Source: Halobaculum magnesiiphilum (GTDB lineage Archaea > Halobacteriota > Halobacteria > Halobacteriales > Haloferacaceae). From it: a DNA stretch of 64,000 nucleotides. The stretch lies in assembly GCF_019823105.1 (NCBI RefSeq), contig NZ_CP081958.1, positions 186,001 to 250,000 on the forward strand. Direction: 5' to 3'. The notes under the pieces were generated by a model that saw nothing but the letters and a program-made list of their open reading frames with translations, was not told the origin of the DNA and did not search any database. Shown piece after piece: positions 1 to 64,000 of the stretch. A program made the position numbers and the translations under genes. Every line of letters begins with the position of its first letter. The first letter of the stretch is position 1.

Positions 1-1206
1 GCGGTTGATCACGGTCTCGATGGAGTCCGCGTGCATCGTCGAGAACGTCGTGTGGCCGGTGTTCATCGCCTGGAACAGGGTGAGCGCCTCCTCGCCGCGC
101 ACCTCGCCGACGATGATGTATTCGGGACGGTGCCGGAGCGCCGAGCGCAGGAGGTCGTACATGTCGATGTCCTCGCCCTCGCCCATGCGCTCGCGGGTGA
201 CCGACGAGAGCCAGTTGTCGTGATACAGCGACAGCTCGCGGGTGTCCTCGATGGTGAGCACCTTCGAGCGCGGCGGGATGAACATCGACACCGCGTTCAT
301 CGAGGTGGTCTTCCCCGAGGCGGTGCCGCCGGCGAAGATGAGGCTCTTGTTGTGCTCGATGCACAGCCAGAAGTAGGCCATCTGCTCGATCGAGAAGGTG
401 CCGTACTCGATCAGGTCGATCGGCGTGAACGGCTCCTCGGCGTACTGGCGGATGGTGAACGCCGACCCGCGCGGGGTGACCTCCTCGCCGAGCGCCAACT
501 CGGCGCGCGAGCCGTCCGGGAGCGTCGTCTCGACGATGGGATCGCCGACGGAGATGTGTCGGCCCGACCGCTGGGCCAGGCGGATGACGTAGTTGTCGAG
601 TTCGTCGGGGCCGAAGACGACGTTCGTCTCGATGTCGCTGTACTCGTCGTGATAGACGAAGATCGGGAGGTCGTAGCCGTCACACGAGATGTCCTCGATG
701 TGTCGGTCCGACAGGAGCGCGTCGACCTTCCCGTACCCGCGGAAGTCGCGCCGGAGGTAGTACGACAGCGCGTGAAACGTCGACATCGACGCGTCGACGC
801 CGTACTGTTCCAACAGCGCCGCAAGCTCGTCGCGAAGGGTCTCGTCGTCGGCCTCGTTCGGGTCGTCGCGGAACAACAGCGGGTCGCGGATGTCGTCGAC
901 GACGCGCTGGAGCAGCTCGAACTCGAAGTCGTCGAGTTCGGGTTCGACGACGTGGTAGACGTGGTTGTCGTCCTCGGTGTCGTAGGTGACGACGACGTAC
1001 GCGTACGGGGCGTTCACCCAGTAGCGGTCGACCTCCTCGTGGTCGGGGGGCGGGTCGAACGACGCCAGCGGGCCGTCCTCGCCCGGGAGGAACGGCCGAA
1101 CGTCGAGGTCGGCGCCCCTGAGCACCTCGATCGTCCGTTCGAGGCGCCGCCTGAGCGTCGACAGGGGGCTGTCCTCGGCCGTGGCGTCAGCGGCGTCCCC
1201 CGACAT
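1..1206 (-). CDS. Type II/IV secretion-family ATPase (type IV pilus or archaellum motor), 3' end cut by window edge
   Basis: 402 codons from the N-terminus are visible; the C-terminus lies beyond base 1. The protein has the GspE/PilB/ArlI architecture. An N-terminal domain of about 220 residues is followed by the RecA-like core with Walker A (FAGGTASGKTTS), an Asp box (LTIEDTREL) and a Walker B/His-box stretch (IIVGEVRGEE, then GHTTFSTMHAD). Members of this family hydrolyse ATP at the cytoplasmic face to assemble pilins or rotate the archaellum. The membrane partner (PilC/ArlJ/TadC type) would be expected beyond the edge, so pilus and archaellum roles cannot be separated here. The ATG at 1206 is preceded by a TATA-like GTTAAGT, which suggests a nearly leaderless transcript. 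Confidence 0.9.
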   Translation of the reverse strand, partial: MSGDAADATAEDSPLSTLRRRLERTIEVLRGADLDVRPFLPGEDGPLASFDPPPDHEEVDRYWVNAPYAYVVVTYDTEDDNHVYHVVEPELDDFEFELLQRVVDDIRDPLLFRDDPNEADDETLRDELAALLEQYGVDASMSTFHALSYYLRRDFRGYGKVDALLSDRHIEDISCDGYDLPIFVYHDEYSDIETNVVFGPDELDNYVIRLAQRSGRHISVGDPIVETTLPDGSRAELALGEEVTPRGSAFTIRQYAEEPFTPIDLIEYGTFSIEQMAYFWLCIEHNKSLIFAGGTASGKTTSMNAVSMFIPPRSKVLTIEDTRELSLYHDNWLSSVTRERMGEGEDIDMYDLLRSALRHRPEYIIVGEVRGEEALTLFQAMNTGHTTFSTMHADSIETVINR

Positions 1207-1236
1207 CGGTTACTGGTTGTCGTAGGGAAGTCCGGT

Positions 1237-1244
1237 ACTTAACT
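1237..1244 (-). promoter_or_regulatory. Putative TATA box of the secretion ATPase gene
   Basis: On the minus strand the AT-rich AGTTAAGT lies about 32-38 bases before the ATG, inside otherwise GC-rich DNA. It matches the usual haloarchaeal box A placement. Confidence 0.5.
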
Positions 1245-1336
1245 TCACCACCGGCGCTCACAGATCTGATACCGTCGCGGTCCGCCCCGACGAACGGGAC
1301 CCGACGTCACCGTTCTCGGTCCGTTCGTCGCGTTCC

Positions 1337-1870
1337 TCAGTTCACTCGGTCCGCCCGCAGGAGCACGCCGCCGAGCACGAGCTGGAGCACGGCGCCCACC
1401 GGGATCGACACGCCGGGGATCCCGCCGCCGATGCCGAAACCGATCCCGAAAAAGCGCTCCGGAAGCAACACAGAGGCGACGAGGAACAGCACGGCGGAGG
1501 CGACGAGCAGGCCGCCCAGCACGTCGACGGGATCGACGCCCCACGACTCGGCGCGCTCCTCCTCGCGGTAGTAGTACACGGAGATCACGAGCGCGACGAG
1601 ATACACGGCTGCGCCGACGAGCCAGAGCCCGTAGGCGACCTGCACGGAGGTGCCCGACTGGAGGAGGAACGCCGACACCGGCGAGGAGACGCTCGTCGCC
1701 CGGACGAACGGGAGGCCGAAGGCGTAGCGGATCTGAAACAGCGGGAAGCGGACGAACAGCACCGACCCCCCGGCGACGGCGCCGTAGAACACGTTCCACG
1801 GGAGCAGCGCCGCGACCCACGTCGAGAGGACGGCCAGCTCCCCCGCGTACTCCGATCGGACCCAGACCAT
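1337..1870 (-). CDS. Small multi-pass membrane protein of unknown function
   Basis: 177 residues with about four hydrophobic segments: near residues 12-35, 65-90, 108-130 and 140-170 (a Gly-rich region with GIGFGIGGGIPG). It has no catalytic motif. The composition is typical of short haloarchaeal membrane proteins, and I cannot assign a function. The ATG at 1870 was chosen because the hydrophobic N-terminus begins there and a TATA-like TTTATTTC lies about 24 bases upstream. It is divergent from the gene at 2000. Confidence 0.65.
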   Translation of the reverse strand: MVWVRSEYAGELAVLSTWVAALLPWNVFYGAVAGGSVLFVRFPLFQIRYAFGLPFVRATSVSSPVSAFLLQSGTSVQVAYGLWLVGAAVYLVALVISVYYYREEERAESWGVDPVDVLGGLLVASAVLFLVASVLLPERFFGIGFGIGGGIPGVSIPVGAVLQLVLGGVLLRADRVN

Positions 1871-1892
1871 GTTCCCCGGAGCACGCCCCGCC

Positions 1893-1901
1893 GAAATAAA
1901 T
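1893..1901 (-). promoter_or_regulatory. Putative TATA box for the membrane protein gene
   Basis: The minus strand reads ATTTATTTCG about 24 bases before the ATG at 1870. This is the only AT-rich patch in the divergent intergenic region facing this way, and it implies a leaderless mRNA. Confidence 0.55.
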
Positions 1902-1963
1902 CGATTGGACCGTCGACCGCGCGGACGGGGGCCCACAACCGTCGTACGTTCCCGGGGCGTTAC

Positions 1964-1971
1964 GTACTTAC
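1964..1971 (+). promoter_or_regulatory. Putative TATA box for the DUF5793-like gene
   Basis: GTACTTACA lies about 30 bases before the ATG at 2000, again consistent with a leaderless start. Confidence 0.45.
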
Positions 1972-1999
1972 ACACCGATCCCGTACGACCGTTCACGGA

Positions 2000-2473
2000 A
2001 TGAGGCGCGACTACTTCGAGTTGACTGTGGAGCACATCGACTGGGTCGAGACCGACGCTGATCCCGCCAAGCCCCACGTATATATCGACTTTCACGGCCA
2101 GGAGGACCTCCTCCGGGAGCGCCTCACCGGGACCGACGGCGAGCTGCTCGACGCCGGGGAGACCGACGTGGCGTTCCGGCTCCAGTCCGACCACGAGCGC
2201 GACCCCGAGGCGACGGGCGTCGTCGGGGTGACGAACCGCCACACCGGCGATTTCGTTCTCGAACTCAACGAGTCCGCCGACGACGTGCTCCGGTTCATCC
2301 GCGCGGCCCGCGAGTACGGCCGCGCCAGCGACGGCGACGGCCGCTACCGCGTCGAGATCGACGTCGACGGCGACCCCCTCGTCACCTACGAGAAGGAGAC
2401 GTTCCTCGTGTACGACGCCGAGGGGAACCTGCTTCGCCACGAGAGCCTGATCCCGTCCGGCGTCGAACTCTGA
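2000..2473 (+). CDS. Conserved haloarchaeal protein, DUF5793-like
   Basis: 157-residue acidic soluble protein without signal or membrane segments. The start MRRDYFELTV, the middle TGDFVLELN and the end LIPSGVEL match my recollection of the haloarchaeal DUF5793 family, whose function is unknown. It looks like an alpha/beta domain, with beta-strand-rich segments alternating with one amphipathic helix (residues 93-106). It stands alone between a divergent membrane protein and a convergent acetyltransferase. The gene call is solid; the family name is from memory. Confidence 0.75.
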   Translation: MRRDYFELTVEHIDWVETDADPAKPHVYIDFHGQEDLLRERLTGTDGELLDAGETDVAFRLQSDHERDPEATGVVGVTNRHTGDFVLELNESADDVLRFIRAAREYGRASDGDGRYRVEIDVDGDPLVTYEKETFLVYDAEGNLLRHESLIPSGVEL

Positions 2474-2498
2474 CCCCGGGGCGACGTCGTCGAGGGGG

Positions 2499-3026
2499 TC
2501 ACCGCGTTCGTCGCAGCGTGTAGTTCGTCTCCGGATACGCCTCGCCGCCGATCGTCGTCTCCGCCTCCCCCGTCCGTTCGAAGCCGAACGATCGGTAGAA
2601 CTCGTTTCCGGGCTCGTTCTCCCTCAGCACCGTCGCGTGGATCCGGTCGACGCCGCGGTCGAACAGGTCGTCGCGGACCCGTTCCAGCAGCCGACGCCCA
2701 CGTCCCTCGCCACGGGCGTCCGGGTGGACGTACAGCCGGAGGACGTGACCGGCGCCGGCGTTCCCGTCGACGACGCCGTGGGCGAATCCGACGATTTCCT
2801 CGGCATCGGCGGCGTCGGCAGTGGTGTCCTCGCCGCGCTCGGCCACGTACAGCAGCTCGTCGTCGGCCTCGACCGCTCCCCGGACGCGGGCGGGATCGTA
2901 CCACTCCTCGACCCCGGACTCGACGCTCTCCCTGCTGAGGATCGACGGGTAGTCCGCCTCCCACGAGTCGCCGGCGATCCGCCGGATAGCGTCCGCGTCG
3001 CCGACGGTCGCGCGTCGAATTGTCAT
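2499..3026 (-). CDS. GNAT-family N-acetyltransferase
   Basis: 175 residues with the GNAT fold order: beta1 MTIRRATVGD, motif A with the acetyl-CoA pyrophosphate loop (HPDARGEGRGRRLLERV, the R/Q-x-x-G-x-G/A pattern), then the motif B strand HATVLREN and NEFYRSFGFERTG. Such enzymes transfer an acetyl group from acetyl-CoA to an amine; the substrate cannot be read from the sequence. It converges with the DUF5793-like gene and diverges from the DNA glycosylase-like gene. Confidence 0.88.
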   Translation of the reverse strand: MTIRRATVGDADAIRRIAGDSWEADYPSILSRESVESGVEEWYDPARVRGAVEADDELLYVAERGEDTTADAADAEEIVGFAHGVVDGNAGAGHVLRLYVHPDARGEGRGRRLLERVRDDLFDRGVDRIHATVLRENEPGNEFYRSFGFERTGEAETTIGGEAYPETNYTLRRTR

Positions 3027-3139
3027 ATGGTATCATACCGCTCCCTCGACGTATCCGTTTCGGCTGTCCGTCCCGCCTGCCTCACGGCCGAGCGCGCGAA
3101 CCGGAAGCGCCATGTGGCTCAGACGGCCAACGAGTGTCC

Positions 3140-3877
3140 GTGAAGAACGTCACCGACCGCGTCTCGAACCCCTTCGGGATGGACCCGGGCTGCGAGCGGT
3201 TCGTCCCCGGGTACGGCGACGCGAACGCCGACTTCCACGTCGTCGGCGACCACCCCGGCGCTCACGGGGGCCTCGACACGGGCGTCCCGTTCACCGGCTC
3301 GCCCGCCGGGGAGCGGTTACTCGACGCGCTGGTCCGCGCCGGGCTATTGGAGTCGGCGGGCGACGCCCCGGTCGTCGACTCGACGTACCTCTCGTATCTC
3401 CACATGTGCGAGGCGACCGGCGACCGCCTCGGCCCCGACGGGGCGCCGACACAGGCCTCGTACGACGACATGGAGCGGTTCTTCGACGCCGAGCTTCGCG
3501 CCATCGCCGCCCACGTCCTGCTTCCGGTGGGCGAGCGCGCGACCCGACACGTGCTGGAGCAGTACACCGCGCAGGCGCACAAGACCCCGATCGTGATGGA
3601 CGACCTTCACGGCCGCGAGATCCGCGGCTCCGGCTGGCTCGTCCTCCCGGTCAAGGAGCCCGCCGAGTGGATCCCCGGCGCCGGCGAGGCCGCCGAGTCG
3701 ACCCGGGCGGCCGGCGCGACCGACGGCGGCGACGCGCCGGCTCCCGGCAACGCCACCGCCTCCGGCGACGCCGACCGGCTGATCGAGTCGCTCGCGACAC
3801 TCCGGGCGACGGATTACCGGCGCGAGTCGGATCTCGGGCGGTTCATCGCCGGCTCGGACCCGTACCTCGTTCGGTGA
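3140..3877 (+). CDS. Uracil-DNA glycosylase superfamily protein
   Basis: 245 residues starting at a GTG (VKNVTDRVSNPFGM). The motif GDHPGAHGG followed by GVPFTGSPAGERLL resembles the GExPG...GxPFxGxAGxxL block of family 4/5 uracil-DNA glycosylases. There the loop binds uracil and the enzyme removes deaminated cytosine from DNA. GDHPGAHGG has His where typical family 4 enzymes have Glu-Ala-Pro-Gly, so this is a haloarchaeal variant and activity is inferred. Residues 185-215 are a low-complexity Gly/Ala linker. An upstream in-frame ATG at 3020 would overlap the neighbouring promoter and is less likely. Confidence 0.75.
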   Translation: MKNVTDRVSNPFGMDPGCERFVPGYGDANADFHVVGDHPGAHGGLDTGVPFTGSPAGERLLDALVRAGLLESAGDAPVVDSTYLSYLHMCEATGDRLGPDGAPTQASYDDMERFFDAELRAIAAHVLLPVGERATRHVLEQYTAQAHKTPIVMDDLHGREIRGSGWLVLPVKEPAEWIPGAGEAAESTRAAGATDGGDAPAPGNATASGDADRLIESLATLRATDYRRESDLGRFIAGSDPYLVR

Positions 3878-3946
3878 CCGTCGAGCGGACCGTCTCGCCG
3901 TTCATCGCTCGTCGGGGCTCCGGAACGTTTTCGGGCTCCGCCCCGA

Positions 3947-5242
3947 CTATTCCGGCGGATCGGCGGCGGGAAACTCCACCGTGACCGCGGTACCCGTCTC
4001 GTCGATGTCGAAGGAGACCCGTCCCCCGGATTCCTCCGTGATCCACACGACGAGCCACAGCCCCAGTCCCGACGAGTGGGTGACGGCCGTCTCGGCCTCG
4101 GTCTGGAACGTCCGAAGCTCCTGACTGGGGATCCCCGGGCCATCGTCGGCGACCGTCACGGCGACGTACTCGCCTGATTCTCTGACGGTGACCTCGATGC
4201 CCGGTCGCTCGCGGTGGCTGTGTTCGATCGCGTTCTCGATGAGGTTCACGAACACGGTGTCTATCAGTCCGGTCGCGGTGATCCACGCCGACTCGGGGGC
4301 GTCGACGGTGACCTGCGGGTTCACGGACGGGTACTCCATGGCGAGCCCCTCGACCTGCGCGCGCACCAGCCCGGCCACGTCGAGTCGCGATCTGGCGGAC
4401 ACGTCCACGTCCAACGTCGCCTCGACGTGGCGAACGGTTTCCGCGCGGTCGAGCATCGTCTCGGCGGCGCCGGTGATCCGGTCGAGCGCGGTCGTCGCCT
4501 CGTCGTCGGGGGCGTCCTCGGGCGCGTCGCTCCCGGCTGCCTCTCGTCTGAGGCGGTCTTCGATCAGTTCGGTGTACCCCAGAACGACGTTCATCTCGTT
4601 CCGGAGGTCGTGTCGGAGGAGCCGGTTCAACACACCCACCCGCCGGCGAAGCCGGTGTTCGTCGGTCGCGTCGCGGAAGGTGAGAACCCGGCCCGCCAGC
4701 TCGGGTCGGCCGAACCGGGAGACGTGAAGGTCGTAGTGGCGTTTCCCCTCGTCGGTCATCCGGGTGAGACGCGTCGTCCCGCTCGCGTCAACGTCCGTGG
4801 CCGTGTCCGTGTCGGCCGCGACCTGATCGTCCTCGTCTGCGACCAACTCATCGCCGTCTGCGACCCGATCGTCGTCTGCGACCCGATCGTCGTCTGCGAC
4901 CTGGTCGTCGCCGTCGGCGGCGATCGACTCGTCGACCCGAGCGGCGATTTCCGGATCGAGCGCCTCGATCGGCTCGCCGATGGCGAGCTCCTGATCGACC
5001 CCCATCGCGTCGGCCGCGGTTCCGTTACACTCGACGACGACGCCGTCGCTATCGACGACGACCACCCCCTCGGTCGCGCCGTCGACCGCGACCTCGCGTG
5101 CGATCGCCCGCGGGGCGGCCGACGGGTCCGCGGCGTCGCCGTTCCCGTACCGGACGGCGGCGGCGGAGGCCCACGCGCCGGCGGACGCCAGGACCGCGGC
5201 GACGGCGCCGCGCAGGCGGTCGCGAACGGACCGCCGGGTCAT
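3947..5242 (-). CDS. PAS-domain sensor histidine kinase
   Basis: 431 residues. A short Ala-rich N-terminal segment (about 10-32, possibly one membrane helix) precedes a PAS domain (about 50-195). HisKA follows with the phosphoacceptor box LLRHDLRNEMN, then HATPase_c with N box NLIENAIEHS, G1 DDGPGIP and G2 SSGLGLWLV. It should autophosphorylate and relay to a response regulator, but none is encoded in the window. The PAS domain is interrupted by an acidic six-residue repeat (consensus VADDDR). ATG at 5242 was chosen; GTG at 5248 is an alternative. Confidence 0.88.
   Translation of the reverse strand: MTRRSVRDRLRGAVAAVLASAGAWASAAAVRYGNGDAADPSAAPRAIAREVAVDGATEGVVVVDSDGVVVECNGTAADAMGVDQELAIGEPIEALDPEIAARVDESIAADGDDQVADDDRVADDDRVADGDELVADEDDQVAADTDTATDVDASGTTRLTRMTDEGKRHYDLHVSRFGRPELAGRVLTFRDATDEHRLRRRVGVLNRLLRHDLRNEMNVVLGYTELIEDRLRREAAGSDAPEDAPDDEATTALDRITGAAETMLDRAETVRHVEATLDVDVSARSRLDVAGLVRAQVEGLAMEYPSVNPQVTVDAPESAWITATGLIDTVFVNLIENAIEHSHRERPGIEVTVRESGEYVAVTVADDGPGIPSQELRTFQTEAETAVTHSSGLGLWLVVWITEESGGRVSFDIDETGTAVTVEFPAADPPE
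4826..4920 (-). repeat. In-frame 18-base tandem repeats coding for acidic VADDDR units
   Basis: The plus strand carries imperfect copies of an 18-base unit (tcgtcgtctgcgacccga), two of them exact and the flanking ones degenerate. They are translated in the kinase as successive six-residue acidic units. The tract lies inside the PAS domain and is a likely site of replication slippage. Confidence 0.8.
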
Positions 5243-5477
5243 CGACACCCACCTCGGCTGCCCCGGGCTCCTGCGTTCCGGTGTGGCCGACCGCGACGAT
5301 GACTGGCGCGCTGTACGGTGAACACTCGCGGGTACTTCCCGTGTTCCCGTCCGTGAAAAATGTACGTGTCGCCGCGAGGGCTGGCAGATCTTGCAACGGG
5401 TGGCGGATCGTCCCCCGTCGCGGTCGCCGTGATCCGAGTCGGAAGGGTTCTTGCCACGGGGGAGCCCATCCGTCGGC

Positions 5478-6500
5478 ATGGAACGGATCCGTCTCACCAA
5501 CACCGTCTTCGAGGGGCTGAACAACGTGTACGTGCTCGACGGCCCCGCCGACGGCGGTGACCCGGACGAACTCGTCCTCGTCGACGCCGGCGTCGCCCTC
5601 CCCGAGGTTCGCGAGCAGTTGGCCGACGGCCTTGCCGACCTCGGGTACGGGATCGCGGACGTTGACCGCGTCCTGCTCACGCACTGGCACGCCGACCACG
5701 CCGGCCTCGCGGGCGCGATCCAGTCGGAGTCGGGCGCGACGATCCACGCCCACGAGGCTGACGCGCCGCTCGTCGCCGGCGACGAGGACAGCCTCCTGGA
5801 GGAACGACGGCTCCAGGGCGAGAAGTTCCGCGAGTGGGGGATGCCGGAGGGGCCCCGCGCCGAGCTCGTCGACTTCCTCGAGGGCCACGCCGACCTCGGG
5901 GGCGAGCCGTGCGACGTGGAGCCGTTCGCCGACGGCGAGGAGTTCGCCGTGAACGACCGCACCCTCGAAGCCGTTCACCTTCCCGGACACGCAGCCGGGC
6001 TCACGGCGTTTCACGACCCCGCGGCCGACGAGGCGTTCGTCGGCGACGCCATCCTCCCGAAGTACACCCCGAACGTCGGCGGCGCGGACGTTCGCGTCGA
6101 GGCCCCCCTCGCGAGCTACGTCGGGAGCCTGCTGGAGTTGATCGACCTCGATCCAGGGACGGCGTGGCCGGGTCACCGCGACCGCATCGACGACCCCGCG
6201 GGGCGGGCGGCGACGATCCTCCGGCACCACGTCGAGCGCACCGAGAACGTCGTCGACGCGCTCGCCGACCTCGGCCCGTCGACGCCGTGGGAGGTGAGTG
6301 CCGCGCTGTTCGGCGACCTCCACGGGATCCACGTCCTTCACGGCCCGGGCGAGGCGTACGCCCACCTCGACCACCTCGCCGAGGCCGGCGTGGCCGAGCG
6401 CGACGGAACGCGCTACGCCCTCGTCGACGCCGACCCGGACGTGTCGGCGCTGTTCCCCGATCCGGGGATCGACCGCGTGGTCGAGTGGGCCGGGGAGTGA
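5478..6500 (+). CDS. Metallo-beta-lactamase-fold hydrolase
   Basis: 340 residues with the family signature THWHADHAG (H-x-H-x-D-H), a further metal His in HLPGHAAGL, and WPGHRDRI near residue 235. The C-terminal helical part (about 250-340, with HLDHLAEAGVAERDG) resembles the winged-helix tail of glyoxalase II-like/LACTB2-type proteins. Two metal ions and ester or thioester hydrolysis are expected; the substrate is unknown. ATG at 5478 was chosen because MERIRLTNTVFEGLNN starts the first beta-strand. No operon partner; it diverges from the histidine kinase. Confidence 0.85.
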   Translation: MERIRLTNTVFEGLNNVYVLDGPADGGDPDELVLVDAGVALPEVREQLADGLADLGYGIADVDRVLLTHWHADHAGLAGAIQSESGATIHAHEADAPLVAGDEDSLLEERRLQGEKFREWGMPEGPRAELVDFLEGHADLGGEPCDVEPFADGEEFAVNDRTLEAVHLPGHAAGLTAFHDPAADEAFVGDAILPKYTPNVGGADVRVEAPLASYVGSLLELIDLDPGTAWPGHRDRIDDPAGRAATILRHHVERTENVVDALADLGPSTPWEVSAALFGDLHGIHVLHGPGEAYAHLDHLAEAGVAERDGTRYALVDADPDVSALFPDPGIDRVVEWAGE

Positions 6501-6655
6501 CCGCCCGGGTCGCGAGCGCCGGAGGCGACGATCCGGTCGGACCCCCGGTGACGACCCGACACGGCGGCGACGACCCCACCCGCCGGCGACGAGACGGCGA
6601 CGCGCGAATCCGCGGAACACAAGCTTGAAACGCGCCTGCGGCGAACGCTCCGGCA

Positions 6656-6964
6656 ATGGAACTTCGCGTCATCGACAAGACGGACGAGGAACTCCGCATC
6701 GAGATCGCGGGCGAGGACCACACGTTCATGAACGTCCTCAAGGGGCAGCTCCTCAGGGCCGACGGCGTCGCCGCGGCGACGTACGACATGAACCCCGAGC
6801 AGTCCGGCGGTCAGACCGAGCCGATCCTCTCGATCAAGACCGAGGACGGGCTGGACCCGCTGGACGCCCTCGAACAGGCCGCCACGGGCGTCTCGGACAA
6901 CCTCGAAACGCTGTACGACCGGATCGAGGCCGCCTTCGACGACGCCCCGGCCGCCGAGGCCTGA
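6656..6964 (+). CDS. rpoL: DNA-directed RNA polymerase subunit L (Rpo11)
   Basis: 102 residues, close to the 90-100 usual for archaeal Rpo11. The hallmark stretch [13 protein letters not shown] followed by [10 protein letters not shown] matches the eukaryotic RPB11/bacterial alpha N-terminal fold (normally DHTLxNxLRxxL). It dimerises with Rpo3 to nucleate polymerase assembly. It is monocistronic here and convergent with hisF. Confidence 0.95.
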
Positions 6965-7096
6965 GCCGGGACCCGTCGCAGTCCGTTCCTTCGTTCTCGC
7001 TCGGTGCTCGTTCCGTGCTCGTCGGGCAGCGTCTCGCTCTTCGGAACCGCCACGTCGATCCAGTTCTCCGCCGGGACGAGCGGGCGCTCGATCGGC

Positions 7097-7927
7097 TCAG
7101 AGCCGGACGGGGACGCCGTGCTCGTCGAGGTAGCGCTTCACCTCGTCGATGCCGTACTCGTCGAAGTGGAAGATGCTCGCCGCGAGCCCCGCGTCGGCGC
7201 CGGCCTCGACGAACACCTCCTCCATGTCCTCGGGGCCGCCACAGCCGGAGGAGGCGATCACCGGCGTCGACACGGCGTCACACACCGCCTTCGTGAGCGG
7301 GATGTCGTAACCGTCCTTCGTGCCGTCGGCGTCGATTGAGTTGACGAACAGCTCCCCGGCGCCGCGCTCCTCGGCCTCCGTCGCCCAGGTGACCACGTCC
7401 ATCCCGGTTCCCTCCCGCCCGCCCTTGACGGTGCACTCGAACCAGCACTCCTCGGTCTCGCCGTCCTCGCGTTCGATCTCGACGTAGTGGTCGCCCTCGT
7501 CGTCGAACCGCCGCCGGGCGTCGACAGAGATGACGATGCACTGGCTGCCGAACGCGTCGGCGCCCTCGGCGATCAGTTCGGGGTTCTCGATGGCGCCGGA
7601 GTTGATGGACACCTTGTCCGCCCCCGCCCGCAGCGTCTCCTTGATGTCGGCTTTCGTTCGGATGCCGCCGCCGACGGTCAGCGGGATGAAACACTCGTCG
7701 GCGACCGCCGACACGGTATCGAGCATCGTCTCGCGCCCCTCCGCGCTCGCGGTGATGTCGAGGAAGACGAACTCGTCGGCGCCGACCTCGTTGTACTTCT
7801 TCGCCATCTCGACGGGGTCGCCGGAGTACTCCAGGTTCTCGAAGTTGACGCCGGTGTAGACGGCGGCGTTCCCGTCGTCGTCGAGATCGACGTCGATACA
7901 CGGGATGATCCGCTTCGTGAGGGTCAT
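7097..7927 (-). CDS. hisF: Imidazole glycerol phosphate synthase, cyclase subunit
   Basis: 276 residues, a (beta/alpha)8 barrel. MTLTKRIIPCIDVD contains the N-terminal catalytic Asp of HisF (the IPCLDV motif). The second catalytic Asp lies in the later half, in NSIDADGTKDG. Phosphate-binding loops include LTVGGGIRT and IASSGCGG. The enzyme uses ammonia from HisH to turn PRFAR into IGP and AICAR in histidine synthesis. No hisH lies in the window. A roughly 18-residue insert (REDGETEECWFE region) is usual in archaeal and some bacterial HisF. Confidence 0.96.
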   Translation of the reverse strand: MTLTKRIIPCIDVDLDDDGNAAVYTGVNFENLEYSGDPVEMAKKYNEVGADEFVFLDITASAEGRETMLDTVSAVADECFIPLTVGGGIRTKADIKETLRAGADKVSINSGAIENPELIAEGADAFGSQCIVISVDARRRFDDEGDHYVEIEREDGETEECWFECTVKGGREGTGMDVVTWATEAEERGAGELFVNSIDADGTKDGYDIPLTKAVCDAVSTPVIASSGCGGPEDMEEVFVEAGADAGLAASIFHFDEYGIDEVKRYLDEHGVPVRL

Positions 7928-8046
7928 ACGTTCGATAGCCCCGAACCGGGTTTCATCGTTTCGCCTGTCGGCGTGGGCGCCGCCACACCGCGAGGCGACT
8001 GCGCCCACTTCATCGTTCGTGATTCACCCGGACCCCGCTGTCCGGC

Positions 8047-8373
8047 TCACTGCTTCCAGCCGGCGACGGTTCCGCCGCCGTACAGCCGATCGCGAATGCG
8101 GGTGACGACCGAGTGGAGGAGGACGAACAGCACGAACACGTACGCGAGACCGACCACCGCCTGCGCCATCGGCTCGACCCGAGCGGCGACCGTCGGGAGG
8201 ACGTACCGGAAGTAAAGGTACCCCCCGCCGACGACGCCGCCGAGGCTGATGGCGGCGACGCTGACGGCGTAGCAGACGAAGACGGACCACCAGATGGCCT
8301 CGGCGACGTACTCGTTTCGCTGTGCCGACCGCCGGACGAATCGGAGGAGCGACGTGTGTCCTCGGGGGACCAT
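8047..8373 (-). CDS. Small membrane protein of unknown function
   Basis: 108 residues with two or three hydrophobic segments (about 26-55, 60-75 and 73-95) and a basic N-terminus (MVPRGHTSLLRFVRRSAQR), giving a likely N-in orientation. No recognised motif. Divergent from the 52-residue protein at 8507. Confidence 0.65.
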   Translation of the reverse strand: MVPRGHTSLLRFVRRSAQRNEYVAEAIWWSVFVCYAVSVAAISLGGVVGGGYLYFRYVLPTVAARVEPMAQAVVGLAYVFVLFVLLHSVVTRIRDRLYGGGTVAGWKQ

Positions 8374-8506
8374 GCAGTCGTGTGCAGGTGTCCGTGTCAA
8401 AACCCTGATGGCCGTCGGGGCGGAGGGGCGGCCCTCCCGGCCCCGGGCGCGCGCCGCGGACCACGACGGATTAAGTACCAGCGCGACGCCCCCTCGATCA
8501 CGAACC

Positions 8507-8665
8507 ATGGCCGACCACCACGAGCACGACCACTTCAAGGAGTTCGACTACGAACGCGTCACCTCGCCGATGCAGGAGATCACGAGCGGACAGGCGGCCA
8601 CCGGCGCGATCGTCGCGCTCGTCGGCATCCTCGTCACCTTCGTGGTGCCGCTGTTGCTGGTCTAA
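8507..8665 (+). CDS. Very short membrane-anchored haloarchaeal protein
   Basis: 52 residues: a His/Asp-rich head (MADHHEHDHFKEFDYER), the conserved-looking RVTSPMQEITSGQ, then one transmembrane helix (about 30-52) ending at the C-terminus. I recall similar proteins in many haloarchaea (DUF7550-like), with no known role. The His-rich head could bind metal, but that is inference. Confidence 0.65.
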   Translation: MADHHEHDHFKEFDYERVTSPMQEITSGQAATGAIVALVGILVTFVVPLLLV

Positions 8666-8672
8666 CTTCGGA

Positions 8673-10079
8673 TCATTCGGTCCCGTTCACACGGACGGTG
8701 ACTGCGCCGTCCGTGCCGGATGCCGTGGCGCGCCTCACGAACCGCTCGTCCCCGAGCAGCAGCACGACCGTCCCCGGCGCGGCGCGAACGAGCCGCACCG
8801 TCGACGCGTTCGCCGGACGGTCCGCCCGCCACGTCTCGAACGCCGCCGCGAACGCCGTCGCGTTGGAGGCGTCCTCAAATCGGATCGCCCACGCGTAGCC
8901 GGTGTGTGTCGACCCGTCGTCGGCGTGCGCGACGAACCGCCGTCGCACGTCGTTGTCCCAGCCGTGTGCGGCATCGGCCGCCGTCGGCTCGTCGACGCTC
9001 GTTTCCAACAGCGTGCGGACGAACAGCTCCCCGTAGGTGTCCCTCGCCCGTCCGTCGCTGGTCCACCCGTCCCCCGGCGCATCGCGAACGGCCAGCGCCG
9101 CGAGCGGCTCGCTCCCGGGCGGGCGGTCGTGGAGCAACTCCTCGGCCGTGCGGGGCGGATCGGCGTACACCACGCGAACCTCGCCGGGATCGGACACGCG
9201 CGCGTCGACGTAGCGCGCGCCGGCGAGATACGGCGCGGTCCCGAGGCGCGTCGCCGGCGAGCCGTTCGCCGCTCGCGCGCGCAGCGGCTCTGTCGGCGTC
9301 GGTGCCTCCGGCGCGTACCTGCGGACGTACTCCCCCTGCACGTACGTCGCCGACCCCTCGACGATCGCCGCCCGGAGCAGCCGCGAGGCAGTCGATCCCG
9401 TCGGCGTCGCCGCAGTTCCCTCAAGGTTCTCGAACGCGCCCGTCCGGAACTGGACGACGTGAACCGACTCGTGGGCCAGCGTCGACTCCGCGCCCGCGGC
9501 GTCCGCGAGGACCGCCTCGTTGACGACGACCGCCTCCGGCGACGCGACGTACGCCGCCGCGGTGAGCGCGCGCCCGCGCTCGGCACCCACCCGGAAGCCG
9601 AGCAGCCGGTAGAACTTCGGATACGCGCTCCCGCCAAACTCCATCGACTCGTTCGGCTCGATGCGGACGACCGACGGCGGTTCGACCGTCGGCCGGTCCA
9701 CCGTCACCGCGACCCGGGCGAACACCAGCGGGTACTCGACCGGCAGCGACCCGCCCGACACGCGAACGTCGTACCCGTCCGCGAGCGCCCGGGGCGACGG
9801 CGAGGCAGTTTCCGACGTGTTCGCGGCCGTACCGTCCGCGCCCGGCGACGACTGCGGCGACGGCTGCGGCGACTCTGCCGGCGGCTGCGCCGACTGTGGC
9901 GACTGTGCCGACGGCGTCGACGGTGACACCGTGGATATCGTGGCATCCGGCGATCCCCCGCTCGTCGTGTGGCGGTCCGAGACGGCGGGGTCGCCCTCGG
10001 TCGTCGCCGGGGGGACCGCGGGGGCCGCACAGCCGCCGATGACGAGGAGGGCTGCGAGGAGGAGGGCACGGATCGACAC
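8673..10079 (-). CDS. Secreted lipoprotein with HExxH motif (Hvo_1808-like surface protein)
   Basis: 468 residues. The N-terminus MSIRALLLAALLVIGGC is a lipoprotein signal peptide with lipobox IGGC. A Ser/Pro/Gln-rich linker (about 20-100) precedes the folded domain. LAHESVHVVQF (about residues 204-214) is a perfect HExxH, the zinc-protease signature, with a downstream acidic stretch that could supply a third ligand. The architecture and length recall the haloarchaeal Hvo_1808 family of surface proteins (from memory). Protease activity is inferred only. It is probably anchored on the outer face of the membrane. Confidence 0.75.
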   Translation of the reverse strand: MSIRALLLAALLVIGGCAAPAVPPATTEGDPAVSDRHTTSGGSPDATISTVSPSTPSAQSPQSAQPPAESPQPSPQSSPGADGTAANTSETASPSPRALADGYDVRVSGGSLPVEYPLVFARVAVTVDRPTVEPPSVVRIEPNESMEFGGSAYPKFYRLLGFRVGAERGRALTAAAYVASPEAVVVNEAVLADAAGAESTLAHESVHVVQFRTGAFENLEGTAATPTGSTASRLLRAAIVEGSATYVQGEYVRRYAPEAPTPTEPLRARAANGSPATRLGTAPYLAGARYVDARVSDPGEVRVVYADPPRTAEELLHDRPPGSEPLAALAVRDAPGDGWTSDGRARDTYGELFVRTLLETSVDEPTAADAAHGWDNDVRRRFVAHADDGSTHTGYAWAIRFEDASNATAFAAAFETWRADRPANASTVRLVRAAPGTVVLLLGDERFVRRATASGTDGAVTVRVNGTE

Positions 10080-10172
10080 GACGTATTGTCAACGTGAGAA
10101 CCAAAAAGCGCTCGTTCGATTCTCACGATGTCACGTCCCTGGAACGGCCGACCGGTCCGTCGACGCAGGCCG

Positions 10173-12326
10173 TCAGTCCAGTTCGCGCTCGATGACCGAC
10201 CGGAGGTCGCGGATCGACCCGGCGTCGCGCGTCAGTTCCGAGTCGCCGACCGAAAGCGAGAGCGTCCCGTCCGCGGTCGCCTCGCCGATCTCCTCGACCG
10301 GCGCGACGCCGTCGAATGCTGCCCGGACCGCGTCCGGGTCGGCCGTCTCGATCACCGCGCGACCGGGGCTCTCGTCGAACAGCGCGAGCGCGTCGTCGAG
10401 CGCGACTTCGGCGCCGGCGTCGTCGGTCACCATCTCCGCGAGCGCGACCGCGAGTCCCCCGTGACTCACGTCGTGCACCGCGAGGGTGTCGTCGCCGTCG
10501 GCGACCGCCGCGAGCGTCTCCACGACCGCCGGCGCGTTCTCCGGAAGGGCGGGGAAGCGGTCGCTCCCGCCCGCCTGCGCGAGATACTCCGAGCCGCCCA
10601 GCGCGCCGCCGGCGGCGCCGACCGCGAGCACGCTCCCCTCGCCGGCGAACGCCGCCGGGGGCGCGTCGAAGCCCGCCTTCGTCCCGATGACCGCCAGCGT
10701 CGGCGTCGGCGGGATGGGGCCGGCGACCGAGTCGTTGTACAGCGAGACGTTGCCGCCGACGACAGGCATCGAGAGGTCCGCGCACATCTCGGCGAGGCCG
10801 TCGACGGCGGCCGCGAAGCCGCCGTACACGTCCGGCTTCTCCGGGTTGCCGCCGTTGAGGCAGTCGACCGCCGCGAGGGGGGTCGCGCCCTTCGCCGCGA
10901 GGTTCGTCGCGTTCTCCAGCGCGACTGCGCGGGCGCCCTCGTACGGCGCCGCCTCCGTCCACCGCGGCTCGGAGCCGGAGGACAGCGCCAGCCCGACCGG
11001 GTCGCCGCCGTCGGTTTCGGCCTCGCGGATAGCCATCACCGCGGCGTCGTCGCCGGGGAGCACCGAGGTCCGGACGCCGACCTCGTGGTCGTACTGGCGG
11101 TACACCCAGCGCTTGCTCGCGGTGTTCGGGTGGCCGACGACGGCGTCGAACGCCTCGCCGAGCGCGTCCGGATCGGGCTCCTCGTCCGCGACAAGTACGG
11201 GGAGGTCGCGCTCGGGCCGGCTCGGCCCCTCGCGGTCGAGGTCGTTCATCGGCGCGCCGTCGGCGAGGTACTCGGCGGGCGCGTCGACGACCGTCTCGCC
11301 CTCGAAGGTGCACACGTAGTTGCCGTCGGTCACCTCGCCGATGACCGAACAGCCCAGGTCGAACCGCTCGGCCAGCTCGGCGACGCGGTCGGTGTCCTCG
11401 GGCCGGACCTCGTACACCATGCGCTCCTGGCTCTCGGCCAGCAGGATCTCCATGGCGTTCATGTTCGGCTCGCGCTGGTGGACGCGGTCGAGGGCGATAT
11501 CGGCGCCGAGGCCGCCCTTGGCGACCAGCTCGGAGGACGCGCCCCCGAGCCCGGCCGCTCCCAGGTCGCGCGCGGCGACGAGCAGTCCCTCGTCGACGAG
11601 CGCCTCGTTGCACTCGATGAGTCGCTTCTCGGCGTACGGGTCACCGACCTGAACGGCGGGGCGGTCCTCCGTCTCGGCATCCTCCGCGAGGTCCTCCGAG
11701 GCGAAGGAGGCGCCACCGAGGCCGTCGCGGCCGGTAGCGTTGCCCACGAGCACAAGCGCGTTGCCGGGCGTCTCGGCCGTCGCCGTGACGAGCCGATCCG
11801 GCGTCGTCAGCCCGACGCAGGCGACGTTGACGAGCGGGTTCCCCTCGTACCCGTCGTTGAACGCGACGGAGCCGGCGACCGTGGGGACGCCGATGCAGTT
11901 GCCGTAGTGGCTGATCCCCTCGACGACGCCCTCGAACAGGTACCGCGAGTGCTCGCGGTCGAAGTCGCCGAAGTACAGCGAGTCTGCCAGCGCGATCGGG
12001 TACGCGCCCATCGACATCGTGTCGCGGACGATGCCGCCGACGCCCGTGGCGGCCCCGTCGAAGGGGTCGACGTACGAGGGGTGGTTGTGGCTCTCGATGC
12101 CGAGCGTGGCGTACGTGTCCTCGTCGAGCGCGACGACCGCGGCGTCGTCGCCGGGGCCGATCACGACGTCCTCGGACTCGCTCTCGAAGGCGCCCAACAG
12201 CGGGCGCGACGAGCGGTACGCGCAGTGCTCGCTCCAGAGGTTCTCGAACAGCGCGGCCTCGGCTCGGGTGGGCTCCCGTCCGAGTTCCGCCTCCACCAGT
12301 TCGCGGTCCGCGTCGGCGAGGGGCAT
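10173..12326 (-). CDS. purL: Phosphoribosylformylglycinamidine synthase subunit PurL
   Basis: 717 residues, typical of the small archaeal/Gram-positive PurL (about 700-740), which works with separate PurS and PurQ. The N-terminal part has [14 protein letters not shown]. Nucleotide and metal-binding motifs include [22 protein letters not shown] and [14 protein letters not shown]. It converts FGAR to FGAM with ATP and ammonia from PurQ in purine synthesis. purS and purQ are not in the window. It diverges from the PHP-domain gene. Confidence 0.97.
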
Positions 12327-12455
12327 TCACGAGTACGGTCAACATCGCCGCTCAAATGGCTTTCTATGTGCACGGTCGTGCGTATCCTCGTCGGGCGCGA
12401 CGGAGCGGCCGATCGGACCGGATTCCTTTTCTACGGTCCACGAGTATCCGCGACC

Positions 12456-13139
12456 GTGCTATCGGTCGAGCTGCACAGTCACTCCGCGCTCTCACACGAC
12501 GGCCGCGACCCGGTCGACATGCTCCTCGAACAGGCGGCCGCGGTCGGGCTCGACGCGCTGGCGGTTACCGACCACGACGAACTCGATGCGAGCCTGGAGG
12601 CCGCCGATATGGCGGACGACTACGGGCTCGTCGGTATCCCGGGCATGGAGATCACCAGCGCCGCCGGTCACGTGCTCGCGTTCGGTATCGAGGAGCTGAT
12701 CCCCGCCGGCCTCGACTACGACGAGACGCTCGACCGGATCCACGACCAGGGCGGCCTCGCGGTCGTCCCGCACCCGTTCCAGAAGTCCCGCCACGGCGTC
12801 GCCCCCCACATCACCGACGACCAGTTGGCGACCGCCGACGCGATCGAGGTGTACAACTCCCGGCTCCTCACGGGCCGTTCGAACCGACAGGCGGAGACGT
12901 TCGCGGTGAACCGCGGGCTCCCGATGACCGCCGGAAGCGACGCGCACATCGCCGAGATGGTGGGGCAGGCCGTCACCGAGGTGGGCGCCGACGAGCGCTC
13001 GGTCGACGCGATCCTCGAGGCGATCCGTGACGGCCGCACGAGCGTGGTCGGCAAGCGGACGCCGTGGTACATCTCCTTCCGGCAGGCCGCCGGCGGCGCC
13101 AAGCGCCGGATCGGCCGCCGCGTCGCCGACTTCCTGTGA
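12456..13139 (+). CDS. PHP-domain metal-dependent phosphoesterase
   Basis: 227 residues from a GTG start (VLSVELHSHSALSHDG). All PHP metal motifs are present: ELHSHSALS (motif I), VTDHDEL (II), VVPHPF (III) and AGSDAH (IV). This resembles stand-alone PHP phosphoesterases (nucleotide or RNA monophosphate hydrolysis). The substrate is unknown. The basic C-terminus (about 205-227) is unusual for an acidic proteome and may contact nucleic acid. It overlaps the next gene by 4 bases (GTGA), so the two are probably translationally coupled. Confidence 0.85.
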   Translation: MLSVELHSHSALSHDGRDPVDMLLEQAAAVGLDALAVTDHDELDASLEAADMADDYGLVGIPGMEITSAAGHVLAFGIEELIPAGLDYDETLDRIHDQGGLAVVPHPFQKSRHGVAPHITDDQLATADAIEVYNSRLLTGRSNRQAETFAVNRGLPMTAGSDAHIAEMVGQAVTEVGADERSVDAILEAIRDGRTSVVGKRTPWYISFRQAAGGAKRRIGRRVADFL

Positions 13140-14281
13140 CTCGCGAGCGTCGACCCGGGGTGACGGACTTCGACGGCGACGGAGACGCCGCGGACCCCGC
13201 GGTCGTCCGCGCCGCGCTCGCGGACGGCGACCCGCTGCCCGGAACCGACGGGTTCGCGGGCGTCGTCGACGGGACGCTCGTTCGCGACGTGCTCGGTCGT
13301 CGGCCGCTGTTCGTGGACGCCGACGACCCGGACCGCTGGAGTCGCAGCCCCGACGGTCTCGAACGCCCGCGATCGCTTCCGGCGGGACACGCGCTCGACG
13401 GCGACGGCGAGCGACGCGTCTGGGCGCTTCCCGACCCCGATCCGCCGGGCGACGAAGCCGCGCTCGGCGCGGTCGCCGACGCAGTCGACACGAGCGTTCA
13501 CGCGGTCGACCCCGACGGCCTCGCGGTGGCGTTCTCCGGCGGCGTCGACTCGGCGGTCGTCGCCGCCGGCGTCCCCGGGGCGCCGCTGTACGTCGCCGGC
13601 TTCGAGGGCGCCCACGACGTGGCGGCCGCTCGCGACGCCGCCGAAGCGATGGACCGCGACCTGCGGGAGGTCAGCCTCTCGCACGCGGATCTCGAACGCG
13701 CCGTCCCCGAGATCGTCGCCGCGACCGGACGGCGCAACCCGATGGACGTGGCGATCGCGCTCCCGCTGTATCTCGTCGCGGAACGTGCGGCCGCCGACGG
13801 CTACGACCGCCTCGCCGTCGGTCAGGGTGCCGACGAGCTGTTCGGGGGCTACGCGAAGCTGGTCGACCCGGCCGATGACCCCCGAGTCGACGCCGACACC
13901 GTCCGGGGTGCCCGCCGAGAGACGGTCGCGACGCTCCCCGACCAACTGGAGCGCGACGTGCTGGCGCTGCGGGCCGCCGGCGTCGAGCCCGTCGCGCCGC
14001 TGCTGCACGACCGCGTCGTCGCCGCGGCGCTGGCGCTGCCCGGACACCTGCTCGTCGCCGACGGCGAGCGGAAGGTGGCGCTGCGCGCCGCCGCCGAGGG
14101 ACTCGTCCCCGAGCGCGTCCGCTCGGCGGAGAAGAAGGCCGTCCAGTACGGCACCTACGTCTCGCGAGAACTCGACCGCCTCGCCCGACAGGCGGGGTTC
14201 AAACGGCGGATGGACGACCACGTCGGTCGCTACGTCGCCGACCTATGCGGCGAGGAGTACCCGCCGGATGGCGACGCGTAG
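13136..14281 (+). CDS. Asparagine synthase-like ATP pyrophosphatase
   Basis: 381 residues from GTG 13136 (GTG 13160 is the alternative). The PP-loop VAFSGGVDSAVVAA and the later GQGADELFGGY are the ATP-binding signatures of the asparagine synthase C-terminal domain. The N-terminal 110 residues retain RDVLGRRPLFVD, similar to the end of an AsnB glutaminase domain. There is no Cys-2 nucleophile, so glutamine hydrolysis is not expected and ammonia or another amine would be needed. Its tight coupling to a PHP phosphoesterase suggests a joint job, perhaps in nucleotide or RNA modification; this is inference. Confidence 0.82.
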   Translation: MTRERRPGVTDFDGDGDAADPAVVRAALADGDPLPGTDGFAGVVDGTLVRDVLGRRPLFVDADDPDRWSRSPDGLERPRSLPAGHALDGDGERRVWALPDPDPPGDEAALGAVADAVDTSVHAVDPDGLAVAFSGGVDSAVVAAGVPGAPLYVAGFEGAHDVAAARDAAEAMDRDLREVSLSHADLERAVPEIVAATGRRNPMDVAIALPLYLVAERAAADGYDRLAVGQGADELFGGYAKLVDPADDPRVDADTVRGARRETVATLPDQLERDVLALRAAGVEPVAPLLHDRVVAAALALPGHLLVADGERKVALRAAAEGLVPERVRSAEKKAVQYGTYVSRELDRLARQAGFKRRMDDHVGRYVADLCGEEYPPDGDA

Positions 14282-14422
14282 ACGCCGCTCGCGGACGAAC
14301 GATGGCTGACAGGCGACACGACCTCACGGGACACCGCCGGGCGACGCGGTGTCGCACACCCGCTGTGCGCCGCCCGTCTTGGGTCACTCGATGGCGGCTG
14401 TAGTCCCGGCTTCCCCGAAGAA

Positions 14423-14459
14423 GGTTCGCGGCGACACCGGTGCAGTCGCTCCGCGAACC
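14423..14459. repeat. Strong inverted repeat between convergent genes (bidirectional terminator candidate)
   Basis: GGTTCGCGG (14423-14431) plus CGAC pair with GTCG plus CCGCGAACC (14451-14459) around a 9-base loop. This gives 13 base pairs with a single 2-base bulge. It lies in the 212-base gap between the asparagine synthase-like gene (+) and the NUDIX gene (-). It has no T-tract. Confidence 0.75.
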
Positions 14460-14493
14460 GACGGCATCGATCGCCCACACCGACTTCCGTTCG

Positions 14494-14976
14494 TTACTCC
14501 TCGCTCGCGGCGGCGACGGTCTCGATGGCCTCGATGCCGATCCGCGTGGTGTCGCTATCGATGTCGCTCCCGCGGAGGTCCTCGGGGGTGTACCACGCCC
14601 AGGCGTCGGCGCCGACCTCGTCGTCGCCGTTCGGATCGATCCGGCGGCCGTCGACGGCGGCGAAGTAGATCGAGTCGATGTGCTGGTGACCGACGGTTCC
14701 GTCGTCGTGGACGTCGATGTCGTACAGCATCGTGTGCCGGGGGGCCGGGAGGGTCTCGCCGGCGGGTGCCTCGATATCGGGCGTGTCGTCGACGAGCGTC
14801 GGATCGAGGCCGGTCTCCTCGCGTGCCTCGCGCAGCCCCGCCTCGTGGGGGAGTTCGTCGCGGTCGACGTGGCCTCCAGGGGGGATGCGGATCCCGAGTT
14901 TCGGGTGTTCGTGCAGCGCGGTCGCGCCGTCGTGGACGAGATAGACGGTCGCGGTGAAGTGGCGCGTGGTTTCCAT
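14494..14976 (-). CDS. NUDIX hydrolase
   Basis: 160 residues. The NUDIX box reads GGHVDRDELPHEAGLREA followed by REETGL, fitting G-x5-E-x7-R-E-U-x-E-E-x-G-U, where the Glu residues bind Mg. Family members hydrolyse nucleoside diphosphates linked to another moiety. The N-terminus (METTRHFTATVYLVHDG) is the first strand. Specificity is not predictable. It is convergent with the asparagine synthase-like gene and lies just downstream of tfb. Confidence 0.92.
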   Translation of the reverse strand: METTRHFTATVYLVHDGATALHEHPKLGIRIPPGGHVDRDELPHEAGLREAREETGLDPTLVDDTPDIEAPAGETLPAPRHTMLYDIDVHDDGTVGHQHIDSIYFAAVDGRRIDPNGDDEVGADAWAWYTPEDLRGSDIDSDTTRIGIEAIETVAAASEE

Positions 14977-15054
14977 ACCCGTGGCTGGCGGGTGGGTGGC
15001 TTCGACGTTACGAAAGCGCGAGCGCGTTCGGGGCCGACGAGAGAGACGCCAGAA

Positions 15055-16044
15055 TCAGCCGAGCTGGACTTCTTCCTCGGCTTCCAGCAGCTCGTGGTAG
15101 CGGTTCCGGATGGTGACCTCCGAGATGTTCGCCACCTCGCTCACCTCGCTTTGGGTCACCTTCTCGTTGGTGAGCAGCGACGCGGCGTAGACGGCCGCGG
15201 CGGCGAGTCCCACCGGCGACTTGCCCGAGTGGACGCCCTCCTGTTTTGCCGTCTGAAGGAGCTGTCTGGCGCGACGCTCGGACTCGTCGGACAGGTCCAG
15301 GTCGGAGGCGAACCGCGGGACATAGCTCTCGGGGTCGGCCGGCTGGATCTCCAGCTTCAGTTCGCGGACGACGTAGCGGTACGTCCGGGCGATCTCGTCC
15401 TTCTCGACGCGCGAGACGTTCGTGATCTCGTCGAGGCTTCGAGGTGTCCCGGCCTGTCGAGCAGCCGCATACAGGCTCGCGGTGGCGACACCCTCGATGG
15501 AGCGGCCCGGGAGGAGATCCTCGTCGAGCGCGCGACGATAGATGACGGAGGCGGTCTCGCGAACGTTGTCCGGGAGTCCGAGGGCGCTCGCCATGCGGTC
15601 GATCTCGCCGAGCGCCTGCTTGAGGTTGCGCTCCTTGGAGTCGCGCGTGCGGAAGCGCTCGTTCCAGGTACGCAGGCGCTGCATCTTCTCGCGCTGGCGG
15701 CCCGACAGCTGGTTGCCGTAGGCGTCCTTGTCCTGCCAGCCGATGTTGGTCGACAGCCCCTTGTCGTGCATCATGTTGGTCGTCGGGGCGCCGACGCGGG
15801 ACTTCTCGTCCTTCTCCTTGGAGTCGAACGCGCGCCACTCCGGCCCGTGGTCGATCTCGTCCTCCTCGACGACGAGGCCGCAGTCGCGACACACCGTCTC
15901 GCCGCGCTCGGTGTCGTTCACGAGGTCGCCGCCGCACTCGGGACACTCGAGCTGTTCTCCCTCCGACTCGGACGCCGACTCGTCCTCGTCGATGGTGGCC
16001 GTACTCGATCGGTCGTCCGTGTAACTTCGGACGTTCTCACTCAT
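15055..16044 (-). CDS. tfb: Transcription initiation factor TFB
   Basis: 329 residues, the usual archaeal TFB size. An acidic N-terminal tail is followed by a zinc ribbon (CPECGGDL...CRDCGLV, residues 34-60), the B-finger/B-reader (EWRAFDSKEK, NIGWQDKDA) and two cyclin repeats. Each cyclin repeat ends with a helix-turn-helix, in the first ITNVSRVEKDEI and in the second VTQSEVSEVANISEVTIRNRY. It recruits RNA polymerase to TBP-bound promoters. Haloarchaea carry several tfb paralogues; which one this is cannot be told here. Start ATG 16044. The transcript probably has a roughly 55-base leader with a hairpin. Confidence 0.97.
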   Translation of the reverse strand: MSENVRSYTDDRSSTATIDEDESASESEGEQLECPECGGDLVNDTERGETVCRDCGLVVEEDEIDHGPEWRAFDSKEKDEKSRVGAPTTNMMHDKGLSTNIGWQDKDAYGNQLSGRQREKMQRLRTWNERFRTRDSKERNLKQALGEIDRMASALGLPDNVRETASVIYRRALDEDLLPGRSIEGVATASLYAAARQAGTPRSLDEITNVSRVEKDEIARTYRYVVRELKLEIQPADPESYVPRFASDLDLSDESERRARQLLQTAKQEGVHSGKSPVGLAAAAVYAASLLTNEKVTQSEVSEVANISEVTIRNRYHELLEAEEEVQLG

Positions 16045-16066
16045 TGTGGGGTTGGGGAACGAAAGC

Positions 16067-16084
16067 CAGAGAGGCGTCTCTCTG
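16067..16084 (-). repeat. Perfect 7-bp hairpin in the tfb leader
   Basis: CAGAGAG-GCGT-CTCTCTG lies 23-40 bases upstream of the tfb start codon and downstream of its TATA box, so it would be transcribed. Leadered mRNAs are a minority among haloarchaeal genes. Confidence 0.7.
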
Positions 16085-16120
16085 CCTGGTTCGCTGTACC
16101 CATTGCAGGTTCGCAAGCCA

Positions 16121-16128
16121 CTTATACC
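16121..16128 (-). promoter_or_regulatory. tfb: TATA box of tfb
   Basis: The minus strand reads AGGTATAAGTGG, a near-ideal archaeal box A, about 80 bases upstream of the ATG. The predicted transcription start is near 16098. Confidence 0.7.
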
Positions 16129-16439
16129 TGCTGGCGGATTACGACGGGGCGTCCGTGAAAATCTACCCGACGGCGACGGGGTCGGATCGCGCCGATCCGA
16201 TCGCGGCGAACCGTCCGCTCGATCACTTGATCTATTGATCCCCACGCAGGAGTACCCGTCGCCGAACGCGGCAGTCGATCCCGGCTAACCGTGGATCGTC
16301 GTGGATGATCGTGGATCGTCGCCGAGTGTCGTGGTCTGAACGTTGGATGTTCGGGGTGGCCCGAGGGAACAGCGTCGCCCCGAGATCCGGTGTCGGGGGT
16401 ATCGAAACCCTTACTCGCGGTCCGCGGCACCCATCGCAC

Positions 16440-16751
16440 ATGACAGCGACGGACGAGGGCGACGCGTCGGCCGCCGACGCGGACGCCGTCGATCCCGACG
16501 AGGTCCGCCACGTCGCCGATCTCGCCCGGGTCGACCTCGACGACGAGGAGGCAGCGGCGTTCGCCGAGCAGTTCGCGGACGTGCTCGACTACTTCGCGGC
16601 GCTCGACGAGGTGCCCGAGGTCGCGGACGACCCCGACCTGGTGAACGTGATGCGCGCCGACGAGGTGCGCGAGGGCCTCTCCCAGGAGGAGGCGCTGGCG
16701 AACGCGCCCGACTCGGAGGCGGGCTTCTTCAAGGGGCCGAAGGTCTCATGA
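16440..16751 (+). CDS. gatC: Asp/Glu-tRNA amidotransferase subunit C
   Basis: 103 residues, close to the typical 95-100. The GatC pattern is VRHVADLARVDLDDEEAAAF, then LDYFAALDEV, and the C-terminal MRADEVREGL. GatC stabilises GatA in the GatCAB complex, which amidates Glu-tRNA(Gln) or Asp-tRNA(Asn). The C-terminus overlaps gatA by 4 bases (ATGA). gatB is not in the window, which is usual for split archaeal loci. Confidence 0.95.
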   Translation: MTATDEGDASAADADAVDPDEVRHVADLARVDLDDEEAAAFAEQFADVLDYFAALDEVPEVADDPDLVNVMRADEVREGLSQEEALANAPDSEAGFFKGPKVS

Positions 16752-18106
16752 GCGCCGACGACGCCCCCGACGGCGACGCGGCGGGCGACCTGAACGCGTT
16801 CCTCACCCGCGAGACCGTCGAGGGCGACGCCGACGGGCCGCTCGCGGGCAGGACGGTCGCGGTGAAGGACAACATCTCCACCGAGGGGATCCCCACGACC
16901 TGCGGCTCGGCGATGCTCGCTGACTACGTGCCGCCGTACGACGCCACGGTCGTCGAGCGCCTCCGCGACGCCGGCGCGACCATCGTCGGCAAAACGAACA
17001 TGGACGAATTCGGGATGGGCGGCACCACCGAGACCTCGGCGTTCGGACCGACGAAGAACCCCGTCGACCCCGAGCGCGTCCCCGGCGGCTCCTCGGGCGG
17101 CTCGGCGGCGGCCGTCGCCGCCGGCGAGGCGGATCTGGCGCTCGGCTCCGACACGGGCGGCTCCGTTCGCAACCCCGCCGCGTTCTGCGGCGTCGTCGGG
17201 ATCAAGCCGACGTACGGGCTCGTCTCGCGGTACGGCCTCGTCGCGTACGCCAACTCGCTGGAGCAGATCGGTCCGTTCGCTCGCACCGTCGAGGACGCGG
17301 CCGCGCTCCTGGACGCGATCGCTGGCCCCGACGAACACGACGCGACGACGCGCTACGACGCCGCCGAGGGCGGCGCGGCCGACGCGCCCGGCGTTCCGGA
17401 CGACACCCACCCCGCGGACGCGACCGAGTACGCCGCCGCCGCCGACGGCGACGTGGACGGCATGACCGTCGGCGTCCCGACCGAGCTGGTCGAGGGCGCC
17501 GACGACGAGGTCGTCGCGGTGTTCGAGGACGCGCTCGCGGACCTGGAAGCGAAGGGCGTCGAGACCGTCGAGGTGTCGCTCCCCTCCGTCGAGCACGCGG
17601 TGCAGGCGTACTACGTCATCGCGATGTCGGAGGCGTCCTCGAACCTCGCGCGCTTCGACGGCGTCCGCTACGGCGTCGACGGCGGCGAGGGCAACTGGAA
17701 CGAGTCGTTCGCCCGGTCGCGCGAGGAGGGCTTCGGCGACGAGGTGAAACGGCGGATCCTGCTCGGGACGTACGCGCTCTCGGCTGGCTACCACGACAAG
17801 TACTACAAGAAGGCCCAGGACGCCCGGGCATGGGTGAAGCGCGACTTCGACGAAGCGCTCTCGGAGGCCGACGTGCTGGCGACGCCGACGATGCCCGTTC
17901 TCCCCCCGAAGCGCGGCGAGAGCCTCGACGACCCGCTCTCGCTGTACCTCATGGACGCCAACACCGTGCCGGTGAACCTCGCGAACCTCCCGGCCATCTC
18001 GGTGCCGGCGGGCGAGGCCGACGACCTCCCCGTCGGGATGCAGTTCGTCGGCCCCGCCTTCGGCGAGGAAGCGGTCATCCGCGCCGGCAGCGCCGTCGAG
18101 GAGTAG
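16748..18106 (+). CDS. gatA: Asp/Glu-tRNA amidotransferase subunit A
   Basis: 452 residues with the amidase-signature catalytic triad: Lys40 (TVAVKDNIS), cis-Ser115 (PGGSSGGSAA) and nucleophile Ser139 (GSDTGGSVRNP). The spacings of 75 and 24 match characterised GatA proteins. It hydrolyses glutamine and passes ammonia to GatB. An Asp/Ala-rich insert (about 205-235) looks like haloadaptation. The C-terminus ends at EEAVIRAGSAVEE, slightly shorter than in many bacteria. Translationally coupled to gatC. Confidence 0.96.
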   Translation: MSADDAPDGDAAGDLNAFLTRETVEGDADGPLAGRTVAVKDNISTEGIPTTCGSAMLADYVPPYDATVVERLRDAGATIVGKTNMDEFGMGGTTETSAFGPTKNPVDPERVPGGSSGGSAAAVAAGEADLALGSDTGGSVRNPAAFCGVVGIKPTYGLVSRYGLVAYANSLEQIGPFARTVEDAAALLDAIAGPDEHDATTRYDAAEGGAADAPGVPDDTHPADATEYAAAADGDVDGMTVGVPTELVEGADDEVVAVFEDALADLEAKGVETVEVSLPSVEHAVQAYYVIAMSEASSNLARFDGVRYGVDGGEGNWNESFARSREEGFGDEVKRRILLGTYALSAGYHDKYYKKAQDARAWVKRDFDEALSEADVLATPTMPVLPPKRGESLDDPLSLYLMDANTVPVNLANLPAISVPAGEADDLPVGMQFVGPAFGEEAVIRAGSAVEE

Positions 18107-18179
18107 GCTGCGCGGCCGCCGGCCAGTCGGGGAGTCGCCCCATCAGTACGCTTTTGCTCCCGAGTTTAACGCTCCAAGT

Positions 18180-18395
18180 ATGGACGAGGCCCTCCACCGG
18201 CGACTCGGCGCCGTCGAACGTCGCCAGCGGATCGTGATCACGCTGCTGGTGATACCCTACGTGCTCGCCGCGTTGTGGTTCCTGTTCGGAACCGGCGCCG
18301 GCGGGCTCGTGTTCACGGTCGTCGGGACGTCGTTCCTCCTGCTGATCGGTACCCTGTATCTCGGATATCGCGGGCGACGGCCGTCGCGGCGGTAG
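18180..18395 (+). CDS. Small two-helix membrane protein
   Basis: 71 residues. A short amphipathic N-terminus (MDEALHRRLGAVERRQR) is followed by two hydrophobic helices (about 19-38 and 42-62) and a basic tail GRRPSRR. A TATA-like stretch lies upstream near 18150-18165. Unknown function, convergent with trkH. Confidence 0.65.
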   Translation: MDEALHRRLGAVERRQRIVITLLVIPYVLAALWFLFGTGAGGLVFTVVGTSFLLLIGTLYLGYRGRRPSRR

Positions 18396-18417
18396 CGTCG
18401 CCGCCGACCCGAACCCC

Positions 18418-20043
18418 TCACCGTCGCCAGTACTCCGGCGTGAAACAGACCAGCACCGGGATGATCTCCAGTCGGCCGATCCACATGAGGAAGATCATGT
18501 ACAGCCTGCTCGCGTTCGTGAACGGGAGGTAACTCCCCATCGGGCCGAGCGCGCCGAACCCCGGCCCGACGTTCCCGAGCGTCGTCGCGGCGGCGCTCAG
18601 GATCTCGAGGACGGAGAAGGCAGTGTCCGCACGGACGCTGTCGAGGAACAACACCAGTGCCGAGAGGAAGAACAACGAGATGTACAGCAGCGTGAACGCG
18701 AAGATGCCGCGCACGCCGCGCTCGTCGAGCGCGCGGCCGTTGAGCCGCACCGGCCGGACGGCGTCGGGGTGGGCCGTCGTAAACAGTTCGCGCCGCAGCG
18801 ACTTCGCGATGACGACCCACCGAATGATCTTGATCCCCCCGCCCGTCGACCCGGCCGAGCCGCCGAGGAACATCCCGAACAGGAGGACGTACTGCGCCGC
18901 CGGCGCCCACGTGTTGAAGTCGATGCTGGCGTACCCGGTGGTCGTCACGATCGCGAGCGACTGGAACACCGCGTGCCGGAGCGCGGGTTCGAGGTTCCCG
19001 GAGACCGCGGCCGTCACCTGCGCCAGGTAGTCGGCGTCGAAGGTGGCGTCGCCCGCGGGCACCGCGTCGACGAACCCGCCCGTGAACAACAGCCCCGCCA
19101 GGAGGACGGCGACGGCGCCCACGGCGCCGACGTACGCCCGGAACTCCACGTCGCGGAGCATCCCTCGCGGGTTCCCGGTGATCACACCCCAGAACAGCGC
19201 GAAGTTGATCCCGGCGGCCACCATGAACGGGACGATGACCCACTGCACCGCCGCGGAGAACGCCTCGATCGATCGAGCCTCCGGCGAGAACCCGCCCGTC
19301 GGCATCGTCGTCAGCCCGTGGGCGACGGCGTTGTACAGCGTCATGTTCGGGGCGAGCTCCGGCATCCCGAGCGCCGGGCCCGCGACGTGCATCCCGTACA
19401 GGAGGACGATCTCGAGGGCCGTGATGCCGGCGTAGACGCCCCACAGCACGCGGGCGGTCTCGGCGATCCGCGGCGTGAGCTTCTCGATGCCCGGGCCGGG
19501 CGCCTCGGCGTCCATGAGCTGGGCGCCGCCGACGGAGAGCTCGGGGAGGATCGCGACCGCGAGGACGACGATCCCCATCCCGCCGAGCCACTGGGTGAGC
19601 TGGCGCCACAGCATGATCCCGCGACCGTGGGTGTCGAAGGAGATGTCGCCGAGGACTGTCGCGCCCGTCGTCGTGAAGCCGGACATCGACTCGAACAGGG
19701 CGTTCACGGGGTTCGCGAGCGTCGAAGCCGGCGCGAGGGGAGCGACGATCCCGGGGACCCCGTGGGCCTCGATCAGGTACGGGACTGCCCCGACGAGCCC
19801 GACCGCCAGCCACGTGACCGCGACCATCAGGAACCCCTCGCGGGCACCCAGTTCGGGCTCGGGGTCGAGGCGTTCGAGCCCGGTGCCGACCCCCAGCGCG
19901 AGCGCGATGGTGACGAGGAACGGGGCGACCGACTCGCCGTAGTACACCGAGACGAGAAGCGGCGCCACTAGCGGCACCGAGAGGTAGCGCACGACTGTGC
20001 CGACGAGGCTCAGGCTCGCCCGGTACTCGACGCGGAGGTTCAC
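18418..20043 (-). CDS. trkH: TrkH-type potassium uptake membrane protein
   Basis: 541 residues with 10-12 membrane segments in the four-repeat M1-P-M2 arrangement. P-loop filters are visible: SGFTTTGATV (first), TGGFSPEAR region (second), TTTGYASIDF (third) and NVGPGFG (fourth). The cytoplasmic loop GGSAGSTGGGIK is a Trk/Ktr hallmark. TrkH transports K+ and needs a cytosolic TrkA; no trkA is adjacent here. K+ accumulation is the main osmotic strategy of these organisms. Start ATG 20043. Confidence 0.95.
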   Translation of the reverse strand: MNLRVEYRASLSLVGTVVRYLSVPLVAPLLVSVYYGESVAPFLVTIALALGVGTGLERLDPEPELGAREGFLMVAVTWLAVGLVGAVPYLIEAHGVPGIVAPLAPASTLANPVNALFESMSGFTTTGATVLGDISFDTHGRGIMLWRQLTQWLGGMGIVVLAVAILPELSVGGAQLMDAEAPGPGIEKLTPRIAETARVLWGVYAGITALEIVLLYGMHVAGPALGMPELAPNMTLYNAVAHGLTTMPTGGFSPEARSIEAFSAAVQWVIVPFMVAAGINFALFWGVITGNPRGMLRDVEFRAYVGAVGAVAVLLAGLLFTGGFVDAVPAGDATFDADYLAQVTAAVSGNLEPALRHAVFQSLAIVTTTGYASIDFNTWAPAAQYVLLFGMFLGGSAGSTGGGIKIIRWVVIAKSLRRELFTTAHPDAVRPVRLNGRALDERGVRGIFAFTLLYISLFFLSALVLFLDSVRADTAFSVLEILSAAATTLGNVGPGFGALGPMGSYLPFTNASRLYMIFLMWIGRLEIIPVLVCFTPEYWRR

Positions 20044-20199
20044 TCTCGAATCGCGCGGTCGCGTCCGTGTTCAACGTATCGTTCTCTCGTCGACCTCCCG
20101 TCCTCGTCCTCTCGTCTTCGATCTCGCCGTTCTGCGGCGATCCATCCGGTGGCCGAGCCACCGCGCAACGGTCAAGTCGCTCGGCGAGCGATCCCGTGT

Positions 20200-20523
20200 A
20201 TGGACACGGTACTTCACCTCGCGCCCGCCGCCCACGGCGTCGTCTACGCGCTCGTCGTCGCCCTCGGCGGGCTCGCCGGCGCCGGCCTGCTCGGGCTCGG
20301 ACTCGCGGCGTTTCTTCGGCGCCGGTCGCGGTCGTACCTCCTCGTCGCGCTCGCGCTCGGCACCCTCTCGCTGCGGGCGGGGCTCGCGGGCGCGACGGCC
20401 TTCGGCCTCGTCGGCGCGGAGGCGCACCACTTCGGCGAACACCTCCTCGACGTGGTCATGGCCGGCCTCGTCGTCGCGGCGGTGTACTACGCCCGGACGA
20501 TCCGGACGGAGGCGGCGTCGTGA
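20200..20523 (+). CDS. Four-helix membrane protein, partner of the downstream regulator
   Basis: 107 residues, mostly hydrophobic: helices at about 4-32, 40-65 and 78-98, separated by RRRSRS and the His-rich GAEAHHFGEHLLD. It overlaps the following winged-helix gene by 4 bases (GTGA). The pattern of a small membrane protein coupled to a two-module wHTH regulator recurs in haloarchaea, and a sensing role is possible but unproven. Confidence 0.7.
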   Translation: MDTVLHLAPAAHGVVYALVVALGGLAGAGLLGLGLAAFLRRRSRSYLLVALALGTLSLRAGLAGATAFGLVGAEAHHFGEHLLDVVMAGLVVAAVYYARTIRTEAAS

Positions 20524-21053
20524 GCGATCGCGCCACGCCGGCGACCGGGCGCCCGACCCGCGAGCGCGTCGCGGACTACGTGGTCGCCAACCCCGGACTC
20601 CACTTCAACGAGCTGGTCCGACGCCTCGATCTCGCGCCGGGGCAGGCGCAGTACCACCTCCGGCGGCTCGCGCGCGCCGACCGCGTCGTCGGCGAGCAGG
20701 TCTCCGGGCGCACGCACTACTTCGACCCCGCGCTCGACCCGCTCGAACGCCGCCGGATCGCGTTGTTCAGACGCGAGACCGCCCGCGACGCCGTAGTCGA
20801 ACTCCTCGACGCCCCCGCCTCCCCCGACGCCGTCGCCGAGGCGGTCGGCGTCGCCCGCAGCACGCTCGAGCACCACCTCGACGGCCTCGTCGACGCCGGC
20901 GTCGTCGAGAAGCGCCGCGACAGCAGGGGCCGAGTGACCCTCGCACTGACCGACCCCGAGGCGACCGCCCGGTCGCTGCGCCGCATCGAGCCGTCGCTCC
21001 CCGACCGGCTGCTCGACCGGTTCACGCGGCTGGTCGACGCCCTCCTGGAGTAG
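20520..21053 (+). CDS. Tandem winged helix-turn-helix transcriptional regulator
   Basis: 177 residues from GTG. Two wHTH modules are visible. The first (about 12-70) has NPGLHFNELVRRLDLAPGQA followed by QYHLRRLARADRV. The second (about 95-150) has ASPDAVAEAVGVARSTLEHH followed by LDGLVDAGVVEKR. The pair resembles haloarchaeal two-wHTH regulators encoded behind a small membrane protein. DNA-binding targets are unknown. The coupling suggests the membrane protein modulates it. Confidence 0.85.
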   Translation: MSDRATPATGRPTRERVADYVVANPGLHFNELVRRLDLAPGQAQYHLRRLARADRVVGEQVSGRTHYFDPALDPLERRRIALFRRETARDAVVELLDAPASPDAVAEAVGVARSTLEHHLDGLVDAGVVEKRRDSRGRVTLALTDPEATARSLRRIEPSLPDRLLDRFTRLVDALLE

Positions 21054-21163
21054 CGCCACCCCCGGACTGCGGCCGCCCCGTTTTCCAGCCCGGAAGGGAC
21101 ACTCACCACGTGTGCCCTCCGCCGGTGTGTCGCGCGCTACCGTGTTACACGTTCTGCCGCGAG

Positions 21164-21169
21164 TTTAAA
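21164..21169 (+). promoter_or_regulatory. TATA box for the membrane hydrolase gene
   Basis: CGAGTTTAAATCC places TTTAAA 25-30 bases before the ATG at 21194, predicting a leaderless mRNA. Confidence 0.6.
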
Positions 21170-21193
21170 TCCGATGAGGTGGTAGAAGCTGTC

Positions 21194-22189
21194 ATGTTCG
21201 TAGGCCACGCGCTGGCGGCGTTCGCCCTCGTCGCGCTCGTCGCGCGACGCTTCGGCGAGCGGCCGGCGCGTGCGCTCACGTTCGGCGCCGTGGCCGCGCT
21301 GTTCGCCGCCGCACCCGACGTCGACATCGGGTACGCGCTGGTCGGCGTCGTCTCGTCGCTCGGGAGCGGCGCGGGCGCGCTGGGCCTCGCGGAGTCGTTC
21401 TGGTCCACGGGGAACCTCGTCCACCGTGCGGTGACCCACTCGCTGGTCGTCGCGCCGGTCGTCGCGCTCGCGGCCGCCGCGTGGGTGGACGGCCGCGCGA
21501 GCGCCCGCGCCGTGGCGCTCGCGCTCGTCGCGGGCCTGGTCGCGGTTACGGGGACCGTCAGCGGCGCGCTCGGGGCGGTCGTGACCGTCGCGTTCGTCGT
21601 GACCGCGCTCGCGCTGGCGGCCGGGGTTCGCCGGCGGACCGAGCTGACGCCGCGGGCGACGTTCGCGCTCGCGCTCGCCGGCCTCGCCTCACACCCCTTC
21701 GGCGACCTGTTCACCGGCGAGCCGCCGGCGTTCCTCTATCCCCTCACCACCGACGTGGTGACCGCCCGGGTGGCGCTGTCGGCGGACCCGACGCTGCACC
21801 TCCTGGGCGCGTTCGCGCTCGAACTGGCGACCGTCTGGGCGGCCGCGCTGGCGTGGAGTCACCTCCGCGCCGAACGTGACGGACGGTCGCGCCGTGCGTT
21901 CGACCTCCCGCGCCGCGTGGATCCGCTCGCGGTCGCCGGAGCCGGGTACGCCGCCGGGGTCTTCCTCATTCCGGCGCCGACGCTGGACCTCTCGTACCCG
22001 TTCGTCTTCTCGGTACTCGCGGTCGGCGCCGTCGGGGTCGCGCCGGTCCGGATCCGTCGCCGGGGGCGCGCGGCGCTCTCGCCCGAGTTCGCACGACCGG
22101 GTGCCGAACGCGCCCTGTTCACCGGGTTGGCCGCGGTGACCATCGCGTGGCTGGCCTACCTGGTCGCGTACCTCGCTGGCGTCGCCTGA
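21194..22189 (+). CDS. Membrane-bound metal-dependent hydrolase-like protein (YdjM/DUF457-like)
   Basis: 331 residues with 7-9 membrane helices. The N-terminal part has the family pattern GHALAAFALVAL, APDVDIGY, HRAVTHSLVVAP and SHPFGDLFTGEPP: His and Asp residues at membrane edges, like YdjM/LexA-induced and phospholipase C-like inner-membrane proteins. Hydrolase activity in this family is a prediction. The C-terminal half (about 215-331) adds four more helices, making it longer than the bacterial homologues of about 200 residues. Confidence 0.78.
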   Translation: MFVGHALAAFALVALVARRFGERPARALTFGAVAALFAAAPDVDIGYALVGVVSSLGSGAGALGLAESFWSTGNLVHRAVTHSLVVAPVVALAAAAWVDGRASARAVALALVAGLVAVTGTVSGALGAVVTVAFVVTALALAAGVRRRTELTPRATFALALAGLASHPFGDLFTGEPPAFLYPLTTDVVTARVALSADPTLHLLGAFALELATVWAAALAWSHLRAERDGRSRRAFDLPRRVDPLAVAGAGYAAGVFLIPAPTLDLSYPFVFSVLAVGAVGVAPVRIRRRGRAALSPEFARPGAERALFTGLAAVTIAWLAYLVAYLAGVA

Positions 22190-22240
22190 CCGGGCGACGG
22201 GGCGGAACCCGCGGGCGGACCGTCGGGCGCCGCGGGCCGA

Positions 22241-22250
22241 CCGTTTTACA
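22241..22250 (+). promoter_or_regulatory. Putative TATA box for the two-gene membrane operon
   Basis: CCGTTTTACACC, about 25-32 bases before the ATG at 22275. Confidence 0.5.
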
Positions 22251-22274
22251 CCCCGGCGCCGAATAGCGAGTTCC

Positions 22275-22913
22275 ATGACGCAGTCGGGGCTCCGGACCGT
22301 CGTCGAGGACCGGCGGGCGAACGCGGTGATCGGCTGGACGGTGCTCGCGTTCCTCGCCGCCAGCGGCGGGAGCGAGCTGTTGTTCGGGCAGCAGGTGTGG
22401 GGCGCGCTCGTGTTGGCACTGGTCGCCGTCGCGCTCGTGCCGCCGGTCGCGTTCCGGAACGCGACCGCGATGCTCCCCTGGGAGGTGCTGGCGCTGGCGT
22501 CGCTGCCGGCGGTCGGGCGGACGCTGATCGTCGGGGAGACGGTCGGCGGGATCACGTTCACCGGACGGGTGACGACGTATCTCGCGGTGGCGACGGTCGC
22601 GCTCATCGTCGCCGTCGAGCTGGACGTGTTCACCCCGGTCCGGATGACGCACTCGTTCGCAGTCTTCTTCGTGACCATCGCGACGATGGCCGCGGCGGGC
22701 GTGTGGGCGGTCGTCAGGTACTTCTCCGATACGTTCCTCGGCACCCGGCACATGCTCGACGGGCGCCCCGAACACGCGATCGAGACGGCGCTCATGTGGG
22801 ACTTCGTCGCGGCCACCGTCGCGGGCGTCCTCGCTGGCCTCCTGTTCGAGTACTACTTCCGGCGCCGTGCCGCGGGCACCGACAGGATCGACGTGGAGGT
22901 GACGGAGGCGTGA
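22275..22913 (+). CDS. Multi-pass membrane protein of unknown function
   Basis: 212 residues with about six hydrophobic helices and a cytoplasmic end FEYYFRRRAAGTDRID. No catalytic motif is obvious. It is coupled to the next gene by a 4-base overlap (GTGA). Both share a size class and a helix pattern, suggesting an old duplication or a heteromeric membrane complex. Confidence 0.72.
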   Translation: MTQSGLRTVVEDRRANAVIGWTVLAFLAASGGSELLFGQQVWGALVLALVAVALVPPVAFRNATAMLPWEVLALASLPAVGRTLIVGETVGGITFTGRVTTYLAVATVALIVAVELDVFTPVRMTHSFAVFFVTIATMAAAGVWAVVRYFSDTFLGTRHMLDGRPEHAIETALMWDFVAATVAGVLAGLLFEYYFRRRAAGTDRIDVEVTEA

Positions 22914-23584
22914 AGTTCCGTGACGCCCTCGGGATCTCGCCCGAGCGACAGGAGCAGGCGACCCGCGCGATGCAGGTGCTCATGGTCATGTTCCTCGGGA
23001 TCGGGATCGAGCGCGGCTCGACGGGGCTGATCGTCAACGGCCTCGTCGCGCTCGGGGTGACGTTCCTCCCCGCGGCGCTGGAGCGCGAGTACGACCTCCC
23101 GATGGACGCCGGGCTGACGCTGTGGATCACCTCGGCCGTCTTCCTGCACGCGCTCGGCGTCGCCGGGATACCGGGGCTGACCGGGAACCTCTACGCCGAG
23201 GCGAGCCCGATCCCGTTCTGGGACCACGTCACCCACGCGCTGTCGGCGTCGGTCGTCGCGGCGGTCGGCTACACCGTCGCGCGGGCCATCGACGAGCACA
23301 CCGAGGCGGTGTACCTCCCGTCGCGGTTCATGTTCGTGTTCATCCTGGTGTTCGTCGCCGCCTTCGGCGTGTTCTGGGAGGTGCTGGAGTTCGCCATCGG
23401 CGGGGCGGCCGCGGCCGTCGGCTCCGGGAGCGTGCTCACCCAGTACGGGCTGGAGGACACCATCTACGACCTCGTGTTCGACCTGGCGGGCGCCGTCATC
23501 GTGGCCGTCTGGGGAACGGCTCACCTCACAGACGTGGCCGAGGCGGTGACCGAGCGGATCGACCGTCGCCGCGGCACGCGCTAG
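22910..23584 (+). CDS. Multi-pass membrane protein, YjdF/DUF2238-like
   Basis: 224 residues from GTG. Six predicted helices with conserved-looking polar motifs at membrane edges: PFWDHVTHALSAS (near residue 104), FWEVLEFAIGG (near 152) and DTIYDLVFDLAGA (near 183). The Asp-His-x-x-His and Glu-x-x-Glu spacing recalls DUF2238 (YjdF) proteins and could form a metal site within the membrane. Function unknown. Pairs with the preceding membrane protein. Confidence 0.72.
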   Translation: MKFRDALGISPERQEQATRAMQVLMVMFLGIGIERGSTGLIVNGLVALGVTFLPAALEREYDLPMDAGLTLWITSAVFLHALGVAGIPGLTGNLYAEASPIPFWDHVTHALSASVVAAVGYTVARAIDEHTEAVYLPSRFMFVFILVFVAAFGVFWEVLEFAIGGAAAAVGSGSVLTQYGLEDTIYDLVFDLAGAVIVAVWGTAHLTDVAEAVTERIDRRRGTR

Positions 23585-23598
23585 CGTGGAGGGGCCGA

Positions 23599-23634
23599 CG
23601 CGACGCCGTCGCCACGGCGAACGGTGGCGTCGCG
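23599..23634. repeat. Perfect 9-bp inverted repeat after the membrane operon
   Basis: CGCGACGCC (23599-23607) and GGCGTCGCG (23626-23634) flank an 18-base centre that can itself pair partly (CGCCAC with GTGGCG). It starts 15 bases after the stop codon and precedes the dodecin promoter, so it may act as a terminator or boundary. Confidence 0.65.
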
Positions 23635-23660
23635 ATGCCCGGTTCGAACCCGGGGCGCGG

Positions 23661-23670
23661 ATACTTTTTT
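23661..23670 (+). promoter_or_regulatory. TATA box of the dodecin gene
   Basis: GGATACTTTTTTGGG lies 30-38 bases before the ATG at 23699, the only AT-rich segment nearby. Confidence 0.6.
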
Positions 23671-23698
23671 GGGTCGCCCCGGAGAGCGAACGTGTGGA

Positions 23699-23899
23699 AT
23701 GGTCTTCAAGAAGATCACGCTGATCGGCCGGAGCACCGAGAGTTTCGACGCCGCCACGGACGACGCGATCGACCGGGCCGAGGAGACGCTGGACGAGGTC
23801 CACTGGGTCGAGGTGGAGGAGTTCGGGGTCGAGGTCGCCTCCGTGGAGGGGCGGGAATACCAGGCTGAGGTCGAAGTCGCGTTCGAGCTGCAGGAGTGA
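23699..23899 (+). CDS. Dodecin (flavin-storage protein)
   Basis: 66 residues, the standard dodecin length. [19 protein letters not shown] followed by [15 protein letters not shown] matches the beta-alpha-beta-beta fold. The central Trp (HWVEV, residue 36) stacks on flavin pairs, and Gln near residue 55 (REYQAEVEV) is the other known flavin contact. Haloarchaeal dodecins form dodecamers that store riboflavin or lumichrome and limit photodamage. It is monocistronic behind its own promoter. Confidence 0.95.
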
Positions 23900-23913
23900 A
23901 CGGCCCCGGGGAC

Positions 23914-24972
23914 TCAGTTCTCCCCGGACGCCGAGCCCGCGCCGTCGGCGACGCCGTCCTCTCCGGGCGCGGCGTGTGACTCGTGTGTCGCGCGCTCGTG
24001 CGAGACGGCGTCCTCCTCGCGCATCGTCACCTGCGCGACGCCGCTCGTGTCGTCGAACACGAGGTGGCTGTGCGGGTAGGCGAACTCCACGTCGATGGAG
24101 TCGTCCTCCTCGAGGATGTCCCAGACCGCGGTCTGGACCTGCGACCGGACGGTCAGCGGCTTGAACGGGTTCTTCGCCCAGTAGCGCAGGGTGAGCTCGA
24201 CGCCGTGATCGCCGAAGCTGTCGATGTAACAGGTCGGCTTCGCTGGGTAGCGGGCGACGCCGATCCGGATGTCCGGCCCGCCCTCGATCACCGCCTCGCA
24301 GGAGGCGGCCGCCCGCTCGATGAGCGACCGCGCGCGGTCGATGTCCGACTCGTAGGTGACGAGGATCGCAAGCGAGAGGCGCGTGCGCTCGTCCTCGGCC
24401 GAGAGGTTCGTGATGCGCTGGTCACGGATGTAGGAGTTGGGGATCACCTCGAAGGTGTTGTCGACGGTGAACACCTTCGTGTAGCGGAGGGTGATGTCGT
24501 CGACGAACCCCCGCGTGCCGTCCGGGAGTTCGACCATGTCGCCTATCTCGAACGGCTGGTCCGCGAGCACGAACACGCCGCTGATGATCGAGCCCACGAT
24601 GGGGGCGAGGACGACGGCGACGACCGCCGAGAACACCGTCACCGAGAGGACGATGCTCCCGAGCTCGACGCCGGCGGCGGAGAGGCCGGCCGCGCCGAAC
24701 AGGAGGACGACGACCAGCCGGATCCCCCTGAGGACGACGTGTGCGACCGACTCGCGGGCGAACCGGCGGGCGACCGGGCGGCCGAGCAGGCGGATCGCGT
24801 AGGTGGAGACGACCGCCCCGAACGCCAGGAACAGGACGACCACGGCGATCGCGACCCCGGGAACGGCCAGCGCCGACTGATAGGCGTCGGCCAGCCCGTC
24901 CAACAGGCCCGCGACGGTCGTCGCGAGCGGTGTCGCGGTCGCGACCGCCGCCGCCGCCGTCCCCGTGTGCAT
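23914..24972 (-). CDS. MscS-family mechanosensitive ion channel
   Basis: 352 residues. Three or four N-terminal helices (about 15-130) include the pore helix, rich in Ala/Gly/Val (LSVTVFSAVVAVVLAPIVG). The cytoplasmic beta domain follows with QPFEIGDMVEL and GTRGFVDDITLRYTKV, and the vestibule domain ends near residue 315. The C-terminal 40 residues are acidic and disordered. It should release solutes on hypo-osmotic shock. TATA-like GTTTTTTC lies about 25 bases upstream of the ATG. Confidence 0.93.
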   Translation of the reverse strand: MHTGTAAAAVATATPLATTVAGLLDGLADAYQSALAVPGVAIAVVVLFLAFGAVVSTYAIRLLGRPVARRFARESVAHVVLRGIRLVVVLLFGAAGLSAAGVELGSIVLSVTVFSAVVAVVLAPIVGSIISGVFVLADQPFEIGDMVELPDGTRGFVDDITLRYTKVFTVDNTFEVIPNSYIRDQRITNLSAEDERTRLSLAILVTYESDIDRARSLIERAAASCEAVIEGGPDIRIGVARYPAKPTCYIDSFGDHGVELTLRYWAKNPFKPLTVRSQVQTAVWDILEEDDSIDVEFAYPHSHLVFDDTSGVAQVTMREEDAVSHERATHESHAAPGEDGVADGAGSASGEN

Positions 24973-25145
24973 ACAGCGGGCGTCGGCGTCGGCGCGAAAA
25001 AACGTTCCCCCTCACGCGGTCGGGGGCGGGGACCGTCGGGCGATCGATCGACGCGTGATCCACCGACGCCGGGTCGGAACACACGATACTGGCGAAGGGT
25101 CGTACGCCCGGTACTGCTAACACCGAACCGGTCGTACCAACTGAC

Positions 25146-26063
25146 ATGACCCGTCACGCCGAACCGACGACGTTCCACGTCGCGACCGAGCGTGAGCCCG
25201 CGAGCACCGTCATCGCCGGCTTCTCTCAGTTCGGGCTCGCGGGCCTGACCGCCGTCGACTACCTCGTCGACCACCTCGGACTCGAACAGACCGGCCACAT
25301 CAGGGCGGAGGGGTTGCCGACGATCACGCCGTTCGAGAACGGGCGACCGCGATACCCTACTCGCCTCTTCTCGCGCGAGGGCCTCGACGTGACCATGCTC
25401 GTGGGGGAACTGTTCGTCCCGAACTCGCTGGCGGAGCCGTTCTCGCGGGCCGTCCTCGACTGGACCGAGCGGGCGAACGTCGACGAGATCGCCGTCCTGT
25501 CCGGGGCGCCGTTCCCGCACGGCCCGGCAGAGCACCGCGCGTTCTACGTCGCTAGCGACGACTATCGGGCCGCGCACTTCCCCGACGACGACCTCGACGC
25601 CGGGCCGGCCGCCGGCGATCCCGCCGAAGCTGGCGTCGGAGGAGCTGGGGGGACGGTCGAGGCGTCGGGCGCGACTGACCCGACTGACACGGTCGGCGTA
25701 TCCGACGCGGCGGAACCGGCGGAGTCGGACGGGACAACCGAATCCGAGGAACCGACGGATCCGGGGACCGTGCAGCCGATGGCGAACGGCTTCCTCGACG
25801 GGACGAACGCGGCGTTGATGGCCCGATCGATGGAGTCCGACCTCCGCGGGTGCGTGTACGTCACGCCCGTTCACCCCCAGGTGCCCGACGTCGACGCGGC
25901 GATCCGGCTCGTCGAGGCGGTCGAGACGGTGTACGGCCTGGGCGTCGACACCGGACCGCTCGAGGCGTTCGCGGACCAGGTCGGCGAACACTACCGGAGC
26001 CTCGCCGAACGGCTGGAGGAACACGCCGAGGAGGAGCAGCCGTCCGACCGGATGTACATGTAA
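25146..26063 (+). CDS. PAC2-family (proteasome assembly chaperone-like) protein
   Basis: 305 residues. The PAC2 core begins with [20 protein letters not shown] and continues with [20 protein letters not shown] and [16 protein letters not shown] Gly/Glu/Thr/Pro-rich acidic insertion of about 65 residues (about 145-210) interrupts the core before [17 protein letters not shown]. Archaeal PAC2 proteins are linked to proteasome assembly in eukaryotes, but their archaeal role is unsettled. Monocistronic, followed by the TrmB-family gene. Confidence 0.88.
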
Positions 26064-26176
26064 CCGACGGGGGACGGGTAGACCGCGAGCCGCCCGACCG
26101 TGGTGAACTCCCTTTCGAAAATGGGTACAACTCGGTCTTCAGTAAAACCCTTAGGGGAGGGTGCAAACAGGGAGGT

Positions 26177-27214
26177 ATGACCGACGATCTCAGGACGACG
26201 ATGGAGCGGGTCGGCGAGCGGTTCAACCTCGGGGAGTACGAGATCGACGCCTATCTCGCGGTGTTGGAACACGGCGAGCTCACGGCCTCGGAGATCGCCA
26301 CCGAGACCGATATCCCGCAGCCGCGCGTGTACGACACGGTTCGAAGCCTCTCGGACCGCGGGCTGGTGGAGCTTCGGGAGTCGCGTCCGATGAAGATCGT
26401 CGCGGTGGACCCCGACGAGGCGTTCGGGGACATCCGCTCGTCGCTCTCGGAGATGGTCGACGAGCTGGAGGCGCGCTACACCGCCCCGACACGGGACACC
26501 GAGGCAGTATCGCTGGTGAAGTCCCGCTCGACGATCCTCCGGTATCTCGAGGAGGTCATCGAGTCGGCCGAGTACGAGCTAGCCGTCTCGCTGACGCCCG
26601 ACCTGCTGCGGCGCTTCCGCGGGATCCTCCAGCAGCGCATCGAGGACGGCGTCGCCGTCGAACTGCTCGTGACCCCCGCGTCCCGGGCGCCCTCGCCCGG
26701 CGAGTTCGACTACGACGCCGTCGCGACAGAGGCCCGCGGTCGCCGCGGCATCACCACGCCCGTCATCGCCGTCGCCGACGGGGAATACTCGGTGTACGCC
26801 ACCCAGGACGCCCTCCGGGACGACCGCGACCGCTACGGCGTCATCTTCAACCGCTCGGCGCTCGGATTCCTCGTGAGCGGGTTCTTCGGGACCGTCCTCT
26901 GGTCGACGGCCGAAACGCTCTCGGCCGACGGGGAAAGCCGGCCGTTCCCCCGCACCTACGCCTCCATCCGTCGGGCCGTGAAGGACATCCACGAGCTCGA
27001 CGGCGACTTCGAGGCGGCCGTCACCGGCCGCGACGTGGAGACCGGCAACGAGATCCGCGTCGAGGGGACCGTCGTCGACTACGAGTACGACGCCTCCGAG
27101 CAGGTCGCCTCCTTCACCGTCGACGACCCCGACGGCGGCCGCGTGAGCGTCGGCGGCCTCGTCGCCGCCTTCGAGGACATCGAGGGCCAGGAGATCGAAC
27201 TTCGCCGCCGGTAA
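26177..27214 (+). CDS. TrmB-family transcriptional regulator
   Basis: 345 residues. The N-terminal TrmB winged helix (about 15-85: [20 protein letters not shown], then [20 protein letters not shown]) is followed by a coiled linker and a TrmB C-terminal sugar-binding domain (about 105-345). Its size and N-terminus ([20 protein letters not shown]) are close to Halobacterium TrmB, a global regulator of gluconeogenesis and glycolysis that responds to glucose. I infer, but cannot prove, orthology. The ATG at 26177 has a strong Shine-Dalgarno GGGAGGT directly upstream, so the transcript is leadered. Confidence 0.9.
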
Positions 27215-27293
27215 TCGATCGGCCCGGCCGGCCGAACGCAGCGGCGCGGGAACGGCGAAACCCGCAAGTGTGTCGGCGGTGACGTGTCACCCG

Positions 27294-27458
27294 ATGGATC
27301 TCTCCTGGTCATCGCTGTCGGACGACATCGCCCCGTCGACCGTCCTCGTCCTCGGCTTCCTGCTGTTCGTGTTCCCGGAGCCGGCGACCTCGGCGTTCGG
27401 TGCCGGGTTGCTGTTGCTCGGAGCCGCGTGGTGGTTCTACGAGTGGGACCGGTTCTGA
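27294..27458 (+). CDS. Very short membrane protein
   Basis: 54 residues: a Ser/Asp-rich head (MDLSWSSLSDDIAPS) and two hydrophobic stretches (about 16-30 and 34-48), ending WWFYEWDRF. It has haloarchaeal base composition and codon use. No known function; tail-to-tail with an M42 peptidase gene. Confidence 0.55.
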   Translation: MDLSWSSLSDDIAPSTVLVLGFLLFVFPEPATSAFGAGLLLLGAAWWFYEWDRF

Positions 27459-27516
27459 TCCGTCGACGACGACGCCACGGCGGCCCCGGACACGCCGCCG
27501 GGCGCCCGGCGGCGCC

Positions 27517-28581
27517 TCAGATGTCGACCGCAAAGGGCGCGAACTCGGGCGCGCGGGCGGCCATCGCGCCGAACAGGTCCGCGACGGCGACGAGGTCGGC
27601 GGCGTCGATGACCTCCACCGACGTGTGCATGTAGCGGTTCGGGATGCCGACGTTCAGCGACGCGATCCCGCCGCGGCTGGTGAAGAACGCGTCCGCGTCG
27701 GTTCCGGTGCGGATGCCCGCCGCCTGAAGCTGGTACCCGATGTCGTCGGCCTCCGCGGCCGCCCGGGCCAACTCGACGACCCGGGGGTGGTTCGCGGAGC
27801 CGCGGGCGACGACCGGGCCGACACCAAGCTCAACCGGGCCGCGGTTGGCCTCGGTCACGTCGGGGTTGTCCGTCGCGTGAGTCACGTCGGCGGCGACGGC
27901 CACGTCCGGGTCGAGGTCGAAGCCGATCATCTCGGCGCCGTTGAGGCCGATCTCCTCTTGCACCGTCGAGACGGCGTACACCGTCGCGTCGACGTCCGCC
28001 TCGACGGCTCGACGGAGCCCCTCGGCGACGGCCCACGTCCCGACGCGGTTGTCCATCCCGCGCGCGGAGACGCGGTCGCCGTGGAGGTCGTGGACCGTCG
28101 ATGAGAACGTCACGGGGTCGCCGACCTCGACGAGCTCCCGGGCCTCGGCCTGGCCCGCGGCGCCGACGTCGACGAACTGCTCGGCCACGTCCTCGATCTC
28201 GTCGTCGTCGCGGTCGCGGAGGTGGATTGCGGTCTGTCCGATCACGCCGTTCACCGGCCCGTCGGCGGCGTGGACGGTGACGTGCTGCCCCTTCGAGACG
28301 GTCCGGTCGGACCCGCCGACGCGGGTGAGCCGGAGGAAGCCGTCGTCGGTGATCCGACGGACCATGAAGCCGATCTCGTCGGCGTGGCCGGTGAACGCGA
28401 TCCGGGGGCCGTCGCCGTCGCCCTCGTGGACGGCGACGGCGTTGCCGTAGGCGTCGGTCCACACGTCGTCGGCGAACCGGCTGACGTAGTCGACCCAGAC
28501 GCGCTGGCCGTCGGTCTCGAAGCCGGAGGGCGACGGCGTGGCGAGCAGGTCGTCGAGGAACGCTCTGCGGGAGGAGTCCAT
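27517..28581 (-). CDS. M42-family aminopeptidase
   Basis: 354 residues with M42 (TET/FrvX) metal and catalytic motifs: FTGHADEIGFMV (His, first ligand), ARGMDNRVGTWAV (bridging Asp), VQEEIGLNGAE (catalytic Glu and ligand), VAADVTHATDNPD (Asp) and RYMHTSVEVID (His). Such enzymes form dodecameric shells that degrade peptides; some homologues are endoglucanase-like in annotation only. A paralogue lies at 36197-37228. ATG 28581 was chosen over the in-frame one five codons upstream because MDSSRRAFLDDLLATP fits the family start. Confidence 0.93.
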   Translation of the reverse strand: MDSSRRAFLDDLLATPSPSGFETDGQRVWVDYVSRFADDVWTDAYGNAVAVHEGDGDGPRIAFTGHADEIGFMVRRITDDGFLRLTRVGGSDRTVSKGQHVTVHAADGPVNGVIGQTAIHLRDRDDDEIEDVAEQFVDVGAAGQAEARELVEVGDPVTFSSTVHDLHGDRVSARGMDNRVGTWAVAEGLRRAVEADVDATVYAVSTVQEEIGLNGAEMIGFDLDPDVAVAADVTHATDNPDVTEANRGPVELGVGPVVARGSANHPRVVELARAAAEADDIGYQLQAAGIRTGTDADAFFTSRGGIASLNVGIPNRYMHTSVEVIDAADLVAVADLFGAMAARAPEFAPFAVDI

Positions 28582-28733
28582 ACCCGGGTTCCGCATCCGG
28601 GCCCAAATGAAGCCGCCGGTCGGCGCCCGCGGGCCGCGAGACGCGACCGCGGACCCGGTCGCGCGCCGGCGCCGGCCGCCGGCGAGATGACACGATCCAA
28701 ACCGATAACAGGTCGCCGAACGATCCGTCGGAC

Positions 28734-29009
28734 ATGGCGGACATCACGCTGTTCGAGTTGCACTTTCACGACGGGATCGACGTCGGGCCCTCCTCGATCG
28801 GGGGCGGAACGGACTCCGACGCGGCGGAGGCACTCGACGCGGGCGAGGCGGACGACGAGGACGAGTCGTCCGGGTCGGGCGTCGGGAAGGCCGTCGGTAT
28901 CCTCGTGGCGGTGGCGCTGCTCGTCGGCCTCGCGGTCGGCGCGAAGAAACTGTTGAGCGACGACCTCGAACCGATCGAGGAGCTCGAGGACCTGGACGAG
29001 GAGGCCTGA
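28734..29009 (+). CDS. Small acidic single-pass membrane protein
   Basis: 91 residues. The start MADITLFELHFHDGID may form a short strand; an Asp/Glu-rich spacer, one transmembrane helix (about 49-69, VGKAVGILVAVALLVGLAVG) and a short acidic tail follow. It has a TATA-like CGATAACA about 30 bases upstream and an overall halophilic pattern. Function unknown. Confidence 0.65.
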   Translation: MADITLFELHFHDGIDVGPSSIGGGTDSDAAEALDAGEADDEDESSGSGVGKAVGILVAVALLVGLAVGAKKLLSDDLEPIEELEDLDEEA

Positions 29010-29088
29010 GTCGGCTCATCCAGCCGCAGGCGCGGATCAGTCGCATCGGACACCGACGCGGGTCAATCGCAGCGGACGCCGACGAGAG

Positions 29089-29952
29089 TCAGCCGTCGAG
29101 CACGCCGACGCGGTCGGCGGCGTAGCCGAACAGGTCGGCGTAGCCGTACGGCGACATCAGCGCCGGATAGAAGGACGTGTCGGCGGTGAACACCTCGCCG
29201 TCGGCGGCGGCGAAGCGCTCGCCGACGGCCACCTCGGTGAAGTTCTCGACGAACACCTCGTACTCGTCGGCCGCCGGCTTCGGCACGGGGTCGACGAGTT
29301 CGAACACCTCCACGTGCGCCGCCGTGCCGCCGTCGGAGGCGGCGTCGGCCTCGGCGTCGGACTCGGATTCTCGATCGGTAACGCCGCTCGGCGCGGGCGC
29401 CGCCGGCGTCGCCTCCGGCAGCGCCCCCGTCGCGGCGAGGAACCCGCGAACCAGCCGGTAGGCGTTCTCGGCGGCCTCGTCGGTACCCTGGAGCCCGCAC
29501 TCGACCTCGATCGTGTGGGGGTGCCGGATGAGTCGTCCCTCCGCGAGCCCCTCCGTCTGCAGCAGCTTCGTCACCGAAAGGTGGGGAACGATGGCGCGGG
29601 CGATCTCGTCGACCGTCTCGGCGACGGCGAACGGCTCGGCCGTCGACTGCGTCGAGTGGAGCGCGAGCGCCGTACAGCCCTCCAGTTCGGCCATGAGGTG
29701 GTGGGCCAACTGCGACTCGTGGGTGTCACCGTTCGGGTCGCCGGGGAACGCGCGGTTCAGGTCCTCCTCGGTGTAGCGAACGCCCGCCTCCAGCGCCTTC
29801 TCGTTCGCGACGATCAGCTTCACCGGGCGCTCCACGTCGGGGTCGGCGGCGAGCAGTCTCTCGACGGCCCGCGGTCCGCAGGGCTCGTCGCCGTGGATCC
29901 CGGCGACGACGGCCACCTCGGGGACGCCCGTCCCCAGTTGGCGAATTCGCAT
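29089..29952 (-). CDS. Succinylglutamate desuccinylase/aspartoacylase-family zinc hydrolase
   Basis: 287 residues. The AstE/AspA zinc motif AGIHGDEPCGP (His and Glu) is followed by NEKALEAGVRYTEEDLNRAFPG (Arg substrate loop), LALHSTQST (third ligand His) and VECG (catalytic Glu region). The family deacylates N-acyl amino acids. An acidic/Ala insert (about 200-230, ESESDAEADAASDGG) separates the catalytic domain from the C-terminal beta domain. Substrate unknown. ATG 29952 was chosen because MRIRQLGTG opens the first strand. Confidence 0.87.
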   Translation of the reverse strand: MRIRQLGTGVPEVAVVAGIHGDEPCGPRAVERLLAADPDVERPVKLIVANEKALEAGVRYTEEDLNRAFPGDPNGDTHESQLAHHLMAELEGCTALALHSTQSTAEPFAVAETVDEIARAIVPHLSVTKLLQTEGLAEGRLIRHPHTIEVECGLQGTDEAAENAYRLVRGFLAATGALPEATPAAPAPSGVTDRESESDAEADAASDGGTAAHVEVFELVDPVPKPAADEYEVFVENFTEVAVGERFAAADGEVFTADTSFYPALMSPYGYADLFGYAADRVGVLDG

Positions 29953-30081
29953 ATACCCGATCTCCGCCCGGTACGCATTTGAGGAACGCGGTTCCGGGCG
30001 CGTCCTGTCCGCGATCGGACCGGTCCGGAAAGTGTCCATTGACAACAGTTAACATACGAGGCGACGAACATCTTCGCGACA

Positions 30082-30600
30082 ATGAGCGAGCCAACCGAGA
30101 TCGCGGGCGGGGAGTCGACGGTGATCGAGTCGGGGTCGGAGCTCGCGATACCGATCACCGTCAGGGTGCTCGGGGTCGGGATGCTCGGCGGGCTGCTCGG
30201 GATGGTCACGATGATCCCGGTACTGGTCGGGGTCCCGGCGGCGCTGGGGCTGTTCCGTCCCGACCCGATCGCGGAGTTCGTCCCCCTGACGGAGCTGTTC
30301 GGCATCGAGCCGACGCTCGCGCTCGGCCTCGCGCTGTTCGCCGCCATGGGAACCGTGCTGCTGCCGATGGTGTTCCTCGTCGTCGGCGCGTACCTCCCGC
30401 CGGAGGGGCCGCGGTACCTCCGCGGCGTGACGTTCGCGACGATCTTCTGGACCGGGTTCGTCCCCGCGTTCATGCCGGAGGGGCCGGCCCTCGTCGCCGG
30501 GACGTTCCTGGTCGTCTCGCTGGTCGCCCATTGGGTGTACGGAGCCGTCCTCGCCGGCGTGCTCGACCGGACGGTCGGGATCCCACAACACGAGGTCTGA
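30082..30600 (+). CDS. Membrane protein upstream of the terminal oxidase operon (DUF6789-like)
   Basis: 172 residues with four helices (about 25-50, 72-95, 103-120 and 132-155). MLGGLLGMVTMIPVLVG near the first helix and HWVYGAVLAGVLD near the last resemble proteins often next to haloarchaeal cytochrome oxidase genes. A role in oxidase assembly is possible by context only. TATA-like GTTAACAT lies 27-34 bases upstream. Confidence 0.7.
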   Translation: MSEPTEIAGGESTVIESGSELAIPITVRVLGVGMLGGLLGMVTMIPVLVGVPAALGLFRPDPIAEFVPLTELFGIEPTLALGLALFAAMGTVLLPMVFLVVGAYLPPEGPRYLRGVTFATIFWTGFVPAFMPEGPALVAGTFLVVSLVAHWVYGAVLAGVLDRTVGIPQHEV

Positions 30601-30670
30601 CTTCGCTGGCGACGTTGCGAACGCGAGCGAACCGAAGCCAAAAAGGGGGGCAAACCGGGGTGCGATCGGC

Positions 30671-30690
30671 GATAGTTCTATCAATACTTG
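30671..30690 (+). promoter_or_regulatory. Promoter region of the cytochrome oxidase operon with a small palindrome
   Basis: GATAG-TT-CTATC (30671-30682) is a perfect 5-bp inverted repeat touching the AT-rich TCAATACTT about 22-30 bases before the start of coxB. The AT-rich patch is the likely box A, and the palindrome may be an operator. Confidence 0.45.
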
Positions 30691-30709
30691 CCGTAATTGG
30701 TAGTGTGGC

Positions 30710-31516
30710 ATGATACCGTGTGACGCTGCGGCAGTCCACGCCGTGCTCCTCCACACGGGCGGGAGCGGACTCGTCCCCCGAGGTACGAGGGCCCAGGTGT
30801 TCAACCGGATCTTCGAGGTGTTCCTGATTCTCGGGGTGGCGGTGGGCGTCGTCGTGCTCGGCTACATGGGGCTGAAGGCGTACCAGTACCGGCGCGGCGC
30901 CGACCACGACCACGACGACGTCGAGCGGCCGCAACTGGGAGAACTCCCGAAGGGAAGCGAGGGGGGCGGGAAGCTGTTCGTCTCCTTCGGCATGAGCGCG
31001 GTCATCGTCGTCTCGCTCATCTCCTGGACGTACCTCACGCTGCTGTACGTCGAGGACCCCGGGTCGACCGCGGCCGACCCCGAGGCGATCGAGGTCGAGG
31101 TCGTCGGCGGGCAGTTCTCCTGGACGTTCATCTATCCGAACGGTCACGAGAGCGACGTGTTGCGCGCGCCGACCGACACCGACGTTCACCTCGTGGTCAG
31201 CTCGCGGGACGTGTTCCACAACTTCGGGATACCGGAGTTGCGGGTGAAATCCGACGCCATTCCGGGTCAGACCACCGAGACCTGGTTCGTCGCCGACGAG
31301 CCGGGCAGGTATCAGGCCCACTGCTACGAGCTGTGCGGGTCGGGCCACTCCTACATGGACGCGCAGGTGGTGATCATGGAGGAGGACGCGTTCGAGGCGT
31401 GGTACGCGAACACGTCGGCGCCGAACGGATCCGCCGGTGACGGCGGGGCCGAGACGAACGCGAGCGTCTCGACGACGATCGACCGGGTCGCCGCGCCGGC
31501 GGGGGTGGGCGCGTGA
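30710..31516 (+). CDS. coxB: Cytochrome c oxidase subunit II (CuA protein)
   Basis: 268 residues. Two transmembrane helices (about 32-58 and 90-114) are followed by an extracellular cupredoxin domain. CuA ligands are present: His170 (DVFHNFG), Cys205, Cys209, His213 and Met216 (HCYELCGSGHSYM), with the usual spacing. It receives electrons (probably from halocyanin) and passes them to subunit I. The C-terminus is Ser/Asn-rich. Its stop overlaps the start of the subunit I+III gene by 4 bases (GTGA). Confidence 0.95.
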   Translation: MIPCDAAAVHAVLLHTGGSGLVPRGTRAQVFNRIFEVFLILGVAVGVVVLGYMGLKAYQYRRGADHDHDDVERPQLGELPKGSEGGGKLFVSFGMSAVIVVSLISWTYLTLLYVEDPGSTAADPEAIEVEVVGGQFSWTFIYPNGHESDVLRAPTDTDVHLVVSSRDVFHNFGIPELRVKSDAIPGQTTETWFVADEPGRYQAHCYELCGSGHSYMDAQVVIMEEDAFEAWYANTSAPNGSAGDGGAETNASVSTTIDRVAAPAGVGA

Positions 31517-34104
31517 GCGCTCCCGACGACCCGGCGAGCGTCCTCGCGACGCCGGATCTCCCGGACGCGAAGACGCTGAAGCGGTGGTTCGTCACGACGA
31601 ACCACAAGGACATCGGGCTGTTGTACCTCGGCACGTCGCTGTTCTTCCTCGTGTTCGGCGGAGTCCTCGCGCTGTTGATGCGGAGCCAGATGTGGGTGTC
31701 GCGCGCGCCGGGGGAGGGGATCCTCGGGCCGGTCGCGTACAACCAGGCGGTATCCGCCCACGGCCTGCTGATGGTGTTCTGGTTCCTCTCGCCGTTCGCG
31801 TTCGGCTTCGCGAACTACATCGTCCCCCTCCAGATCGGCGCGAAGGACCTGGCGTTCCCCCGCCTGAACGCCCTGAGCTACTGGCTGTACCTGTTCTCCG
31901 GGCTGCTGTTCGGCGTATCGTTTTTCCAGGGGACGTCGTTCTCGGGCGGGTGGACCATGTACGCGCCGCTGAGCGTGCCCACGTTCCTCCCGAGCGTCGG
32001 TGCGACGGCGACGATCCTCGCGCTGGTGTTGTTCACCGCCTCGGTGACGGTCGGGTCGGTGAACTTCATCACCACCATCCATCGGATGCGCGCGAAGGGG
32101 CTCTCGCTGTGGAACATGCCGCTGTTCTCGTGGACGATCCTCCTCACCGTCTGGATGATGCTGTTCGCGTTCGCCGCGCTGTTGGCGGCGCTGCTCATCC
32201 TCTCGTCGGATCGCATCCTCGGGACGACCTACTTCGCCCAGACCAGTCCCGGCGGGTCGCTGCTGTGGACCCACCTGTTCTGGTTCTTCGGCCACCCGGA
32301 GGTGTACATCGTGTTCTTCCCCGCGCTGGGGATCATGGCCGAGACGTTCCAGACGTTCACGGGTCGGCGGATCGTCGGCCGCAAGTGGTTCATCGCCTCG
32401 ATGATCCTGGTCGCGCTGCAGAGCTTCTTCGTGTGGATGCACCACATGTTCCTCACGAGCATCTCGCTGAACGCCAAAACGGTGTTCATGGCGACGACCA
32501 TCGGCATCTCGTTGCCGTTCGACCTGATGGTGTTCGCGCTCATCTACACGATGAAGAAGGGCGACATCCGCTTTTCCACGCCGTTCCTGTTCAACTTCGG
32601 CGCGCTCGTGTTGTTCATCCTCGGGGGGATCACCGGCGTGTTCCTCGGGGCGGTCGTCCTCGACTACGAGTTCCGCGGCACCTACTGGGTCGTCGCACAC
32701 TTCCACTACGTGATGGTGGGCGGCGTCACCGCGCTCGTGGGCGGGCTCTACTACTGGTTCCCGAAGCTCACCGGCCGGATGTACGACGAGTTCCTCGGGA
32801 AGGTCCACTTCGTGATGTACTTCGTGGGCTTCAACCTGCTCTACTTCCCGATGTTCATCGCCTGGGAGACGCCCCGCCGGGTGTTCGCCTACCAGACTGA
32901 GCTGGAGCCGTGGCACCAGATCGCGACGGTCGGGGGGTTCCTGCTCGGCTCGTCGTTCCTCGTGATGTTCTACAACCTCTACCGGAGCGCGTGGGACGGC
33001 GAGGAGGCGTCCGCCCGGCCGTGGGAGTACGCAAGCACCGCCGAGTGGACGGTGCCGTCGCCGCCGCCGCTGGAGAACTTCCCGGGGTACCCCGACTACA
33101 CGTCCGGCGAACTCGAGTTCCGCGACGAGGAGGAGGTCCACGCGGAGACGGCCGGCGGCGACGCCCACGGCGCCACGGCCGCCGCCGACGGCGGAACCGC
33201 GGCGTCCGACGGCGGAACCGCGGCGTCCGACGGCGGGGCGGTCGTGACCCGCGAGGGTGCAACGCCGCCGGCGACGCCCGTCGAGACGGAACACGACGGC
33301 CACGTGAGCCACGCGAGCGTCTGGCCGGTGATCGTCTCGCTGGGCGCGTTCCTCACCCTGCTGGGCGCCTCGGGGATCAGCGAGGGGTCGTTCGTCGACG
33401 GGATGGCCGGGGACGTGTACCTCGGCTTCCTCGTGGCGGGCGGCATCGTCACGGTGAGTTCGCTCGTGGCGATGACGATGGAGCCGTTCGACGGGCCCGT
33501 GGTCGAGTGGGCCGCCCAGTGGCCCTTCGGCGACGTGGAGAACACGAAGCTCGGGATGTGGGTGTTCCTCGCCTCGGACGTGGTGCTGTTCGGCGCGTTC
33601 ATCGGCGCGTACGCGTTCGTCCGGGTCGCGTACGGCTGGGAGTCGTGGCACCACCTGATCCCGGCCGCGCACGTCCCGCTCCCGGGGCTGATCAACACCT
33701 ACCTCCTGCTCACGAGCAGTTTCACCGTCGTGATCGCGATGGTCGCCGCGCAGCGGCGCAAGCAACTGTGGGTGGTCGGGAGCCTCTCGGCCACCTTCCT
33801 GCTCGGGGTCGGGTTCCTGATAAACAAGGCGATGGAGTGGAGCCACCTGTTCCATGTCCACGAGGCCGGCTTCCCCGACGGGTGGGGGCTGTCGACGAAC
33901 ATCGCGTCGTCGACGTTCTACCTCACCACCGGCCTCCACGGCGCGCACGTCGCCGTCGGCCTCCTGATCACGCTGTACATGATCGTTCGCGCCGCCCGCG
34001 GCGCGTACCTCGGGGAGGAGGAGCCCATCGAGTACTTCGGGCTCTACTGGCACTTCGTGGACGTGGTGTGGCTGTTCCTGTTCCCGCTGTTCTACATCGT
34101 GTGA
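31513..34104 (+). CDS. coxA: Cytochrome c oxidase subunit I fused to subunit III
   Basis: 863 residues from GTG. Subunit I (about 20-520) holds the heme ligand His in VSAHGLLMVFW, the CuB and cross-linked His-Tyr block GHPEVYIV, WMHHMF (two CuB His) and VAHFHYVMVGG (heme ligands). The Glu within GHPEVY marks an A1-type proton path. After a 70-residue acidic linker, subunit III (about 600-863) follows with seven helices (NTKLGMWVFLASD, STFYLTTGLHGAHV). It reduces O2 to water and pumps protons. It lies between coxB and a subunit IV-like gene. Confidence 0.95.
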   Translation: MSAPDDPASVLATPDLPDAKTLKRWFVTTNHKDIGLLYLGTSLFFLVFGGVLALLMRSQMWVSRAPGEGILGPVAYNQAVSAHGLLMVFWFLSPFAFGFANYIVPLQIGAKDLAFPRLNALSYWLYLFSGLLFGVSFFQGTSFSGGWTMYAPLSVPTFLPSVGATATILALVLFTASVTVGSVNFITTIHRMRAKGLSLWNMPLFSWTILLTVWMMLFAFAALLAALLILSSDRILGTTYFAQTSPGGSLLWTHLFWFFGHPEVYIVFFPALGIMAETFQTFTGRRIVGRKWFIASMILVALQSFFVWMHHMFLTSISLNAKTVFMATTIGISLPFDLMVFALIYTMKKGDIRFSTPFLFNFGALVLFILGGITGVFLGAVVLDYEFRGTYWVVAHFHYVMVGGVTALVGGLYYWFPKLTGRMYDEFLGKVHFVMYFVGFNLLYFPMFIAWETPRRVFAYQTELEPWHQIATVGGFLLGSSFLVMFYNLYRSAWDGEEASARPWEYASTAEWTVPSPPPLENFPGYPDYTSGELEFRDEEEVHAETAGGDAHGATAAADGGTAASDGGTAASDGGAVVTREGATPPATPVETEHDGHVSHASVWPVIVSLGAFLTLLGASGISEGSFVDGMAGDVYLGFLVAGGIVTVSSLVAMTMEPFDGPVVEWAAQWPFGDVENTKLGMWVFLASDVVLFGAFIGAYAFVRVAYGWESWHHLIPAAHVPLPGLINTYLLLTSSFTVVIAMVAAQRRKQLWVVGSLSATFLLGVGFLINKAMEWSHLFHVHEAGFPDGWGLSTNIASSTFYLTTGLHGAHVAVGLLITLYMIVRAARGAYLGEEEPIEYFGLYWHFVDVVWLFLFPLFYIV
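33182..33240 (+). repeat. In-frame 21-base tandem repeat in the subunit I-III linker
   Basis: Near-identical copies of gcggcgtccgacggcggaacc encode Ala/Asp/Gly/Thr units (DGGTAAS). They sit in the soluble linker between the two fused oxidase subunits, where length changes should be tolerated. Confidence 0.75.
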
Positions 34105-34116
34105 GGTGACCAGAAC

Positions 34117-34386
34117 ATGACATCACTCAAACTATACACGGCGATATACGTGGTCCTGTTCGTCATCGCGACGGCGCAGGTGGCCGTCGAGCGCGCCGGC
34201 TTCCTGGACTCGATGTACTGGACCGCGTTCGTGGCGATACTGGTGCTGTCGACGGTGAAGGCACTGTTCGTCGTCGGCTACTACCAGCACCTCAAGTACG
34301 AGCCCCGCGCGGTGACGCTGGTGGTGCTGGCCGGGCTAGTCGGCGCGCTCGCGCTGACGTTCGCCGCGGCCTACTCGATCATCTGA
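34117..34386 (+). CDS. Cytochrome c oxidase subunit IV-like membrane protein
   Basis: 89 residues with three helices (about 4-22, 33-55 and 65-87). The motif STVKALFVVGYYQHLKYEP between helices two and three is the hallmark of the prokaryotic COX4/CyoD-type subunit (usual form KxxLVxxYFMHLKxE). It stabilises the oxidase. It starts 12 bases after the fused I+III gene, in the same operon. Confidence 0.88.
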   Translation: MTSLKLYTAIYVVLFVIATAQVAVERAGFLDSMYWTAFVAILVLSTVKALFVVGYYQHLKYEPRAVTLVVLAGLVGALALTFAAAYSII

Positions 34387-34445
34387 GCATCCGAGCGCGG
34401 TCGTCGAACCCCGCGTCGACGACCGCGCGACACACCACCCACTCC

Positions 34446-35168
34446 TCAGGACCGGCCGAATCGACTCGGATCCACGACCAGCAGCGCGACCGCCAGCAGG
34501 AACGCCGCCGTCGACACCTCGACGGAGGCGGCGTACAAAGCGCCGAGGGCGGCCGACGACCCGCCGGTGACGCCCGCGACCAGCGAGAGGACGACCGAGA
34601 AGCCGCAGCTCACACAGGAGGCGAGCCCCACGACGCCCGACAGCGCCGCCGCCGTCGCCGACAGCAGCCGGGCGTACACGAGATACGACAGCGCGAGGTA
34701 CCCGATCAGCCGGTACGGGACGAGCGTGAACGAGAACAGCGTCCCCGCGAAGCGGACGACCGGGCCCCAGCCGGGGGAGGCCATCCCCACGTCGATCCAC
34801 CCGAGCGGACCGCCCGTGCCGCCGCCGAGGAGCCCGGTCACGGCCAGCAGGACGAGGAAGTAGCCGACGGCGGCGACGCCCGCGGCGACACGGCGGCGAC
34901 GCGGCGCCGGCGGGGCGTCGACGCGGACGAGCGCCCAGAGGCCGGCGTTGATCCAGACGAACGGTGCGAGGACGTAGCCGAGCCGGATCACCGTCGCGTC
35001 GGTGAGCCCGAAGTACGCGAGAAGCAGCGCGGCCTCGACGCAGAGGAGGACCGCCCACCGCAGGGCGGTCTCCCGGTCGCCGCGGTCCGACAGCGCGCTC
35101 CGGAGCCGCGACGCGCCCGCCGCCGCGTGTCCCCGCCCGTCGGCGGGGGAGCCCCCGTCACCGGACAC
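34446..35168 (-). CDS. Seven-helix membrane protein next to the oxidase genes
   Basis: 240 residues with about seven helices. A Cys pair in GLASCVSCGFSVVL lies in the fifth helix, a CxxC that could carry heme, metal or a disulfide. It resembles a haloarchaeal family (DUF7546-like) seen near cytochrome oxidase genes, which suggests a role in copper delivery or assembly; that is inference from context. It follows the next gene closely (6-base gap) on the same strand, so the two form an operon. Confidence 0.72.
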   Translation of the reverse strand: MSGDGGSPADGRGHAAAGASRLRSALSDRGDRETALRWAVLLCVEAALLLAYFGLTDATVIRLGYVLAPFVWINAGLWALVRVDAPPAPRRRRVAAGVAAVGYFLVLLAVTGLLGGGTGGPLGWIDVGMASPGWGPVVRFAGTLFSFTLVPYRLIGYLALSYLVYARLLSATAAALSGVVGLASCVSCGFSVVLSLVAGVTGGSSAALGALYAASVEVSTAAFLLAVALLVVDPSRFGRS

Positions 35169-35174
35169 CGTCGA

Positions 35175-35609
35175 TCACCCGAGGACGAGCTTCGCGACGA
35201 TGCCCGCGAGGAACACCGTCGCGAGCAGCCAGACGCCCGCGCCGAACGCCTGCGCGTAGGTCATCCCCCGCGACCGGCAGATGTGGTAAACCCCCCAGGT
35301 GACGTACAGCGCGATCAGGCCCCCGAACAGCCCGAAGAGCGCGCCCAACGCCGGGGTCTCGGAGACCACCGCCGCGCCGACGCCGGCGGCGGCCGCGACG
35401 ACGAGCACGCCGCCGACCGCCAGCGGTGCCCCGGCGGGCTCGGTGGTTTCGCCGGGAAGCTCCGGGGTCGACCCGTCCTCGGTCCCGGCGCCCGCGCCGG
35501 TCGCACGGACCCAGCTTCCCGGGGCGAACGACCGGGCGACGTAGGCGCCGACCGCGACCAGCACCAACCCCGTGACCAGCGTGCTGACCAGGTACGCCGT
35601 CGTTGTCAT
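35175..35609 (-). CDS. Membrane protein of the oxidase neighbourhood
   Basis: 144 residues. A first hydrophobic helix (about 5-27) is followed by a Gly/Pro/Glu linker and three helices (about 60-78, 85-108 and 122-143), with the polar turn VYHICRSRGMTYAQA between the last two. No enzymatic motif. Likely co-transcribed with the CxxC membrane protein; convergent with the oxidase operon. Confidence 0.68.
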   Translation of the reverse strand: MTTTAYLVSTLVTGLVLVAVGAYVARSFAPGSWVRATGAGAGTEDGSTPELPGETTEPAGAPLAVGGVLVVAAAAGVGAAVVSETPALGALFGLFGGLIALYVTWGVYHICRSRGMTYAQAFGAGVWLLATVFLAGIVAKLVLG

Positions 35610-35695
35610 GGCGCACGTGTTCGGGTCCCCCGGATATAATCCTTGCCAGATACTGACACGCATGTCGACCGATCGTCGGCGCTTCCGCCCCGCAC

Positions 35696-36100
35696 TCAGC
35701 CCTCGCCGCCGTCCGGAACGGTCCAGCGTACGAGCACGACGCGATCGACCCGGTTGCGCTCCCACAGCAGCGCGACGTCCGAGCCGGCGTCGGCCCTGAA
35801 GACACCCGAGTCGCCCTCGGAGAGGGTTTCGGACCTCCACGTCGGGTGCCGTTCGATGTCGTCGACCGACACCATCAGGCCGTCGGGGGAAACCGTCGGC
35901 CCGCCGTCGTGGACGATCCGGGCGTGGCTGTCGTTCACCCGGTCGAAGCGCCACTGCACGTCACGCATCGGCTCGGCGGTCGAGGCGTTCCCCGAGGCCG
36001 CGACGTACCCCAGCACCCCCAGCGCGACGACGAACACGGCGGCGACGCCGACGACGGCGACCGTCAGCAGGCGGTCCGGATCCTCGGGCATGTCGGGCAT
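35696..36100 (-). CDS. Pilin-like or anchored beta-domain protein
   Basis: 134 residues. One N-terminal hydrophobic helix (about 12-33) is followed by a beta-rich domain. RIVHDGGPTVSPDGLMV, then GVFRADAGSDVALLWER and the end VVLVRWTVPDGG resemble the C-terminal domain of haloarchaeal type IV pilins (an H-x-GG-D start and a final V-x-W). There is no class III prepilin cleavage site of the usual form, so it may be a membrane-tethered pseudopilin-like protein. Role unknown. Confidence 0.65.
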   Translation of the reverse strand: MPDMPEDPDRLLTVAVVGVAAVFVVALGVLGYVAASGNASTAEPMRDVQWRFDRVNDSHARIVHDGGPTVSPDGLMVSVDDIERHPTWRSETLSEGDSGVFRADAGSDVALLWERNRVDRVVLVRWTVPDGGEG

Positions 36101-36196
36101 GTGCTGTCATCTCACACCACGCACCCCGATCGCCATGAGCGTACCGGCGGACACCGGCGGAAGAGCGGTGCCCAGTTCATCGTGCACCTGCCCGCT

Positions 36197-37228
36197 CTAT
36201 CGGAGGCCGTCGGGGGCCGCCTCGACGGCGGCCGTCAGGAGGTCCACGGTCGCGGTCAGGTCGTCCACGTGAGCCGTCTCGACCGTCGAGTGGTGGTAAC
36301 GGACCGGGATCGAGACGGCGCCGACGGGCGTCGACCCCGCGGCGGTTTGGAGCGCGCCCGTGTCGGTCCCGATGTTCGCGGCGACCTCGCGCTGGTACGG
36401 AATCTCGCGCTCCTCGGCGAGCGCCTCCAGGCGGCGGACGACCGCCGGCGTCGGCACGACCGTCGCGTCCTTGCGCTTGACCGCGACGCCGTCGCCGAGC
36501 GTCGTCACGCGGTCGGCGGCGTCGACGCCGGGCACGCCCCGTTCGAGCGTGCCGTCGACCGCGATCGCGACGTCCGGGTCGAGGTCGACGCCGACGCCCT
36601 CGGCGCCGCGGAGGCCGACCTCCTCCTGTGTGGTCGCGACGTAGTGCACCGTCGCGTCGGGGTCGGCCCGCGCGGCCGCCCGCAGCATCGCCCAGACGCC
36701 CGCGCGATCGTCGAGCGCCTTCCCGCTGACGCATTCGCCGATGCGCTCGGTGGCCGCGCGCATCGTCACCACGTCGCCGACGGCGATCCGCTCGCGGGAC
36801 GCCTCGCCGTCGAGTCCCACGTCGATCGCGATGTCCTCGACATCCTGTTCGGACTCGGTGTCGCGGACGTGGGCCGGGATCGCGCCGATGACGCCGTCGA
36901 CAGGGTCGGCTCCATCGTCAGCATGAACGCGAACGCGCGCCGAGCGGAGGATCTCGGGGTTCCAGCCGCCGAGGGGACTGACGCGGACGAACCCGTCGTC
37001 GTCGACGTGGCGGACCATGAACCCGATCTCGTCCATGTGCGCGGCGATCAGCAGTTCGGGTTCCTCCGGGTCGCCCTCGACGGTGCCGACGACGTTGCCC
37101 ATCGCGTCGGTTCGGACGCGGTCGACGGCGCGCTCGAACTCGCGGACGACGATCTCGCGCGGCTCCGTCTCGTAGCCGACGGGGCCGTGGGACTCGGTGA
37201 GGTCGCGGAGGAGGTCGAAACCGTTCAT
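36197..37228 (-). CDS. M42-family aminopeptidase (second paralogue)
   Basis: 343 residues with LIAAHMDEIGFMVRHV (His), SGKALDDRAGVWAM (bridging Asp), TTQEEVGLRGAEG (catalytic Glu), VAIAVDGTLERG (Asp) and VRYHHSTVETAHV (His). The motif layout is the same as in the 27517-28581 gene but overall identity is clearly moderate, so this is an old paralogue. It probably forms its own or a mixed TET-like peptidase shell. Followed upstream by the DUF309 gene on the same strand with an 83-base gap. Confidence 0.93.
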   Translation of the reverse strand: MNGFDLLRDLTESHGPVGYETEPREIVVREFERAVDRVRTDAMGNVVGTVEGDPEEPELLIAAHMDEIGFMVRHVDDDGFVRVSPLGGWNPEILRSARVRVHADDGADPVDGVIGAIPAHVRDTESEQDVEDIAIDVGLDGEASRERIAVGDVVTMRAATERIGECVSGKALDDRAGVWAMLRAAARADPDATVHYVATTQEEVGLRGAEGVGVDLDPDVAIAVDGTLERGVPGVDAADRVTTLGDGVAVKRKDATVVPTPAVVRRLEALAEEREIPYQREVAANIGTDTGALQTAAGSTPVGAVSIPVRYHHSTVETAHVDDLTATVDLLTAAVEAAPDGLR

Positions 37229-37311
37229 GATCGCCGGTTCGCTCGCGGGGCGAAAAGCGCGGGGGTCGCGGCGGTTCGGGGGATATCCGGGAACGTCGTG
37301 AGGGGGACCGT

Positions 37312-37797
37312 TCAGTGCTCCAGCGACTCGACGTACTCGTAGTCGGCCTCGTAGGCGGTCACGCGCTGTCCGTCGAGTTCGATCCGCCAGCCGTCGAGCA
37401 CGGCCGGGTCGTCGAGCGCCCGACGGAGCGTCTCGCGCACGTCGTCGACGTTCACCCCGTAGAAGTCGTCCGGGACCCCGTGGAGGTACTGCAGCGCCGT
37501 CTCGAAGAGGCTGCGCATGCCGTCGTCGTTCTCGAAGTCGACGTGTTTGTACGCGCCGGCGGCGACCTGCACCATCCCGTGGAGGAAGGCGCTCTCGACG
37601 GAGCCGCGTCCGTAGTTGTACCACTCGTCCTCGAAGCAGTCGTGGGACTCGTGGTAGTCGCCGGCGTTGAACAGGCGGACGCCGTGTTCGGTCGCCCGTC
37701 TGAGGGTGGCGTGCTCCCAGACGCGCTCGTCGGCGCGCCACCCGGTCGGGTCGCCGAGCGGCGGCGCGACGCTCAGGTCGCGCGTGTGGTCGTCCAT
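37312..37797 (-). CDS. DUF309-family protein
   Basis: 161 residues, helical. The DUF309 signature appears as [20 protein letters not shown], then [13 protein letters not shown]: a helix-loop with conserved His, Glu and Trp residues like the family pattern FNxGxFxExHExLExxW. The biochemical role is unknown. ATG 37797 was chosen; an upstream in-frame ATG at 37839 would lengthen an unconserved basic segment. Confidence 0.88.
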
Positions 37798-37921
37798 GTC
37801 ATCGCGTCCGCGCGCGACGTTCCTAACACCATCGTCCACGACGGGTCGCCGTCGGCAGTGGCGGCAGCAGCGTCGCCACGGGGGTGGAATCCGACGAACG
37901 GTTTTACTGTCGTCGGTGCCG

Positions 37922-38218
37922 ATGAACGCCTATCTGATGGGATTCCTTCGACGAGTGGCAGCGTGGGTTCGGTCGATCGGTAGACGGGCCCGAAACGACG
38001 CGATCCGGACGTGGCGCGTGGTGAGCGATCCGGGGTCGCGTCCGGCCGTGCTGTACGCGCTCGCGCTCGGTGCCGCGGCGGCGAGCTTCCTCCTGTTTCT
38101 CACGGGCGACGGCGGCGACCCGGACGGGGTGGAGTTCGGGCTGCTATTGGGGTCGTTCGGGACCGTGTTGTACATGTCGCTGCGGCAGGCCGGGAACGCA
38201 CCGCGTCGAGGGCGGTGA
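37922..38218 (+). CDS. Small membrane protein
   Basis: 98 residues. A basic amphipathic N-terminus ([26 protein letters not shown]) precedes two hydrophobic helices (about 43-61 and 70-88) and a basic tail. An alternative ATG at 37937 drops five residues. Unknown function. It lies just upstream of tRNA-Leu. Confidence 0.6.
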
Positions 38219-38251
38219 CGCGCCGGCGACACGGCGGTCGTCGAAAATCGG

Positions 38252-38260
38252 AGCATTAAC
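38252..38260 (+). promoter_or_regulatory. Putative TATA box of tRNA-Leu
   Basis: GAGCATTAACC lies about 30-38 bases upstream of the mature tRNA 5' end; a 7-10 base 5' leader is implied. Confidence 0.45.
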
Positions 38261-38289
38261 CCTCGGGGGGACCCCTCCCGTAAGTGCGT

Positions 38290-38373
38290 GCGAGGGTAGC
38301 CAAGCCTGGAAACGGCGGCGGACTCAAGATCCGCTCCTGTAGAGGTCCAAGGGTTCAAATCCCTTCCCTCGCA
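38290..38373 (+). tRNA. tRNA-Leu (anticodon CAA)
   Basis: 84 bases, the long class II form expected for leucine. The acceptor stem GCGAGGG/CCCTCGC pairs perfectly, with discriminator A at 38373. The anticodon stem GCGGA/TCCGC encloses the loop CTCAAGA with anticodon CAA at 38325-38327, reading UUG. The T loop is GTTCAAAT. There is no intron and no encoded CCA. It is followed at once by two hairpins and fragments resembling its own sequence. Confidence 0.96.
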
Positions 38374-38427
38374 CTGCGCGGGCCTCGTGCCCACAGTGCG
38401 GAAGACGCTCTCACGGAGCGCTCTTCC
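38370..38427 (+). repeat. Two tandem hairpins directly after tRNA-Leu
   Basis: Hairpin 1: CGCACTG (38370-38376) pairs with CAGTGCG (38394-38400). Hairpin 2: GGAAGA-c-GCTC pairs with GAGC-gc-TCTTCC (38400-38427). Together they could end transcription or form a processed trailer RNA. Confidence 0.65.
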
Positions 38428-38497
38428 CTCGCAAAACTCACTCTGAACACCGATGAGCCGCAGGTTCACCGTGATCCCCGATTCGCTTCTGTAGAGG
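38423..38497 (+). repeat. Degenerate fragments of the upstream tRNA-Leu
   Basis: Bases 38423-38433 repeat exactly the last 11 bases of the tRNA (cttccctcgca). Bases 38480-38497 match 16 of 18 bases of its anticodon-arm/variable-arm segment 38328-38345. The order is reversed relative to the tRNA. This could be a relic of integrase attachment sites or a decayed tRNA copy. Confidence 0.5.
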
Positions 38498-38589
38498 CGC
38501 TACGAGCACACCGAGGGGTGCAGCGAACGGAGGTCGAACCGACCGACGAACCGCTCGTTGATTTCGGCCCACCTAAAATTCGAAACCGA

Positions 38590-38613
38590 CTTATTCGATT
38601 AGGTTGGCCTAAA
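38590..38613 (+). promoter_or_regulatory. TATA box and overlapping iron-box-like palindrome
   Basis: ACTTATTCG (TATA-like) is followed by TTAGGTTGGCCTAA (38599-38612). Its TTAGG/CCTAA arms are a perfect inverted repeat. The 14 bases match 13 of the first 14 of the bacterial DtxR/IdeR consensus. It lies between the predicted box A and the start at 38618, where a repressor would block initiation. Confidence 0.5.
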
Positions 38614-38617
38614 TCAT

Positions 38618-38887
38618 ATGTCGAGAAAGGCGGGCCGGGACGAACGCCCGATATCCAGACGCGAGAACGGCCGCGACGATATGACGGATCGACAGAGAGC
38701 GAAACGATCGACGATGCTTGCGCGGACGTGGGTGATCGCGGGCTGTTACGACGACCCAGCCGATCACGGAGTCCCGGAGGTGCCGGCGTGGGAAGTCAGC
38801 CGGAACGGTGACCGGCTGTCGTTCGTCGCCGAGGACGGGGACGAGCCGTTCATCAGCGCCGGGAACCCGGTTCGAGCGCGACGCTGA
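38618..38887 (+). CDS. Small ORF of unknown function behind the iron-box-like site
   Basis: 89 residues, or 68 if ATG 38681 is used. Basic N-terminus (MSRKAGRDERPISRRENGRD), central hydrophobic patch RTWVIAGCYDD, and C-terminus DEPFISAGNPVRARR. Codon use and GC are less extreme than in neighbours, as in accessory DNA. It is not similar to any family I can name. The coding call rests on the promoter layout, in-frame length and composition, so it is moderate. Confidence 0.45.
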   Translation: MSRKAGRDERPISRRENGRDDMTDRQRAKRSTMLARTWVIAGCYDDPADHGVPEVPAWEVSRNGDRLSFVAEDGDEPFISAGNPVRARR

Positions 38888-39001
38888 CGGGAAACGAGCT
38901 CGGCAGCTGCACGGGACGGGGTGTGAGCGAACGCGGTGGAGGGACGGCTGGATCGAGATTCGTCGGTCGACCGACGGGCCTGGGAATAGAGTAGGGTGCC
39001 G

Positions 39002-39253
39002 TTACTCCCCGCCGTCGGTCGCGACGCCGAGCAGTTCGTCGGCGACGCGACCGGCCTCCGCGGGGTCGGGTCGGGCGCCGTCGCGGACCTCCTCGCCGAG
39101 GACGGCCGCGAGGTCGGCCACGTCGTCGCCGCTCCCGGCGGCGTGAACGCGTTCGAACGCCGGGCGGTAGCCGGCCGCACAGCGTCGGCCGCCGTCGGTC
39201 GTCGTCGCGTCGATGACGTACTCGATCTGTCTGACCGCCTCGCCTGGGCGCAT
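39002..39253 (-). CDS. Small helical haloarchaeal protein
   Basis: 83 residues: MRPGEAVRQIEYVIDATTTD, then mostly alpha-helix (about 25-75) with many acidic residues. A TATA-like GTTAAGTCA lies 24-30 bases upstream of the ATG, implying a leaderless transcript. No functional motif is seen. Codon use is typically halophilic. Confidence 0.6.
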   Translation of the reverse strand: MRPGEAVRQIEYVIDATTTDGGRRCAAGYRPAFERVHAAGSGDDVADLAAVLGEEVRDGARPDPAEAGRVADELLGVATDGGE

Positions 39254-39275
39254 GGATGAAGGGTGTACGTACTGT

Positions 39276-39283
39276 GACTTAAC
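39276..39283 (-). promoter_or_regulatory. TATA box of the small helical protein gene
   Basis: The minus strand reads GAGTTAAGTCACAG, 24-30 bases before the ATG at 39253. Confidence 0.55.
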
Positions 39284-39398
39284 TCCGGTCTGAGTCGAAT
39301 TCGAGTAAACAGTCCTCACGGCCGCTTCGGGCGGAAATCGGCGGATGCGGCGAAGAGGAGAAACTCGGTTTCGAGTAGTCGATCGCAGCACCGGGCGG

Positions 39399-39761
39399 TC
39401 ACGGCAGCCGACGGCGCATCGCGTCGAGGTACTCGGCGGCGACCGGGGGGTCGTCGGCCGCGAGGTCGGCGACGCGGTCACAGCCGTGGACGAGCCGTTC
39501 GGTTCGCTCGCCGTCCGTCAGCTTGTTTCGGGCGAGCGTCCGCGCCGTGTCGACGGCGGCGACAGCCTCGTCGGGGCGTCCCTCGCGGACGGCGGCGCGC
39601 GCCGACTCGATCAACTGCGTCAGGGCCGCCTCCACGTCCGCCGGGAGGTCGTCGGGCGTCGACGGCGCAGGGAGGCCCGAGGGGTCGCTCGCGTCGTCCT
39701 CGTCGTCGGGCACGTCGACGATGTTCTCGCCGGGGGGAGTAAACTCCCACGGGAACCGCAC
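39399..39761 (-). CDS. Conserved-looking haloarchaeal protein of unknown function
   Basis: 120 residues from GTG 39761 (VRFPWEFTPPGENIVDVPDD). An acidic, Pro-rich segment is followed by a helical repeat-like C-terminus (ALTQLIESARAAVREGRPDE, VAAVDTARTLARNKL). This TPR-like helical pair might mediate protein contacts. It lies head-to-head with the inositol monophosphatase gene (42-base gap). The start codon is uncertain. Confidence 0.6.
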   Translation of the reverse strand: MRFPWEFTPPGENIVDVPDDEDDASDPSGLPAPSTPDDLPADVEAALTQLIESARAAVREGRPDEAVAAVDTARTLARNKLTDGERTERLVHGCDRVADLAADDPPVAAEYLDAMRRRLP

Positions 39762-39803
39762 GGAACCGACGGCTATTCCGGGCTGGTGTCCGAGGGACAG
39801 CGC

Positions 39804-40625
39804 ATGACGGCGCACGAACCCGACGGCGGGTCCGACCGGGCGGCGGTCGCCGAGGCGGCCGCGCGGGCGGGGGCGGCGGTCGCGGGGAGTCGGTTCCGCG
39901 ACGGCATCGATGTGGAGCGGAAGACCGGCAAGACGGACGTGGTGACGGAGGCCGACCTGGCGAGCCAGCGGGCCGTCATCGAGCGGATCCGCGAGGACTT
40001 CCCCGAGGACGCGATCGTCGGCGAGGAGGAGGACGAGCTGAAGGCGGTCCCGGACTCGGGCGCCGCGTGGGTGATCGACCCCATCGACGGGACGAACAAC
40101 TACGTCCGGGACATCCGGGCGTTCGCGACGGCCGTGGCGGCGGTCGTCGACGGCGAGCCGGTCGCGGCCGCGAACGTCCTGCCCGCGATGGACGACGCGT
40201 ACGTCGCCGACGGGGAGGCGACGTATCGCAACGGAACGCGCGTGACCGTCAGCGACCGGACGGACCCGGAGACCGCGGCGGCGACGCCGACCGTCTGGTG
40301 GGACTTCGACGCGCGCGACGAGTACGCCCGGGCCTGCGCCGAGATCGTCGAGCGCTTCGGCGACATGCGGCGGTTCGGCTCGGCGCAGGCGACGCTCGCG
40401 ATGGTCGCCGAGGGGGCGCTCGACGCGACGATCACGAACGTCGACTGCAACCCGTGGGACACCGTCGCCGGCGTCCACATGGTCCGCGTCGCCGGCGGTA
40501 CGGTGACCGACCTCGACGGCGAGCCGTGGCGCCACGACTCGACGGGGCTGGTCGCCTCGAACGGCGGCGTCCACGGGGAGGCGTTGGCGGCCGCGCGGGC
40601 GGTTCGGTCGGTCGCCGAGGAGTAG
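39804..40625 (+). CDS. Inositol monophosphatase-family phosphatase
   Basis: 273 residues. Metal-binding motifs of the IMPase/FBPase superfamily: IVGEEEDELK (Glu), WVIDPIDGTNNYVR (DPIDGT) and CNPWDTVAGVHMVRVAGG (WDxxAG). It hydrolyses a sugar or inositol phosphate with Mg, and archaeal members often also act on fructose-1,6-bisphosphate. ATG 39804 was chosen; a GTG-initiated extension would run into the opposite gene. Li+ sensitivity is a family trait. Confidence 0.93.
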   Translation: MTAHEPDGGSDRAAVAEAAARAGAAVAGSRFRDGIDVERKTGKTDVVTEADLASQRAVIERIREDFPEDAIVGEEEDELKAVPDSGAAWVIDPIDGTNNYVRDIRAFATAVAAVVDGEPVAAANVLPAMDDAYVADGEATYRNGTRVTVSDRTDPETAAATPTVWWDFDARDEYARACAEIVERFGDMRRFGSAQATLAMVAEGALDATITNVDCNPWDTVAGVHMVRVAGGTVTDLDGEPWRHDSTGLVASNGGVHGEALAAARAVRSVAEE

Positions 40626-40716
40626 CGATCGTACGCGGAGGAGGAGCGTTCGTCTCCGGCAGCGCGCGCGTCGTGGGAACCCAAACCGCAAAGGTGCCGA
40701 GGCGGCAGAAGCCGCT

Positions 40717-41166
40717 ATGGAACTCGACGACACCGACCGCGAGATCCTCCGGATCCTCCAGGAGGACGCGCGGACGCCGTTCAGCGAGGTCGCGCGCCGC
40801 ATCGACATGTCGAGCGCGACGGTTCACGACCGCGTCTCGCGCATGGAGGAGGCGGGCGTCCTCCGGGGGTATCGCGCCGAGGTCGACCCGAAGGCGCTCG
40901 GCTACGGCGTCTCGGCGTTCGTCGGCCTGCGGGTCCAGCAGGGCCACGAGGAGGACGCGCTCGAAACGCTTCGCGAGGTCGAGGGCGTCCGCGAGGTCCA
41001 CCTCACGACCGGCGAGTACGACGTGATGCTGCGCGTGTACGCGGAGTCGACCGACGACCTCCGTGACCTCATGTTCGGCCAGATCGCGACGATGGACGGG
41101 TTCGACCGCTCGCAGACGATGGTGATCCTCGGAACCGACTACGAGGAGGCCGGCGTCCCGATCTGA
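40717..41166 (+). CDS. Lrp/AsnC-family transcriptional regulator
   Basis: 149 residues. The N-terminal HTH (LDDTDREILRILQEDARTPF, then SEVARRIDMSSATVHDRV) is followed by an RAM effector domain (about 68-145) with VSAFVGLRVQQG and VREVHLTTGEYDVMLRVYAE, where Gly/Asp residues bind amino acids. Lrp proteins form octamers and regulate metabolism in response to amino acids. It is monocistronic, and its target genes are not evident. Confidence 0.93.
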   Translation: MELDDTDREILRILQEDARTPFSEVARRIDMSSATVHDRVSRMEEAGVLRGYRAEVDPKALGYGVSAFVGLRVQQGHEEDALETLREVEGVREVHLTTGEYDVMLRVYAESTDDLRDLMFGQIATMDGFDRSQTMVILGTDYEEAGVPI

Positions 41167-41288
41167 CGCTCGCCCGACGGGGATACCCGGGATCCGTCTG
41201 CGGCCCGGAGGGAGTATCGCGACCATAGGGAAGCAAGGCGGCCCCGTACGTCCCGGCTACCAATCCGACCGGAGCGCCGCCGCCTTCC

Positions 41289-41933
41289 ATGGCGACTGTC
41301 GCCGAGTTCACTGTCGTTCCCGGTGACTTCCCCCTCGGAACCCTCCTTGCGACCCACCCGGAGGCGAGGATACGGCTGGAACAGGTGGTTCCGACCCGCT
41401 CCGCTCCGATCCCGTACTTTTGGGTGGACGGCTCCGAGTCCGAGGAGGTCGTCGAGGTGTTCAGGGACAGCCCCGACGTGAAGCGAACCCAGGTGATCGA
41501 CGAGGTGGACGGAGAGCTCCTCGTCCGCGTCGAATGGAAGCCCGACGTGGACGGGATCTTGCGTGCCACCCGCGAGACGGATGTCACGCTTGTGTCCGCG
41601 GAGGGAACGAGCGACGGGTGGACGCTGGAAGTTCGGGGAGACGACGCCGACGCGATCAAGGCGTTTCAGGCGAACTGCACCGAGTCCTCGATCCCGCTCG
41701 AACTGCGGACGCTCCATGCGCTGATGCCGCTCGTGGGAGCCGACGAGTACAGTCTCACCGACCGACAGCGCGACGCGCTGATCGCCGCCTACGAACGGGG
41801 CTACTTCGACTCGCCGCAACGGGTAACCCTCGAGGAGTTAGGCGCCGAGTTCGGGATAACCGGACAGTCGTTCGGGTCCCGTCTCCGGCGCGGGACGAAA
41901 CGGCTCATCAAGGCCGCACTCGTCGACACGTGA
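41289..41933 (+). CDS. Bat-type (HTH_10) transcriptional regulator
   Basis: 214 residues. The N-terminal 150 residues are the beta-rich BAT/GAF-HTH associated domain. The C-terminal HTH_10 motif is at about 155-208: LTDRQRDALIAAYERGYFDS, then VTLEELGAEFGITGQSFGSRLRRG. The family is named after the bacterio-opsin activator. Haloarchaea carry many copies, and individual targets are mostly unknown. The next gene, 94 bases downstream, is a HalOD1 protein, a common companion. Confidence 0.92.
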   Translation: MATVAEFTVVPGDFPLGTLLATHPEARIRLEQVVPTRSAPIPYFWVDGSESEEVVEVFRDSPDVKRTQVIDEVDGELLVRVEWKPDVDGILRATRETDVTLVSAEGTSDGWTLEVRGDDADAIKAFQANCTESSIPLELRTLHALMPLVGADEYSLTDRQRDALIAAYERGYFDSPQRVTLEELGAEFGITGQSFGSRLRRGTKRLIKAALVDT

Positions 41934-41964
41934 GGCGACGGGAAGCCGTCAGTCGTCGGGGGTC

Positions 41965-41987
41965 GTAAATACCTTCTTCATGTGAAG
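41965..41987 (+). promoter_or_regulatory. Putative TATA box and palindrome before the HalOD1 gene
   Basis: GTAAATACC (41965-41972) is the likely box A. CTTCA-TG-TGAAG (41976-41987) is a perfect inverted repeat just downstream and could be a regulator site. Confidence 0.45.
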
Positions 41988-41995
41988 GAGTGCAG

Positions 41996-42028
41996 TACAA
42001 CCCGGGACGTCTCATAGTACGGGTTGTA
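41996..42028 (+). repeat. 9-bp inverted repeat reaching the HalOD1 start codon
   Basis: TACAACCCG (41996-42004) pairs perfectly with CGGGTTGTA (42020-42028) around a 15-base loop. The last A is the first base of the ATG. From the TATA position, transcription should begin at or near the left arm. Confidence 0.65.
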
Positions 42029-42363
42029 TGCGAACGGATGACACAGGAGTGGTGACCGACTCCGCCGGCGGAGGCGCTGTCGATGTCAGGAACGGGGTCG
42101 CGGTAGTCGACCCGGTGGCTATCGACGAGAACGAGGCGACCGTGATCCACGCGGTCGTGGCGAGCGTCGCCTCCGTCAGCGGGAGGAACGCGCTCGAACT
42201 CCCACCGCTGTACGACGTGATCGACCCCGAGGCGTTGACCTCGCTGTGTTCCGACCGGTGGAGCGACGGGTCGGACTCCTCTGTCCGGGTCTCCTTCGAG
42301 TACGCGGATCACCTCGTAACCGTCTCGGGGTGTAGAACCGCGACGGCGACCCCGCTGGAGTAA
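42028..42363 (+). CDS. HalOD1 output-domain protein
   Basis: 111 residues. The haloarchaeal HalOD1 domain occupies about 35-105: VIHAVVASVASVSGRNALEL, PPLYDVIDPEALTSLC and VRVSFEYADHLVTVSG match the family pattern (LPPLYxxIDPDAL, then VxFxYxGxxVxV). HalOD1 is a presumed signal-output module found only in haloarchaea, often next to Bat-type regulators as here. The biochemical function is unknown. Confidence 0.9.
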   Translation: MRTDDTGVVTDSAGGGAVDVRNGVAVVDPVAIDENEATVIHAVVASVASVSGRNALELPPLYDVIDPEALTSLCSDRWSDGSDSSVRVSFEYADHLVTVSGCRTATATPLE

Positions 42364-42494
42364 CGTCGGAGCGCGACACACGACAGCTCCCCGGACGCGG
42401 AGCGGAATCGGACCCGACAGCGTCGCCCGCGAGGACGCCCGGCTCGACACCGATACGACTACACGCCAGCCCCCGCCATCGTCGTTAGACCGAT

Positions 42495-43670
42495 ATGAAG
42501 GCGATCAAGGACAGCGTCCACGACTACATCACCCTCGACCCCGTCGCCGGGGACCTCCTCGACACGCGCACCCTCCAGCGCCTGCGCCACATCAAGCAGC
42601 TCTCCACCGTCCGGCTGGTCTATCCGTCCGCCTCACACACCCGCTTCGAGCACTCGCTGGGCGTGTACCACCTCGCCGACCGCGCGCTGGAGTACCTCGG
42701 CGTCGACGGCGACCGCGCCGACCACCTCCGCGCGGCCGCCCTCCTCCACGACGTGGGCCACGGGCCGTACGGCCACCAGACGGAGGAGGTGATCCGCCGG
42801 CGCACGGGCATCGACCACGACGAGATCGGCGACCTCCTCGGCGACACCGACGCCGGCGACGTGCTCGAATCCCACGGCCTCTCGGTCGACCGCGTCGCCG
42901 CGATCGTTCGGGGGGAAGGCGAGTTGGGACAACTGGTCTCGGGGGAGCTGGACGTGGACCGGATGGACTACCTGGTGCGCGACGCCCACCACACCGGCGT
43001 CCCCTACGGCACCATCGACCACGAGCGCCTCGTCCGCGAGCTCACCTACCAGGACGGCGCGCTCGTGCTCGCCGAGGGGAACGTTCAGACCGCCGAGTCG
43101 CTGCTGCTCGCCAGGGCGCTCATGGACGCCACCGTCTACCGCCACCATGTCTCCCGGGTCGCCGGCGCGATGCTGGAGCGCGCGTCCGAGCGACTGCTCG
43201 AATCCGACGCCGGCATCGACGTGGAGCGGTTCCGCCGGATGGCCGACCACGACCTGCTCGTCTCGCTGCGCGAGCACGTGCCCGCGCTGGGCGAGCGCAT
43301 CGAGTACCGCGATCTGTACAAGCGGGCGATCTGGGCCGACCTGTCGGCGACGCCCGCGGACGTGGTCGAACTCGATCACGGCGACGAGCGCGACGCCGAG
43401 CGGGAGATCGCCGACCTCGCCGGCGTCGACGACCGCGAGGTGATCGTCGACGTGCCCGGACGGCCGACGTTCACGGAGGCCGGCAGCCGCGTCGTCGTCG
43501 ACGGCGTCCCCCAGCGGCTCGAGGACGCCTCCGAACTCGTCTCCGGGCTGCGCGCCGCCCAGCGCGCCGGCTGGCGGATGGGCGTGTACACGCCCGCGGA
43601 ACACACCGACGCCGTCGCCGCCGCCGCGGAGGACGTGCTCGGCGTGCGGGCGAGTTCGATCCCGGACTGA
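42495..43670 (+). CDS. HD-domain phosphohydrolase (dNTPase/SAMHD1-like), paralogue A
   Basis: 391 residues. The HD superfamily metal motif: RFEHSLGVYHLAD (His), AALLHDVGHGPYGHQ (His-Asp) and VSGELDVDRMDYLVRD (Asp). HTGVPYGTIDHERLV follows as in dGTPase/SAMHD1-like proteins. Family members hydrolyse dNTPs to nucleosides and triphosphate or act on other phosphoesters; the substrate is unknown. It has a paralogue at 44583-45830 that shares an 83-base identical block. It is separated from the HalOD1 gene by 131 bases. Confidence 0.9.
   Translation: MKAIKDSVHDYITLDPVAGDLLDTRTLQRLRHIKQLSTVRLVYPSASHTRFEHSLGVYHLADRALEYLGVDGDRADHLRAAALLHDVGHGPYGHQTEEVIRRRTGIDHDEIGDLLGDTDAGDVLESHGLSVDRVAAIVRGEGELGQLVSGELDVDRMDYLVRDAHHTGVPYGTIDHERLVRELTYQDGALVLAEGNVQTAESLLLARALMDATVYRHHVSRVAGAMLERASERLLESDAGIDVERFRRMADHDLLVSLREHVPALGERIEYRDLYKRAIWADLSATPADVVELDHGDERDAEREIADLAGVDDREVIVDVPGRPTFTEAGSRVVVDGVPQRLEDASELVSGLRAAQRAGWRMGVYTPAEHTDAVAAAAEDVLGVRASSIPD
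42960..43042 (+). repeat. 83-base block identical to 45048-45130
   Basis: The two HD-domain genes are identical over this stretch at every base, including third codon positions, while flanking DNA diverges. It encodes MDYLVRDAHHTGVPYGTIDH and following residues. The identity suggests recent gene conversion. Confidence 0.9.
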
Positions 43671-43711
43671 ACCCGGACGGCGTCCGCGGCATCCGCTCCG
43701 GGCGGTTCAGA

Positions 43712-44452
43712 TCAGCTCGTCGCCGACTTCGCCTCCTCCAGCCACGACGGTTCCTCGACCGTCGTCGATCCCACGTTCTCGTAGGTGATCGTCACCGAGA
43801 GCCGGGTCGGCTCGCCGAGCCCTTCGACGACTACCTGCCAGTCGACACGCTTCACCAGCCCGTCGGAGCGGACGTACACCTCGACGGTCGCGTCGGTCGC
43901 CTCCGCGTCCGCGAGCGCCTCGCCGACGTGACCGACCGCCGACTCGTTCAGCGTCGAGACGTTCGCCTCGTACACGTACGTCCGCGTGCCGTCGACCTGG
44001 GCGGTGCCGTTGGCCGAGAAGTCGAACGCCCCCGCCAACTCGGCCACCGGCGGCGTCGTGAAGCCGCTGACGTTCGGCACCGACTCGTTCTCCGGGCGGT
44101 CGTAGCGGATCGTGTTCCCGGCCCGCGTCCGGACGTACGGCCGGTCGTCGGCCGGCGCGTAGACCGAGAGGCTCCCGTCTCCCGTTTCCTGTTCCCACAC
44201 GTACGTCTCGGGGTCCAACTCGACGGCCGCGGTCGTGTTGCTCGTGACGTCGATGACGCTCCCGTTCACGGACACCGTCTGGTTGTAGGTGTAGCTGCCC
44301 GCGTCGCGGATCGCCTCCTCGTGGCCGTCCTCGACGTCCTCCGCGGAGGGCGGACCGTCGTAGGGCGCGCCGCCGCCGGTACAGCCGGCGAGGACGACGA
44401 GGAGGGCGACTCCGGCAGCTATCCAGAGGGACCGTCGCGTGCCTGCTCCCAT
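43712..44452 (-). CDS. Tat-exported lipoprotein (DUF7537-like)
   Basis: 246 residues. Signal peptide MGAGTRRSLWIAAGVALLVV with a twin-arginine (TRRSLW) and lipobox LAGC, so it is probably Tat-exported and lipid-anchored. The mature part is beta-rich with many Thr/Val and Asn sequons, ending SVTITYENVGSTTVEEPSW. The overall pattern (YTYNQTVSVNG, KRVDWQVVVEG) resembles LolA-like haloarchaeal lipoproteins, from memory. Function unknown. It lies between the two HD paralogues, on the opposite strand. Confidence 0.78.
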   Translation of the reverse strand: MGAGTRRSLWIAAGVALLVVLAGCTGGGAPYDGPPSAEDVEDGHEEAIRDAGSYTYNQTVSVNGSVIDVTSNTTAAVELDPETYVWEQETGDGSLSVYAPADDRPYVRTRAGNTIRYDRPENESVPNVSGFTTPPVAELAGAFDFSANGTAQVDGTRTYVYEANVSTLNESAVGHVGEALADAEATDATVEVYVRSDGLVKRVDWQVVVEGLGEPTRLSVTITYENVGSTTVEEPSWLEEAKSATS

Positions 44453-44550
44453 GGTCCGCCGCTCCGGCCCGACGGGTGATGTGCTTTCGGGCCACCCGTG
44501 ACGGAACAAACAGGTCGGACGCCCTACGCGTGCCGACCGCGTCGCCCACA

Positions 44551-44558
44551 GTTTATAC
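44551..44558 (+). promoter_or_regulatory. TATA box of the HD-amidohydrolase operon
   Basis: CAGTTTATACACG lies 25-32 bases before the ATG at 44583, a near-consensus box A. Confidence 0.65.
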
Positions 44559-44582
44559 ACGATGCCGGCGAAGCGCGGGCCA

Positions 44583-45830
44583 ATGACGACCATCAAGGAC
44601 TCCGTCCACGACCACATCTCCGTGGGCGGGATCGCCGAGGACCTCCTCGACACGGGGCCGGTCCAGCGGTTGCGCCGGGTCGCGCAGCTCGGGACGGTGA
44701 AGCTGGTGTACCCGTCCGCGAACCACACGCGGTTCGAACACTCCCTGGGCGTGTACCACCTCGCCGACCGCGCGCTCGACTCGCTGGGGATCGAGGGCAC
44801 GGAGGCCGAGCGCGTCCGCGCGGCCGCCCTCCTCCACGACGTCGGCCACGCGCCCTTCTCCCACAACGTCGAGGAACTGCTCCACCGTCACACGGGCCTG
44901 TACCACGACGACGTGACGGACCTGCTCGTCGACACCGAGATCGGGGACGTGCTCCTCGAACACGACCTGGATCCCGAACGGATCGCGGGCCTCATCGCCG
45001 GCGAGGGACAGTACGGACAGCTCGTGTCGGGGGAGCTGGACGTGGATCGGATGGACTACCTGGTGCGCGACGCCCACCACACCGGCGTCCCCTACGGCAC
45101 CATCGACCACGAGCGCCTCGTCCGCGAGCTGACGTTCGCCGACGGCGACCTCGTGCTCGACGAGGGGAACGTCCAGACCGCCGAGTCGCTGTTGATGGCG
45201 CGCGCGCTGATGACGCCGACCGTGTACGCCCACCCCGTCGCGCGCATCTCGAAGGCGATGCTCCGCCGGGCGACCGAGCGACTGATCGCGACGCCGGACA
45301 TCGACGCCCGTTCGGTGCGCCGGATGGACGACTACGACCTGATCAGCGCGCTGCGGATGACGCCCGAGACCGAGACGTTCGCCGACCGCTACGACCGGCG
45401 CGACCTGTTCAAGCGCGCCGTCTGGGCCGAGTACGACGACACCCCGGCCTCGCTGCGCGAGGCGGACCACGAGGCGATCCGGGAACTGGAGGCGGACATC
45501 GCCGAGCGCGCGTCGGTGTCGCCGTCGGAGATCGTCCTCGACGTGCCGGCCGAACCGTCGATGGCCGAGTCGACCTCCGACGTGCTCGTCGGCGGCGAGG
45601 TCCGCCGGCTGGGCGACCACTCGCCGCTCGTGACCGCCCTGCGGACCGCCCAGGCACGGCAGTGGCGCATGGGCGTGTACACCGTCGCCGACGCGACCGA
45701 CCGCGTCGGGAAGGCGGCCGTCGACGTGCTCGGGCTCGACATCGAGGGAACGCTCGTCTCGGACGTGCGCCAGCGTGTCCACGCGACGCTCGACGAGTTC
45801 GGGGCCGACGCCGCGGGGGTGGACGAATGA
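44583..45830 (+). CDS. HD-domain phosphohydrolase (dNTPase/SAMHD1-like), paralogue B
   Basis: 415 residues. Motifs RFEHSLGVYHLAD, LLHDVGHAPFSHN and VSGELDVDRMDYLVRD are as in paralogue A; the C-terminal third is more diverged (DVPAEPSMAESTSDVLVGGE). It overlaps the amidohydrolase gene by 4 bases (ATGA), so the products are made together. A combined role in nucleotide turnover (dephosphorylation then deamination) is plausible inference. Confidence 0.9.
   Translation: MTTIKDSVHDHISVGGIAEDLLDTGPVQRLRRVAQLGTVKLVYPSANHTRFEHSLGVYHLADRALDSLGIEGTEAERVRAAALLHDVGHAPFSHNVEELLHRHTGLYHDDVTDLLVDTEIGDVLLEHDLDPERIAGLIAGEGQYGQLVSGELDVDRMDYLVRDAHHTGVPYGTIDHERLVRELTFADGDLVLDEGNVQTAESLLMARALMTPTVYAHPVARISKAMLRRATERLIATPDIDARSVRRMDDYDLISALRMTPETETFADRYDRRDLFKRAVWAEYDDTPASLREADHEAIRELEADIAERASVSPSEIVLDVPAEPSMAESTSDVLVGGEVRRLGDHSPLVTALRTAQARQWRMGVYTVADATDRVGKAAVDVLGLDIEGTLVSDVRQRVHATLDEFGADAAGVDE
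45048..45130 (+). repeat. 83-base block identical to 42960-43042
   Basis: The second copy of the block shared by the two HD-domain genes. The neighbouring codons on both sides differ at the third position. Confidence 0.9.
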
Positions 45831-46876
45831 CCGACGACGACGACGCTCCGGGAGTCACCACCTACGAGGGGACGATCCTCGTCGGCCGCGACTTCGAGGC
45901 CGTCGAGGGTCGCCTCGTCGTCGAGGACGGGACGATCGCGGCGATCGAGGAGGCCGCCGTCGCCAGCGACGACATCGTCTGCCCGGCGTTCGTCAACGCC
46001 CACACCCACATCGGCGACTCCGTCGCGAAGGAGGCCGGCCGGGGGCTCGATCTCGACGAACTGGTCGCTCCGCCGGACGGACTGAAACACCGGATCCTCC
46101 GGGACACGAGCACCGAGGAGAAGGTGGCGGCGATGCGCCGCTCGCTGCGGTACATGCACGCGACGGGGACGACCGCGCACGTGGAGTTCCGGGAGGGCGG
46201 CGTCGCCGGCGTCGAGGCGATCGAGGCTGCCGTCGACGGCCTGCCGGTCGAGTCGGTCGTGCTCGGCCGCGAGACGGTCGAGGCGATGGAGCACCCCTTC
46301 GCCGCCGGCTTCGGCGCCAGCGGCGCCCGCGACGCCGACTTCGGCGCCGAGCGCAACGCGACCCGCCGGGCGGGGAAGCTGTTCGGCATCCACGCCGGCG
46401 AGCGCGACTCGCTGGACGTCGAGGCGGCGATGGACCTCGATCCGGACCACATCGTTCACATGGTCCACCCCAACGAGACACACCTCGACCGGCTCGCGGA
46501 CGCCCAGTGGCCCGTCGTGGTCTGCCCGCGCTCGAACCTCGTCACCGGCGTCGGCGTTGCGCCCCTTCGCGAGCTGCTCGACCGGACGACCGTCGCGCTC
46601 GGGACGGACAACGTGATGCTCAACAGCCCCTCGATGTTCCGCGAGATGGAGTTCGCGGCGAAGCTCACCGACGCCACCGCCGTCGAGGTGCTGCGGATGG
46701 CGACCGTCAACGGCGCCGAGGTCGCGGGGCTCGACTGCGGCGTCATCGAGGAGGGCCACCCCGCCAAGCTGGTCGTGCTCGACGGCGACACCGACAACCT
46801 CGCGGGCGTCCGAGACCCCGTCCGCGCGGTCGTGCGCCGCGCCGGCGAGGGCGACGTGAAGGCGGTTCGACCGTAG
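45827..46876 (+). CDS. Amidohydrolase-superfamily enzyme (nucleoside deaminase-like)
   Basis: 349 residues. Metal motifs are FVNAHTHIGDS (H-x-H), LFGIHAGERD (His), HIVHMVHPNE (His) and VALGTDNVML (Asp). The layout resembles the ATZ/TRZ and SAH/adenosine deaminase branch. The N-terminal beta-sandwich (TYEGTILVGRDFEAVEGRLV) and C-terminal return strand (GHPAKLVVLDGD) are present. Coupled by a 4-base overlap to an HD phosphohydrolase, which supports a nucleoside substrate, though this is unproven. Confidence 0.88.
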   Translation: MTDDDDAPGVTTYEGTILVGRDFEAVEGRLVVEDGTIAAIEEAAVASDDIVCPAFVNAHTHIGDSVAKEAGRGLDLDELVAPPDGLKHRILRDTSTEEKVAAMRRSLRYMHATGTTAHVEFREGGVAGVEAIEAAVDGLPVESVVLGRETVEAMEHPFAAGFGASGARDADFGAERNATRRAGKLFGIHAGERDSLDVEAAMDLDPDHIVHMVHPNETHLDRLADAQWPVVVCPRSNLVTGVGVAPLRELLDRTTVALGTDNVMLNSPSMFREMEFAAKLTDATAVEVLRMATVNGAEVAGLDCGVIEEGHPAKLVVLDGDTDNLAGVRDPVRAVVRRAGEGDVKAVRP

Positions 46877-46913
46877 CAACACGTTCACGGTTCGGGCCCC
46901 CGACGCGACGCGC

Positions 46914-47360
46914 ATGGATCTCGACGAGCTCCCGTCGCCGGGGACGACGCTGCGCCACGAGCGAACCTTCACCGTCGAGGAGGTCGAGGCGTTCGCCGAC
47001 CTCTCGGGCGACCGCGGCGAGCACCACGAGGTGCCCGACGAGGACGGCCGGCTGCTCGTTCACGGCCTGTTGACGGCGACGATGCCGACGAAGATCGGCG
47101 GCGACCTCGACGTGCTCGCGCGGACGATGGAGTTCGACTTCTACCGCCCCGTCTACACGGACCAGCGGATCGTCTGTGAGGTCACCGTCGAATCCGTCGA
47201 CCGCGTCGGCGACGACACGGGCGACACCGAGGACGCCGGCGACGGCACCGACGCCGGCGACGGCCCCGACCGCGCGGAGATCGAGGCCGACATCGTCTGT
47301 CACCGCGACGGCGACGAGGTCGTGCTCACCGGCGGGTTCGAGGGCGTCGTGTTGGGGTGA
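46914..47360 (+). CDS. Hotdog-fold protein, MaoC dehydratase-like
   Basis: 148 residues. It opens with LPSPGTTLRHERTFTVEEVE, then FADLSGDRGEHHE and LLVHGLLTATMPTKIGGDLD, the MaoC hydratase layout. The usual D-x5-H catalytic pair appears in altered form (DRGEHHEVPDE). It is followed by ARTMEFDFYRPVYTDQRI. An acidic Thr/Gly/Asp insert (about 100-122) is present. It could be an enoyl-CoA hydratase or thioesterase-like protein. The active-site match is incomplete. Confidence 0.75.
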   Translation: MDLDELPSPGTTLRHERTFTVEEVEAFADLSGDRGEHHEVPDEDGRLLVHGLLTATMPTKIGGDLDVLARTMEFDFYRPVYTDQRIVCEVTVESVDRVGDDTGDTEDAGDGTDAGDGPDRAEIEADIVCHRDGDEVVLTGGFEGVVLG

Positions 47361-47460
47361 GCGACCCGGCCGCCGGTTCGTCCGAGCCGTCGCGGACCGC
47401 CCGGTAACGCCGGCGTCACCGACGCGCGCTTTGATGGCGACGGACGCCGTTGGCGCCCAC

Positions 47461-47655
47461 ATGGCCTGTCCACACCTCGAATACCGGGAGTCGGACGGCG
47501 ATCGGGCGTTCGACACCGCCCGCGCCTTCTGCACCGTCGCCGACGAGTTCGTCCAGCCGGTCCACGCCGACATCTGCAACGAGCGTTACGGGCTGGACCC
47601 CGAATCCGACTGCGAGATCTTCCGAGATTTCGCGGGGCTCGACTGGGACGAATGA
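47461..47655 (+). CDS. Small four-cysteine protein coupled to BKACE
   Basis: 64 residues with Cys at 3, 24, 39 and 51. MACPHLEYRESDGDRAF starts at ATG 47461 (ATG 47434, also in frame, would add nine residues). Four evenly placed Cys plus His5 and His35 could bind zinc or an Fe-S cluster. It overlaps the BKACE gene by 4 bases (ATGA), so the two are co-translated. No known family comes to mind. Confidence 0.65.
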   Translation: MACPHLEYRESDGDRAFDTARAFCTVADEFVQPVHADICNERYGLDPESDCEIFRDFAGLDWDE

Positions 47656-48497
47656 CCTACGACGAGTACCTCGACGGCAAGCCCGTCGTCATCACCGCGG
47701 CGCTCACGGGCGGGATCCAGGGGAAGGAGGCCCACCCCGGGCTCCCCGAGACGCCCGCGGAGATCGCCGAGGCGGCCGCGGCGGTCGAGGACGCCGGCGC
47801 CGCGGTCGTCCACCTGCACGCCCGCCGCGACAACGGCGAGCGGGCGTTCTCGACCGAGCGATTTCAGGAGGTGACCGACGCCGTGCGCGAGGCGACCGAC
47901 GATGTCGTGATCCAGCACTCGACGGGCGGCACCGCCGCGCCGGACGCGCTGCGCGCGGAGCCGCTCCGGACGGAGCCGGCGCCGGAGATGGCGAGCCTCG
48001 ACATGGGGCCGATGAACCGCGGGCGACGCCTCACCAGCGAGAACACCCGCGACACGATCGACGGCCTGCACGCGGAGATGCGCGAGCGGGGGATCAAGCC
48101 GGAGCTGGAGGTGTTCAACAACGGCCACCTCAACGAGGCGTTCCGGATCGTCGACGACCTCGCGGATCCGCCGTACCTGAACCTCATCTTCGGGCCGGGG
48201 ACGCTCGCGCCGCCATCGCCCGCGAACCTCCAGCGGACGGTCGACCAGCTCCCCGACCGCGCGGAGTTCAACGTCATCGGCTTCGGTCCCCACCAGCTCC
48301 CGCTGACGACCCAGTCGATGATCCTCGGGGGACACGTCCGCGTCGGACTGGAGGACAACAGCTACCTCCGGAAGGGGGAGCTGGCGACGAACGAGGCCCT
48401 CGTCGCGCGGGCGGCCCGGATCGCCGAGGAACTCGGCCGACCGGTCGCCTCGTCCGCAGACGCACGCGATCTGCTCGGGGTCGAGTCGCGGCGCTGA
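47652..48497 (+). CDS. BKACE-family beta-keto acid cleavage enzyme
   Basis: 281 residues, TIM barrel. KPVVITAALTGGIQGKEAHP, AAVVHLHARRDNG (zinc His-x-His) and VIQHSTGG match the 3-keto-5-aminohexanoate cleavage enzyme family. EVFNNGHLNEA and GLEDNSYLRKGELATNE complete it. Members condense a beta-keto acid with acetyl-CoA, giving acetoacetate and a new CoA ester; substrates vary widely. Here the substrate is unknown, as lysine-fermentation genes are absent around it. Confidence 0.92.
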   Translation: MTYDEYLDGKPVVITAALTGGIQGKEAHPGLPETPAEIAEAAAAVEDAGAAVVHLHARRDNGERAFSTERFQEVTDAVREATDDVVIQHSTGGTAAPDALRAEPLRTEPAPEMASLDMGPMNRGRRLTSENTRDTIDGLHAEMRERGIKPELEVFNNGHLNEAFRIVDDLADPPYLNLIFGPGTLAPPSPANLQRTVDQLPDRAEFNVIGFGPHQLPLTTQSMILGGHVRVGLEDNSYLRKGELATNEALVARAARIAEELGRPVASSADARDLLGVESRR

Positions 48498-48584
48498 CGT
48501 TCGGGGGCGGGGGGTCGCGTCGCCGGCCGCGTCGCCGGCCACGCCGCGGATGCGGCTCGGCCGGGGCGGTGACCGATCGCGCGC

Positions 48585-49076
48585 TCAAAACACGAAGACG
48601 ACCACGACGAACCCGGCGAGTATCGACAGCGTCAACGCGAGCTGCGCGACCGACGACGCGAGCATCCCGGCGACGGTGAAGGCGGCCGCTCGGGCGGCCT
48701 CGCCGGGCGCCTTCCCGGCGCGCAGCTCCGCAGCGAACACGACGCCGACGGTGCCGACGAGGATGCCGAGCGGGCCGACGACGAACAACAGGACGAGCGA
48801 CGCGAGCCCCGCCGCCACCATCGTGACGGGCTCGGCGCCGCCCGCCTTCGAGGCGAGCGGGCCGCCGAGGTGTTCGACGGCGAAGGCGGTTAGCCCGACG
48901 AGCGTGAAGACGATCACCCAGCCGAGCCCTAGCGTCGGCGCCGACGGCGGCGCGAGGACGTAGTAGACGAGGACGCCCGCGACCGAGAGCGGGCCGGCCG
49001 GCACAATCGGGACGACGCTCCCGACGACGCCGGCGACGAGGAGGGCGAGCGCGACGAGGACGACGGGATCGACCAT
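48585..49076 (-). CDS. DUF456-family membrane protein
   Basis: 163 residues with five to six helices. VPIVPAGPLSVAGVLVYY and GGPLASKAGGAEPVTMVAAG match the DUF456 pattern (PGPPxxxxG, then KxxGAxxxS/T). The family is Gly-rich with glycine-zipper-like repeats; its function is unknown. Convergent with the BKACE gene. Confidence 0.88.
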   Translation of the reverse strand: MVDPVVLVALALLVAGVVGSVVPIVPAGPLSVAGVLVYYVLAPPSAPTLGLGWVIVFTLVGLTAFAVEHLGGPLASKAGGAEPVTMVAAGLASLVLLFVVGPLGILVGTVGVVFAAELRAGKAPGEAARAAAFTVAGMLASSVAQLALTLSILAGFVVVVFVF

Positions 49077-49177
49077 GGACCGGAATTGGCGGGCGACGGG
49101 GATAAGTGCGGGCGCGGTTCCGACTGGTCCACCCTCGCTCCCGCGGGGTCCCTCCCAGCTCCCTCCCGACTCCCTCG

Positions 49178-51529
49178 CTACTCGTATCGATCGCGCTCGG
49201 CGAACGCCGCCTCGTCGCCGTAGCGGTCCACGAGGGGCTGGAGCGCGCGACCGAGGCTCCGCATGCACTCGGCCGTCGAGACGTAGTCGAGTCCCTCGGC
49301 GACGCGCTCCCATTCGCGCGCCTGCAATACTTTCCGAACGAGCAGGCGCTCCGCTCGGGCGGAGAGATCCGCCTCCTGATCGAGCAAGTGCGCGAGCGCG
49401 AGCTGCCGGAACGGTCGCGGCGCCGCGTCCGCGAGGCCGGGGCCGTACGCCGCCGCGACCGTGAGACGCCACTCGTACTCGGACACGTCGACGACGGCCT
49501 CGCCGTCGGCGTCGCAGGTGGCGAGCGCGGCGCGGACCACGTCCGGGTCGAGATCGCGCAGGGCGTCCGAGAGGACCGCGCCGATCCGCTCGCGGAACCA
49601 GCGGGCGTGTCGGCGCGCGAGCGCCCGTCCGTCGTCGCTCGTCGGGGCCATCATGAGCGCCGAGTGCTCTCCGCTCGCGGCGTTGCGCGTGGTCGCGAGG
49701 TGAACCGTCCGGTACCCGTTCTCGGCCCAGAAGTCGAGCAGGCCGGGCGTCGCGCCGAACCCCGTGCCGAGGTAGTCCACGTCGTCGCCGGTCTCCCGCT
49801 CGATCTCCCGGAGCAGCCGCGAGCCCAGCCCGCGGCTCCGGACGGCGTGATGGGTCGCGATACGCATGACGCGCAGGCCGGTCGGCGCGGCCGCCTCGGG
49901 GTCGCGAAGCTGGCTCGTCAGCACGTCCGGGAGCATGTTGCCGCGGACACGCTCCCCGTCGTACATCGCTTCGCGAGTCGCGGCGTCGAGGCCGCCCTCC
50001 CGCGCCAGCAGTGCGACCGAGACGACGTGCCCCTCGTGTGTCAGCGCGCGAACCGAGAGGTTCGGCGCGTCCAGCAGGCGCGCGAGGTCGTCGGGTTCGG
50101 TACGGTAGTGCGCGAGCACCAGCAGGCCGAACGCCTCCGAGAGCAGGTGCTCGTCGGCGAGGAGGTCGTCCCCGTCGAGCGCGCGGTAGTCGACGGTCTC
50201 GGGATCCGCGTCGGCGACCGCCTCGTCGACCGGGGGTCGGGCGTCGAGCATGAGCGCGCGGAACGCCCACCCCTCGACCGGGTCGCCCCGGGCGTAGCGG
50301 ATCGGGTCGTCCATCCGTACGTCGGTGACGCGGCGGTCCGACTCGTCGAGCCGGTCGCGAAAGCGGACCGAGAAGCCCCGGCCGGCGCCCTCGTAGCCGT
50401 GGACGGTCGTGACGAACGCCGCGGCGGGCGCCGCGAGCAGGTCCGCGAGCAGGCGCACCGGGAGCGCGGCCGCCTCGTCTGCGATCGCCACGTCGGCGTC
50501 GCCGGCGGCCTCGGCCGCCTCCGCTGGCGGGAGGTAGCGGATCCGGCCGCGTCCGGTCGGATCTACCGACGGTTCGTCGGCGGACGCCCCGACCTCGATC
50601 CGTCGTTCCTCGTCGACCGCCAGCGACGCGTCGAGGTCGTCGAGCAGGGCGCGAGCGCGCTCGAACAGCGCCGCGGCGCCGCCGAACGAGGGCGCAGTTA
50701 CGAGCACGTCGCGGCCGTCGAGCGCGAGGTTCGCGGCGGCGAGGCCCGCGGCGCTGGATTTCCCGCGACCGCGGTCGGCCTCGACCACGACCGCCTCGGC
50801 TTGCTCGGGGGTTCCGGTTCGAAGCCGCTCCAGCGACGACAGCGCGCGCGACTGGTCCCGGGTGAGACACGACTCGTAGGCGACGGCCGGGAACGCCGCG
50901 GCGTCGGGGACGGACGGTCCCGGTTCGGCCGGGGGCGCGTCGTCGCCGGTGAGGCCGTCCCGTTCGATGTCCGCGGCGGTGCCATCGGCCGCGCTGTCAT
51001 CGGCCGCGTCGTCGGCGTCGCCGTCAGCGGCGTCGTCGCCGACCCCGACGATCGCGACGCCAGGGTGCGTCCGGAGCGTCTCGACCAGCCGCGTGCGGAA
51101 GCGACCGGACACGTCGTCGAGGCCGAACGGCGGGACGGCGAGCGACTCGTCGAAGTCGTCGCGGCGGTCGGGCCACTCGTCGAGCGGCGGCGCGAGGAGG
51201 ACGTAGAGGCCGCCGCCGTCGACGGCACCGACGGACTGACCGACGACGTCGGGCGAGAACTCCGCGAACGCGTCGAGGATCACAGCCTCGCGGGTGGTCC
51301 CGAGCAGTCGCTTGGCGTGTTTCGGCCGGTGGCGCTCGAAGCGGAACCCCTCGCGGGTCGACAGGAGCGTCGTCTCCTCGTCCGCGATGTCGGCGGACTC
51401 GACGGCGGTGAAGGCGGCGTCGAAGCAGGCGTCCCGGTCGCCGTGGAGGACGAGCAGGCGCCGCTGGTTCGTCCGACGCGCCTCCGTCCCGAGGTCGGCG
51501 GCGAGGGAGGCGAGGGCGGCGATGTCCAT
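49178..51529 (-). CDS. tmcA: tRNA(Met) cytidine acetyltransferase TmcA
   Basis: 783 residues. An N-terminal DUF1726 domain, then an RNA helicase/ATPase module with Walker A VEADRGRGKSSAAGLA and Walker B DVAIADEAAALP, and a GNAT domain (RIATHHAVRSRGLGSRLL, then DYLGTGFGATPGLLDFWAEN). A C-terminal tRNA-binding helical domain completes it. It makes N4-acetylcytidine at the wobble position of elongator tRNA-Met, and archaeal homologues also modify other RNAs. A 40-residue Asp/Ala-rich insert lies near 165-210. ATG 51529 was chosen. Confidence 0.95.
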   Translation of the reverse strand: MDIAALASLAADLGTEARRTNQRRLLVLHGDRDACFDAAFTAVESADIADEETTLLSTREGFRFERHRPKHAKRLLGTTREAVILDAFAEFSPDVVGQSVGAVDGGGLYVLLAPPLDEWPDRRDDFDESLAVPPFGLDDVSGRFRTRLVETLRTHPGVAIVGVGDDAADGDADDAADDSAADGTAADIERDGLTGDDAPPAEPGPSVPDAAAFPAVAYESCLTRDQSRALSSLERLRTGTPEQAEAVVVEADRGRGKSSAAGLAAANLALDGRDVLVTAPSFGGAAALFERARALLDDLDASLAVDEERRIEVGASADEPSVDPTGRGRIRYLPPAEAAEAAGDADVAIADEAAALPVRLLADLLAAPAAAFVTTVHGYEGAGRGFSVRFRDRLDESDRRVTDVRMDDPIRYARGDPVEGWAFRALMLDARPPVDEAVADADPETVDYRALDGDDLLADEHLLSEAFGLLVLAHYRTEPDDLARLLDAPNLSVRALTHEGHVVSVALLAREGGLDAATREAMYDGERVRGNMLPDVLTSQLRDPEAAAPTGLRVMRIATHHAVRSRGLGSRLLREIERETGDDVDYLGTGFGATPGLLDFWAENGYRTVHLATTRNAASGEHSALMMAPTSDDGRALARRHARWFRERIGAVLSDALRDLDPDVVRAALATCDADGEAVVDVSEYEWRLTVAAAYGPGLADAAPRPFRQLALAHLLDQEADLSARAERLLVRKVLQAREWERVAEGLDYVSTAECMRSLGRALQPLVDRYGDEAAFAERDRYE

Positions 51530-51586
51530 ACCTCCGGTTTCCCGCGTCCCGAGTTGGGTCTTTCCGTCGCCGGGACCGACACCCAT

Positions 51587-51594
51587 GTTTAACT
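51587..51594 (+). promoter_or_regulatory. TATA box of the ferredoxin gene
   Basis: ATGTTTAACTACTCG lies 29-36 bases before the ATG at 51623. Confidence 0.6.
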
Positions 51595-51616
51595 ACTCGT
51601 GTGAGAGTGTGCATAG

Positions 51617-51952
<336 letters not shown>

Positions 51953-52050
51953 CTCGCGACCGGGGCGAACGCCGAGCGTGAGGCCGGCGGCGCGATCGAC
52001 GCGGACCGAGAGCGGCGCTTCTGGGGGCCGGCGGGGGCGACGACGGAGAA

Positions 52051-52060
52051 ACGTTTACTT
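52051..52060 (+). promoter_or_regulatory. TATA box of the fix operon
   Basis: GAAACGTTTACTTTCG precedes the fixA ATG (52095) by about 35-43 bases; the following AT-rich ACATTAGATAGATTAG is the probable start region. Confidence 0.5.
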
Positions 52061-52094
52061 TCGACTCGTGACATTAGATAGATTAGTGGTACCA

Positions 52095-52946
52095 ATGCAC
52101 ACAGTCGTGATGACGAAGGGAGTCCCCGACTTCCGCGAGGGGAAGGTCGCCTTCGACGAGGACGGACACTTGGAGCGGGGGAACACCCCGACGGTGATGA
52201 ACCCGAACGACGAGCACGCGTTGCGGGCGGCGCTCCAGACCCGCGTTCGACACGGCGGGCGCGTGAGCGTGATGAGTATGGGCCCGCCCGGGTACGAGGA
52301 CGTGCTCCAGGAGGCGATGGAGTCGGTGTACGCCGACGACTGCTATCTCGTCTCGGACAAGCAGTTCGCCGCGGCCGACACGTGGGCGACGGCGATCACG
52401 CTCGCGACGGCCATCGAGCACCTCGGCGAGCCGGACCTCGTGTTCGCGGGGTTCAAGACCGCCGACGGGGAGACGGGACACACCGGGCCGCAGACGTGCT
52501 GGGGGCTCGACATACCGATCGTCACCCACGTCGTCGCGCTCGACATCGACCCGGAGGAGCGGACGCTGCGCGCGAAGCGACTCGTCGAGGGCGATATCGA
52601 GGAGATCGAGACGGTGGAGACGTCGCTGCCGGCGTTCGTCGTCGCCGACCCGGAGTTCGAGCCGTCCTACCGGACGGCCCGTCACCGGCTCGAACGCAAG
52701 CGGCTCCGGGAGGAGGCGCGAGAGCGAGCCGCCGACATCGACGAACACGTCACCTACTGGGACCACGAGGAGCTGAACCTCGACCCGGACTACGTCGGCC
52801 TGGACGGGTCGCCGACGATCGTCTCCTCGGTCGATCCGATCCCGCGAGCGCCCGCCGAGCGGGAGGCGACCGAGGTCGACCCGACGGATCCGGAGGCGCT
52901 GGGCGAGGTCGTCGAGGAACTGACGCCGCACGCGGGGGGTGACTGA
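52095..52946 (+). CDS. fixA: Electron transfer flavoprotein subunit beta (FixA)
   Basis: 283 residues. FixA/EtfB core: VVMTKGVPDFREGKV, NPNDEHALRAAL (AMP/FAD site), GRVSVMSMGPPGYEDVLQEA, FAGFKTADGETGHTGPQT and VVALDIDPEERTLRAKRL. Fix-type EtfB differs from the mitochondrial type in carrying an extra flavin for bifurcation. The C-terminus (about 195-283) is longer than usual and acidic. First gene of fixA-fixB-fixCX; gap to fixB is 2 bases. Confidence 0.94.
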   Translation: MHTVVMTKGVPDFREGKVAFDEDGHLERGNTPTVMNPNDEHALRAALQTRVRHGGRVSVMSMGPPGYEDVLQEAMESVYADDCYLVSDKQFAAADTWATAITLATAIEHLGEPDLVFAGFKTADGETGHTGPQTCWGLDIPIVTHVVALDIDPEERTLRAKRLVEGDIEEIETVETSLPAFVVADPEFEPSYRTARHRLERKRLREEARERAADIDEHVTYWDHEELNLDPDYVGLDGSPTIVSSVDPIPRAPAEREATEVDPTDPEALGEVVEELTPHAGGD

Positions 52947-52948
52947 GC

Positions 52949-54700
52949 GTGCCCGAGTTCGACCCCGCCGAGTTCGACGTCTCCGAGCTCGGCCCGAAGG
53001 TCCAGTCGATCGACGACCCGGCGGAACTCCGCGCGGTCCTTGAGGCCGAGCGCGACGGCGACAACCGCGACGCCGTGATCACCGTCATCGAGAGCAGGTT
53101 GGAGCAGGTGTCCGAGGACGACGGCGGCGACGATGGCGAGATCGATCTCGACGCGATGTCGGTGGCGGACATCGGCAACGCGCTGCAGAACGTCGACGAC
53201 CCCGAGCGCCTGCGCGACCTCCGCGAGCGCGAGGTCGACGGCGAGGACAGAGACACCGTCCTCCGGCTGATCGACCGTCGCCTCGACTCCGTCGAGGGGG
53301 GAGAGGAGGGCGAGACCGGGGGCGCGGAGACCGACCGCGAACCGCCGGAGGAGCGCCACCCCGAGTTGGACCACCCGACCGCGGACAAACGCCACGTCAG
53401 GGCGCTGGAGGACGGCACCTACCGCGACATGTGGGTGTACTGCGAGACGCAGGCGGGCGACCTGCTCGACGTGTCCCGCGAGATGCTCGGGAAGGCGCGG
53501 GAGCTGATGGACGGCTACAACGACGACTACGTCGGCGACGACGGGGACGACGAGCGCGTCGTCGCGGTCCTGATCGGCGACGACGTGGCCGACCACGTCG
53601 ACGAGTGCATCGAACTGGGGGCGGACGTAGTCGTCTACCACGAGGACGACCGGCTCGCGCGGTTCCAGCACAAGCCGTATACGGAAGTGTTCGCGGACAT
53701 GGCCCGGTGGGGCGCCGACCCGCCCGCCCGCGACGAGGACCGCGAGGCTTCGCCCCCCGACAACGCCGACTGGCGCGACTACGACGAGCCGAGATACGTG
53801 CTGTTCCCGGCGACGCACAACGGCCGCGACCTCTCGGCGCTGGTGCAGGCGGAGCTCGACTCCGGGCTGGCGTCCGACTGCTCGGGGCTGTTCATCGACG
53901 ACGTGGGTATCTCCAACCCGGTGAAGACCGGGGCGCCGGGGACCACCCGAACGTTCGAGCGCGTCCTGCACATGAAGCGGCCGGACTTCTCCGGGTTCGA
54001 GTACTCGACCATCCTCTGTCTCGACAACCCCGACCGGGAGTTCCACCCGCAGGGCGGCTCGGTTATCCCCGGCAGCTTCGAGGTTCCCGACCCGGGCCCC
54101 GGGCGCGAGGGTGAGGTGATCGAACACGAGGGCGACCTCGACGACGGCTGGTTCCGCGTCGAGGTGACGGAGTTCGATCGCCTCGACGGCGGCGTCGACC
54201 TCTCGGGTCACGACGTGGTCGTCGCCGTCGGCCGGGGCATCGGCGACGACCCGACGCGCGGGATGGAACTCGCGCTCGAACTGGCCGACGCGTTCGATGA
54301 CGCCGCCGTGGGCGTCTCCCGCGGCATCGTCACCGGCTCGTACAGCTTCGACGGCCATGTCGAGGAGTACACCGCCGAGGAGCGCCAGATCGGCGAGACC
54401 GGACAAGTGGTTGAGCCGTCCGTCTACATCGCCGCGGGGATCTCCGGGGCGGTCCAGCACAAGGTGGGCTGTGACGAGGCCGACACCATCGTCGCCGTGA
54501 ACACCGACCCGGACGCCCGGATCCACGACTGGTGTGACTACTTCGTTGAGGGCGACCTCTTCGAGGTGCTCCCGCGGCTGACGGAGGCGGTGAAGACGGG
54601 GAGCGTCGACGCCGAGGCGCTCGCCGACGGCGGGGCCGGGGAGCCCGCGACCGACGGCGGGACCGTCGCCGGCGACGCCGGGGGTGAGCTCGATGAGTAA
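52949..54700 (+). CDS. fixB: Electron transfer flavoprotein subunit alpha (FixB) with large N-terminal extension
   Basis: 583 residues from GTG, against about 310-330 usual. Residues 12-54 and 71-114 are two copies of a helical unit (SIDDPAELRAVLEAE..RDAVITVIESRL and NVDDPERLRDLRERE..RDTVLRLIDRRL). The EtfA N-terminal domain follows (DMWVYCETQAGDLLDVS) with an acidic insert, then the FAD domain with GQVVEPSVYIAAGISGAVQH and VGCDEADTIVAVNTDPDA. It takes electrons from dehydrogenases. The extension is a haloarchaeal addition of unknown role, perhaps for complex assembly. Confidence 0.93.
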   Translation: MPEFDPAEFDVSELGPKVQSIDDPAELRAVLEAERDGDNRDAVITVIESRLEQVSEDDGGDDGEIDLDAMSVADIGNALQNVDDPERLRDLREREVDGEDRDTVLRLIDRRLDSVEGGEEGETGGAETDREPPEERHPELDHPTADKRHVRALEDGTYRDMWVYCETQAGDLLDVSREMLGKARELMDGYNDDYVGDDGDDERVVAVLIGDDVADHVDECIELGADVVVYHEDDRLARFQHKPYTEVFADMARWGADPPARDEDREASPPDNADWRDYDEPRYVLFPATHNGRDLSALVQAELDSGLASDCSGLFIDDVGISNPVKTGAPGTTRTFERVLHMKRPDFSGFEYSTILCLDNPDREFHPQGGSVIPGSFEVPDPGPGREGEVIEHEGDLDDGWFRVEVTEFDRLDGGVDLSGHDVVVAVGRGIGDDPTRGMELALELADAFDDAAVGVSRGIVTGSYSFDGHVEEYTAEERQIGETGQVVEPSVYIAAGISGAVQHKVGCDEADTIVAVNTDPDARIHDWCDYFVEGDLFEVLPRLTEAVKTGSVDAEALADGGAGEPATDGGTVAGDAGGELDE

Positions 54701-56408
54701 CATGGACGAGGTCGGCTTCGACTCGTCGGCCGCCGTCGACGGCGGGGAGTCGTTCGAGGCGGTCGTCGTCGGGGGCGGTCCGGGCGGCGCGGCCGCCGCG
54801 GCGGTCCTCGCCGAGAACGGCGTCGAGACGCTCGTCCTGGAGCGGGGCGTCGAGGCCGGCTCGAAGAACGTCTCGGGTGGTCTGCTGTACGCCGAGGAAT
54901 CCGCCCCCTACACGCTCGACGGGCTGTTTCCGGGCTTCCGCGACGAAGCGACCGAGCGGCCCGTCACCCGCAACTACATGGACAACCTCGCCGACGGAAA
55001 GGTCCACACCGTCGACCTCGGCGGCGTCCACCACCACGACACCGAGTGGTGCGACTCGGTGCTCCGGCGACCCATGGACTCGTGGGTCGCAGAGCGCGTC
55101 CACGAGCGGACCGTCGAGGCCGGCGGCGGCCTCCTGACGGGCGTGCGCGTGAACGGCCTGCTTCGCGAGGGCGGCGAGATCGTCGGCGTCACCTGCGACG
55201 AGCTCGACCCGATCCGCGCGGACCTGATCGTCGCGGCCGACGGCGTGAACAGCGAACTCGCCCGCGACGCGGGGCTGATGGACTGGGACGAGCCCGAGGA
55301 GTGGTTCCAGGGCGTCAAGGCCGTCGTCGATGTTCCCCCCGAGGAGGTGAACGACCGGTTCGGCATCGACGACGACGAGGGCGTCGCCCGCCTGTTCGCC
55401 GGCGACCTGTTCGAGGGCGTCCGCGGCGGCGGCTTCCTCTACACGAACCGCGACTCGCTGTCGATCGGGACGGTGTTCCACCTCGACAGCCTCGCGGCAG
55501 AGCGCGCCGAGCCCCAGGAGCTCCTCGACGCGCTGCTCACCCATCCCCACCTCGGACAGTGGCTGCCCGACGAGTACGACGAGTACGACGAGCGCGAGTA
55601 CTCGGCGAAGCTCGTCCCGGACTCCAAGAAGGTCGCCCACCCCTCGCCCCACGAGGGGCGCCTGCTGCTCGTCGGCGACGCCGCGGGCCAGATGCAGGCG
55701 CAGGGGCCGATCATCAAGGGGATGAACCACGCCGTCTCCGCGGGCGGGCTCGCCGCCGAGGCGTACATCGAGGCCCGCAACCGCCGCCAGCCCGAGAGCG
55801 CGGGCGAGCGATACGAGCGACGGCTCCACGACTCCGGCCTGTACGGGAAGCTCAGACCCCGGCGGTACGAGGCGCTCGGGCGGTTCGGCGAGCGCGAGGT
55901 CGTCGCCGACGCGGTCGACGACCTCGCGGGTTCGCGACTGGGTCGCCTCGGCGTCCGGATCGCCGGCGGCGTCGTCGAGCGCGCGTTCAACTCCCCGTTC
56001 CTGCTCGGAGCGCTCCCGGACACGCGGACCGCCTACGCGACCGTCCCGCGGGTGCTCGCGGAGGAGCTCGGCGAGCCGGTTCGGGGCGACAACGACGCCG
56101 ACCCGCCGTCGCTGGAGGAGCGCATCGGCGACCTCACCTACGACACGGACGTGGGCAACCCGCACATCGAGCTGATGGACAACTCATTCGAGGCCAGCGG
56201 CACGGCCGTGACCGCGTGCCCCGTGAGCGCCGAGGGCTTCGGCGGCGGCTGCTACCGCGAGGAAACCGTCCGCGCGAACGGCGACGAGGAGCGCGTCGTG
56301 AGCCTCGACACGCAGCCGTGCGTCGAGTGCGGCACCTGCGCCGTCGTCGCCGACACGGAGTGGACGCACCCCCGCGGCGGCAAGGGCGTGGACTTCCGAC
56401 AGGGGTGA
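54693..56408 (+). CDS. fixC: FixC-FixX fusion: ETF-quinone oxidoreductase with C-terminal ferredoxin domain
   Basis: 571 residues. Rossmann FAD site at 24-38 (VVVGGGPGGAAAAAVL), DLIVAADGVNSELARDAGL and a second FAD motif LVGDAAGQMQAQGP make it FixC. The last 90 residues are FixX-like: ACPVSAEGFGGGC, then CVECGTC and WTHPRGGKGVDFRQG, giving the four Cys of one 4Fe-4S cluster. Fusing both mimics mitochondrial ETF-QO. It passes electrons from FixAB to quinone or ferredoxin. Start overlaps the fixB stop by 8 bases. Confidence 0.93.
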   Translation: MSNMDEVGFDSSAAVDGGESFEAVVVGGGPGGAAAAAVLAENGVETLVLERGVEAGSKNVSGGLLYAEESAPYTLDGLFPGFRDEATERPVTRNYMDNLADGKVHTVDLGGVHHHDTEWCDSVLRRPMDSWVAERVHERTVEAGGGLLTGVRVNGLLREGGEIVGVTCDELDPIRADLIVAADGVNSELARDAGLMDWDEPEEWFQGVKAVVDVPPEEVNDRFGIDDDEGVARLFAGDLFEGVRGGGFLYTNRDSLSIGTVFHLDSLAAERAEPQELLDALLTHPHLGQWLPDEYDEYDEREYSAKLVPDSKKVAHPSPHEGRLLLVGDAAGQMQAQGPIIKGMNHAVSAGGLAAEAYIEARNRRQPESAGERYERRLHDSGLYGKLRPRRYEALGRFGEREVVADAVDDLAGSRLGRLGVRIAGGVVERAFNSPFLLGALPDTRTAYATVPRVLAEELGEPVRGDNDADPPSLEERIGDLTYDTDVGNPHIELMDNSFEASGTAVTACPVSAEGFGGGCYREETVRANGDEERVVSLDTQPCVECGTCAVVADTEWTHPRGGKGVDFRQG

Positions 56409-56415
56409 CGGACGG

Positions 56416-56841
56416 ATGAACGAGGGCCAGGTGGACGGCGAGACGGGCGGCGAGGTGGACCGGGAAACGGACGCCGACGCCGGCCGCGAGTCGGACATCG
56501 CCGCGCTCACCGCCCGGGCGGCGACGGCCCGGGAGCGATCCGAGTCGGCCGAGGTACCGGACGAGGCCGCGGCCGCGGACGCCGCCCGCGACGGGCTCGG
56601 TCCCGTGGTCGCGCGGTACATCGAGGCGCGAACCGGGAACGTCGAGCGCCTCTCGGTGGAGGGACTCGGCGACCTCGACCGCGCCTGCAACGACTGGCTC
56701 GTCGTGTACGCGCGGCGCTACGGCGTCGAGTGCGACCCGGGTGTTCCGGTTCGTACCGCCGCGGAGGCGCTGCTCGACACCCACGACATCGTCGCGACGG
56801 CGCGGGTGCTCACGGGCGTTCCCGCCCCCGGAGACGGGTAG
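56416..56841 (+). CDS. Acidic protein at the end of the fix operon
   Basis: 141 residues. A disordered acidic N-terminus (about 1-28, MNEGQVDGETGGEVDRETDA) precedes a mostly helical domain (about 29-141) with GLGPVVARYIEARTGNVERL and DLDRACNDWLVVYARRYGVE. It starts 7 bases after fixCX and is presumably co-transcribed. Function unknown; context suggests assembly or regulation of the ETF complex. Confidence 0.72.
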   Translation: MNEGQVDGETGGEVDRETDADAGRESDIAALTARAATARERSESAEVPDEAAAADAARDGLGPVVARYIEARTGNVERLSVEGLGDLDRACNDWLVVYARRYGVECDPGVPVRTAAEALLDTHDIVATARVLTGVPAPGDG

Positions 56842-56997
56842 CGCGACGGGCGGGGACCACGGGCGGCGACGCCCGGCGAGAACGCCGGCTGCCGGGTGGA
56901 CCCTCGATCGCGACGAACCGGAACTCGCCGGGTCGACGTGTCTGTCCCCCGACCCCGACGGACTATCATTAAGTGTAGTGGTGTGTTAACAGGAGCC

Positions 56998-57732
56998 ATG
57001 GAACTGACCGAGCAGTTGTCGTTCAGCCACGACGACCGGCGGGACCTGTACGAGTACGTCGAGGAGCACGGGACGGTCCACGAGCGGGAGGCGCGGCGGG
57101 CGCTCAACATGGACCCGACGGCGTTCGGCCACCACGCGACCGTGCTGGTCCGCGACGGTTACCTTACCTGGGAGGACGACCGCCTGAGCGTCGCCTACGA
57201 GGAGGAGGACACGAGCGACCACGAGGCGAACGGGTTCACGTACACGGTCCGGATGGCCGCACAGCGCGACCTCGGCGGGCTCGTCGGCGCCATCCGCGAG
57301 GTCGCCGAGGAGGGGACCTACATCGAGGCGGAGACGGTGGCGGACATCATCGAGCACGACGAGGTCGTCCTGCGACACAACGAGCTCGGGTCGCGGCTGT
57401 TCTTCGTCGCCGCCGTCGACGACGACGTCATCGGGTGGGTCCACCTCGAGTTGCCCGAGGCGGAGAAGCTGAGCCACACCGCGGTGTTGACCGTCGGGCT
57501 CCTTCCGGAGTACAGGGGCAAGGGGATCGGGTCGACGCTCCTGGCGCGCGGCGAGTCGTGGGCCGCCGACAACGGCTTCGAGAAGCTGTACAACAGCGTG
57601 CCCGCGACGAACGCGGACGCCGTCGAGTTCCTCGTGGCCCACGGGTGGGAGCGGGAGGCCGTCCGGGAGCGGCACTACAAGATCGACGGCGAGTACGTGG
57701 ACGAGCTCATGCTCGCCAAGCGGATCGACTGA
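56998..57732 (+). CDS. wHTH-GNAT fusion: putative DNA-binding acetyltransferase
   Basis: 244 residues. Residues 1-70 form a winged-helix-like module (RRDLYEYVEEHGTVHEREAR, RALNMDPTAFGHHATVLVRDG). Residues 80-244 are a GNAT domain with TVGLLPEYRGKGIGSTLLA (motif A, R-x-x-G-x-G) and NSVPATNADAVEFLVAHGWE (motif B). The ATG has AGGAG two bases upstream, unusually close. Substrate may be a metabolite or protein. Its stop and the stop of the next gene share the palindrome TGATCA. Confidence 0.85.
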   Translation: MELTEQLSFSHDDRRDLYEYVEEHGTVHEREARRALNMDPTAFGHHATVLVRDGYLTWEDDRLSVAYEEEDTSDHEANGFTYTVRMAAQRDLGGLVGAIREVAEEGTYIEAETVADIIEHDEVVLRHNELGSRLFFVAAVDDDVIGWVHLELPEAEKLSHTAVLTVGLLPEYRGKGIGSTLLARGESWAADNGFEKLYNSVPATNADAVEFLVAHGWEREAVRERHYKIDGEYVDELMLAKRID

Positions 57733-57927
57733 TCAGCCCCACCCGTTCCCGTCGCCGGGAAGCGGTTCCGCGACCACCCCGTCACGCTGGGCGAGCACCC
57801 GCCCGTGGGCGGCGCACACGTCGCGGTCGGCCTCCCACGGGACGTACAGCCGTACCGCGGCCTCCCGCGTGCAGCCCTCCTCGGCGCACTGTTTCTCGTC
57901 GCCCCCGTCGCCCGCGGACTCGGCCAT
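57733..57927 (-). CDS. Small zinc-finger-like protein
   Basis: 64 residues. Cys14-x4-Cys19-x18-Cys38-x2-His41 (QCAEEGCTREA, then DVCAAHGRVL) is a compact CCCH-type metal site. Tails are acidic and Gly-rich. Small zinc-finger proteins of this sort are common in haloarchaea and some affect colour or motility; no function is known for this one. Abuts the GNAT gene tail-to-tail with zero gap. Confidence 0.7.
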   Translation of the reverse strand: MAESAGDGGDEKQCAEEGCTREAAVRLYVPWEADRDVCAAHGRVLAQRDGVVAEPLPGDGNGWG

Positions 57928-58067
57928 CTCGGTCCAGGGTTCGTGGTCAGTCGGGTTTACTCCATCGCCGGATCGAGGTATTCCGCGGATCCACTCCATC
58001 GGCGGTCCCGACTCCGTCCGGGAGTCGCTGTCGCCACGTTCAGGGTACCGGGCCGCGGCGTTCGGGT

Positions 58068-58769
58068 ATGGACCCCATGGACCTCACGCGACCGATCGAG
58101 CCGGGGATGCCCGTCTACCCTGGCGACCCCGGCGTCTCGGCCGACGCGAGCGCGACGATGGACTCGGACGGCTACCGCGTCACGCACCTCTCGTTCACCA
58201 CCCACGTCGGGACGCACATCGACGCGCCGGCGCACATGGAGCCCGAGGGGGCGACGCTCGACGAGTACGGGATCGCGGATTTCCGGTTCGACGCGCGGCT
58301 GGTCGACCTCGCGGGCGGGGGGCGCGACTCAGCCGACGACCCCGTGCTCGACGCGCGCGAGGCCATCGAACCCGCGATGCTCCCGGACGGGGACGACCTC
58401 GACGCCGATATCGATATGCTCGTCCTCCGAACCGGCTGGGGCGCGTACTGGGGCGACGAGCGCTACTTCGACCATCCGTACCTGAGCCCGGAGGCCGCAC
58501 GGCACATCGCGGATCTCGACTGCGCCGTCGGGCTGGACACGATCAACCCGGACCCGACGCCGACCGAACGTGCCGGGGAGGCGAACGCGGAGCCCGAGGG
58601 CGTGCCCGCGCACCACGAACTCCTCGGCGCGGGGACGTTCATCGTCGAGAACCTGGATCTCTCGGCGGACCTGCCCGAGCGGTTCACGCTGCGCGCGTAT
58701 CCCCTCCGCGTCGACGCCGACGGCGCGCCGGTTCGGGCGGTCGCCGAGCGACCATCGCGAGCCCACTGA
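58068..58769 (+). CDS. Cyclase-family (kynurenine formamidase-like) metal hydrolase
   Basis: 233 residues. FTTHVGTHIDAPAHMEPEG carries the H-x-G-T-H-x-D-x-P-x-H metal motif of the cyclase/KynB family. DLTRPIEPGMPVYPGD is the usual N-terminus, LVLRTGWGAYWGDERYF the core strand, and AHHELLGAGTFIVENL the C-terminal motif. It hydrolyses an amide or lactone-like substrate; tryptophan-pathway genes are not nearby, so the substrate is open. Confidence 0.9.
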   Translation: MDPMDLTRPIEPGMPVYPGDPGVSADASATMDSDGYRVTHLSFTTHVGTHIDAPAHMEPEGATLDEYGIADFRFDARLVDLAGGGRDSADDPVLDAREAIEPAMLPDGDDLDADIDMLVLRTGWGAYWGDERYFDHPYLSPEAARHIADLDCAVGLDTINPDPTPTERAGEANAEPEGVPAHHELLGAGTFIVENLDLSADLPERFTLRAYPLRVDADGAPVRAVAERPSRAH

Positions 58770-58858
58770 GCCGGCGCGGAAGCCGTCCCGTCCGCCGATC
58801 GGACGCTGCCGGGAAGTGTCGTGGTGGGGGCTCACACGGGCGCGAAGCATTGAACACG

Positions 58859-58864
58859 TTTATA
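58859..58864 (+). promoter_or_regulatory. TATA box of the L7Ae operon
   Basis: CACGTTTATACCGCC is a near-consensus box A. The predicted start near 58888 leaves a roughly 90-base leader before the L7Ae ATG. Confidence 0.65.
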
Positions 58865-58902
58865 CCGCCATCCCGACTACCGATGGAGTACGACCTGCTC
58901 GG

Positions 58903-58939
58903 GGTCGTGACCCGCTCCGTCGTCAGGGAACTTACGACC
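58903..58939 (+). promoter_or_regulatory. Leader hairpin with an asymmetric internal loop before L7Ae
   Basis: GGTCGT (58903-58908) pairs with ACGACC (58934-58939), and CCC (58911-58913) with GGG (58926-58928). The internal loop has GA on one side and AACTT on the other. The structure lies wholly inside the predicted L7Ae leader. Confidence 0.5.
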
Positions 58940-58979
58940 GGCGGAGGTGTCGAGCCACCGAGCGGGAAGCCACACAACA

Positions 58980-59342
58980 ATGTCAGTCTACGTCGACTAC
59001 GAGACCCCTGCGGACCTCGCGGAACGAAGCCTCGACGCGCTCGAGGTCGCCCGCGACACCGGCATCGTGAAGAAAGGAACCAACGAGACGACCAAGGCGG
59101 TCGAGCGCGGCAACGCCAAGCTCGTGTACATCGCCGAGGACGTCGAGCCCGAAGAGATCGTCATGCACCTCCCCGAGCTGTGCGAGGAGAAGGGCATCGC
59201 CTACGTCTTCATCGAGACGCAGGACGATGTCGGCCACGCCGCCGGCCTCGAGGTCGGCTCCGCGGCCGCCGCCGTCACCGAGACGGGCGACGCCGAGGAG
59301 GACATCGACGACATCGCCGGGAAGGTCGAGGAACTGCGGTAA
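58980..59342 (+). CDS. rpl7ae: Ribosomal protein L7Ae (also C/D box and H/ACA RNP protein)
   Basis: 120 residues, standard archaeal L7Ae size. [20 protein letters not shown] is the RNA-contact signature, followed by [20 protein letters not shown] and the C-terminal loop. It binds kink-turns in 23S rRNA, C/D and H/ACA guide RNAs and RNase P. ATG 58980 is used. First gene of L7Ae-S28e-L24e-ndk, a conserved archaeal operon. Confidence 0.97.
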
Positions 59343-59348
59343 GCCACC

Positions 59349-59573
59349 ATGTCCGCTGAAGAGCAAGAGAGCGGCTCCACGCCCGCCGAGGTCGTCGAGA
59401 TCGTCGGCAAGACCGGGATGCACGGCGAGGCCATGCAGGTCAAGTGCCGCATCCAGGAGGGCGAAAACCAGGGCCGCATCATCACGCGGAACGTCCTGGG
59501 TCCCGTCCGGATGGGGGACATCCTCCAGCTGCGCGAGACCCAGCGCGACGCCGACTCCATCGGAGGTCAGTAA
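59349..59573 (+). CDS. rps28e: 30S ribosomal protein S28e
   Basis: 74 residues. [38 protein letters not shown] and [11 protein letters not shown] match S28e, an OB-fold protein on the small subunit head near the exit of mRNA. The C-terminus is [17 protein letters not shown], as usual. Six bases after L7Ae and 4 before L24e. Confidence 0.97.
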
Positions 59574-59577
59574 GCCA

Positions 59578-59754
59578 ATGCCCCAGCAACGAGACTGCGA
59601 CTACTGCGGCGCCGACATCGAACCCGGCACGGGCACGATGTTCGTCGCCGTCGACGGCAGCGTCACGCACTTCTGTTCGGCGAAGTGCGAGAAGAACGCG
59701 GACCTGGGTCGCGAGGCGCGCGACCTCGACTGGACGGCGGAGGGCCGCGAATGA
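59578..59754 (+). CDS. rpl24e: 50S ribosomal protein L24e
   Basis: 58 residues, the usual archaeal length. It has a zinc site from CDYCG and FCSAKCEK (C-x2-C...C-x3-C), with [19 protein letters not shown] between. It binds 23S rRNA at the subunit interface. Its stop overlaps the start of ndk by 4 bases (ATGA). Confidence 0.97.
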
Positions 59755-60224
59755 GCGAGCACGACGAGCGGACGTTCGTGATGGTCAAGCCCGACGGCGT
59801 TCAGCGCGGGCTCATCGGGGACGTCGTCTCCCGGTTCGAGCAGCGCGGCCTGAAGCTCGTCGGCGCGAAGTTCATGCAGATCGACGAGGACCTGGCCCAC
59901 GAGCACTACGGCGAGCACGAGGGCAAGCCGTTCTTCGAGGGCCTCGTCGAGTTCATCACCTCCGGACCCGTCTTCGCGATGGTCTGGGAGGGCGCCGACG
60001 CCACCCGTCAGGTCCGGAAGATGATGGGCGAGACCGACCCCGCCGACTCCGCCCCGGGCACGATCCGCGGCGACTTCGGCCTCGATCTCGGCCACAACGT
60101 CATCCACGGCTCCGACCACGAGGACGAGGGCGCAAACGAGCGCGAGATCGCCCTCTTCTTCGACGAGGACGAGCTCGTCGACTGGGACCTCGACGCCGCG
60201 TCGTGGGTCTACGAGGACGAGTAA
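59751..60224 (+). CDS. ndk: Nucleoside diphosphate kinase
   Basis: 157 residues. [17 protein letters not shown] is the N-terminal signature and [20 protein letters not shown] the active site with the phosphorylated His. It transfers phosphate from ATP to other NDPs. Ndk from halophiles is hexameric with strongly acidic surfaces. Last gene of the L7Ae operon. Confidence 0.97.
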
Positions 60225-60393
60225 CGCCGCTCGCGACGGCCGCGTCGCTCGACTGCGGTTTGCGGTTCCCGATTTATCGACGCGAATCACGTCCATAGCG
60301 GCCGGTCCGTCCCCGTCCTTTCGCGTTCCCGACACGCCCGGTCGCCAGGGAGGCGACGGGTGGCGGCCCCGCGATCCCCGTCCCCAACGACAG

Positions 60394-60400
60394 CATACAA
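60394..60400 (+). promoter_or_regulatory. TATA-like box of the cofD operon
   Basis: CAGCATACAAGCC lies 25-31 bases before the cofD ATG, predicting a leaderless mRNA. Confidence 0.5.
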
Positions 60401-60424
60401 GCCGACCGCCGTGTAACTCCGGCC

Positions 60425-61417
60425 ATGGTCACGTTCCTCGCCGGCGGCACCGGCACGCCGAAGCTCCTCGACGGCGCCGCGGGCGTGTTCGATCCCGCCG
60501 AGACGACCGTCGTCGGGAACACCGGCGACGACGTGGAGATCGGCGGCCACCTCGTGTGCCCGGACGTGGACACGGTGTTGTTCCACGGCGGCGGCGTCCT
60601 CGACACGGAGCGGTGGTGGGGGATCGCCGACGACACGACCGAGACTCACGAGGAACTCGAACGACTCGCCGACGCCGCGGGCCTCGACGCCGGCCCGCGC
60701 TACCTCCCAGAGGAGGCACAGATAACGGGCCGAGAGATCGCTCGGTGGCGTCGCTTCTCGGGCGTCGCGGAGTTCATGGAGATCGGGGACCGCGACCGCG
60801 CGGTCCACGTCACGCGCACCTCGCTGCTCGACGAGGGACGCTCGCTCACCGCGGTCACGCGAACGCTCGCCGAGGCGTTCGACCTCGACGTCGACCTGAT
60901 CCCGATGAGCGACGACCCCGTCGCCACGATCGTTCACACCGAGGACGGGTCGATGCACTTTCAGGAGTACTGGGTCGCACAGCGCGGCGAGCCCGCCGTG
61001 GAGGACGTCGAGTTCCGCGGAAGCGACGCGGCCGAGCCGACCGACGCCGTCCGCGCGGCCCTCCGCGACGAGGTGGTTATCGGCCCGTCGAACCCGGTCA
61101 CGAGCATCGGCCCGATGCTCGCGCTCGAGGGCGTCCGCGAGGCGCTCGCGGGGACGAGCGTCGTCGCCGTCTCGCCGTTCGTCGAGGACCGCGTGTTCTC
61201 CGGCCCGGCGGCCGACCTCATGCGCGGCGTCGGTCGCGAGCCGAGCACCGCGGGCGTCGCCGACGCGTACCCGTTCGCCGACGCGTTCGTGCTCGACGAC
61301 GCGGACGGAACCGACCTCGACCGGCCGGTCGTCCGCACCGATACGCGGATCGACGAGGCCGACGACGCCGAGCGAGTCGCGCGCGCCTGCCGTGAGGCGC
61401 TGGAGGTGGTCGGGTGA
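60425..61417 (+). CDS. cofD: 2-phospho-L-lactate transferase (F420 biosynthesis)
   Basis: 330 residues. [18 protein letters not shown] (nucleotide loop), [19 protein letters not shown] and [17 protein letters not shown] match CofD. It joins lactyl-phospho-guanosine (from CofC) or a related donor to Fo, giving F420-0, the deazaflavin cofactor. A 4-base overlap (GTGA) leads into the Dus-like gene. cofC, cofE and cofGH are not in this window. Confidence 0.96.
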
Positions 61418-62283
61418 CCGGCGGCGACGCGGAACCGCCGGCGACCGTGGGGGCCGCCGAATCCGCGGCGACCGCCGCCGATCTGGGGTTAGACCCGCCC
61501 CTCGCGCTCGCGAGCCTCTCCGGGGAGTCGGACGCCGAGTGGGCGCGAGCCGGCGACGACTACGCCGGGGCGGCGTTCCTCGGAGGGATCGCGGTGGACG
61601 CGGAGAGCCGCGCGGCCGTTCGCGAGATGGTCGCCGACCGCGACCGCGACGAGTTCCTCCCCGATGACCCGCTCGCGTGGATCGACGACCAGCTCGACGC
61701 GCTCGTCGGATCCGCGGTCGACCTCCGCGCGGGGGTGAACGTCCGCGCGACGACCCCGACCGCGGTCCGCGACGCGGCCGCCGTCTGTGCCGACCACGGC
61801 GCGATCGTGGAGGTGAACGCCCACTGCCGACAGGCGGAGCTGTGTGCCGTCGGCTGCGGCGAGACGCTGCTTTCCGACACCGACCGCCTGTCGGAGTACG
61901 TCGCCACGGCGGCCGGGACCGGCGCCGACGTGAGCGTGAAGGTCCGCGCGGAGGTCCAGAGCGTGGATCTCGCCGAGGTCGCCGGCGCGGTCGCCGACGC
62001 CGGCGCCGACGCGATCCACGTCGACGCGATGGACTCCGAGGGCGTCGTCGGAGTCGTGAAGGACGCGGCGCCCGAACTGGTCGTGATCGCGAACAACGGC
62101 GTCCGCGGCCGGCGGACGGTCCGCGAGTACCTCGCGGCCAGCGCCGACGCGGTGAGCGTCGGCCGCCCGAGCGACGCCGAGCGCGTGCTCCGTCGGGTTC
62201 GGGCGGCGGTCGACGAGTGGACCGACGAGGCCGAACAGCCGGGGGTCGCCGCCGAAGCGGGGCCGCCGGAGGTGGGACGGTGA
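61414..62283 (+). CDS. TIM-barrel protein related to dihydrouridine synthase
   Basis: 289 residues from [23 protein letters not shown] resembles the catalytic-Cys region of dihydrouridine synthases (N-x-x-C). [20 protein letters not shown] and [18 protein letters not shown] fit the flavin-binding barrel strands. The sequence is shorter than true Dus and lacks a C-terminal tRNA-binding domain, so tRNA as substrate is doubtful. It is sandwiched between cofD and a CitG-like gene with 4-base overlaps on both sides. Confidence 0.8.
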
Positions 62284-63173
62284 CCGACCCTGGCCCCGTC
62301 ACGGACGCACCACGGCGCGGCCCGGCGGCCAACGCCGAACTCGCGCTGCTGCTGGAGGTCGCCGGGACGCCCAAACCGGGCAACGTCGACCGGGCACGCG
62401 ACCTCGCGGCCCTGCGGTTCGAGCACTTCCTCGCGGGCGCCGTCGGCGCCCGGCCGGGGTTGGAGCGCGCGGCCGCCGGCGACCCGGTCGGCGTGGCGTT
62501 CGAGACGGCCGTCGCCGGCATGAGCGAGCAGTCCGGCGGCAACACGCAGTTCGGCTGTCTCCTCCTGTTGACGCCGCTCGTGCGCGCGGCCGCGGCCGAG
62601 GACCGCGCGCTCTCGCCCGACGGCGTCGCCGCGGTTTGCGAGGGCACGACCGTCGACGACGCCGCGGGCTTCTACCGCGCGTTCGAGCGCGTCGACGTGG
62701 CGGTCTCCGACCCACCCGAGGGAATGGACGCCCTCGACGTGCGCCGCGGCGCCGACGCGGTGCCGGCGCTGCGCGAGCGCGGGACGACGCTGTTCGACGT
62801 GATGCGCGAGTCGGCCGCGCCGGTCGACGACCGGGGACCCCCCGGCGACGCGAACGCCCGCGAGTGGGTCGCAGGGTTCCCCCGGACGTTCCGCGCGGCC
62901 GAAGCGATCGCCGCCGACAACGGCCCGATCGTCGACCGTGCGGCCCGCGCGTTCCTCGACCTGCTCGCGGAGACGGAGGACACCCTCGTGCGGACACAGC
63001 ACGGTCCCGATGTCGCCCGCGAGGTGCGCGACCGGGCCGGGGAGATCGACTCGCTCGACGGGGCGGCGGCGTGGGCCGACGAGTTGGTCGAGCGCGGGAT
63101 CAACCCCGGGACGACCGCCGACGTCACGGCGGCGGCGCTGTTCGTCGCGCTCGAACGCGGGGTGTCGGTGTGA
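62280..63173 (+). CDS. CitG-like triphosphoribosyl-dephospho-CoA synthase homologue
   Basis: 297 residues from GTG. ELALLLEVAGTPKPGNVDRA and EQSGGNTQFGCLLLLTPLVR are CitG/MdcB signatures (KPGxV, then NTxxG). ELVERGINPGTTADVTAAAL is the C-terminal nucleotide motif. Bacterial CitG makes the prosthetic group of citrate lyase. No citrate lyase or malonate decarboxylase is nearby, so here it probably makes a different phosphoribosyl-type product. GTGA overlaps on both sides. Confidence 0.88.
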   Translation: MTDPGPVTDAPRRGPAANAELALLLEVAGTPKPGNVDRARDLAALRFEHFLAGAVGARPGLERAAAGDPVGVAFETAVAGMSEQSGGNTQFGCLLLLTPLVRAAAAEDRALSPDGVAAVCEGTTVDDAAGFYRAFERVDVAVSDPPEGMDALDVRRGADAVPALRERGTTLFDVMRESAAPVDDRGPPGDANAREWVAGFPRTFRAAEAIAADNGPIVDRAARAFLDLLAETEDTLVRTQHGPDVAREVRDRAGEIDSLDGAAAWADELVERGINPGTTADVTAAALFVALERGVSV

Positions 63174-63910
63174 CCGACGCCCCCGCCGGAGGCAACGGCG
63201 ACAGCGACGACAACGGCGACGACAACGCGGCGGTCGACTGGCCCGTCAATCTGACGGGCGTCACCGAGTCGGTGGTCGCGACCCTCGGCCCGAACGGGCT
63301 GTGGAACCTCGCCGCGCTCGGTCTCCACGCCCCCGAACACGACGGCCGACCCGCGGACGCGCCGGTGCGCGCGCGGACCTGGGGGCGGACGCGGACGCGA
63401 CGCAACTTCACGGAGCGCGGCGGCGGCGTCGTCCAGTTCGTCGCCGACCCGCGCGACTTCGTCGACGCCGCGGCGACGGTCCGCGAGGAGGGCGAGCCGG
63501 TGCTCGACTCGGCGGACGCGTGGGTCGAAGTCGAGGTCGAACGCGTCGACGCCGGCGAGCGCGGCGGCACCGAGTGGGTCGACTGGCACCTGTACGTGAC
63601 CGACGCCGCGGTCGAACGGACGGCCGTGCGGACGATCAACCGGGGGTTCGGCGCGGTGATCGACGCGACGGTCGCCGCCTCCCGGCTGGACGTGCCGGCG
63701 TACGACACCGGGGAGCTGCTGGCGCGGCTCCGATACTTCGCGGACGTTGTCGACCGCTGCGGCGGTCCCGCCGAGCGCGATGCGTTCGAGCGACTGCGCG
63801 AGGCGAGCGGGTGGGAGAGTCGAGACCACGGCGACGACGCCGACGGCGGGAACCGAGATGGCGGCCGGGGCGACGGGCACCGCGACGGCGACGACGCGAA
63901 CGGACGGTAG
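63170..63910 (+). CDS. DUF447-family protein (FMN-binding split-barrel-like)
   Basis: 246 residues from GTG. The core (about 24-215) has NLTGVTESVVATLGPNGLWN and NLAALGLHAPEHDG at the N-terminal strand. RARTWGRTRTRRNFTERGGG and VVQFVADPRDFVDAA follow, then RTAVRTINRGFGAVIDATVA. DUF447 proteins are reported to have an FMN-binding split-barrel fold. The C-terminal 35 residues are low-complexity Asp/Gly/Arg. Last gene of the cofD operon. Function unknown. Confidence 0.9.
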   Translation: MTDAPAGGNGDSDDNGDDNAAVDWPVNLTGVTESVVATLGPNGLWNLAALGLHAPEHDGRPADAPVRARTWGRTRTRRNFTERGGGVVQFVADPRDFVDAAATVREEGEPVLDSADAWVEVEVERVDAGERGGTEWVDWHLYVTDAAVERTAVRTINRGFGAVIDATVAASRLDVPAYDTGELLARLRYFADVVDRCGGPAERDAFERLREASGWESRDHGDDADGGNRDGGRGDGHRDGDDANGR

Positions 63911-63940
63911 CGACGGGGCGACGGAGCCGGCCCGGAACGA

Positions 63941-63950
63941 ACGCTTTTAG
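63941..63950 (+). promoter_or_regulatory. TATA-like box before rps17e
   Basis: GAACGCTTTTAGTTCG lies 25-34 bases before the ATG at 63975, in an otherwise GC-rich gap. Confidence 0.5.
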
Positions 63951-63974
63951 TTCGCGTTGCCTGTACGATCGGGC

Positions 63975-64000
63975 ATGGCGATCAAACCGAAGTACGTCAA
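63975..64000 (+). CDS. rps17e: 30S ribosomal protein S17e, first codons only
   Basis: Only MAIKPKYVK is visible before the window ends. This N-terminus is the invariant start of haloarchaeal S17e, and the preceding TATA-like box is appropriately placed. The call rests on nine residues. Confidence 0.7.

Follow-up and report, generated by a model that had tools for sequence, protein, structure and literature searches.

Halobaculum magnesiiphilum encodes a lipid-anchored protein of 468 residues that carries an HExxH motif, and the gene raises the question of whether this motif belongs to the active site of a metallopeptidase. The gene lies in a stretch of 64,000 nucleotides (contig NZ_CP081958.1, positions 186,001 to 250,000 of the forward strand), which is called the window below. 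The initial annotation of this DNA had described a beta-rich surface lipoprotein with a linker behind its lipid anchor, and had read its HExxH as a zinc-metalloprotease signature.

The lipoprotein and its gene

The HExxH motif, the lipoprotein signal and the linker are all present in the protein (Table 1). The reading frame has a stop at the fourth codon upstream of the GTG start, with no alternative start codon between the two. The signal peptide has no twin arginine, which suggests that export is of the Sec type. The residues S, P, T, Q, A, G, D or E make up 89% of the 56 residues that follow the lipobox. The linker is also rich in Gly, and the globular part begins after about residue 98. 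The Glu of the EGxA motif sits 38 residues past the first His of HExxH. The protein is not a metzincin, because the sequence HExxHxxGxxH is absent: the window protein reads HESVHVVQFRT in this region.

Table 1. The gene, its upstream neighbor and the features of the encoded protein, in window positions.
Feature	Position	Strand	Basis or remark
Whole gene, lipid-anchored predicted metallopeptidase, 468 aa	8673..10079	minus	GTG start
Lipoprotein signal peptide and lipobox VIGGC (Cys17)	10029..10079	minus	sequence; lipobox in purL-linked relatives
Low-complexity Ser/Pro/Thr/Gln/Ala linker, about aa 18-98	9786..10028	minus	sequence; similar in purL-linked relatives
Predicted gluzincin-like catalytic domain, about aa 99-325	9105..9785	minus	model and VIA alignments
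HESVH, aa 203-207; predicted two metal-ligand His and catalytic Glu	9459..9473 (contig 195459-195473)	minus	family conservation
EGSATY, aa 241-246; Glu241 is the predicted third metal ligand	9342..9359	minus	conservation; model helix 132-157
Tyr284 in PYxxG, near-invariant	9228..9230	minus	conservation; aligned with QYERG of Zincin_2
C-terminal alpha/beta part, about aa 328-468	8676..9098	minus	structure model
purL, preceding the gene	10173..12326	minus	named by sequence; gap of 93 bases

One search yielded ten loci at which purL adjoins a family gene (L009-L018, with L009 being the window itself), and purL is also adjacent at the named loci L039 and L040, which appear to represent the contigs of L011 and L013 again. 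The remaining loci of that search have no purL match within their flanks of about 1,500 bases each. The purL-linked orthologs in six other genomes of the genus have 53-94% identity. Among named proteins, the nearest relative found is one of Halobaculum saliterrae, whose best segment is 73% identical. All ten purL-linked proteins, including the window protein, have a lipobox that ends in GC and is followed by a low-complexity stretch. The clade to which the window protein belongs has 26 members; a lipobox is recognized by pattern in 21 of them and two more show TAGC by eye.

Relation to the Hvo_1808 surface proteins and conservation of the site

A Pfam scan of the window protein gave no family over its cut-off. 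The NCBIfam model NF038145, 'Hvo_1808 family surface protein', matches it with 84.7 bits (E 7.6e-24, best stretch residues 176-351), which is below the curated cut-off of 200 bits, and the protein is thus homologous to this family without being called a member. The HExxH, EGxA, PYxxG and GW...W columns are common to both. In the tree, however, the clade of the window protein is separate from Hvo_1808 proper. Judged by its sequence, the window protein is related to the Hvo_1808 surface proteins but has diverged from them.

That family is found over its cut-off in at least 144 of the 145 genomes of the haloarchaeal class that were searched. In the control genomes it occurs in Haloferax volcanii and, among the matches listed, in none of the other 13. 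As the initial annotation had remarked, the relatives are annotated without an enzymatic role: NF038145 carries none, and three of the four plasmid records matched by a relative are named 'Hvo_1808 family surface protein'. The fourth record, a 'hypothetical protein', is bacterial and comes from the Chloroflexota Candidatus Chlorohelix allophototropha. It contains HELTH and EGDA, and matches the family profile A2 with an hhalign probability of 99.7%. The Hvo_1808 protein of H. volcanii is described in the available text of PMC2945643 as mainly cell-associated and processed; the cysteine of its LAGC is dispensable for processing, and the mutant protein is less abundant. The word 'protease' is absent from the main text of that article.

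Two other loci of the family deserve mention. The window's own genome has two tandem Hvo_1808-type genes on contig 1 (1616000-1626000), both encoding HELVH; one product is a lipoprotein and the other has a PGF-CTERM-like tail (by eye and by pattern). The flanking reading frames resemble genes for a nicotinate phosphoribosyltransferase and a nicotinamidase. At L143:1033-2254, the sequence of a family member runs through two overlapping frames, and the match contains one TGA. This copy, from an incomplete genome (G042, 81%), is either decaying or the product of an assembly error.

Searches with other family models gave weak similarities. The flagellinolysin model NF033876 scores 18 bits against the window protein (E 0.0016), below its curated cut-off of 205 bits. 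Zincin_2 (PF10103, DUF2342; gathering cut-off 25 bits) does not appear among the Pfam matches of the window protein even with an E limit of 5, and is matched at E up to 0.1 by three of the 90 family members of alignment A1. The weak Pfam similarities of these 90 members (E up to 0.1) include several metallopeptidase families; DUF6782 is matched by 53 members, M78 by 21 and M76 by 14. In five relatives scanned singly, the sole Pfam match over its cut-off was the PGF-CTERM tail of one of them. A sequence search of the PDB gave a single, irrelevant low-complexity match for the window protein, and none for one of the Hvo_1808 relatives from the same genome or for the Chlorohelix protein.

Conservation was examined in relatives gathered by iterated profile search from the listed family loci and fetched stretches, which do not comprise every match, and then reduced and aligned. 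Sixteen of 180 distinct segments, namely 13 truncated copies and three fragments of fewer than 200 residues without the motif region, were removed to leave 164. The counts refer to the 163 rows that remain without the duplicate L009 and an unrelated recruit, L117:7712-8950 (plus strand). This recruit, wrongly drawn in by the profile search, is another haloarchaeal lipoprotein; its HELGHTLGLTH fits the metzincin-like pattern HExxHxxGxxH.

The initial annotation had proposed a check on the conservation of both His residues and the Glu of the motif. The Glu (Glu204) and the second His (His207) are invariant in all 163 distinct haloarchaeal relatives. At the position of the first His (His203), 134 relatives have His and the other 29 have Gln. 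The Glu (Glu241) and the Gly of EGxA likewise occur in every one of the 163. Tyr251 and Tyr284 are each conserved in 162 of 163; for Tyr284, the one exception is a gap. The exchange of the first ligand is unevenly distributed: Gln is found in one of the 26 members of the window protein's clade, the other 25 having His, versus 28 of the 137 relatives on the Hvo_1808 side, where 109 have His. The family-wide EGxA with its third-ligand candidate and the QExxH members are both additions to what had been noted earlier.

Predicted fold and relation to Zincin_2

A model of residues 99-468, built with an alignment of 90 relatives, has a mean pLDDT of 95.3 and a pTM of 0.92. Its motif-bearing part is mostly helical and is followed by the C-terminal alpha/beta part, so that 'beta-rich' alone does not describe the protein correctly. 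Gluzincins (clan MA(E)) bind their metal through HExxH plus a Glu. The structure prediction, from which a third ligand had been sought, offers the corresponding arrangement: the HESVH motif, conserved in the family, lies on one helix (model residues 96-114), and Glu241 is a candidate third ligand on a following helix (132-157). The predicted fold is also of the gluzincin class according to VIA-align, though Foldseek alone gave no significant match to the PDB (best E 0.26). No significant match to viral models was found with Foldseek.

VIA-align was used for a second look at the top chains of Foldseek. The best match is 3cmn, with a Z-score of 10.9 (203 aligned residues, 5.2 Å), followed by insulin-regulated aminopeptidase (Z 10.8, 167 residues, 3.5 Å) and LTA4 hydrolase (Z 10.3, 176 residues, 3.9 Å). 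M30 lugdulysin, an M61 peptidase and thermolysin (M4) have Z-scores of 8.2, 7.6 and 7.1, respectively. Gluzincin families thus take most of the top rows (Z 7.1-10.9), and scores of 7-11 are only moderately above the background of the tool, for which the best values are typically 7-8. The alignments span about residues 1-257 of the model, in which the catalytic domain occupies about 1-227. The M1 aminopeptidases, M30 lugdulysin, M61 and thermolysin align over this domain with Z 7.1-10.8. They differ from the window protein in sequence (7-18% identity), and the latter is a lipoprotein with a C-terminal part of its own. A model of a relative with Gln as first ligand (pLDDT 89.3) likewise matches 3cmn best (Z 10.5); clostridial collagenases follow, with scores of 6.7 or lower.

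The C-terminal part matches RseB weakly (Z 5.5), and that of the Gln-type model weakly matches the PknH sensor and TiME domains (Z 5.3-6.2). Protein-kinase lobes score similarly, all these values are under Z 8, and the matches are suggestive only. It is possible that this part of the modeled structure is a substrate- or partner-binding domain.

The structure 3cmn is a Zincin_2 protein, since a profile built from 20 haloarchaeal members of that family hits it at E 6e-61; it is also named as the structure matched by DUF2342 in the available text of PMC3650047. Besides providing the best structural match, Zincin_2 has HExxH, EGxA and Y..G in the same order as the window protein. It is nevertheless a separate family, present in at least 95 of the 97 haloarchaeal genomes searched, and the window protein is not called by its Pfam model. 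The family profile A1 matches 3cmn at E 0.0064, from the EGxA region onward, and the haloarchaeal Zincin_2 profile at E 3.8e-5 (probability 71%). In the latter alignment HExxH falls on HEVAH, EG on EG and PYxxG on QYxxG. Profile A2, which consists mostly of Hvo_1808 proper, matches Zincin_2 weakly (probability 1.5%, E 0.033). Because A1 supports the relationship but A2 does so weakly, a distant relationship of the Hvo_1808 group and the window protein to Zincin_2 is likely, but not proven. In the 20 aligned haloarchaeal copies of Zincin_2 the HExxH residues and EGYAE are invariant. A separate Zincin_2 protein, HVO_2770, is described as a zincin-like metalloprotease of clan MA in the available text of PMC6267482.

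Proposed function and the QExxH relatives

The motif, the third-ligand candidate, their conservation and the fold class of the model lead us to predict, with a probability of about 0.72, that the window protein acts outside the cell as a zinc peptidase of the gluzincin type, held by a lipid anchor. The early reading of HExxH as a zinc-metalloprotease signature thus gains support from the family and from the model. After export, Cys17 would be lipidated, as the signal and the lipobox suggest. The flexible linker would keep the catalytic domain at a distance from the membrane and give it reach. One metal ion would be bound by His203, His207 and Glu241, and Glu204 would activate a water molecule to attack a peptide bond in a protein of the envelope or outside the cell. 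Tyr284 is possibly a transition-state or substrate residue, and substrate selection may fall to the C-terminal alpha/beta part.

It is unlikely, in our judgment, that the gluzincin-like fold binds a metal for a purpose other than peptide hydrolysis, as another metal-dependent hydrolase, an HExxH oxygenase or a metal-dependent envelope binding protein would. VIA-align does list such proteins: YbeY endoribonucleases appear with Z 7.5 and 7.0, and a 2-oxoglutarate oxygenase appears through its HExxH domain (8s5f) with Z 5.3. In addition, all 29 relatives with Gln keep the other residues of the site, including the catalytic Glu, which would fit a metal site with looser demands. The best scores, however, go to Zincin_2 and M1 peptidases, and it is in gluzincin peptidases that HExxH is combined with a Glu from a later helix.

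The replacement of the first His bears on a second alternative, that of a structural or decoy pseudo-peptidase, in which the family would have given up catalysis and kept the fold for partner binding. In a FastTree tree of 165 rows (two of which were later dropped), five changes of the His/Gln label are required, and well-supported branches force three of these. The same numbers, five and three, come from a mixture-model tree of 125 rows; it was calculated without the motif columns and without L017 after thinning 140 rows at 85% identity, and has three rows only from the window protein's clade. These counts have no direction, so that three changes may represent one gain and two losses. A Gln-type gene is found in 21 of the 80 fetched regions, and 11 of these 21 also hold a His-type gene while ten do not. 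Both the repeated changes and the pairing of the two types would suit a decoy. The catalytic Glu, however, would be needless in a decoy and is retained without exception, and the window protein has the full site; we regard this alternative as very improbable. That HExxH arose by chance and has no function is hardly credible: about 0.6% of 100,000 shuffles of the window protein contain the motif (0.02% together with EGxA at a fitting distance), but its invariance across a highly diverged family, accompanied by the gluzincin fold match, is a far stronger argument for a real motif than the shuffle statistics.

The predicted gluzincin-type peptidase site has an unusual form in the relatives with QExxH. 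The only one in the window protein's clade, L017 (genome G018), is purL-linked, reads AQEAVH and stands away in the tree from the Gln members of Hvo_1808 proper. Because 29 of the 163 relatives lack the first His, this purL-linked one included, the group as a whole does not share classical zinc chemistry, as far as the sequences indicate. Three genomes (G038, G046 and G069) have, among the matches listed, a single family match each, which is of the Gln type, so that a Gln-type protein is not always the partner of a His-type one. All 28 main-clade Gln members have Glu at +22 from the first ligand, Asp at +39 and Phe or Tyr inside the motif, and 25 of them have His at +24; the corresponding numbers for the 109 His members are 7 (Glu at +22), 12 (Asp at +39) and 1 (His at +24).

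By analogy with the Volvox protein VMP3, we tentatively consider it possible, at odds well short of even, that the Gln members are active, with Gln replacing the first His as metal ligand and with another metal preference, such as for copper; the Hvo_1808 group would then be an overlooked, nearly universal envelope peptidase system of haloarchaea. If this reading were true, the residues common to the main-clade Gln members would represent a retuned site, but common descent could also explain them. We know of no other active gluzincin-type site of the kind QExxH...E, and such a site would be the first. The primary paper on VMP3 is reportedly that of Heitzer and Hallmann from 2002.

The available text of PMC7717551 describes VMP3 as naturally functional with QExxHxxGxxH and as favoring copper. 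It was the sole active QExxH protease found in the available texts of the open-licence literature on QExxH, where the label is also used for a dimetal halogenase. VMP3 is like the Gln relatives in having Gln for the first His and an otherwise intact motif. Its QExxHxxGxxH is of the metzincin kind, whereas the third ligand of the Gln relatives would be a Glu on a later helix. According to the available text of PMC3650047, substituted HExxH sites are common and non-random. Glu or Arg takes the place of the first His in such sites at about twice the rate of an average protein, and Gln is the most frequent substitute for His across proteins in general. This general preference weakens an argument from codons, in which Gln would be non-random as the outcome of two of the eight single-step non-synonymous changes from CAC, and the argument was given up.

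A review (PMC4343526, available text) calls the role of archaeal membrane proteases poorly understood. No peptidase prediction for the Hvo_1808 group was found in the available texts of the open-licence literature on haloarchaeal metalloproteases, Zincin_2, gluzincins and QExxH. A nearly universal family of haloarchaeal surface proteins, annotated without function, thus gains an overlooked and testable site of the predicted gluzincin type. Its natural QExxH paralogs furnish a set in which it can be asked whether Gln serves as a metal ligand and whether it shifts the metal preference.

Follow-up and report, generated by a model that had tools for sequence, protein, structure and literature searches.

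A haloarchaeal operon that probably joins F420 synthesis to an H4MPT-type pterin used by Mer and split methionine synthase

The genome of Halobaculum magnesiiphilum (NCBI RefSeq GCF_019823105.1) carries on contig NZ_CP081958.1 a four-gene operon at positions 60,425-63,910 of the window, by which we mean the whole 64,000-nt stretch of forward strand that was analysed (contig positions 186,001-250,000). The genes, their junctions and the downstream neighbour are, in window coordinates:

60,425-61,417, forward strand: cofD, 2-phospho-L-lactate transferase (F420 synthesis), 330 aa, ATG start (TIGR01819, PF01933)
61,414-61,417, forward strand: GTGA overlap of the cofD stop and the Dus-like start (from the sequence)
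61,414-62,283, forward strand: Dus-like TIM-barrel flavoprotein, MJ0144/TIGR00736-like, 289 aa, GTG start (PF01207, TIGR00736)
62,280-62,283, forward strand: GTGA overlap of the Dus-like stop and the citG start (from the sequence)
62,280-63,173, forward strand: citG homologue, methanopterin type, 297 aa, GTG start (PF01874)
63,170-63,173, forward strand: GTGA overlap of the citG stop and the DUF447 start (from the sequence)
63,170-63,910, forward strand: DUF447 protein, 246 aa, GTG start (PF04289, PF20766)
63,975-64,000, forward strand: ribosomal protein S17e gene, downstream neighbour, 5' start only (window edge)

The four genes are joined by three GTGA overlaps, as the preliminary description had stated, each GTG start lying inside the GTGA that holds the stop of the preceding gene. 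That description had also allowed that the gene order might not be conserved; instead, the order cofD-Dus-like-citG-DUF447 recurs in distant archaea, in genome G001 (locus L049) and in four euryarchaeal MAGs from bogs and fens (L100, L102, L103, L104), and is more than chance. The stoichiometric coupling of the four products suggested in that description may follow from the overlaps. CofD scores 390 bits against the F420_cofD equivalog TIGR01819, above its cut-off of 257. The family call of the Dus-like protein is weaker than those of the other three proteins; it exceeds the Pfam cut-off for the Dus domain (PF01207, 25.4 bits against 20.4) and lies below that of the MJ0144 family (TIGR00736, 117 bits against 219), and its PF01207 alignment reaches no further than position 220 of the 311 in the profile, leaving the C-terminal helical RNA-binding part of Dus unmatched. 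The homologue in genome G008 has 242 aa and ends 11 residues past its profile match. CitG matches PF01874 (E 4e-59), carries the invariant motifs KPGN.DR, N.xFG and NPGT.AD-type in the alignment, and has a predicted structure (pLDDT 91) with the all-helical fold of PDB 3h9p. The DUF447 protein matches PF04289 and PF20766, both above cut-off, and its best fold matches are the FMN-bound DUF447 structures 2IML, 2NR4 and 2PTF, with 3B5M as a further relative; it shares the split-barrel fold of these relatives, is predicted by analogy with them to bind FMN, and has a C-terminal tail rich in acidic residues. Literature searches on DUF447 together with CitG, and on the methylotroph orfs, returned nothing useful.

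The distribution of these families across haloarchaea divides the operon. CitG, beta-RFAP synthase and Mer are each missing from exactly three of 155 haloarchaeal genomes (G008, G049 and G104), one of C(155,3) = 608,685 possible sets of three, and DUF447, scored in 28 haloarchaeal genomes, is missing from the same three only; since these genomes represent at least two loss events, both within one family, the co-loss counts overstate independence. None of the three has an intact split methionine synthase, the enzyme that uses the pterin: there is a lone MetE catalytic core and no N subunit in G008 and G049, and a MetE N-like protein without the catalytic core in G104; the N subunit is present in the other 24/24 genomes tested, all of which have the core. 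Mch, scored in the same 155 genomes and found in every one, is universal in haloarchaea and gave no signal as a pathway marker. All three genomes keep cofD, and the Dus-like gene stays beside it with the S17e gene downstream, in spite of the loss of citG and DUF447; conversely, genome G017 is without the Dus-like gene and has the other genes. We therefore reject the Dus-like protein as a third member of the pterin unit; it probably serves the cofD side. In the phyletic profile, CitG and DUF447 track together, and CofD and the Dus-like protein do not follow them. The operon falls into two halves: cofD and the adjoining Dus-like gene lie in or next to F420 synthesis, and citG and DUF447 are part of the H4MPT pathway.

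The same association is seen in gene order. In genus g102, mer-citG-DUF447-betaRFAPS form a run with 4-bp overlaps, divergent from split metE, and a Halobellus limi plasmid carries mer-DUF447-betaRFAPS-metE_N-metE_core with npdG divergent. At the named methanogen loci, citG lies directly upstream of DUF447 in 74/79, an order that the methanogenesis marker 9-citG-DUF447 locus shares with the haloarchaeal operon. A Dus/MMP9 gene lies upstream in 57/79. The Dus-like protein of methanogens exceeds the haloarchaeal one in length and has a TIGR03277 domain that the latter is without. Among control genomes, DUF447 and beta-RFAP synthase matches fall in the same 4/14, and S. acidocaldarius has CitG, DUF447 and beta-RFAP synthase; a sample of archaeal phyla likewise shows CitG and DUF447 in the company of beta-RFAP synthase. 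Bacteria were sampled via plasmids, because a profile scan of genome contigs for DUF447 gave archaeal matches only; across 72,556 plasmids, CitG and DUF447 co-occur on an identical 35, and beta-RFAP synthase is on 35/35. Methylotrophic proteobacteria carry an H4MPT/dephospho-H4MPT island with mch-orf5-orf7-fae-orf17 and related islands (PMC3615186, PMC8141765). The Phyllobacterium H4MPT island holds CitG (of the same subfamily), DUF447, beta-RFAP synthase and mch, which bears out the earlier statement that CitG and DUF447 homologues occur in methylotroph-type H4MPT clusters, and its citG sits between an orf5-type RimK ligase and fae, the position of orf7. The methylotroph island differs in that it serves to oxidise formaldehyde, together with mtdB, fae and fhc, none of which was seen at the haloarchaeal loci examined, and the annotated Phyllobacterium cluster is without Mer. 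Both the distribution of the genes and their order show that CitG and DUF447 belong to one unit together with beta-RFAP synthase, the F420-dependent Mer and split MetE; an H4MPT-type role of the two proteins in general is very probable.

In haloarchaea, the best explanation of the operon as a whole is probably that it provides F420 and an H4MPT-type pterin that feed Mer and MetE. Such a pterin is a folate-like one-carbon carrier with a C-linked ribose in place of benzoate. CofD acts in F420 synthesis, and CitG with DUF447 would act on the side chain of the pterin, so that the operon would make parts of two cofactors needed by one enzyme. Beta-RFAP synthase would couple pABA and PRPP; DUF447 would carry out a flavin-dependent reduction, most likely of the ribofuranosyl ring to ribityl; and CitG would transfer an alpha-ribosyl (tri)phosphate to the terminal ribityl hydroxyl, with ATP (as in CitG) or PRPP as donor. 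Mer with reduced F420 would then yield the methyl-pterin, whose methyl group split MetE would pass to homocysteine, giving methionine. As the alpha-ribosyltransferase of the pterin side chain CitG is a reasonably good candidate, while ring opening by DUF447 is a tentative proposal; a role for DUF447 as the final dihydro-to-tetrahydro reductase is less likely, because the Phyllobacterium island already has a DmrB/AfpA-type flavoprotein.

Folates have been found in published analyses of halobacteria. According to Pfeiffer and Dyall-Smith, haloarchaea use tetrahydrofolate, methanopterin-specific enzymes are absent and the beta-RFAP synthase homologue HVO_2628 probably does not catalyse the beta-RFAP synthase reaction (PMC8305020), and split MetE has been predicted to use methyl-THF or another methyl pterin (PMC7857596). 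The Mer (HVO_1937), HVO_2628 and split MetE of these studies belong to the same families as our co-loss set; there, tetrahydrofolate is assumed or the pterin is left open, and CitG, DUF447 and their joint loss and linkage are not mentioned. In the source genome, beta-RFAP synthase exceeds the subfamily cut-off of TIGR00144 (154.7 bits against 113.5) and falls short under the stricter equivalog NF040726 (162 bits against 328). Haloarchaeal sequences at large are similarly divergent, at about 150-190 bits, beneath the NCBIfam equivalog cut-off of 328. Residue D19 (MTH0830 numbering) is replaced, by N in most haloarchaeal sequences and by T in g102; the D19N variant of MTH0830 has partial activity left (PMC6787355). 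R26, the pABA-binding Arg of MTH0830 (PMC6787355), is kept in 6/6 haloarchaeal sequences, the HVGLGSGT (PRPP) loop is conserved, and haloarchaeal Mer retains the catalytic Glu (for its role, see PMC11094777). On balance, it is likely that an H4MPT-type pterin is made in haloarchaea and used there by Mer and MetE.

The divergence of beta-RFAP synthase and the replacement of D19 would also suit a different C-ribosyl pterin/aminobenzene compound, that is, a folate-methanopterin hybrid that arose by a substrate shift since the methanogen ancestor and that Mer and MetE still use. Mch must accept folate in the three genomes that keep it without the pathway, and a folate/methanopterin hybrid in Sulfolobales, the group in which S. 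acidocaldarius has all three genes, is cited in PMC3261824. Against a hybrid, the conserved Arg and PRPP loop of beta-RFAP synthase and the conserved CitG core make the methanopterin side chain the simplest product, and we regard a hybrid as rather unlikely.

Far less probable is a new F420 derivative, as the preliminary description proposed, in which CitG would (phospho)ribosylate F420 or Fo, and the product would be altered by the two flavoproteins. The overlap with cofD in the operon and the placement of cofD beside citG in several families speak for it, but the genomes that lost citG and DUF447 retain cofD, the pair having been lost together with beta-RFAP synthase and Mer instead, and in the bacterial islands citG and DUF447 stand in the company of H4MPT genes, where the annotated cluster lacks cofD. 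We therefore reject an F420-linked or deazaflavin compound and keep the other part of that proposal, the placement of CitG and DUF447 in an unassigned cofactor branch; as beta-RFAP synthase and Mer were lost with them while cofD and the Dus-like gene were kept, the branch is that of a methanopterin-type pterin. A relic gene order, in which the genes merely share a promoter without joint function, is just as improbable. It would fit the retention of the Dus-like gene without citG and the unlinking of cofD from citG in most methanogen loci (cofD within 10 kb in 8/79, and first in four). However, citG and DUF447 are linked at nearly all loci, and pairings of F420 genes with pterin genes take three distinct forms, namely cofD-citG-DUF447, cofE-mer (adjoining in G000 and G238) and npdG-mer. 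What ties the F420 half to the pterin half is function, since Mer requires each of the two cofactors. Least credible of all is that CitG modifies dephospho-CoA in the usual way, as a triphosphoribosyltransferase serving citrate lyase or malonate decarboxylase: the protein shares PF01874, the all-helical fold and the core motifs with CitG/MdcB, but it scores 17.8 bits against the citrate lyase equivalog (cut-off 272.3) and 23.9 bits against that of malonate decarboxylase (MdcB, 282.35), the branch leading to E. coli CitG has a length of 5.3 changes per site, no genes for either enzyme lie next to citG at the locus, the archaeal loci examined have no tie to citrate lyase, and the presence of CitG tracks beta-RFAP synthase; the citrate lyase assignment is rejected on scores and distribution.

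The preferred reading, an operon for F420 and an H4MPT-type pterin, extends to a broader one that we hold with a little less than even confidence: most haloarchaea may have a second, methanopterin-type carrier for methionine via Mer and split MetE, and CitG-like and DUF447 proteins may be the ribosyltransferase and the flavin-dependent side-chain reductase in archaea and methylotrophs alike. To our knowledge, no enzyme has been assigned to the alpha-ribosyl and ring-opening steps of methanopterin synthesis, and candidates for both can now be named in a genetically tractable aerobe. The finding challenges the idea of folate as the sole carrier in haloarchaea, and archaeal CitG annotations as a citrate lyase enzyme would need correcting. 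It would also explain the puzzling beta-RFAP synthase homologue of haloarchaea and would give a reason for the retention of F420 in these aerobic organisms.

Sequence analysis confirms the operon at 60425-63910 on the forward strand (cofD, a Dus-like gene, citG and DUF447): its four reading frames, joined by three GTGA overlaps, match the preliminary description, whose observation of the operon was sound. The host is a haloarchaeal genome of 3.73 Mb (G000), of which the window spans C1:186001-250000, and the next gene downstream of the operon encodes ribosomal protein S17e. In profile searches, CofD scores above its equivalog cut-off, the Dus-like TIM barrel falls below the MJ0144 cut-off with the C-terminal part of Dus unmatched, CitG belongs to PF01874 and the DUF447 protein carries both DUF447 domains. 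Conservation of the gene order, proposed earlier as a refuting test, is borne out in other haloarchaea (loci L054, L055), in a genome of another family (G001, L049) and in four euryarchaeal MAGs from bogs and fens (L100, L102, L103, L104); in Natrinema, three small genes interrupt the operon. Outside haloarchaea the Dus-like protein is ~370-380 aa long (L049, L100-L104), and at L049 the C-terminal part of this long form is a methanogenesis marker 9 domain. Of 79 named methanogen loci, 74 have citG immediately upstream of DUF447, and a contig end cuts three more.

The families were scored in one common set of 147 phylum genomes, followed by a set of 155 from the haloarchaeal order. Three of the 155 lack CitG: G008 and G049, which belong to one genus, and G104, from a second genus in which the other members carry it. 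Exactly the same three lack beta-RFAP synthase (beta-RFAPS) and, at the curated cut-off, the F420-dependent methylene-tetrahydromethanopterin reductase Mer, and they alone lack DUF447 among the 28 haloarchaea of the phylum sample, while CofD, the Dus-like gene and Mch are all retained. Their assemblies are rated 99% complete, and one is a single contig. The locus itself persists in all three, with cofD and the Dus-like gene followed by S17e and asd; only citG-DUF447 is gone in G008 and G049, and in G104 a deoxyhypusine-synthase-like frame fills the gap. Three genomes can be picked from 155 in 608,685 ways, only one of which gives this set; the figure is not readable as a probability, because the three genomes represent at least two loss events. 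The undescribed cofactor branch first suggested, perhaps for a phosphoribosyl- or deazaflavin/FMN-linked compound, was right in kind but wrong in target: CitG and DUF447 are lost with beta-RFAPS and Mer, and CofD is kept, pointing to a methanopterin-type pterin. The Dus-like protein, which stays beside cofD in the three genomes and is without the RNA-binding region of Dus, could, at a guess, serve an F420-side reduction. The Dus-like gene is absent from another haloarchaeon, G017 (L039), whose Mch and beta-RFAPS rank first or near the top in divergence among the haloarchaea scored.

Older analyses of halobacteria reportedly found folates. Haloarchaea have been argued to use folate only (PMC8305020). 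Since Mch persists where the pathway is missing, it must use folate in those genomes. The haloarchaeal product may be a folate-methanopterin hybrid.

A methanopterin-type assignment is also consistent with bacterial tetrahydromethanopterin (H4MPT) islands. A Phyllobacterium plasmid carries a complete island with beta-RFAPS, mch, fhc, fae, CitG, DUF447, a DUF6513 protein and a DmrB/AfpA-type flavoprotein. A scan of 72,556 plasmids finds bacterial DUF447 on 35 records from ten genera; bacterial CitG of this subfamily is on exactly those 35, and every one of them also encodes beta-RFAPS. Its location with respect to mch, orf5 and fae suggests that the island CitG is methylotroph Orf7 (PMC3615186); in the open-access literature, we found no paper stating what CitG or DUF447 catalyses in the H4MPT pathway. 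Four rhizobial plasmids (NZ_AP023260.1, NZ_AP017989.1, NZ_CP147998.1, NZ_CP050093.1) encode a member of the beta-RFAPS family but neither CitG nor DUF447; it may serve to make a C-nucleoside. Sixteen methanogen loci (L126, L134 and 14 others), mostly of Methanolinea-type genomes, have a diverged TIGR00144-like protein (52-69 bits) no more than a few kb from DUF447.

Methanopterin has a ribityl group derived from a C-linked ribofuranosyl and an alpha-linked ribose at its end, and CitG transfers an alpha-linked triphosphoribosyl group from ATP to a hydroxyl of dephospho-CoA. Because the two chemistries match, CitG is, by analogy, the leading candidate to attach the alpha-ribosyl unit of a methanopterin-type side chain. 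Its core motifs are invariant across the archaeal alignment, and its structure model (pLDDT 91) has one good PDB match, the archaeal relative 3h9p. DUF447 relatives have been crystallised with FMN (2IML, 2NR4, 2PTF), and another, 3B5M, comes from the planctomycete Rhodopirellula. DUF447 might open a ring in the pterin side chain, a role that we tentatively favour over the final reduction, given that a DmrB-type flavoprotein is separately encoded in the Phyllobacterium island. In haloarchaeal beta-RFAPS, the pABA-binding Arg and the PRPP loop are conserved, whereas D19 is replaced (residues as in PMC6787355), and haloarchaeal Mer keeps the catalytic Glu near the chain start (PMC11094777).

Gene neighbourhoods also connect these families with methionine synthesis. 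In haloarchaeal genus g102, mer-citG-DUF447-betaRFAPS form an operon with 4-bp overlaps, divergent from the genes of split MetE, a methionine synthase made of an N subunit and a catalytic core. On a plasmid of Halobellus limi, of another family, npdG is divergent from mer-DUF447-betaRFAPS-metE_N-metE_core. cofE adjoins mer in G000 and G238, matching Haloferax HVO_1936 and HVO_1937, which are adjacent by number (PMC8305020). The g102-type cluster occurs twice in G221 (L033 on C8, L034 on C2), and a third split MetE pair lies on C3 of that genome. Split MetE is predicted from its domains to use methyl-THF or another methyl pterin (PMC7857596). Of 27 genomes tested, 24 carry the N subunit; in G008 and G049 it is absent and the catalytic core stands alone, and G104 has a diverged N-like protein and no catalytic core above threshold. 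The three genomes that lost the pterin genes thus each have a broken pterin-dependent methionine synthase. The G104 protein (L178:7034-7981, C3), 47% identical to the G000 N subunit, could be a relic or have acquired a new function, and the lone core adjoins ATP synthase genes in G049 (L179:4619-5704) and G008 (L087). A second, bacterial-like, full-length MetE is present in the haloarchaeon G084 (C3:1488093-1489061, 508 bits); Haloquadratum walsbyi is reported to have one as well (PMC7857596). The CitG-DUF447 unit is a predicted methanopterin-type pterin branch, tied to F420 via Mer and to methionine via split MetE.
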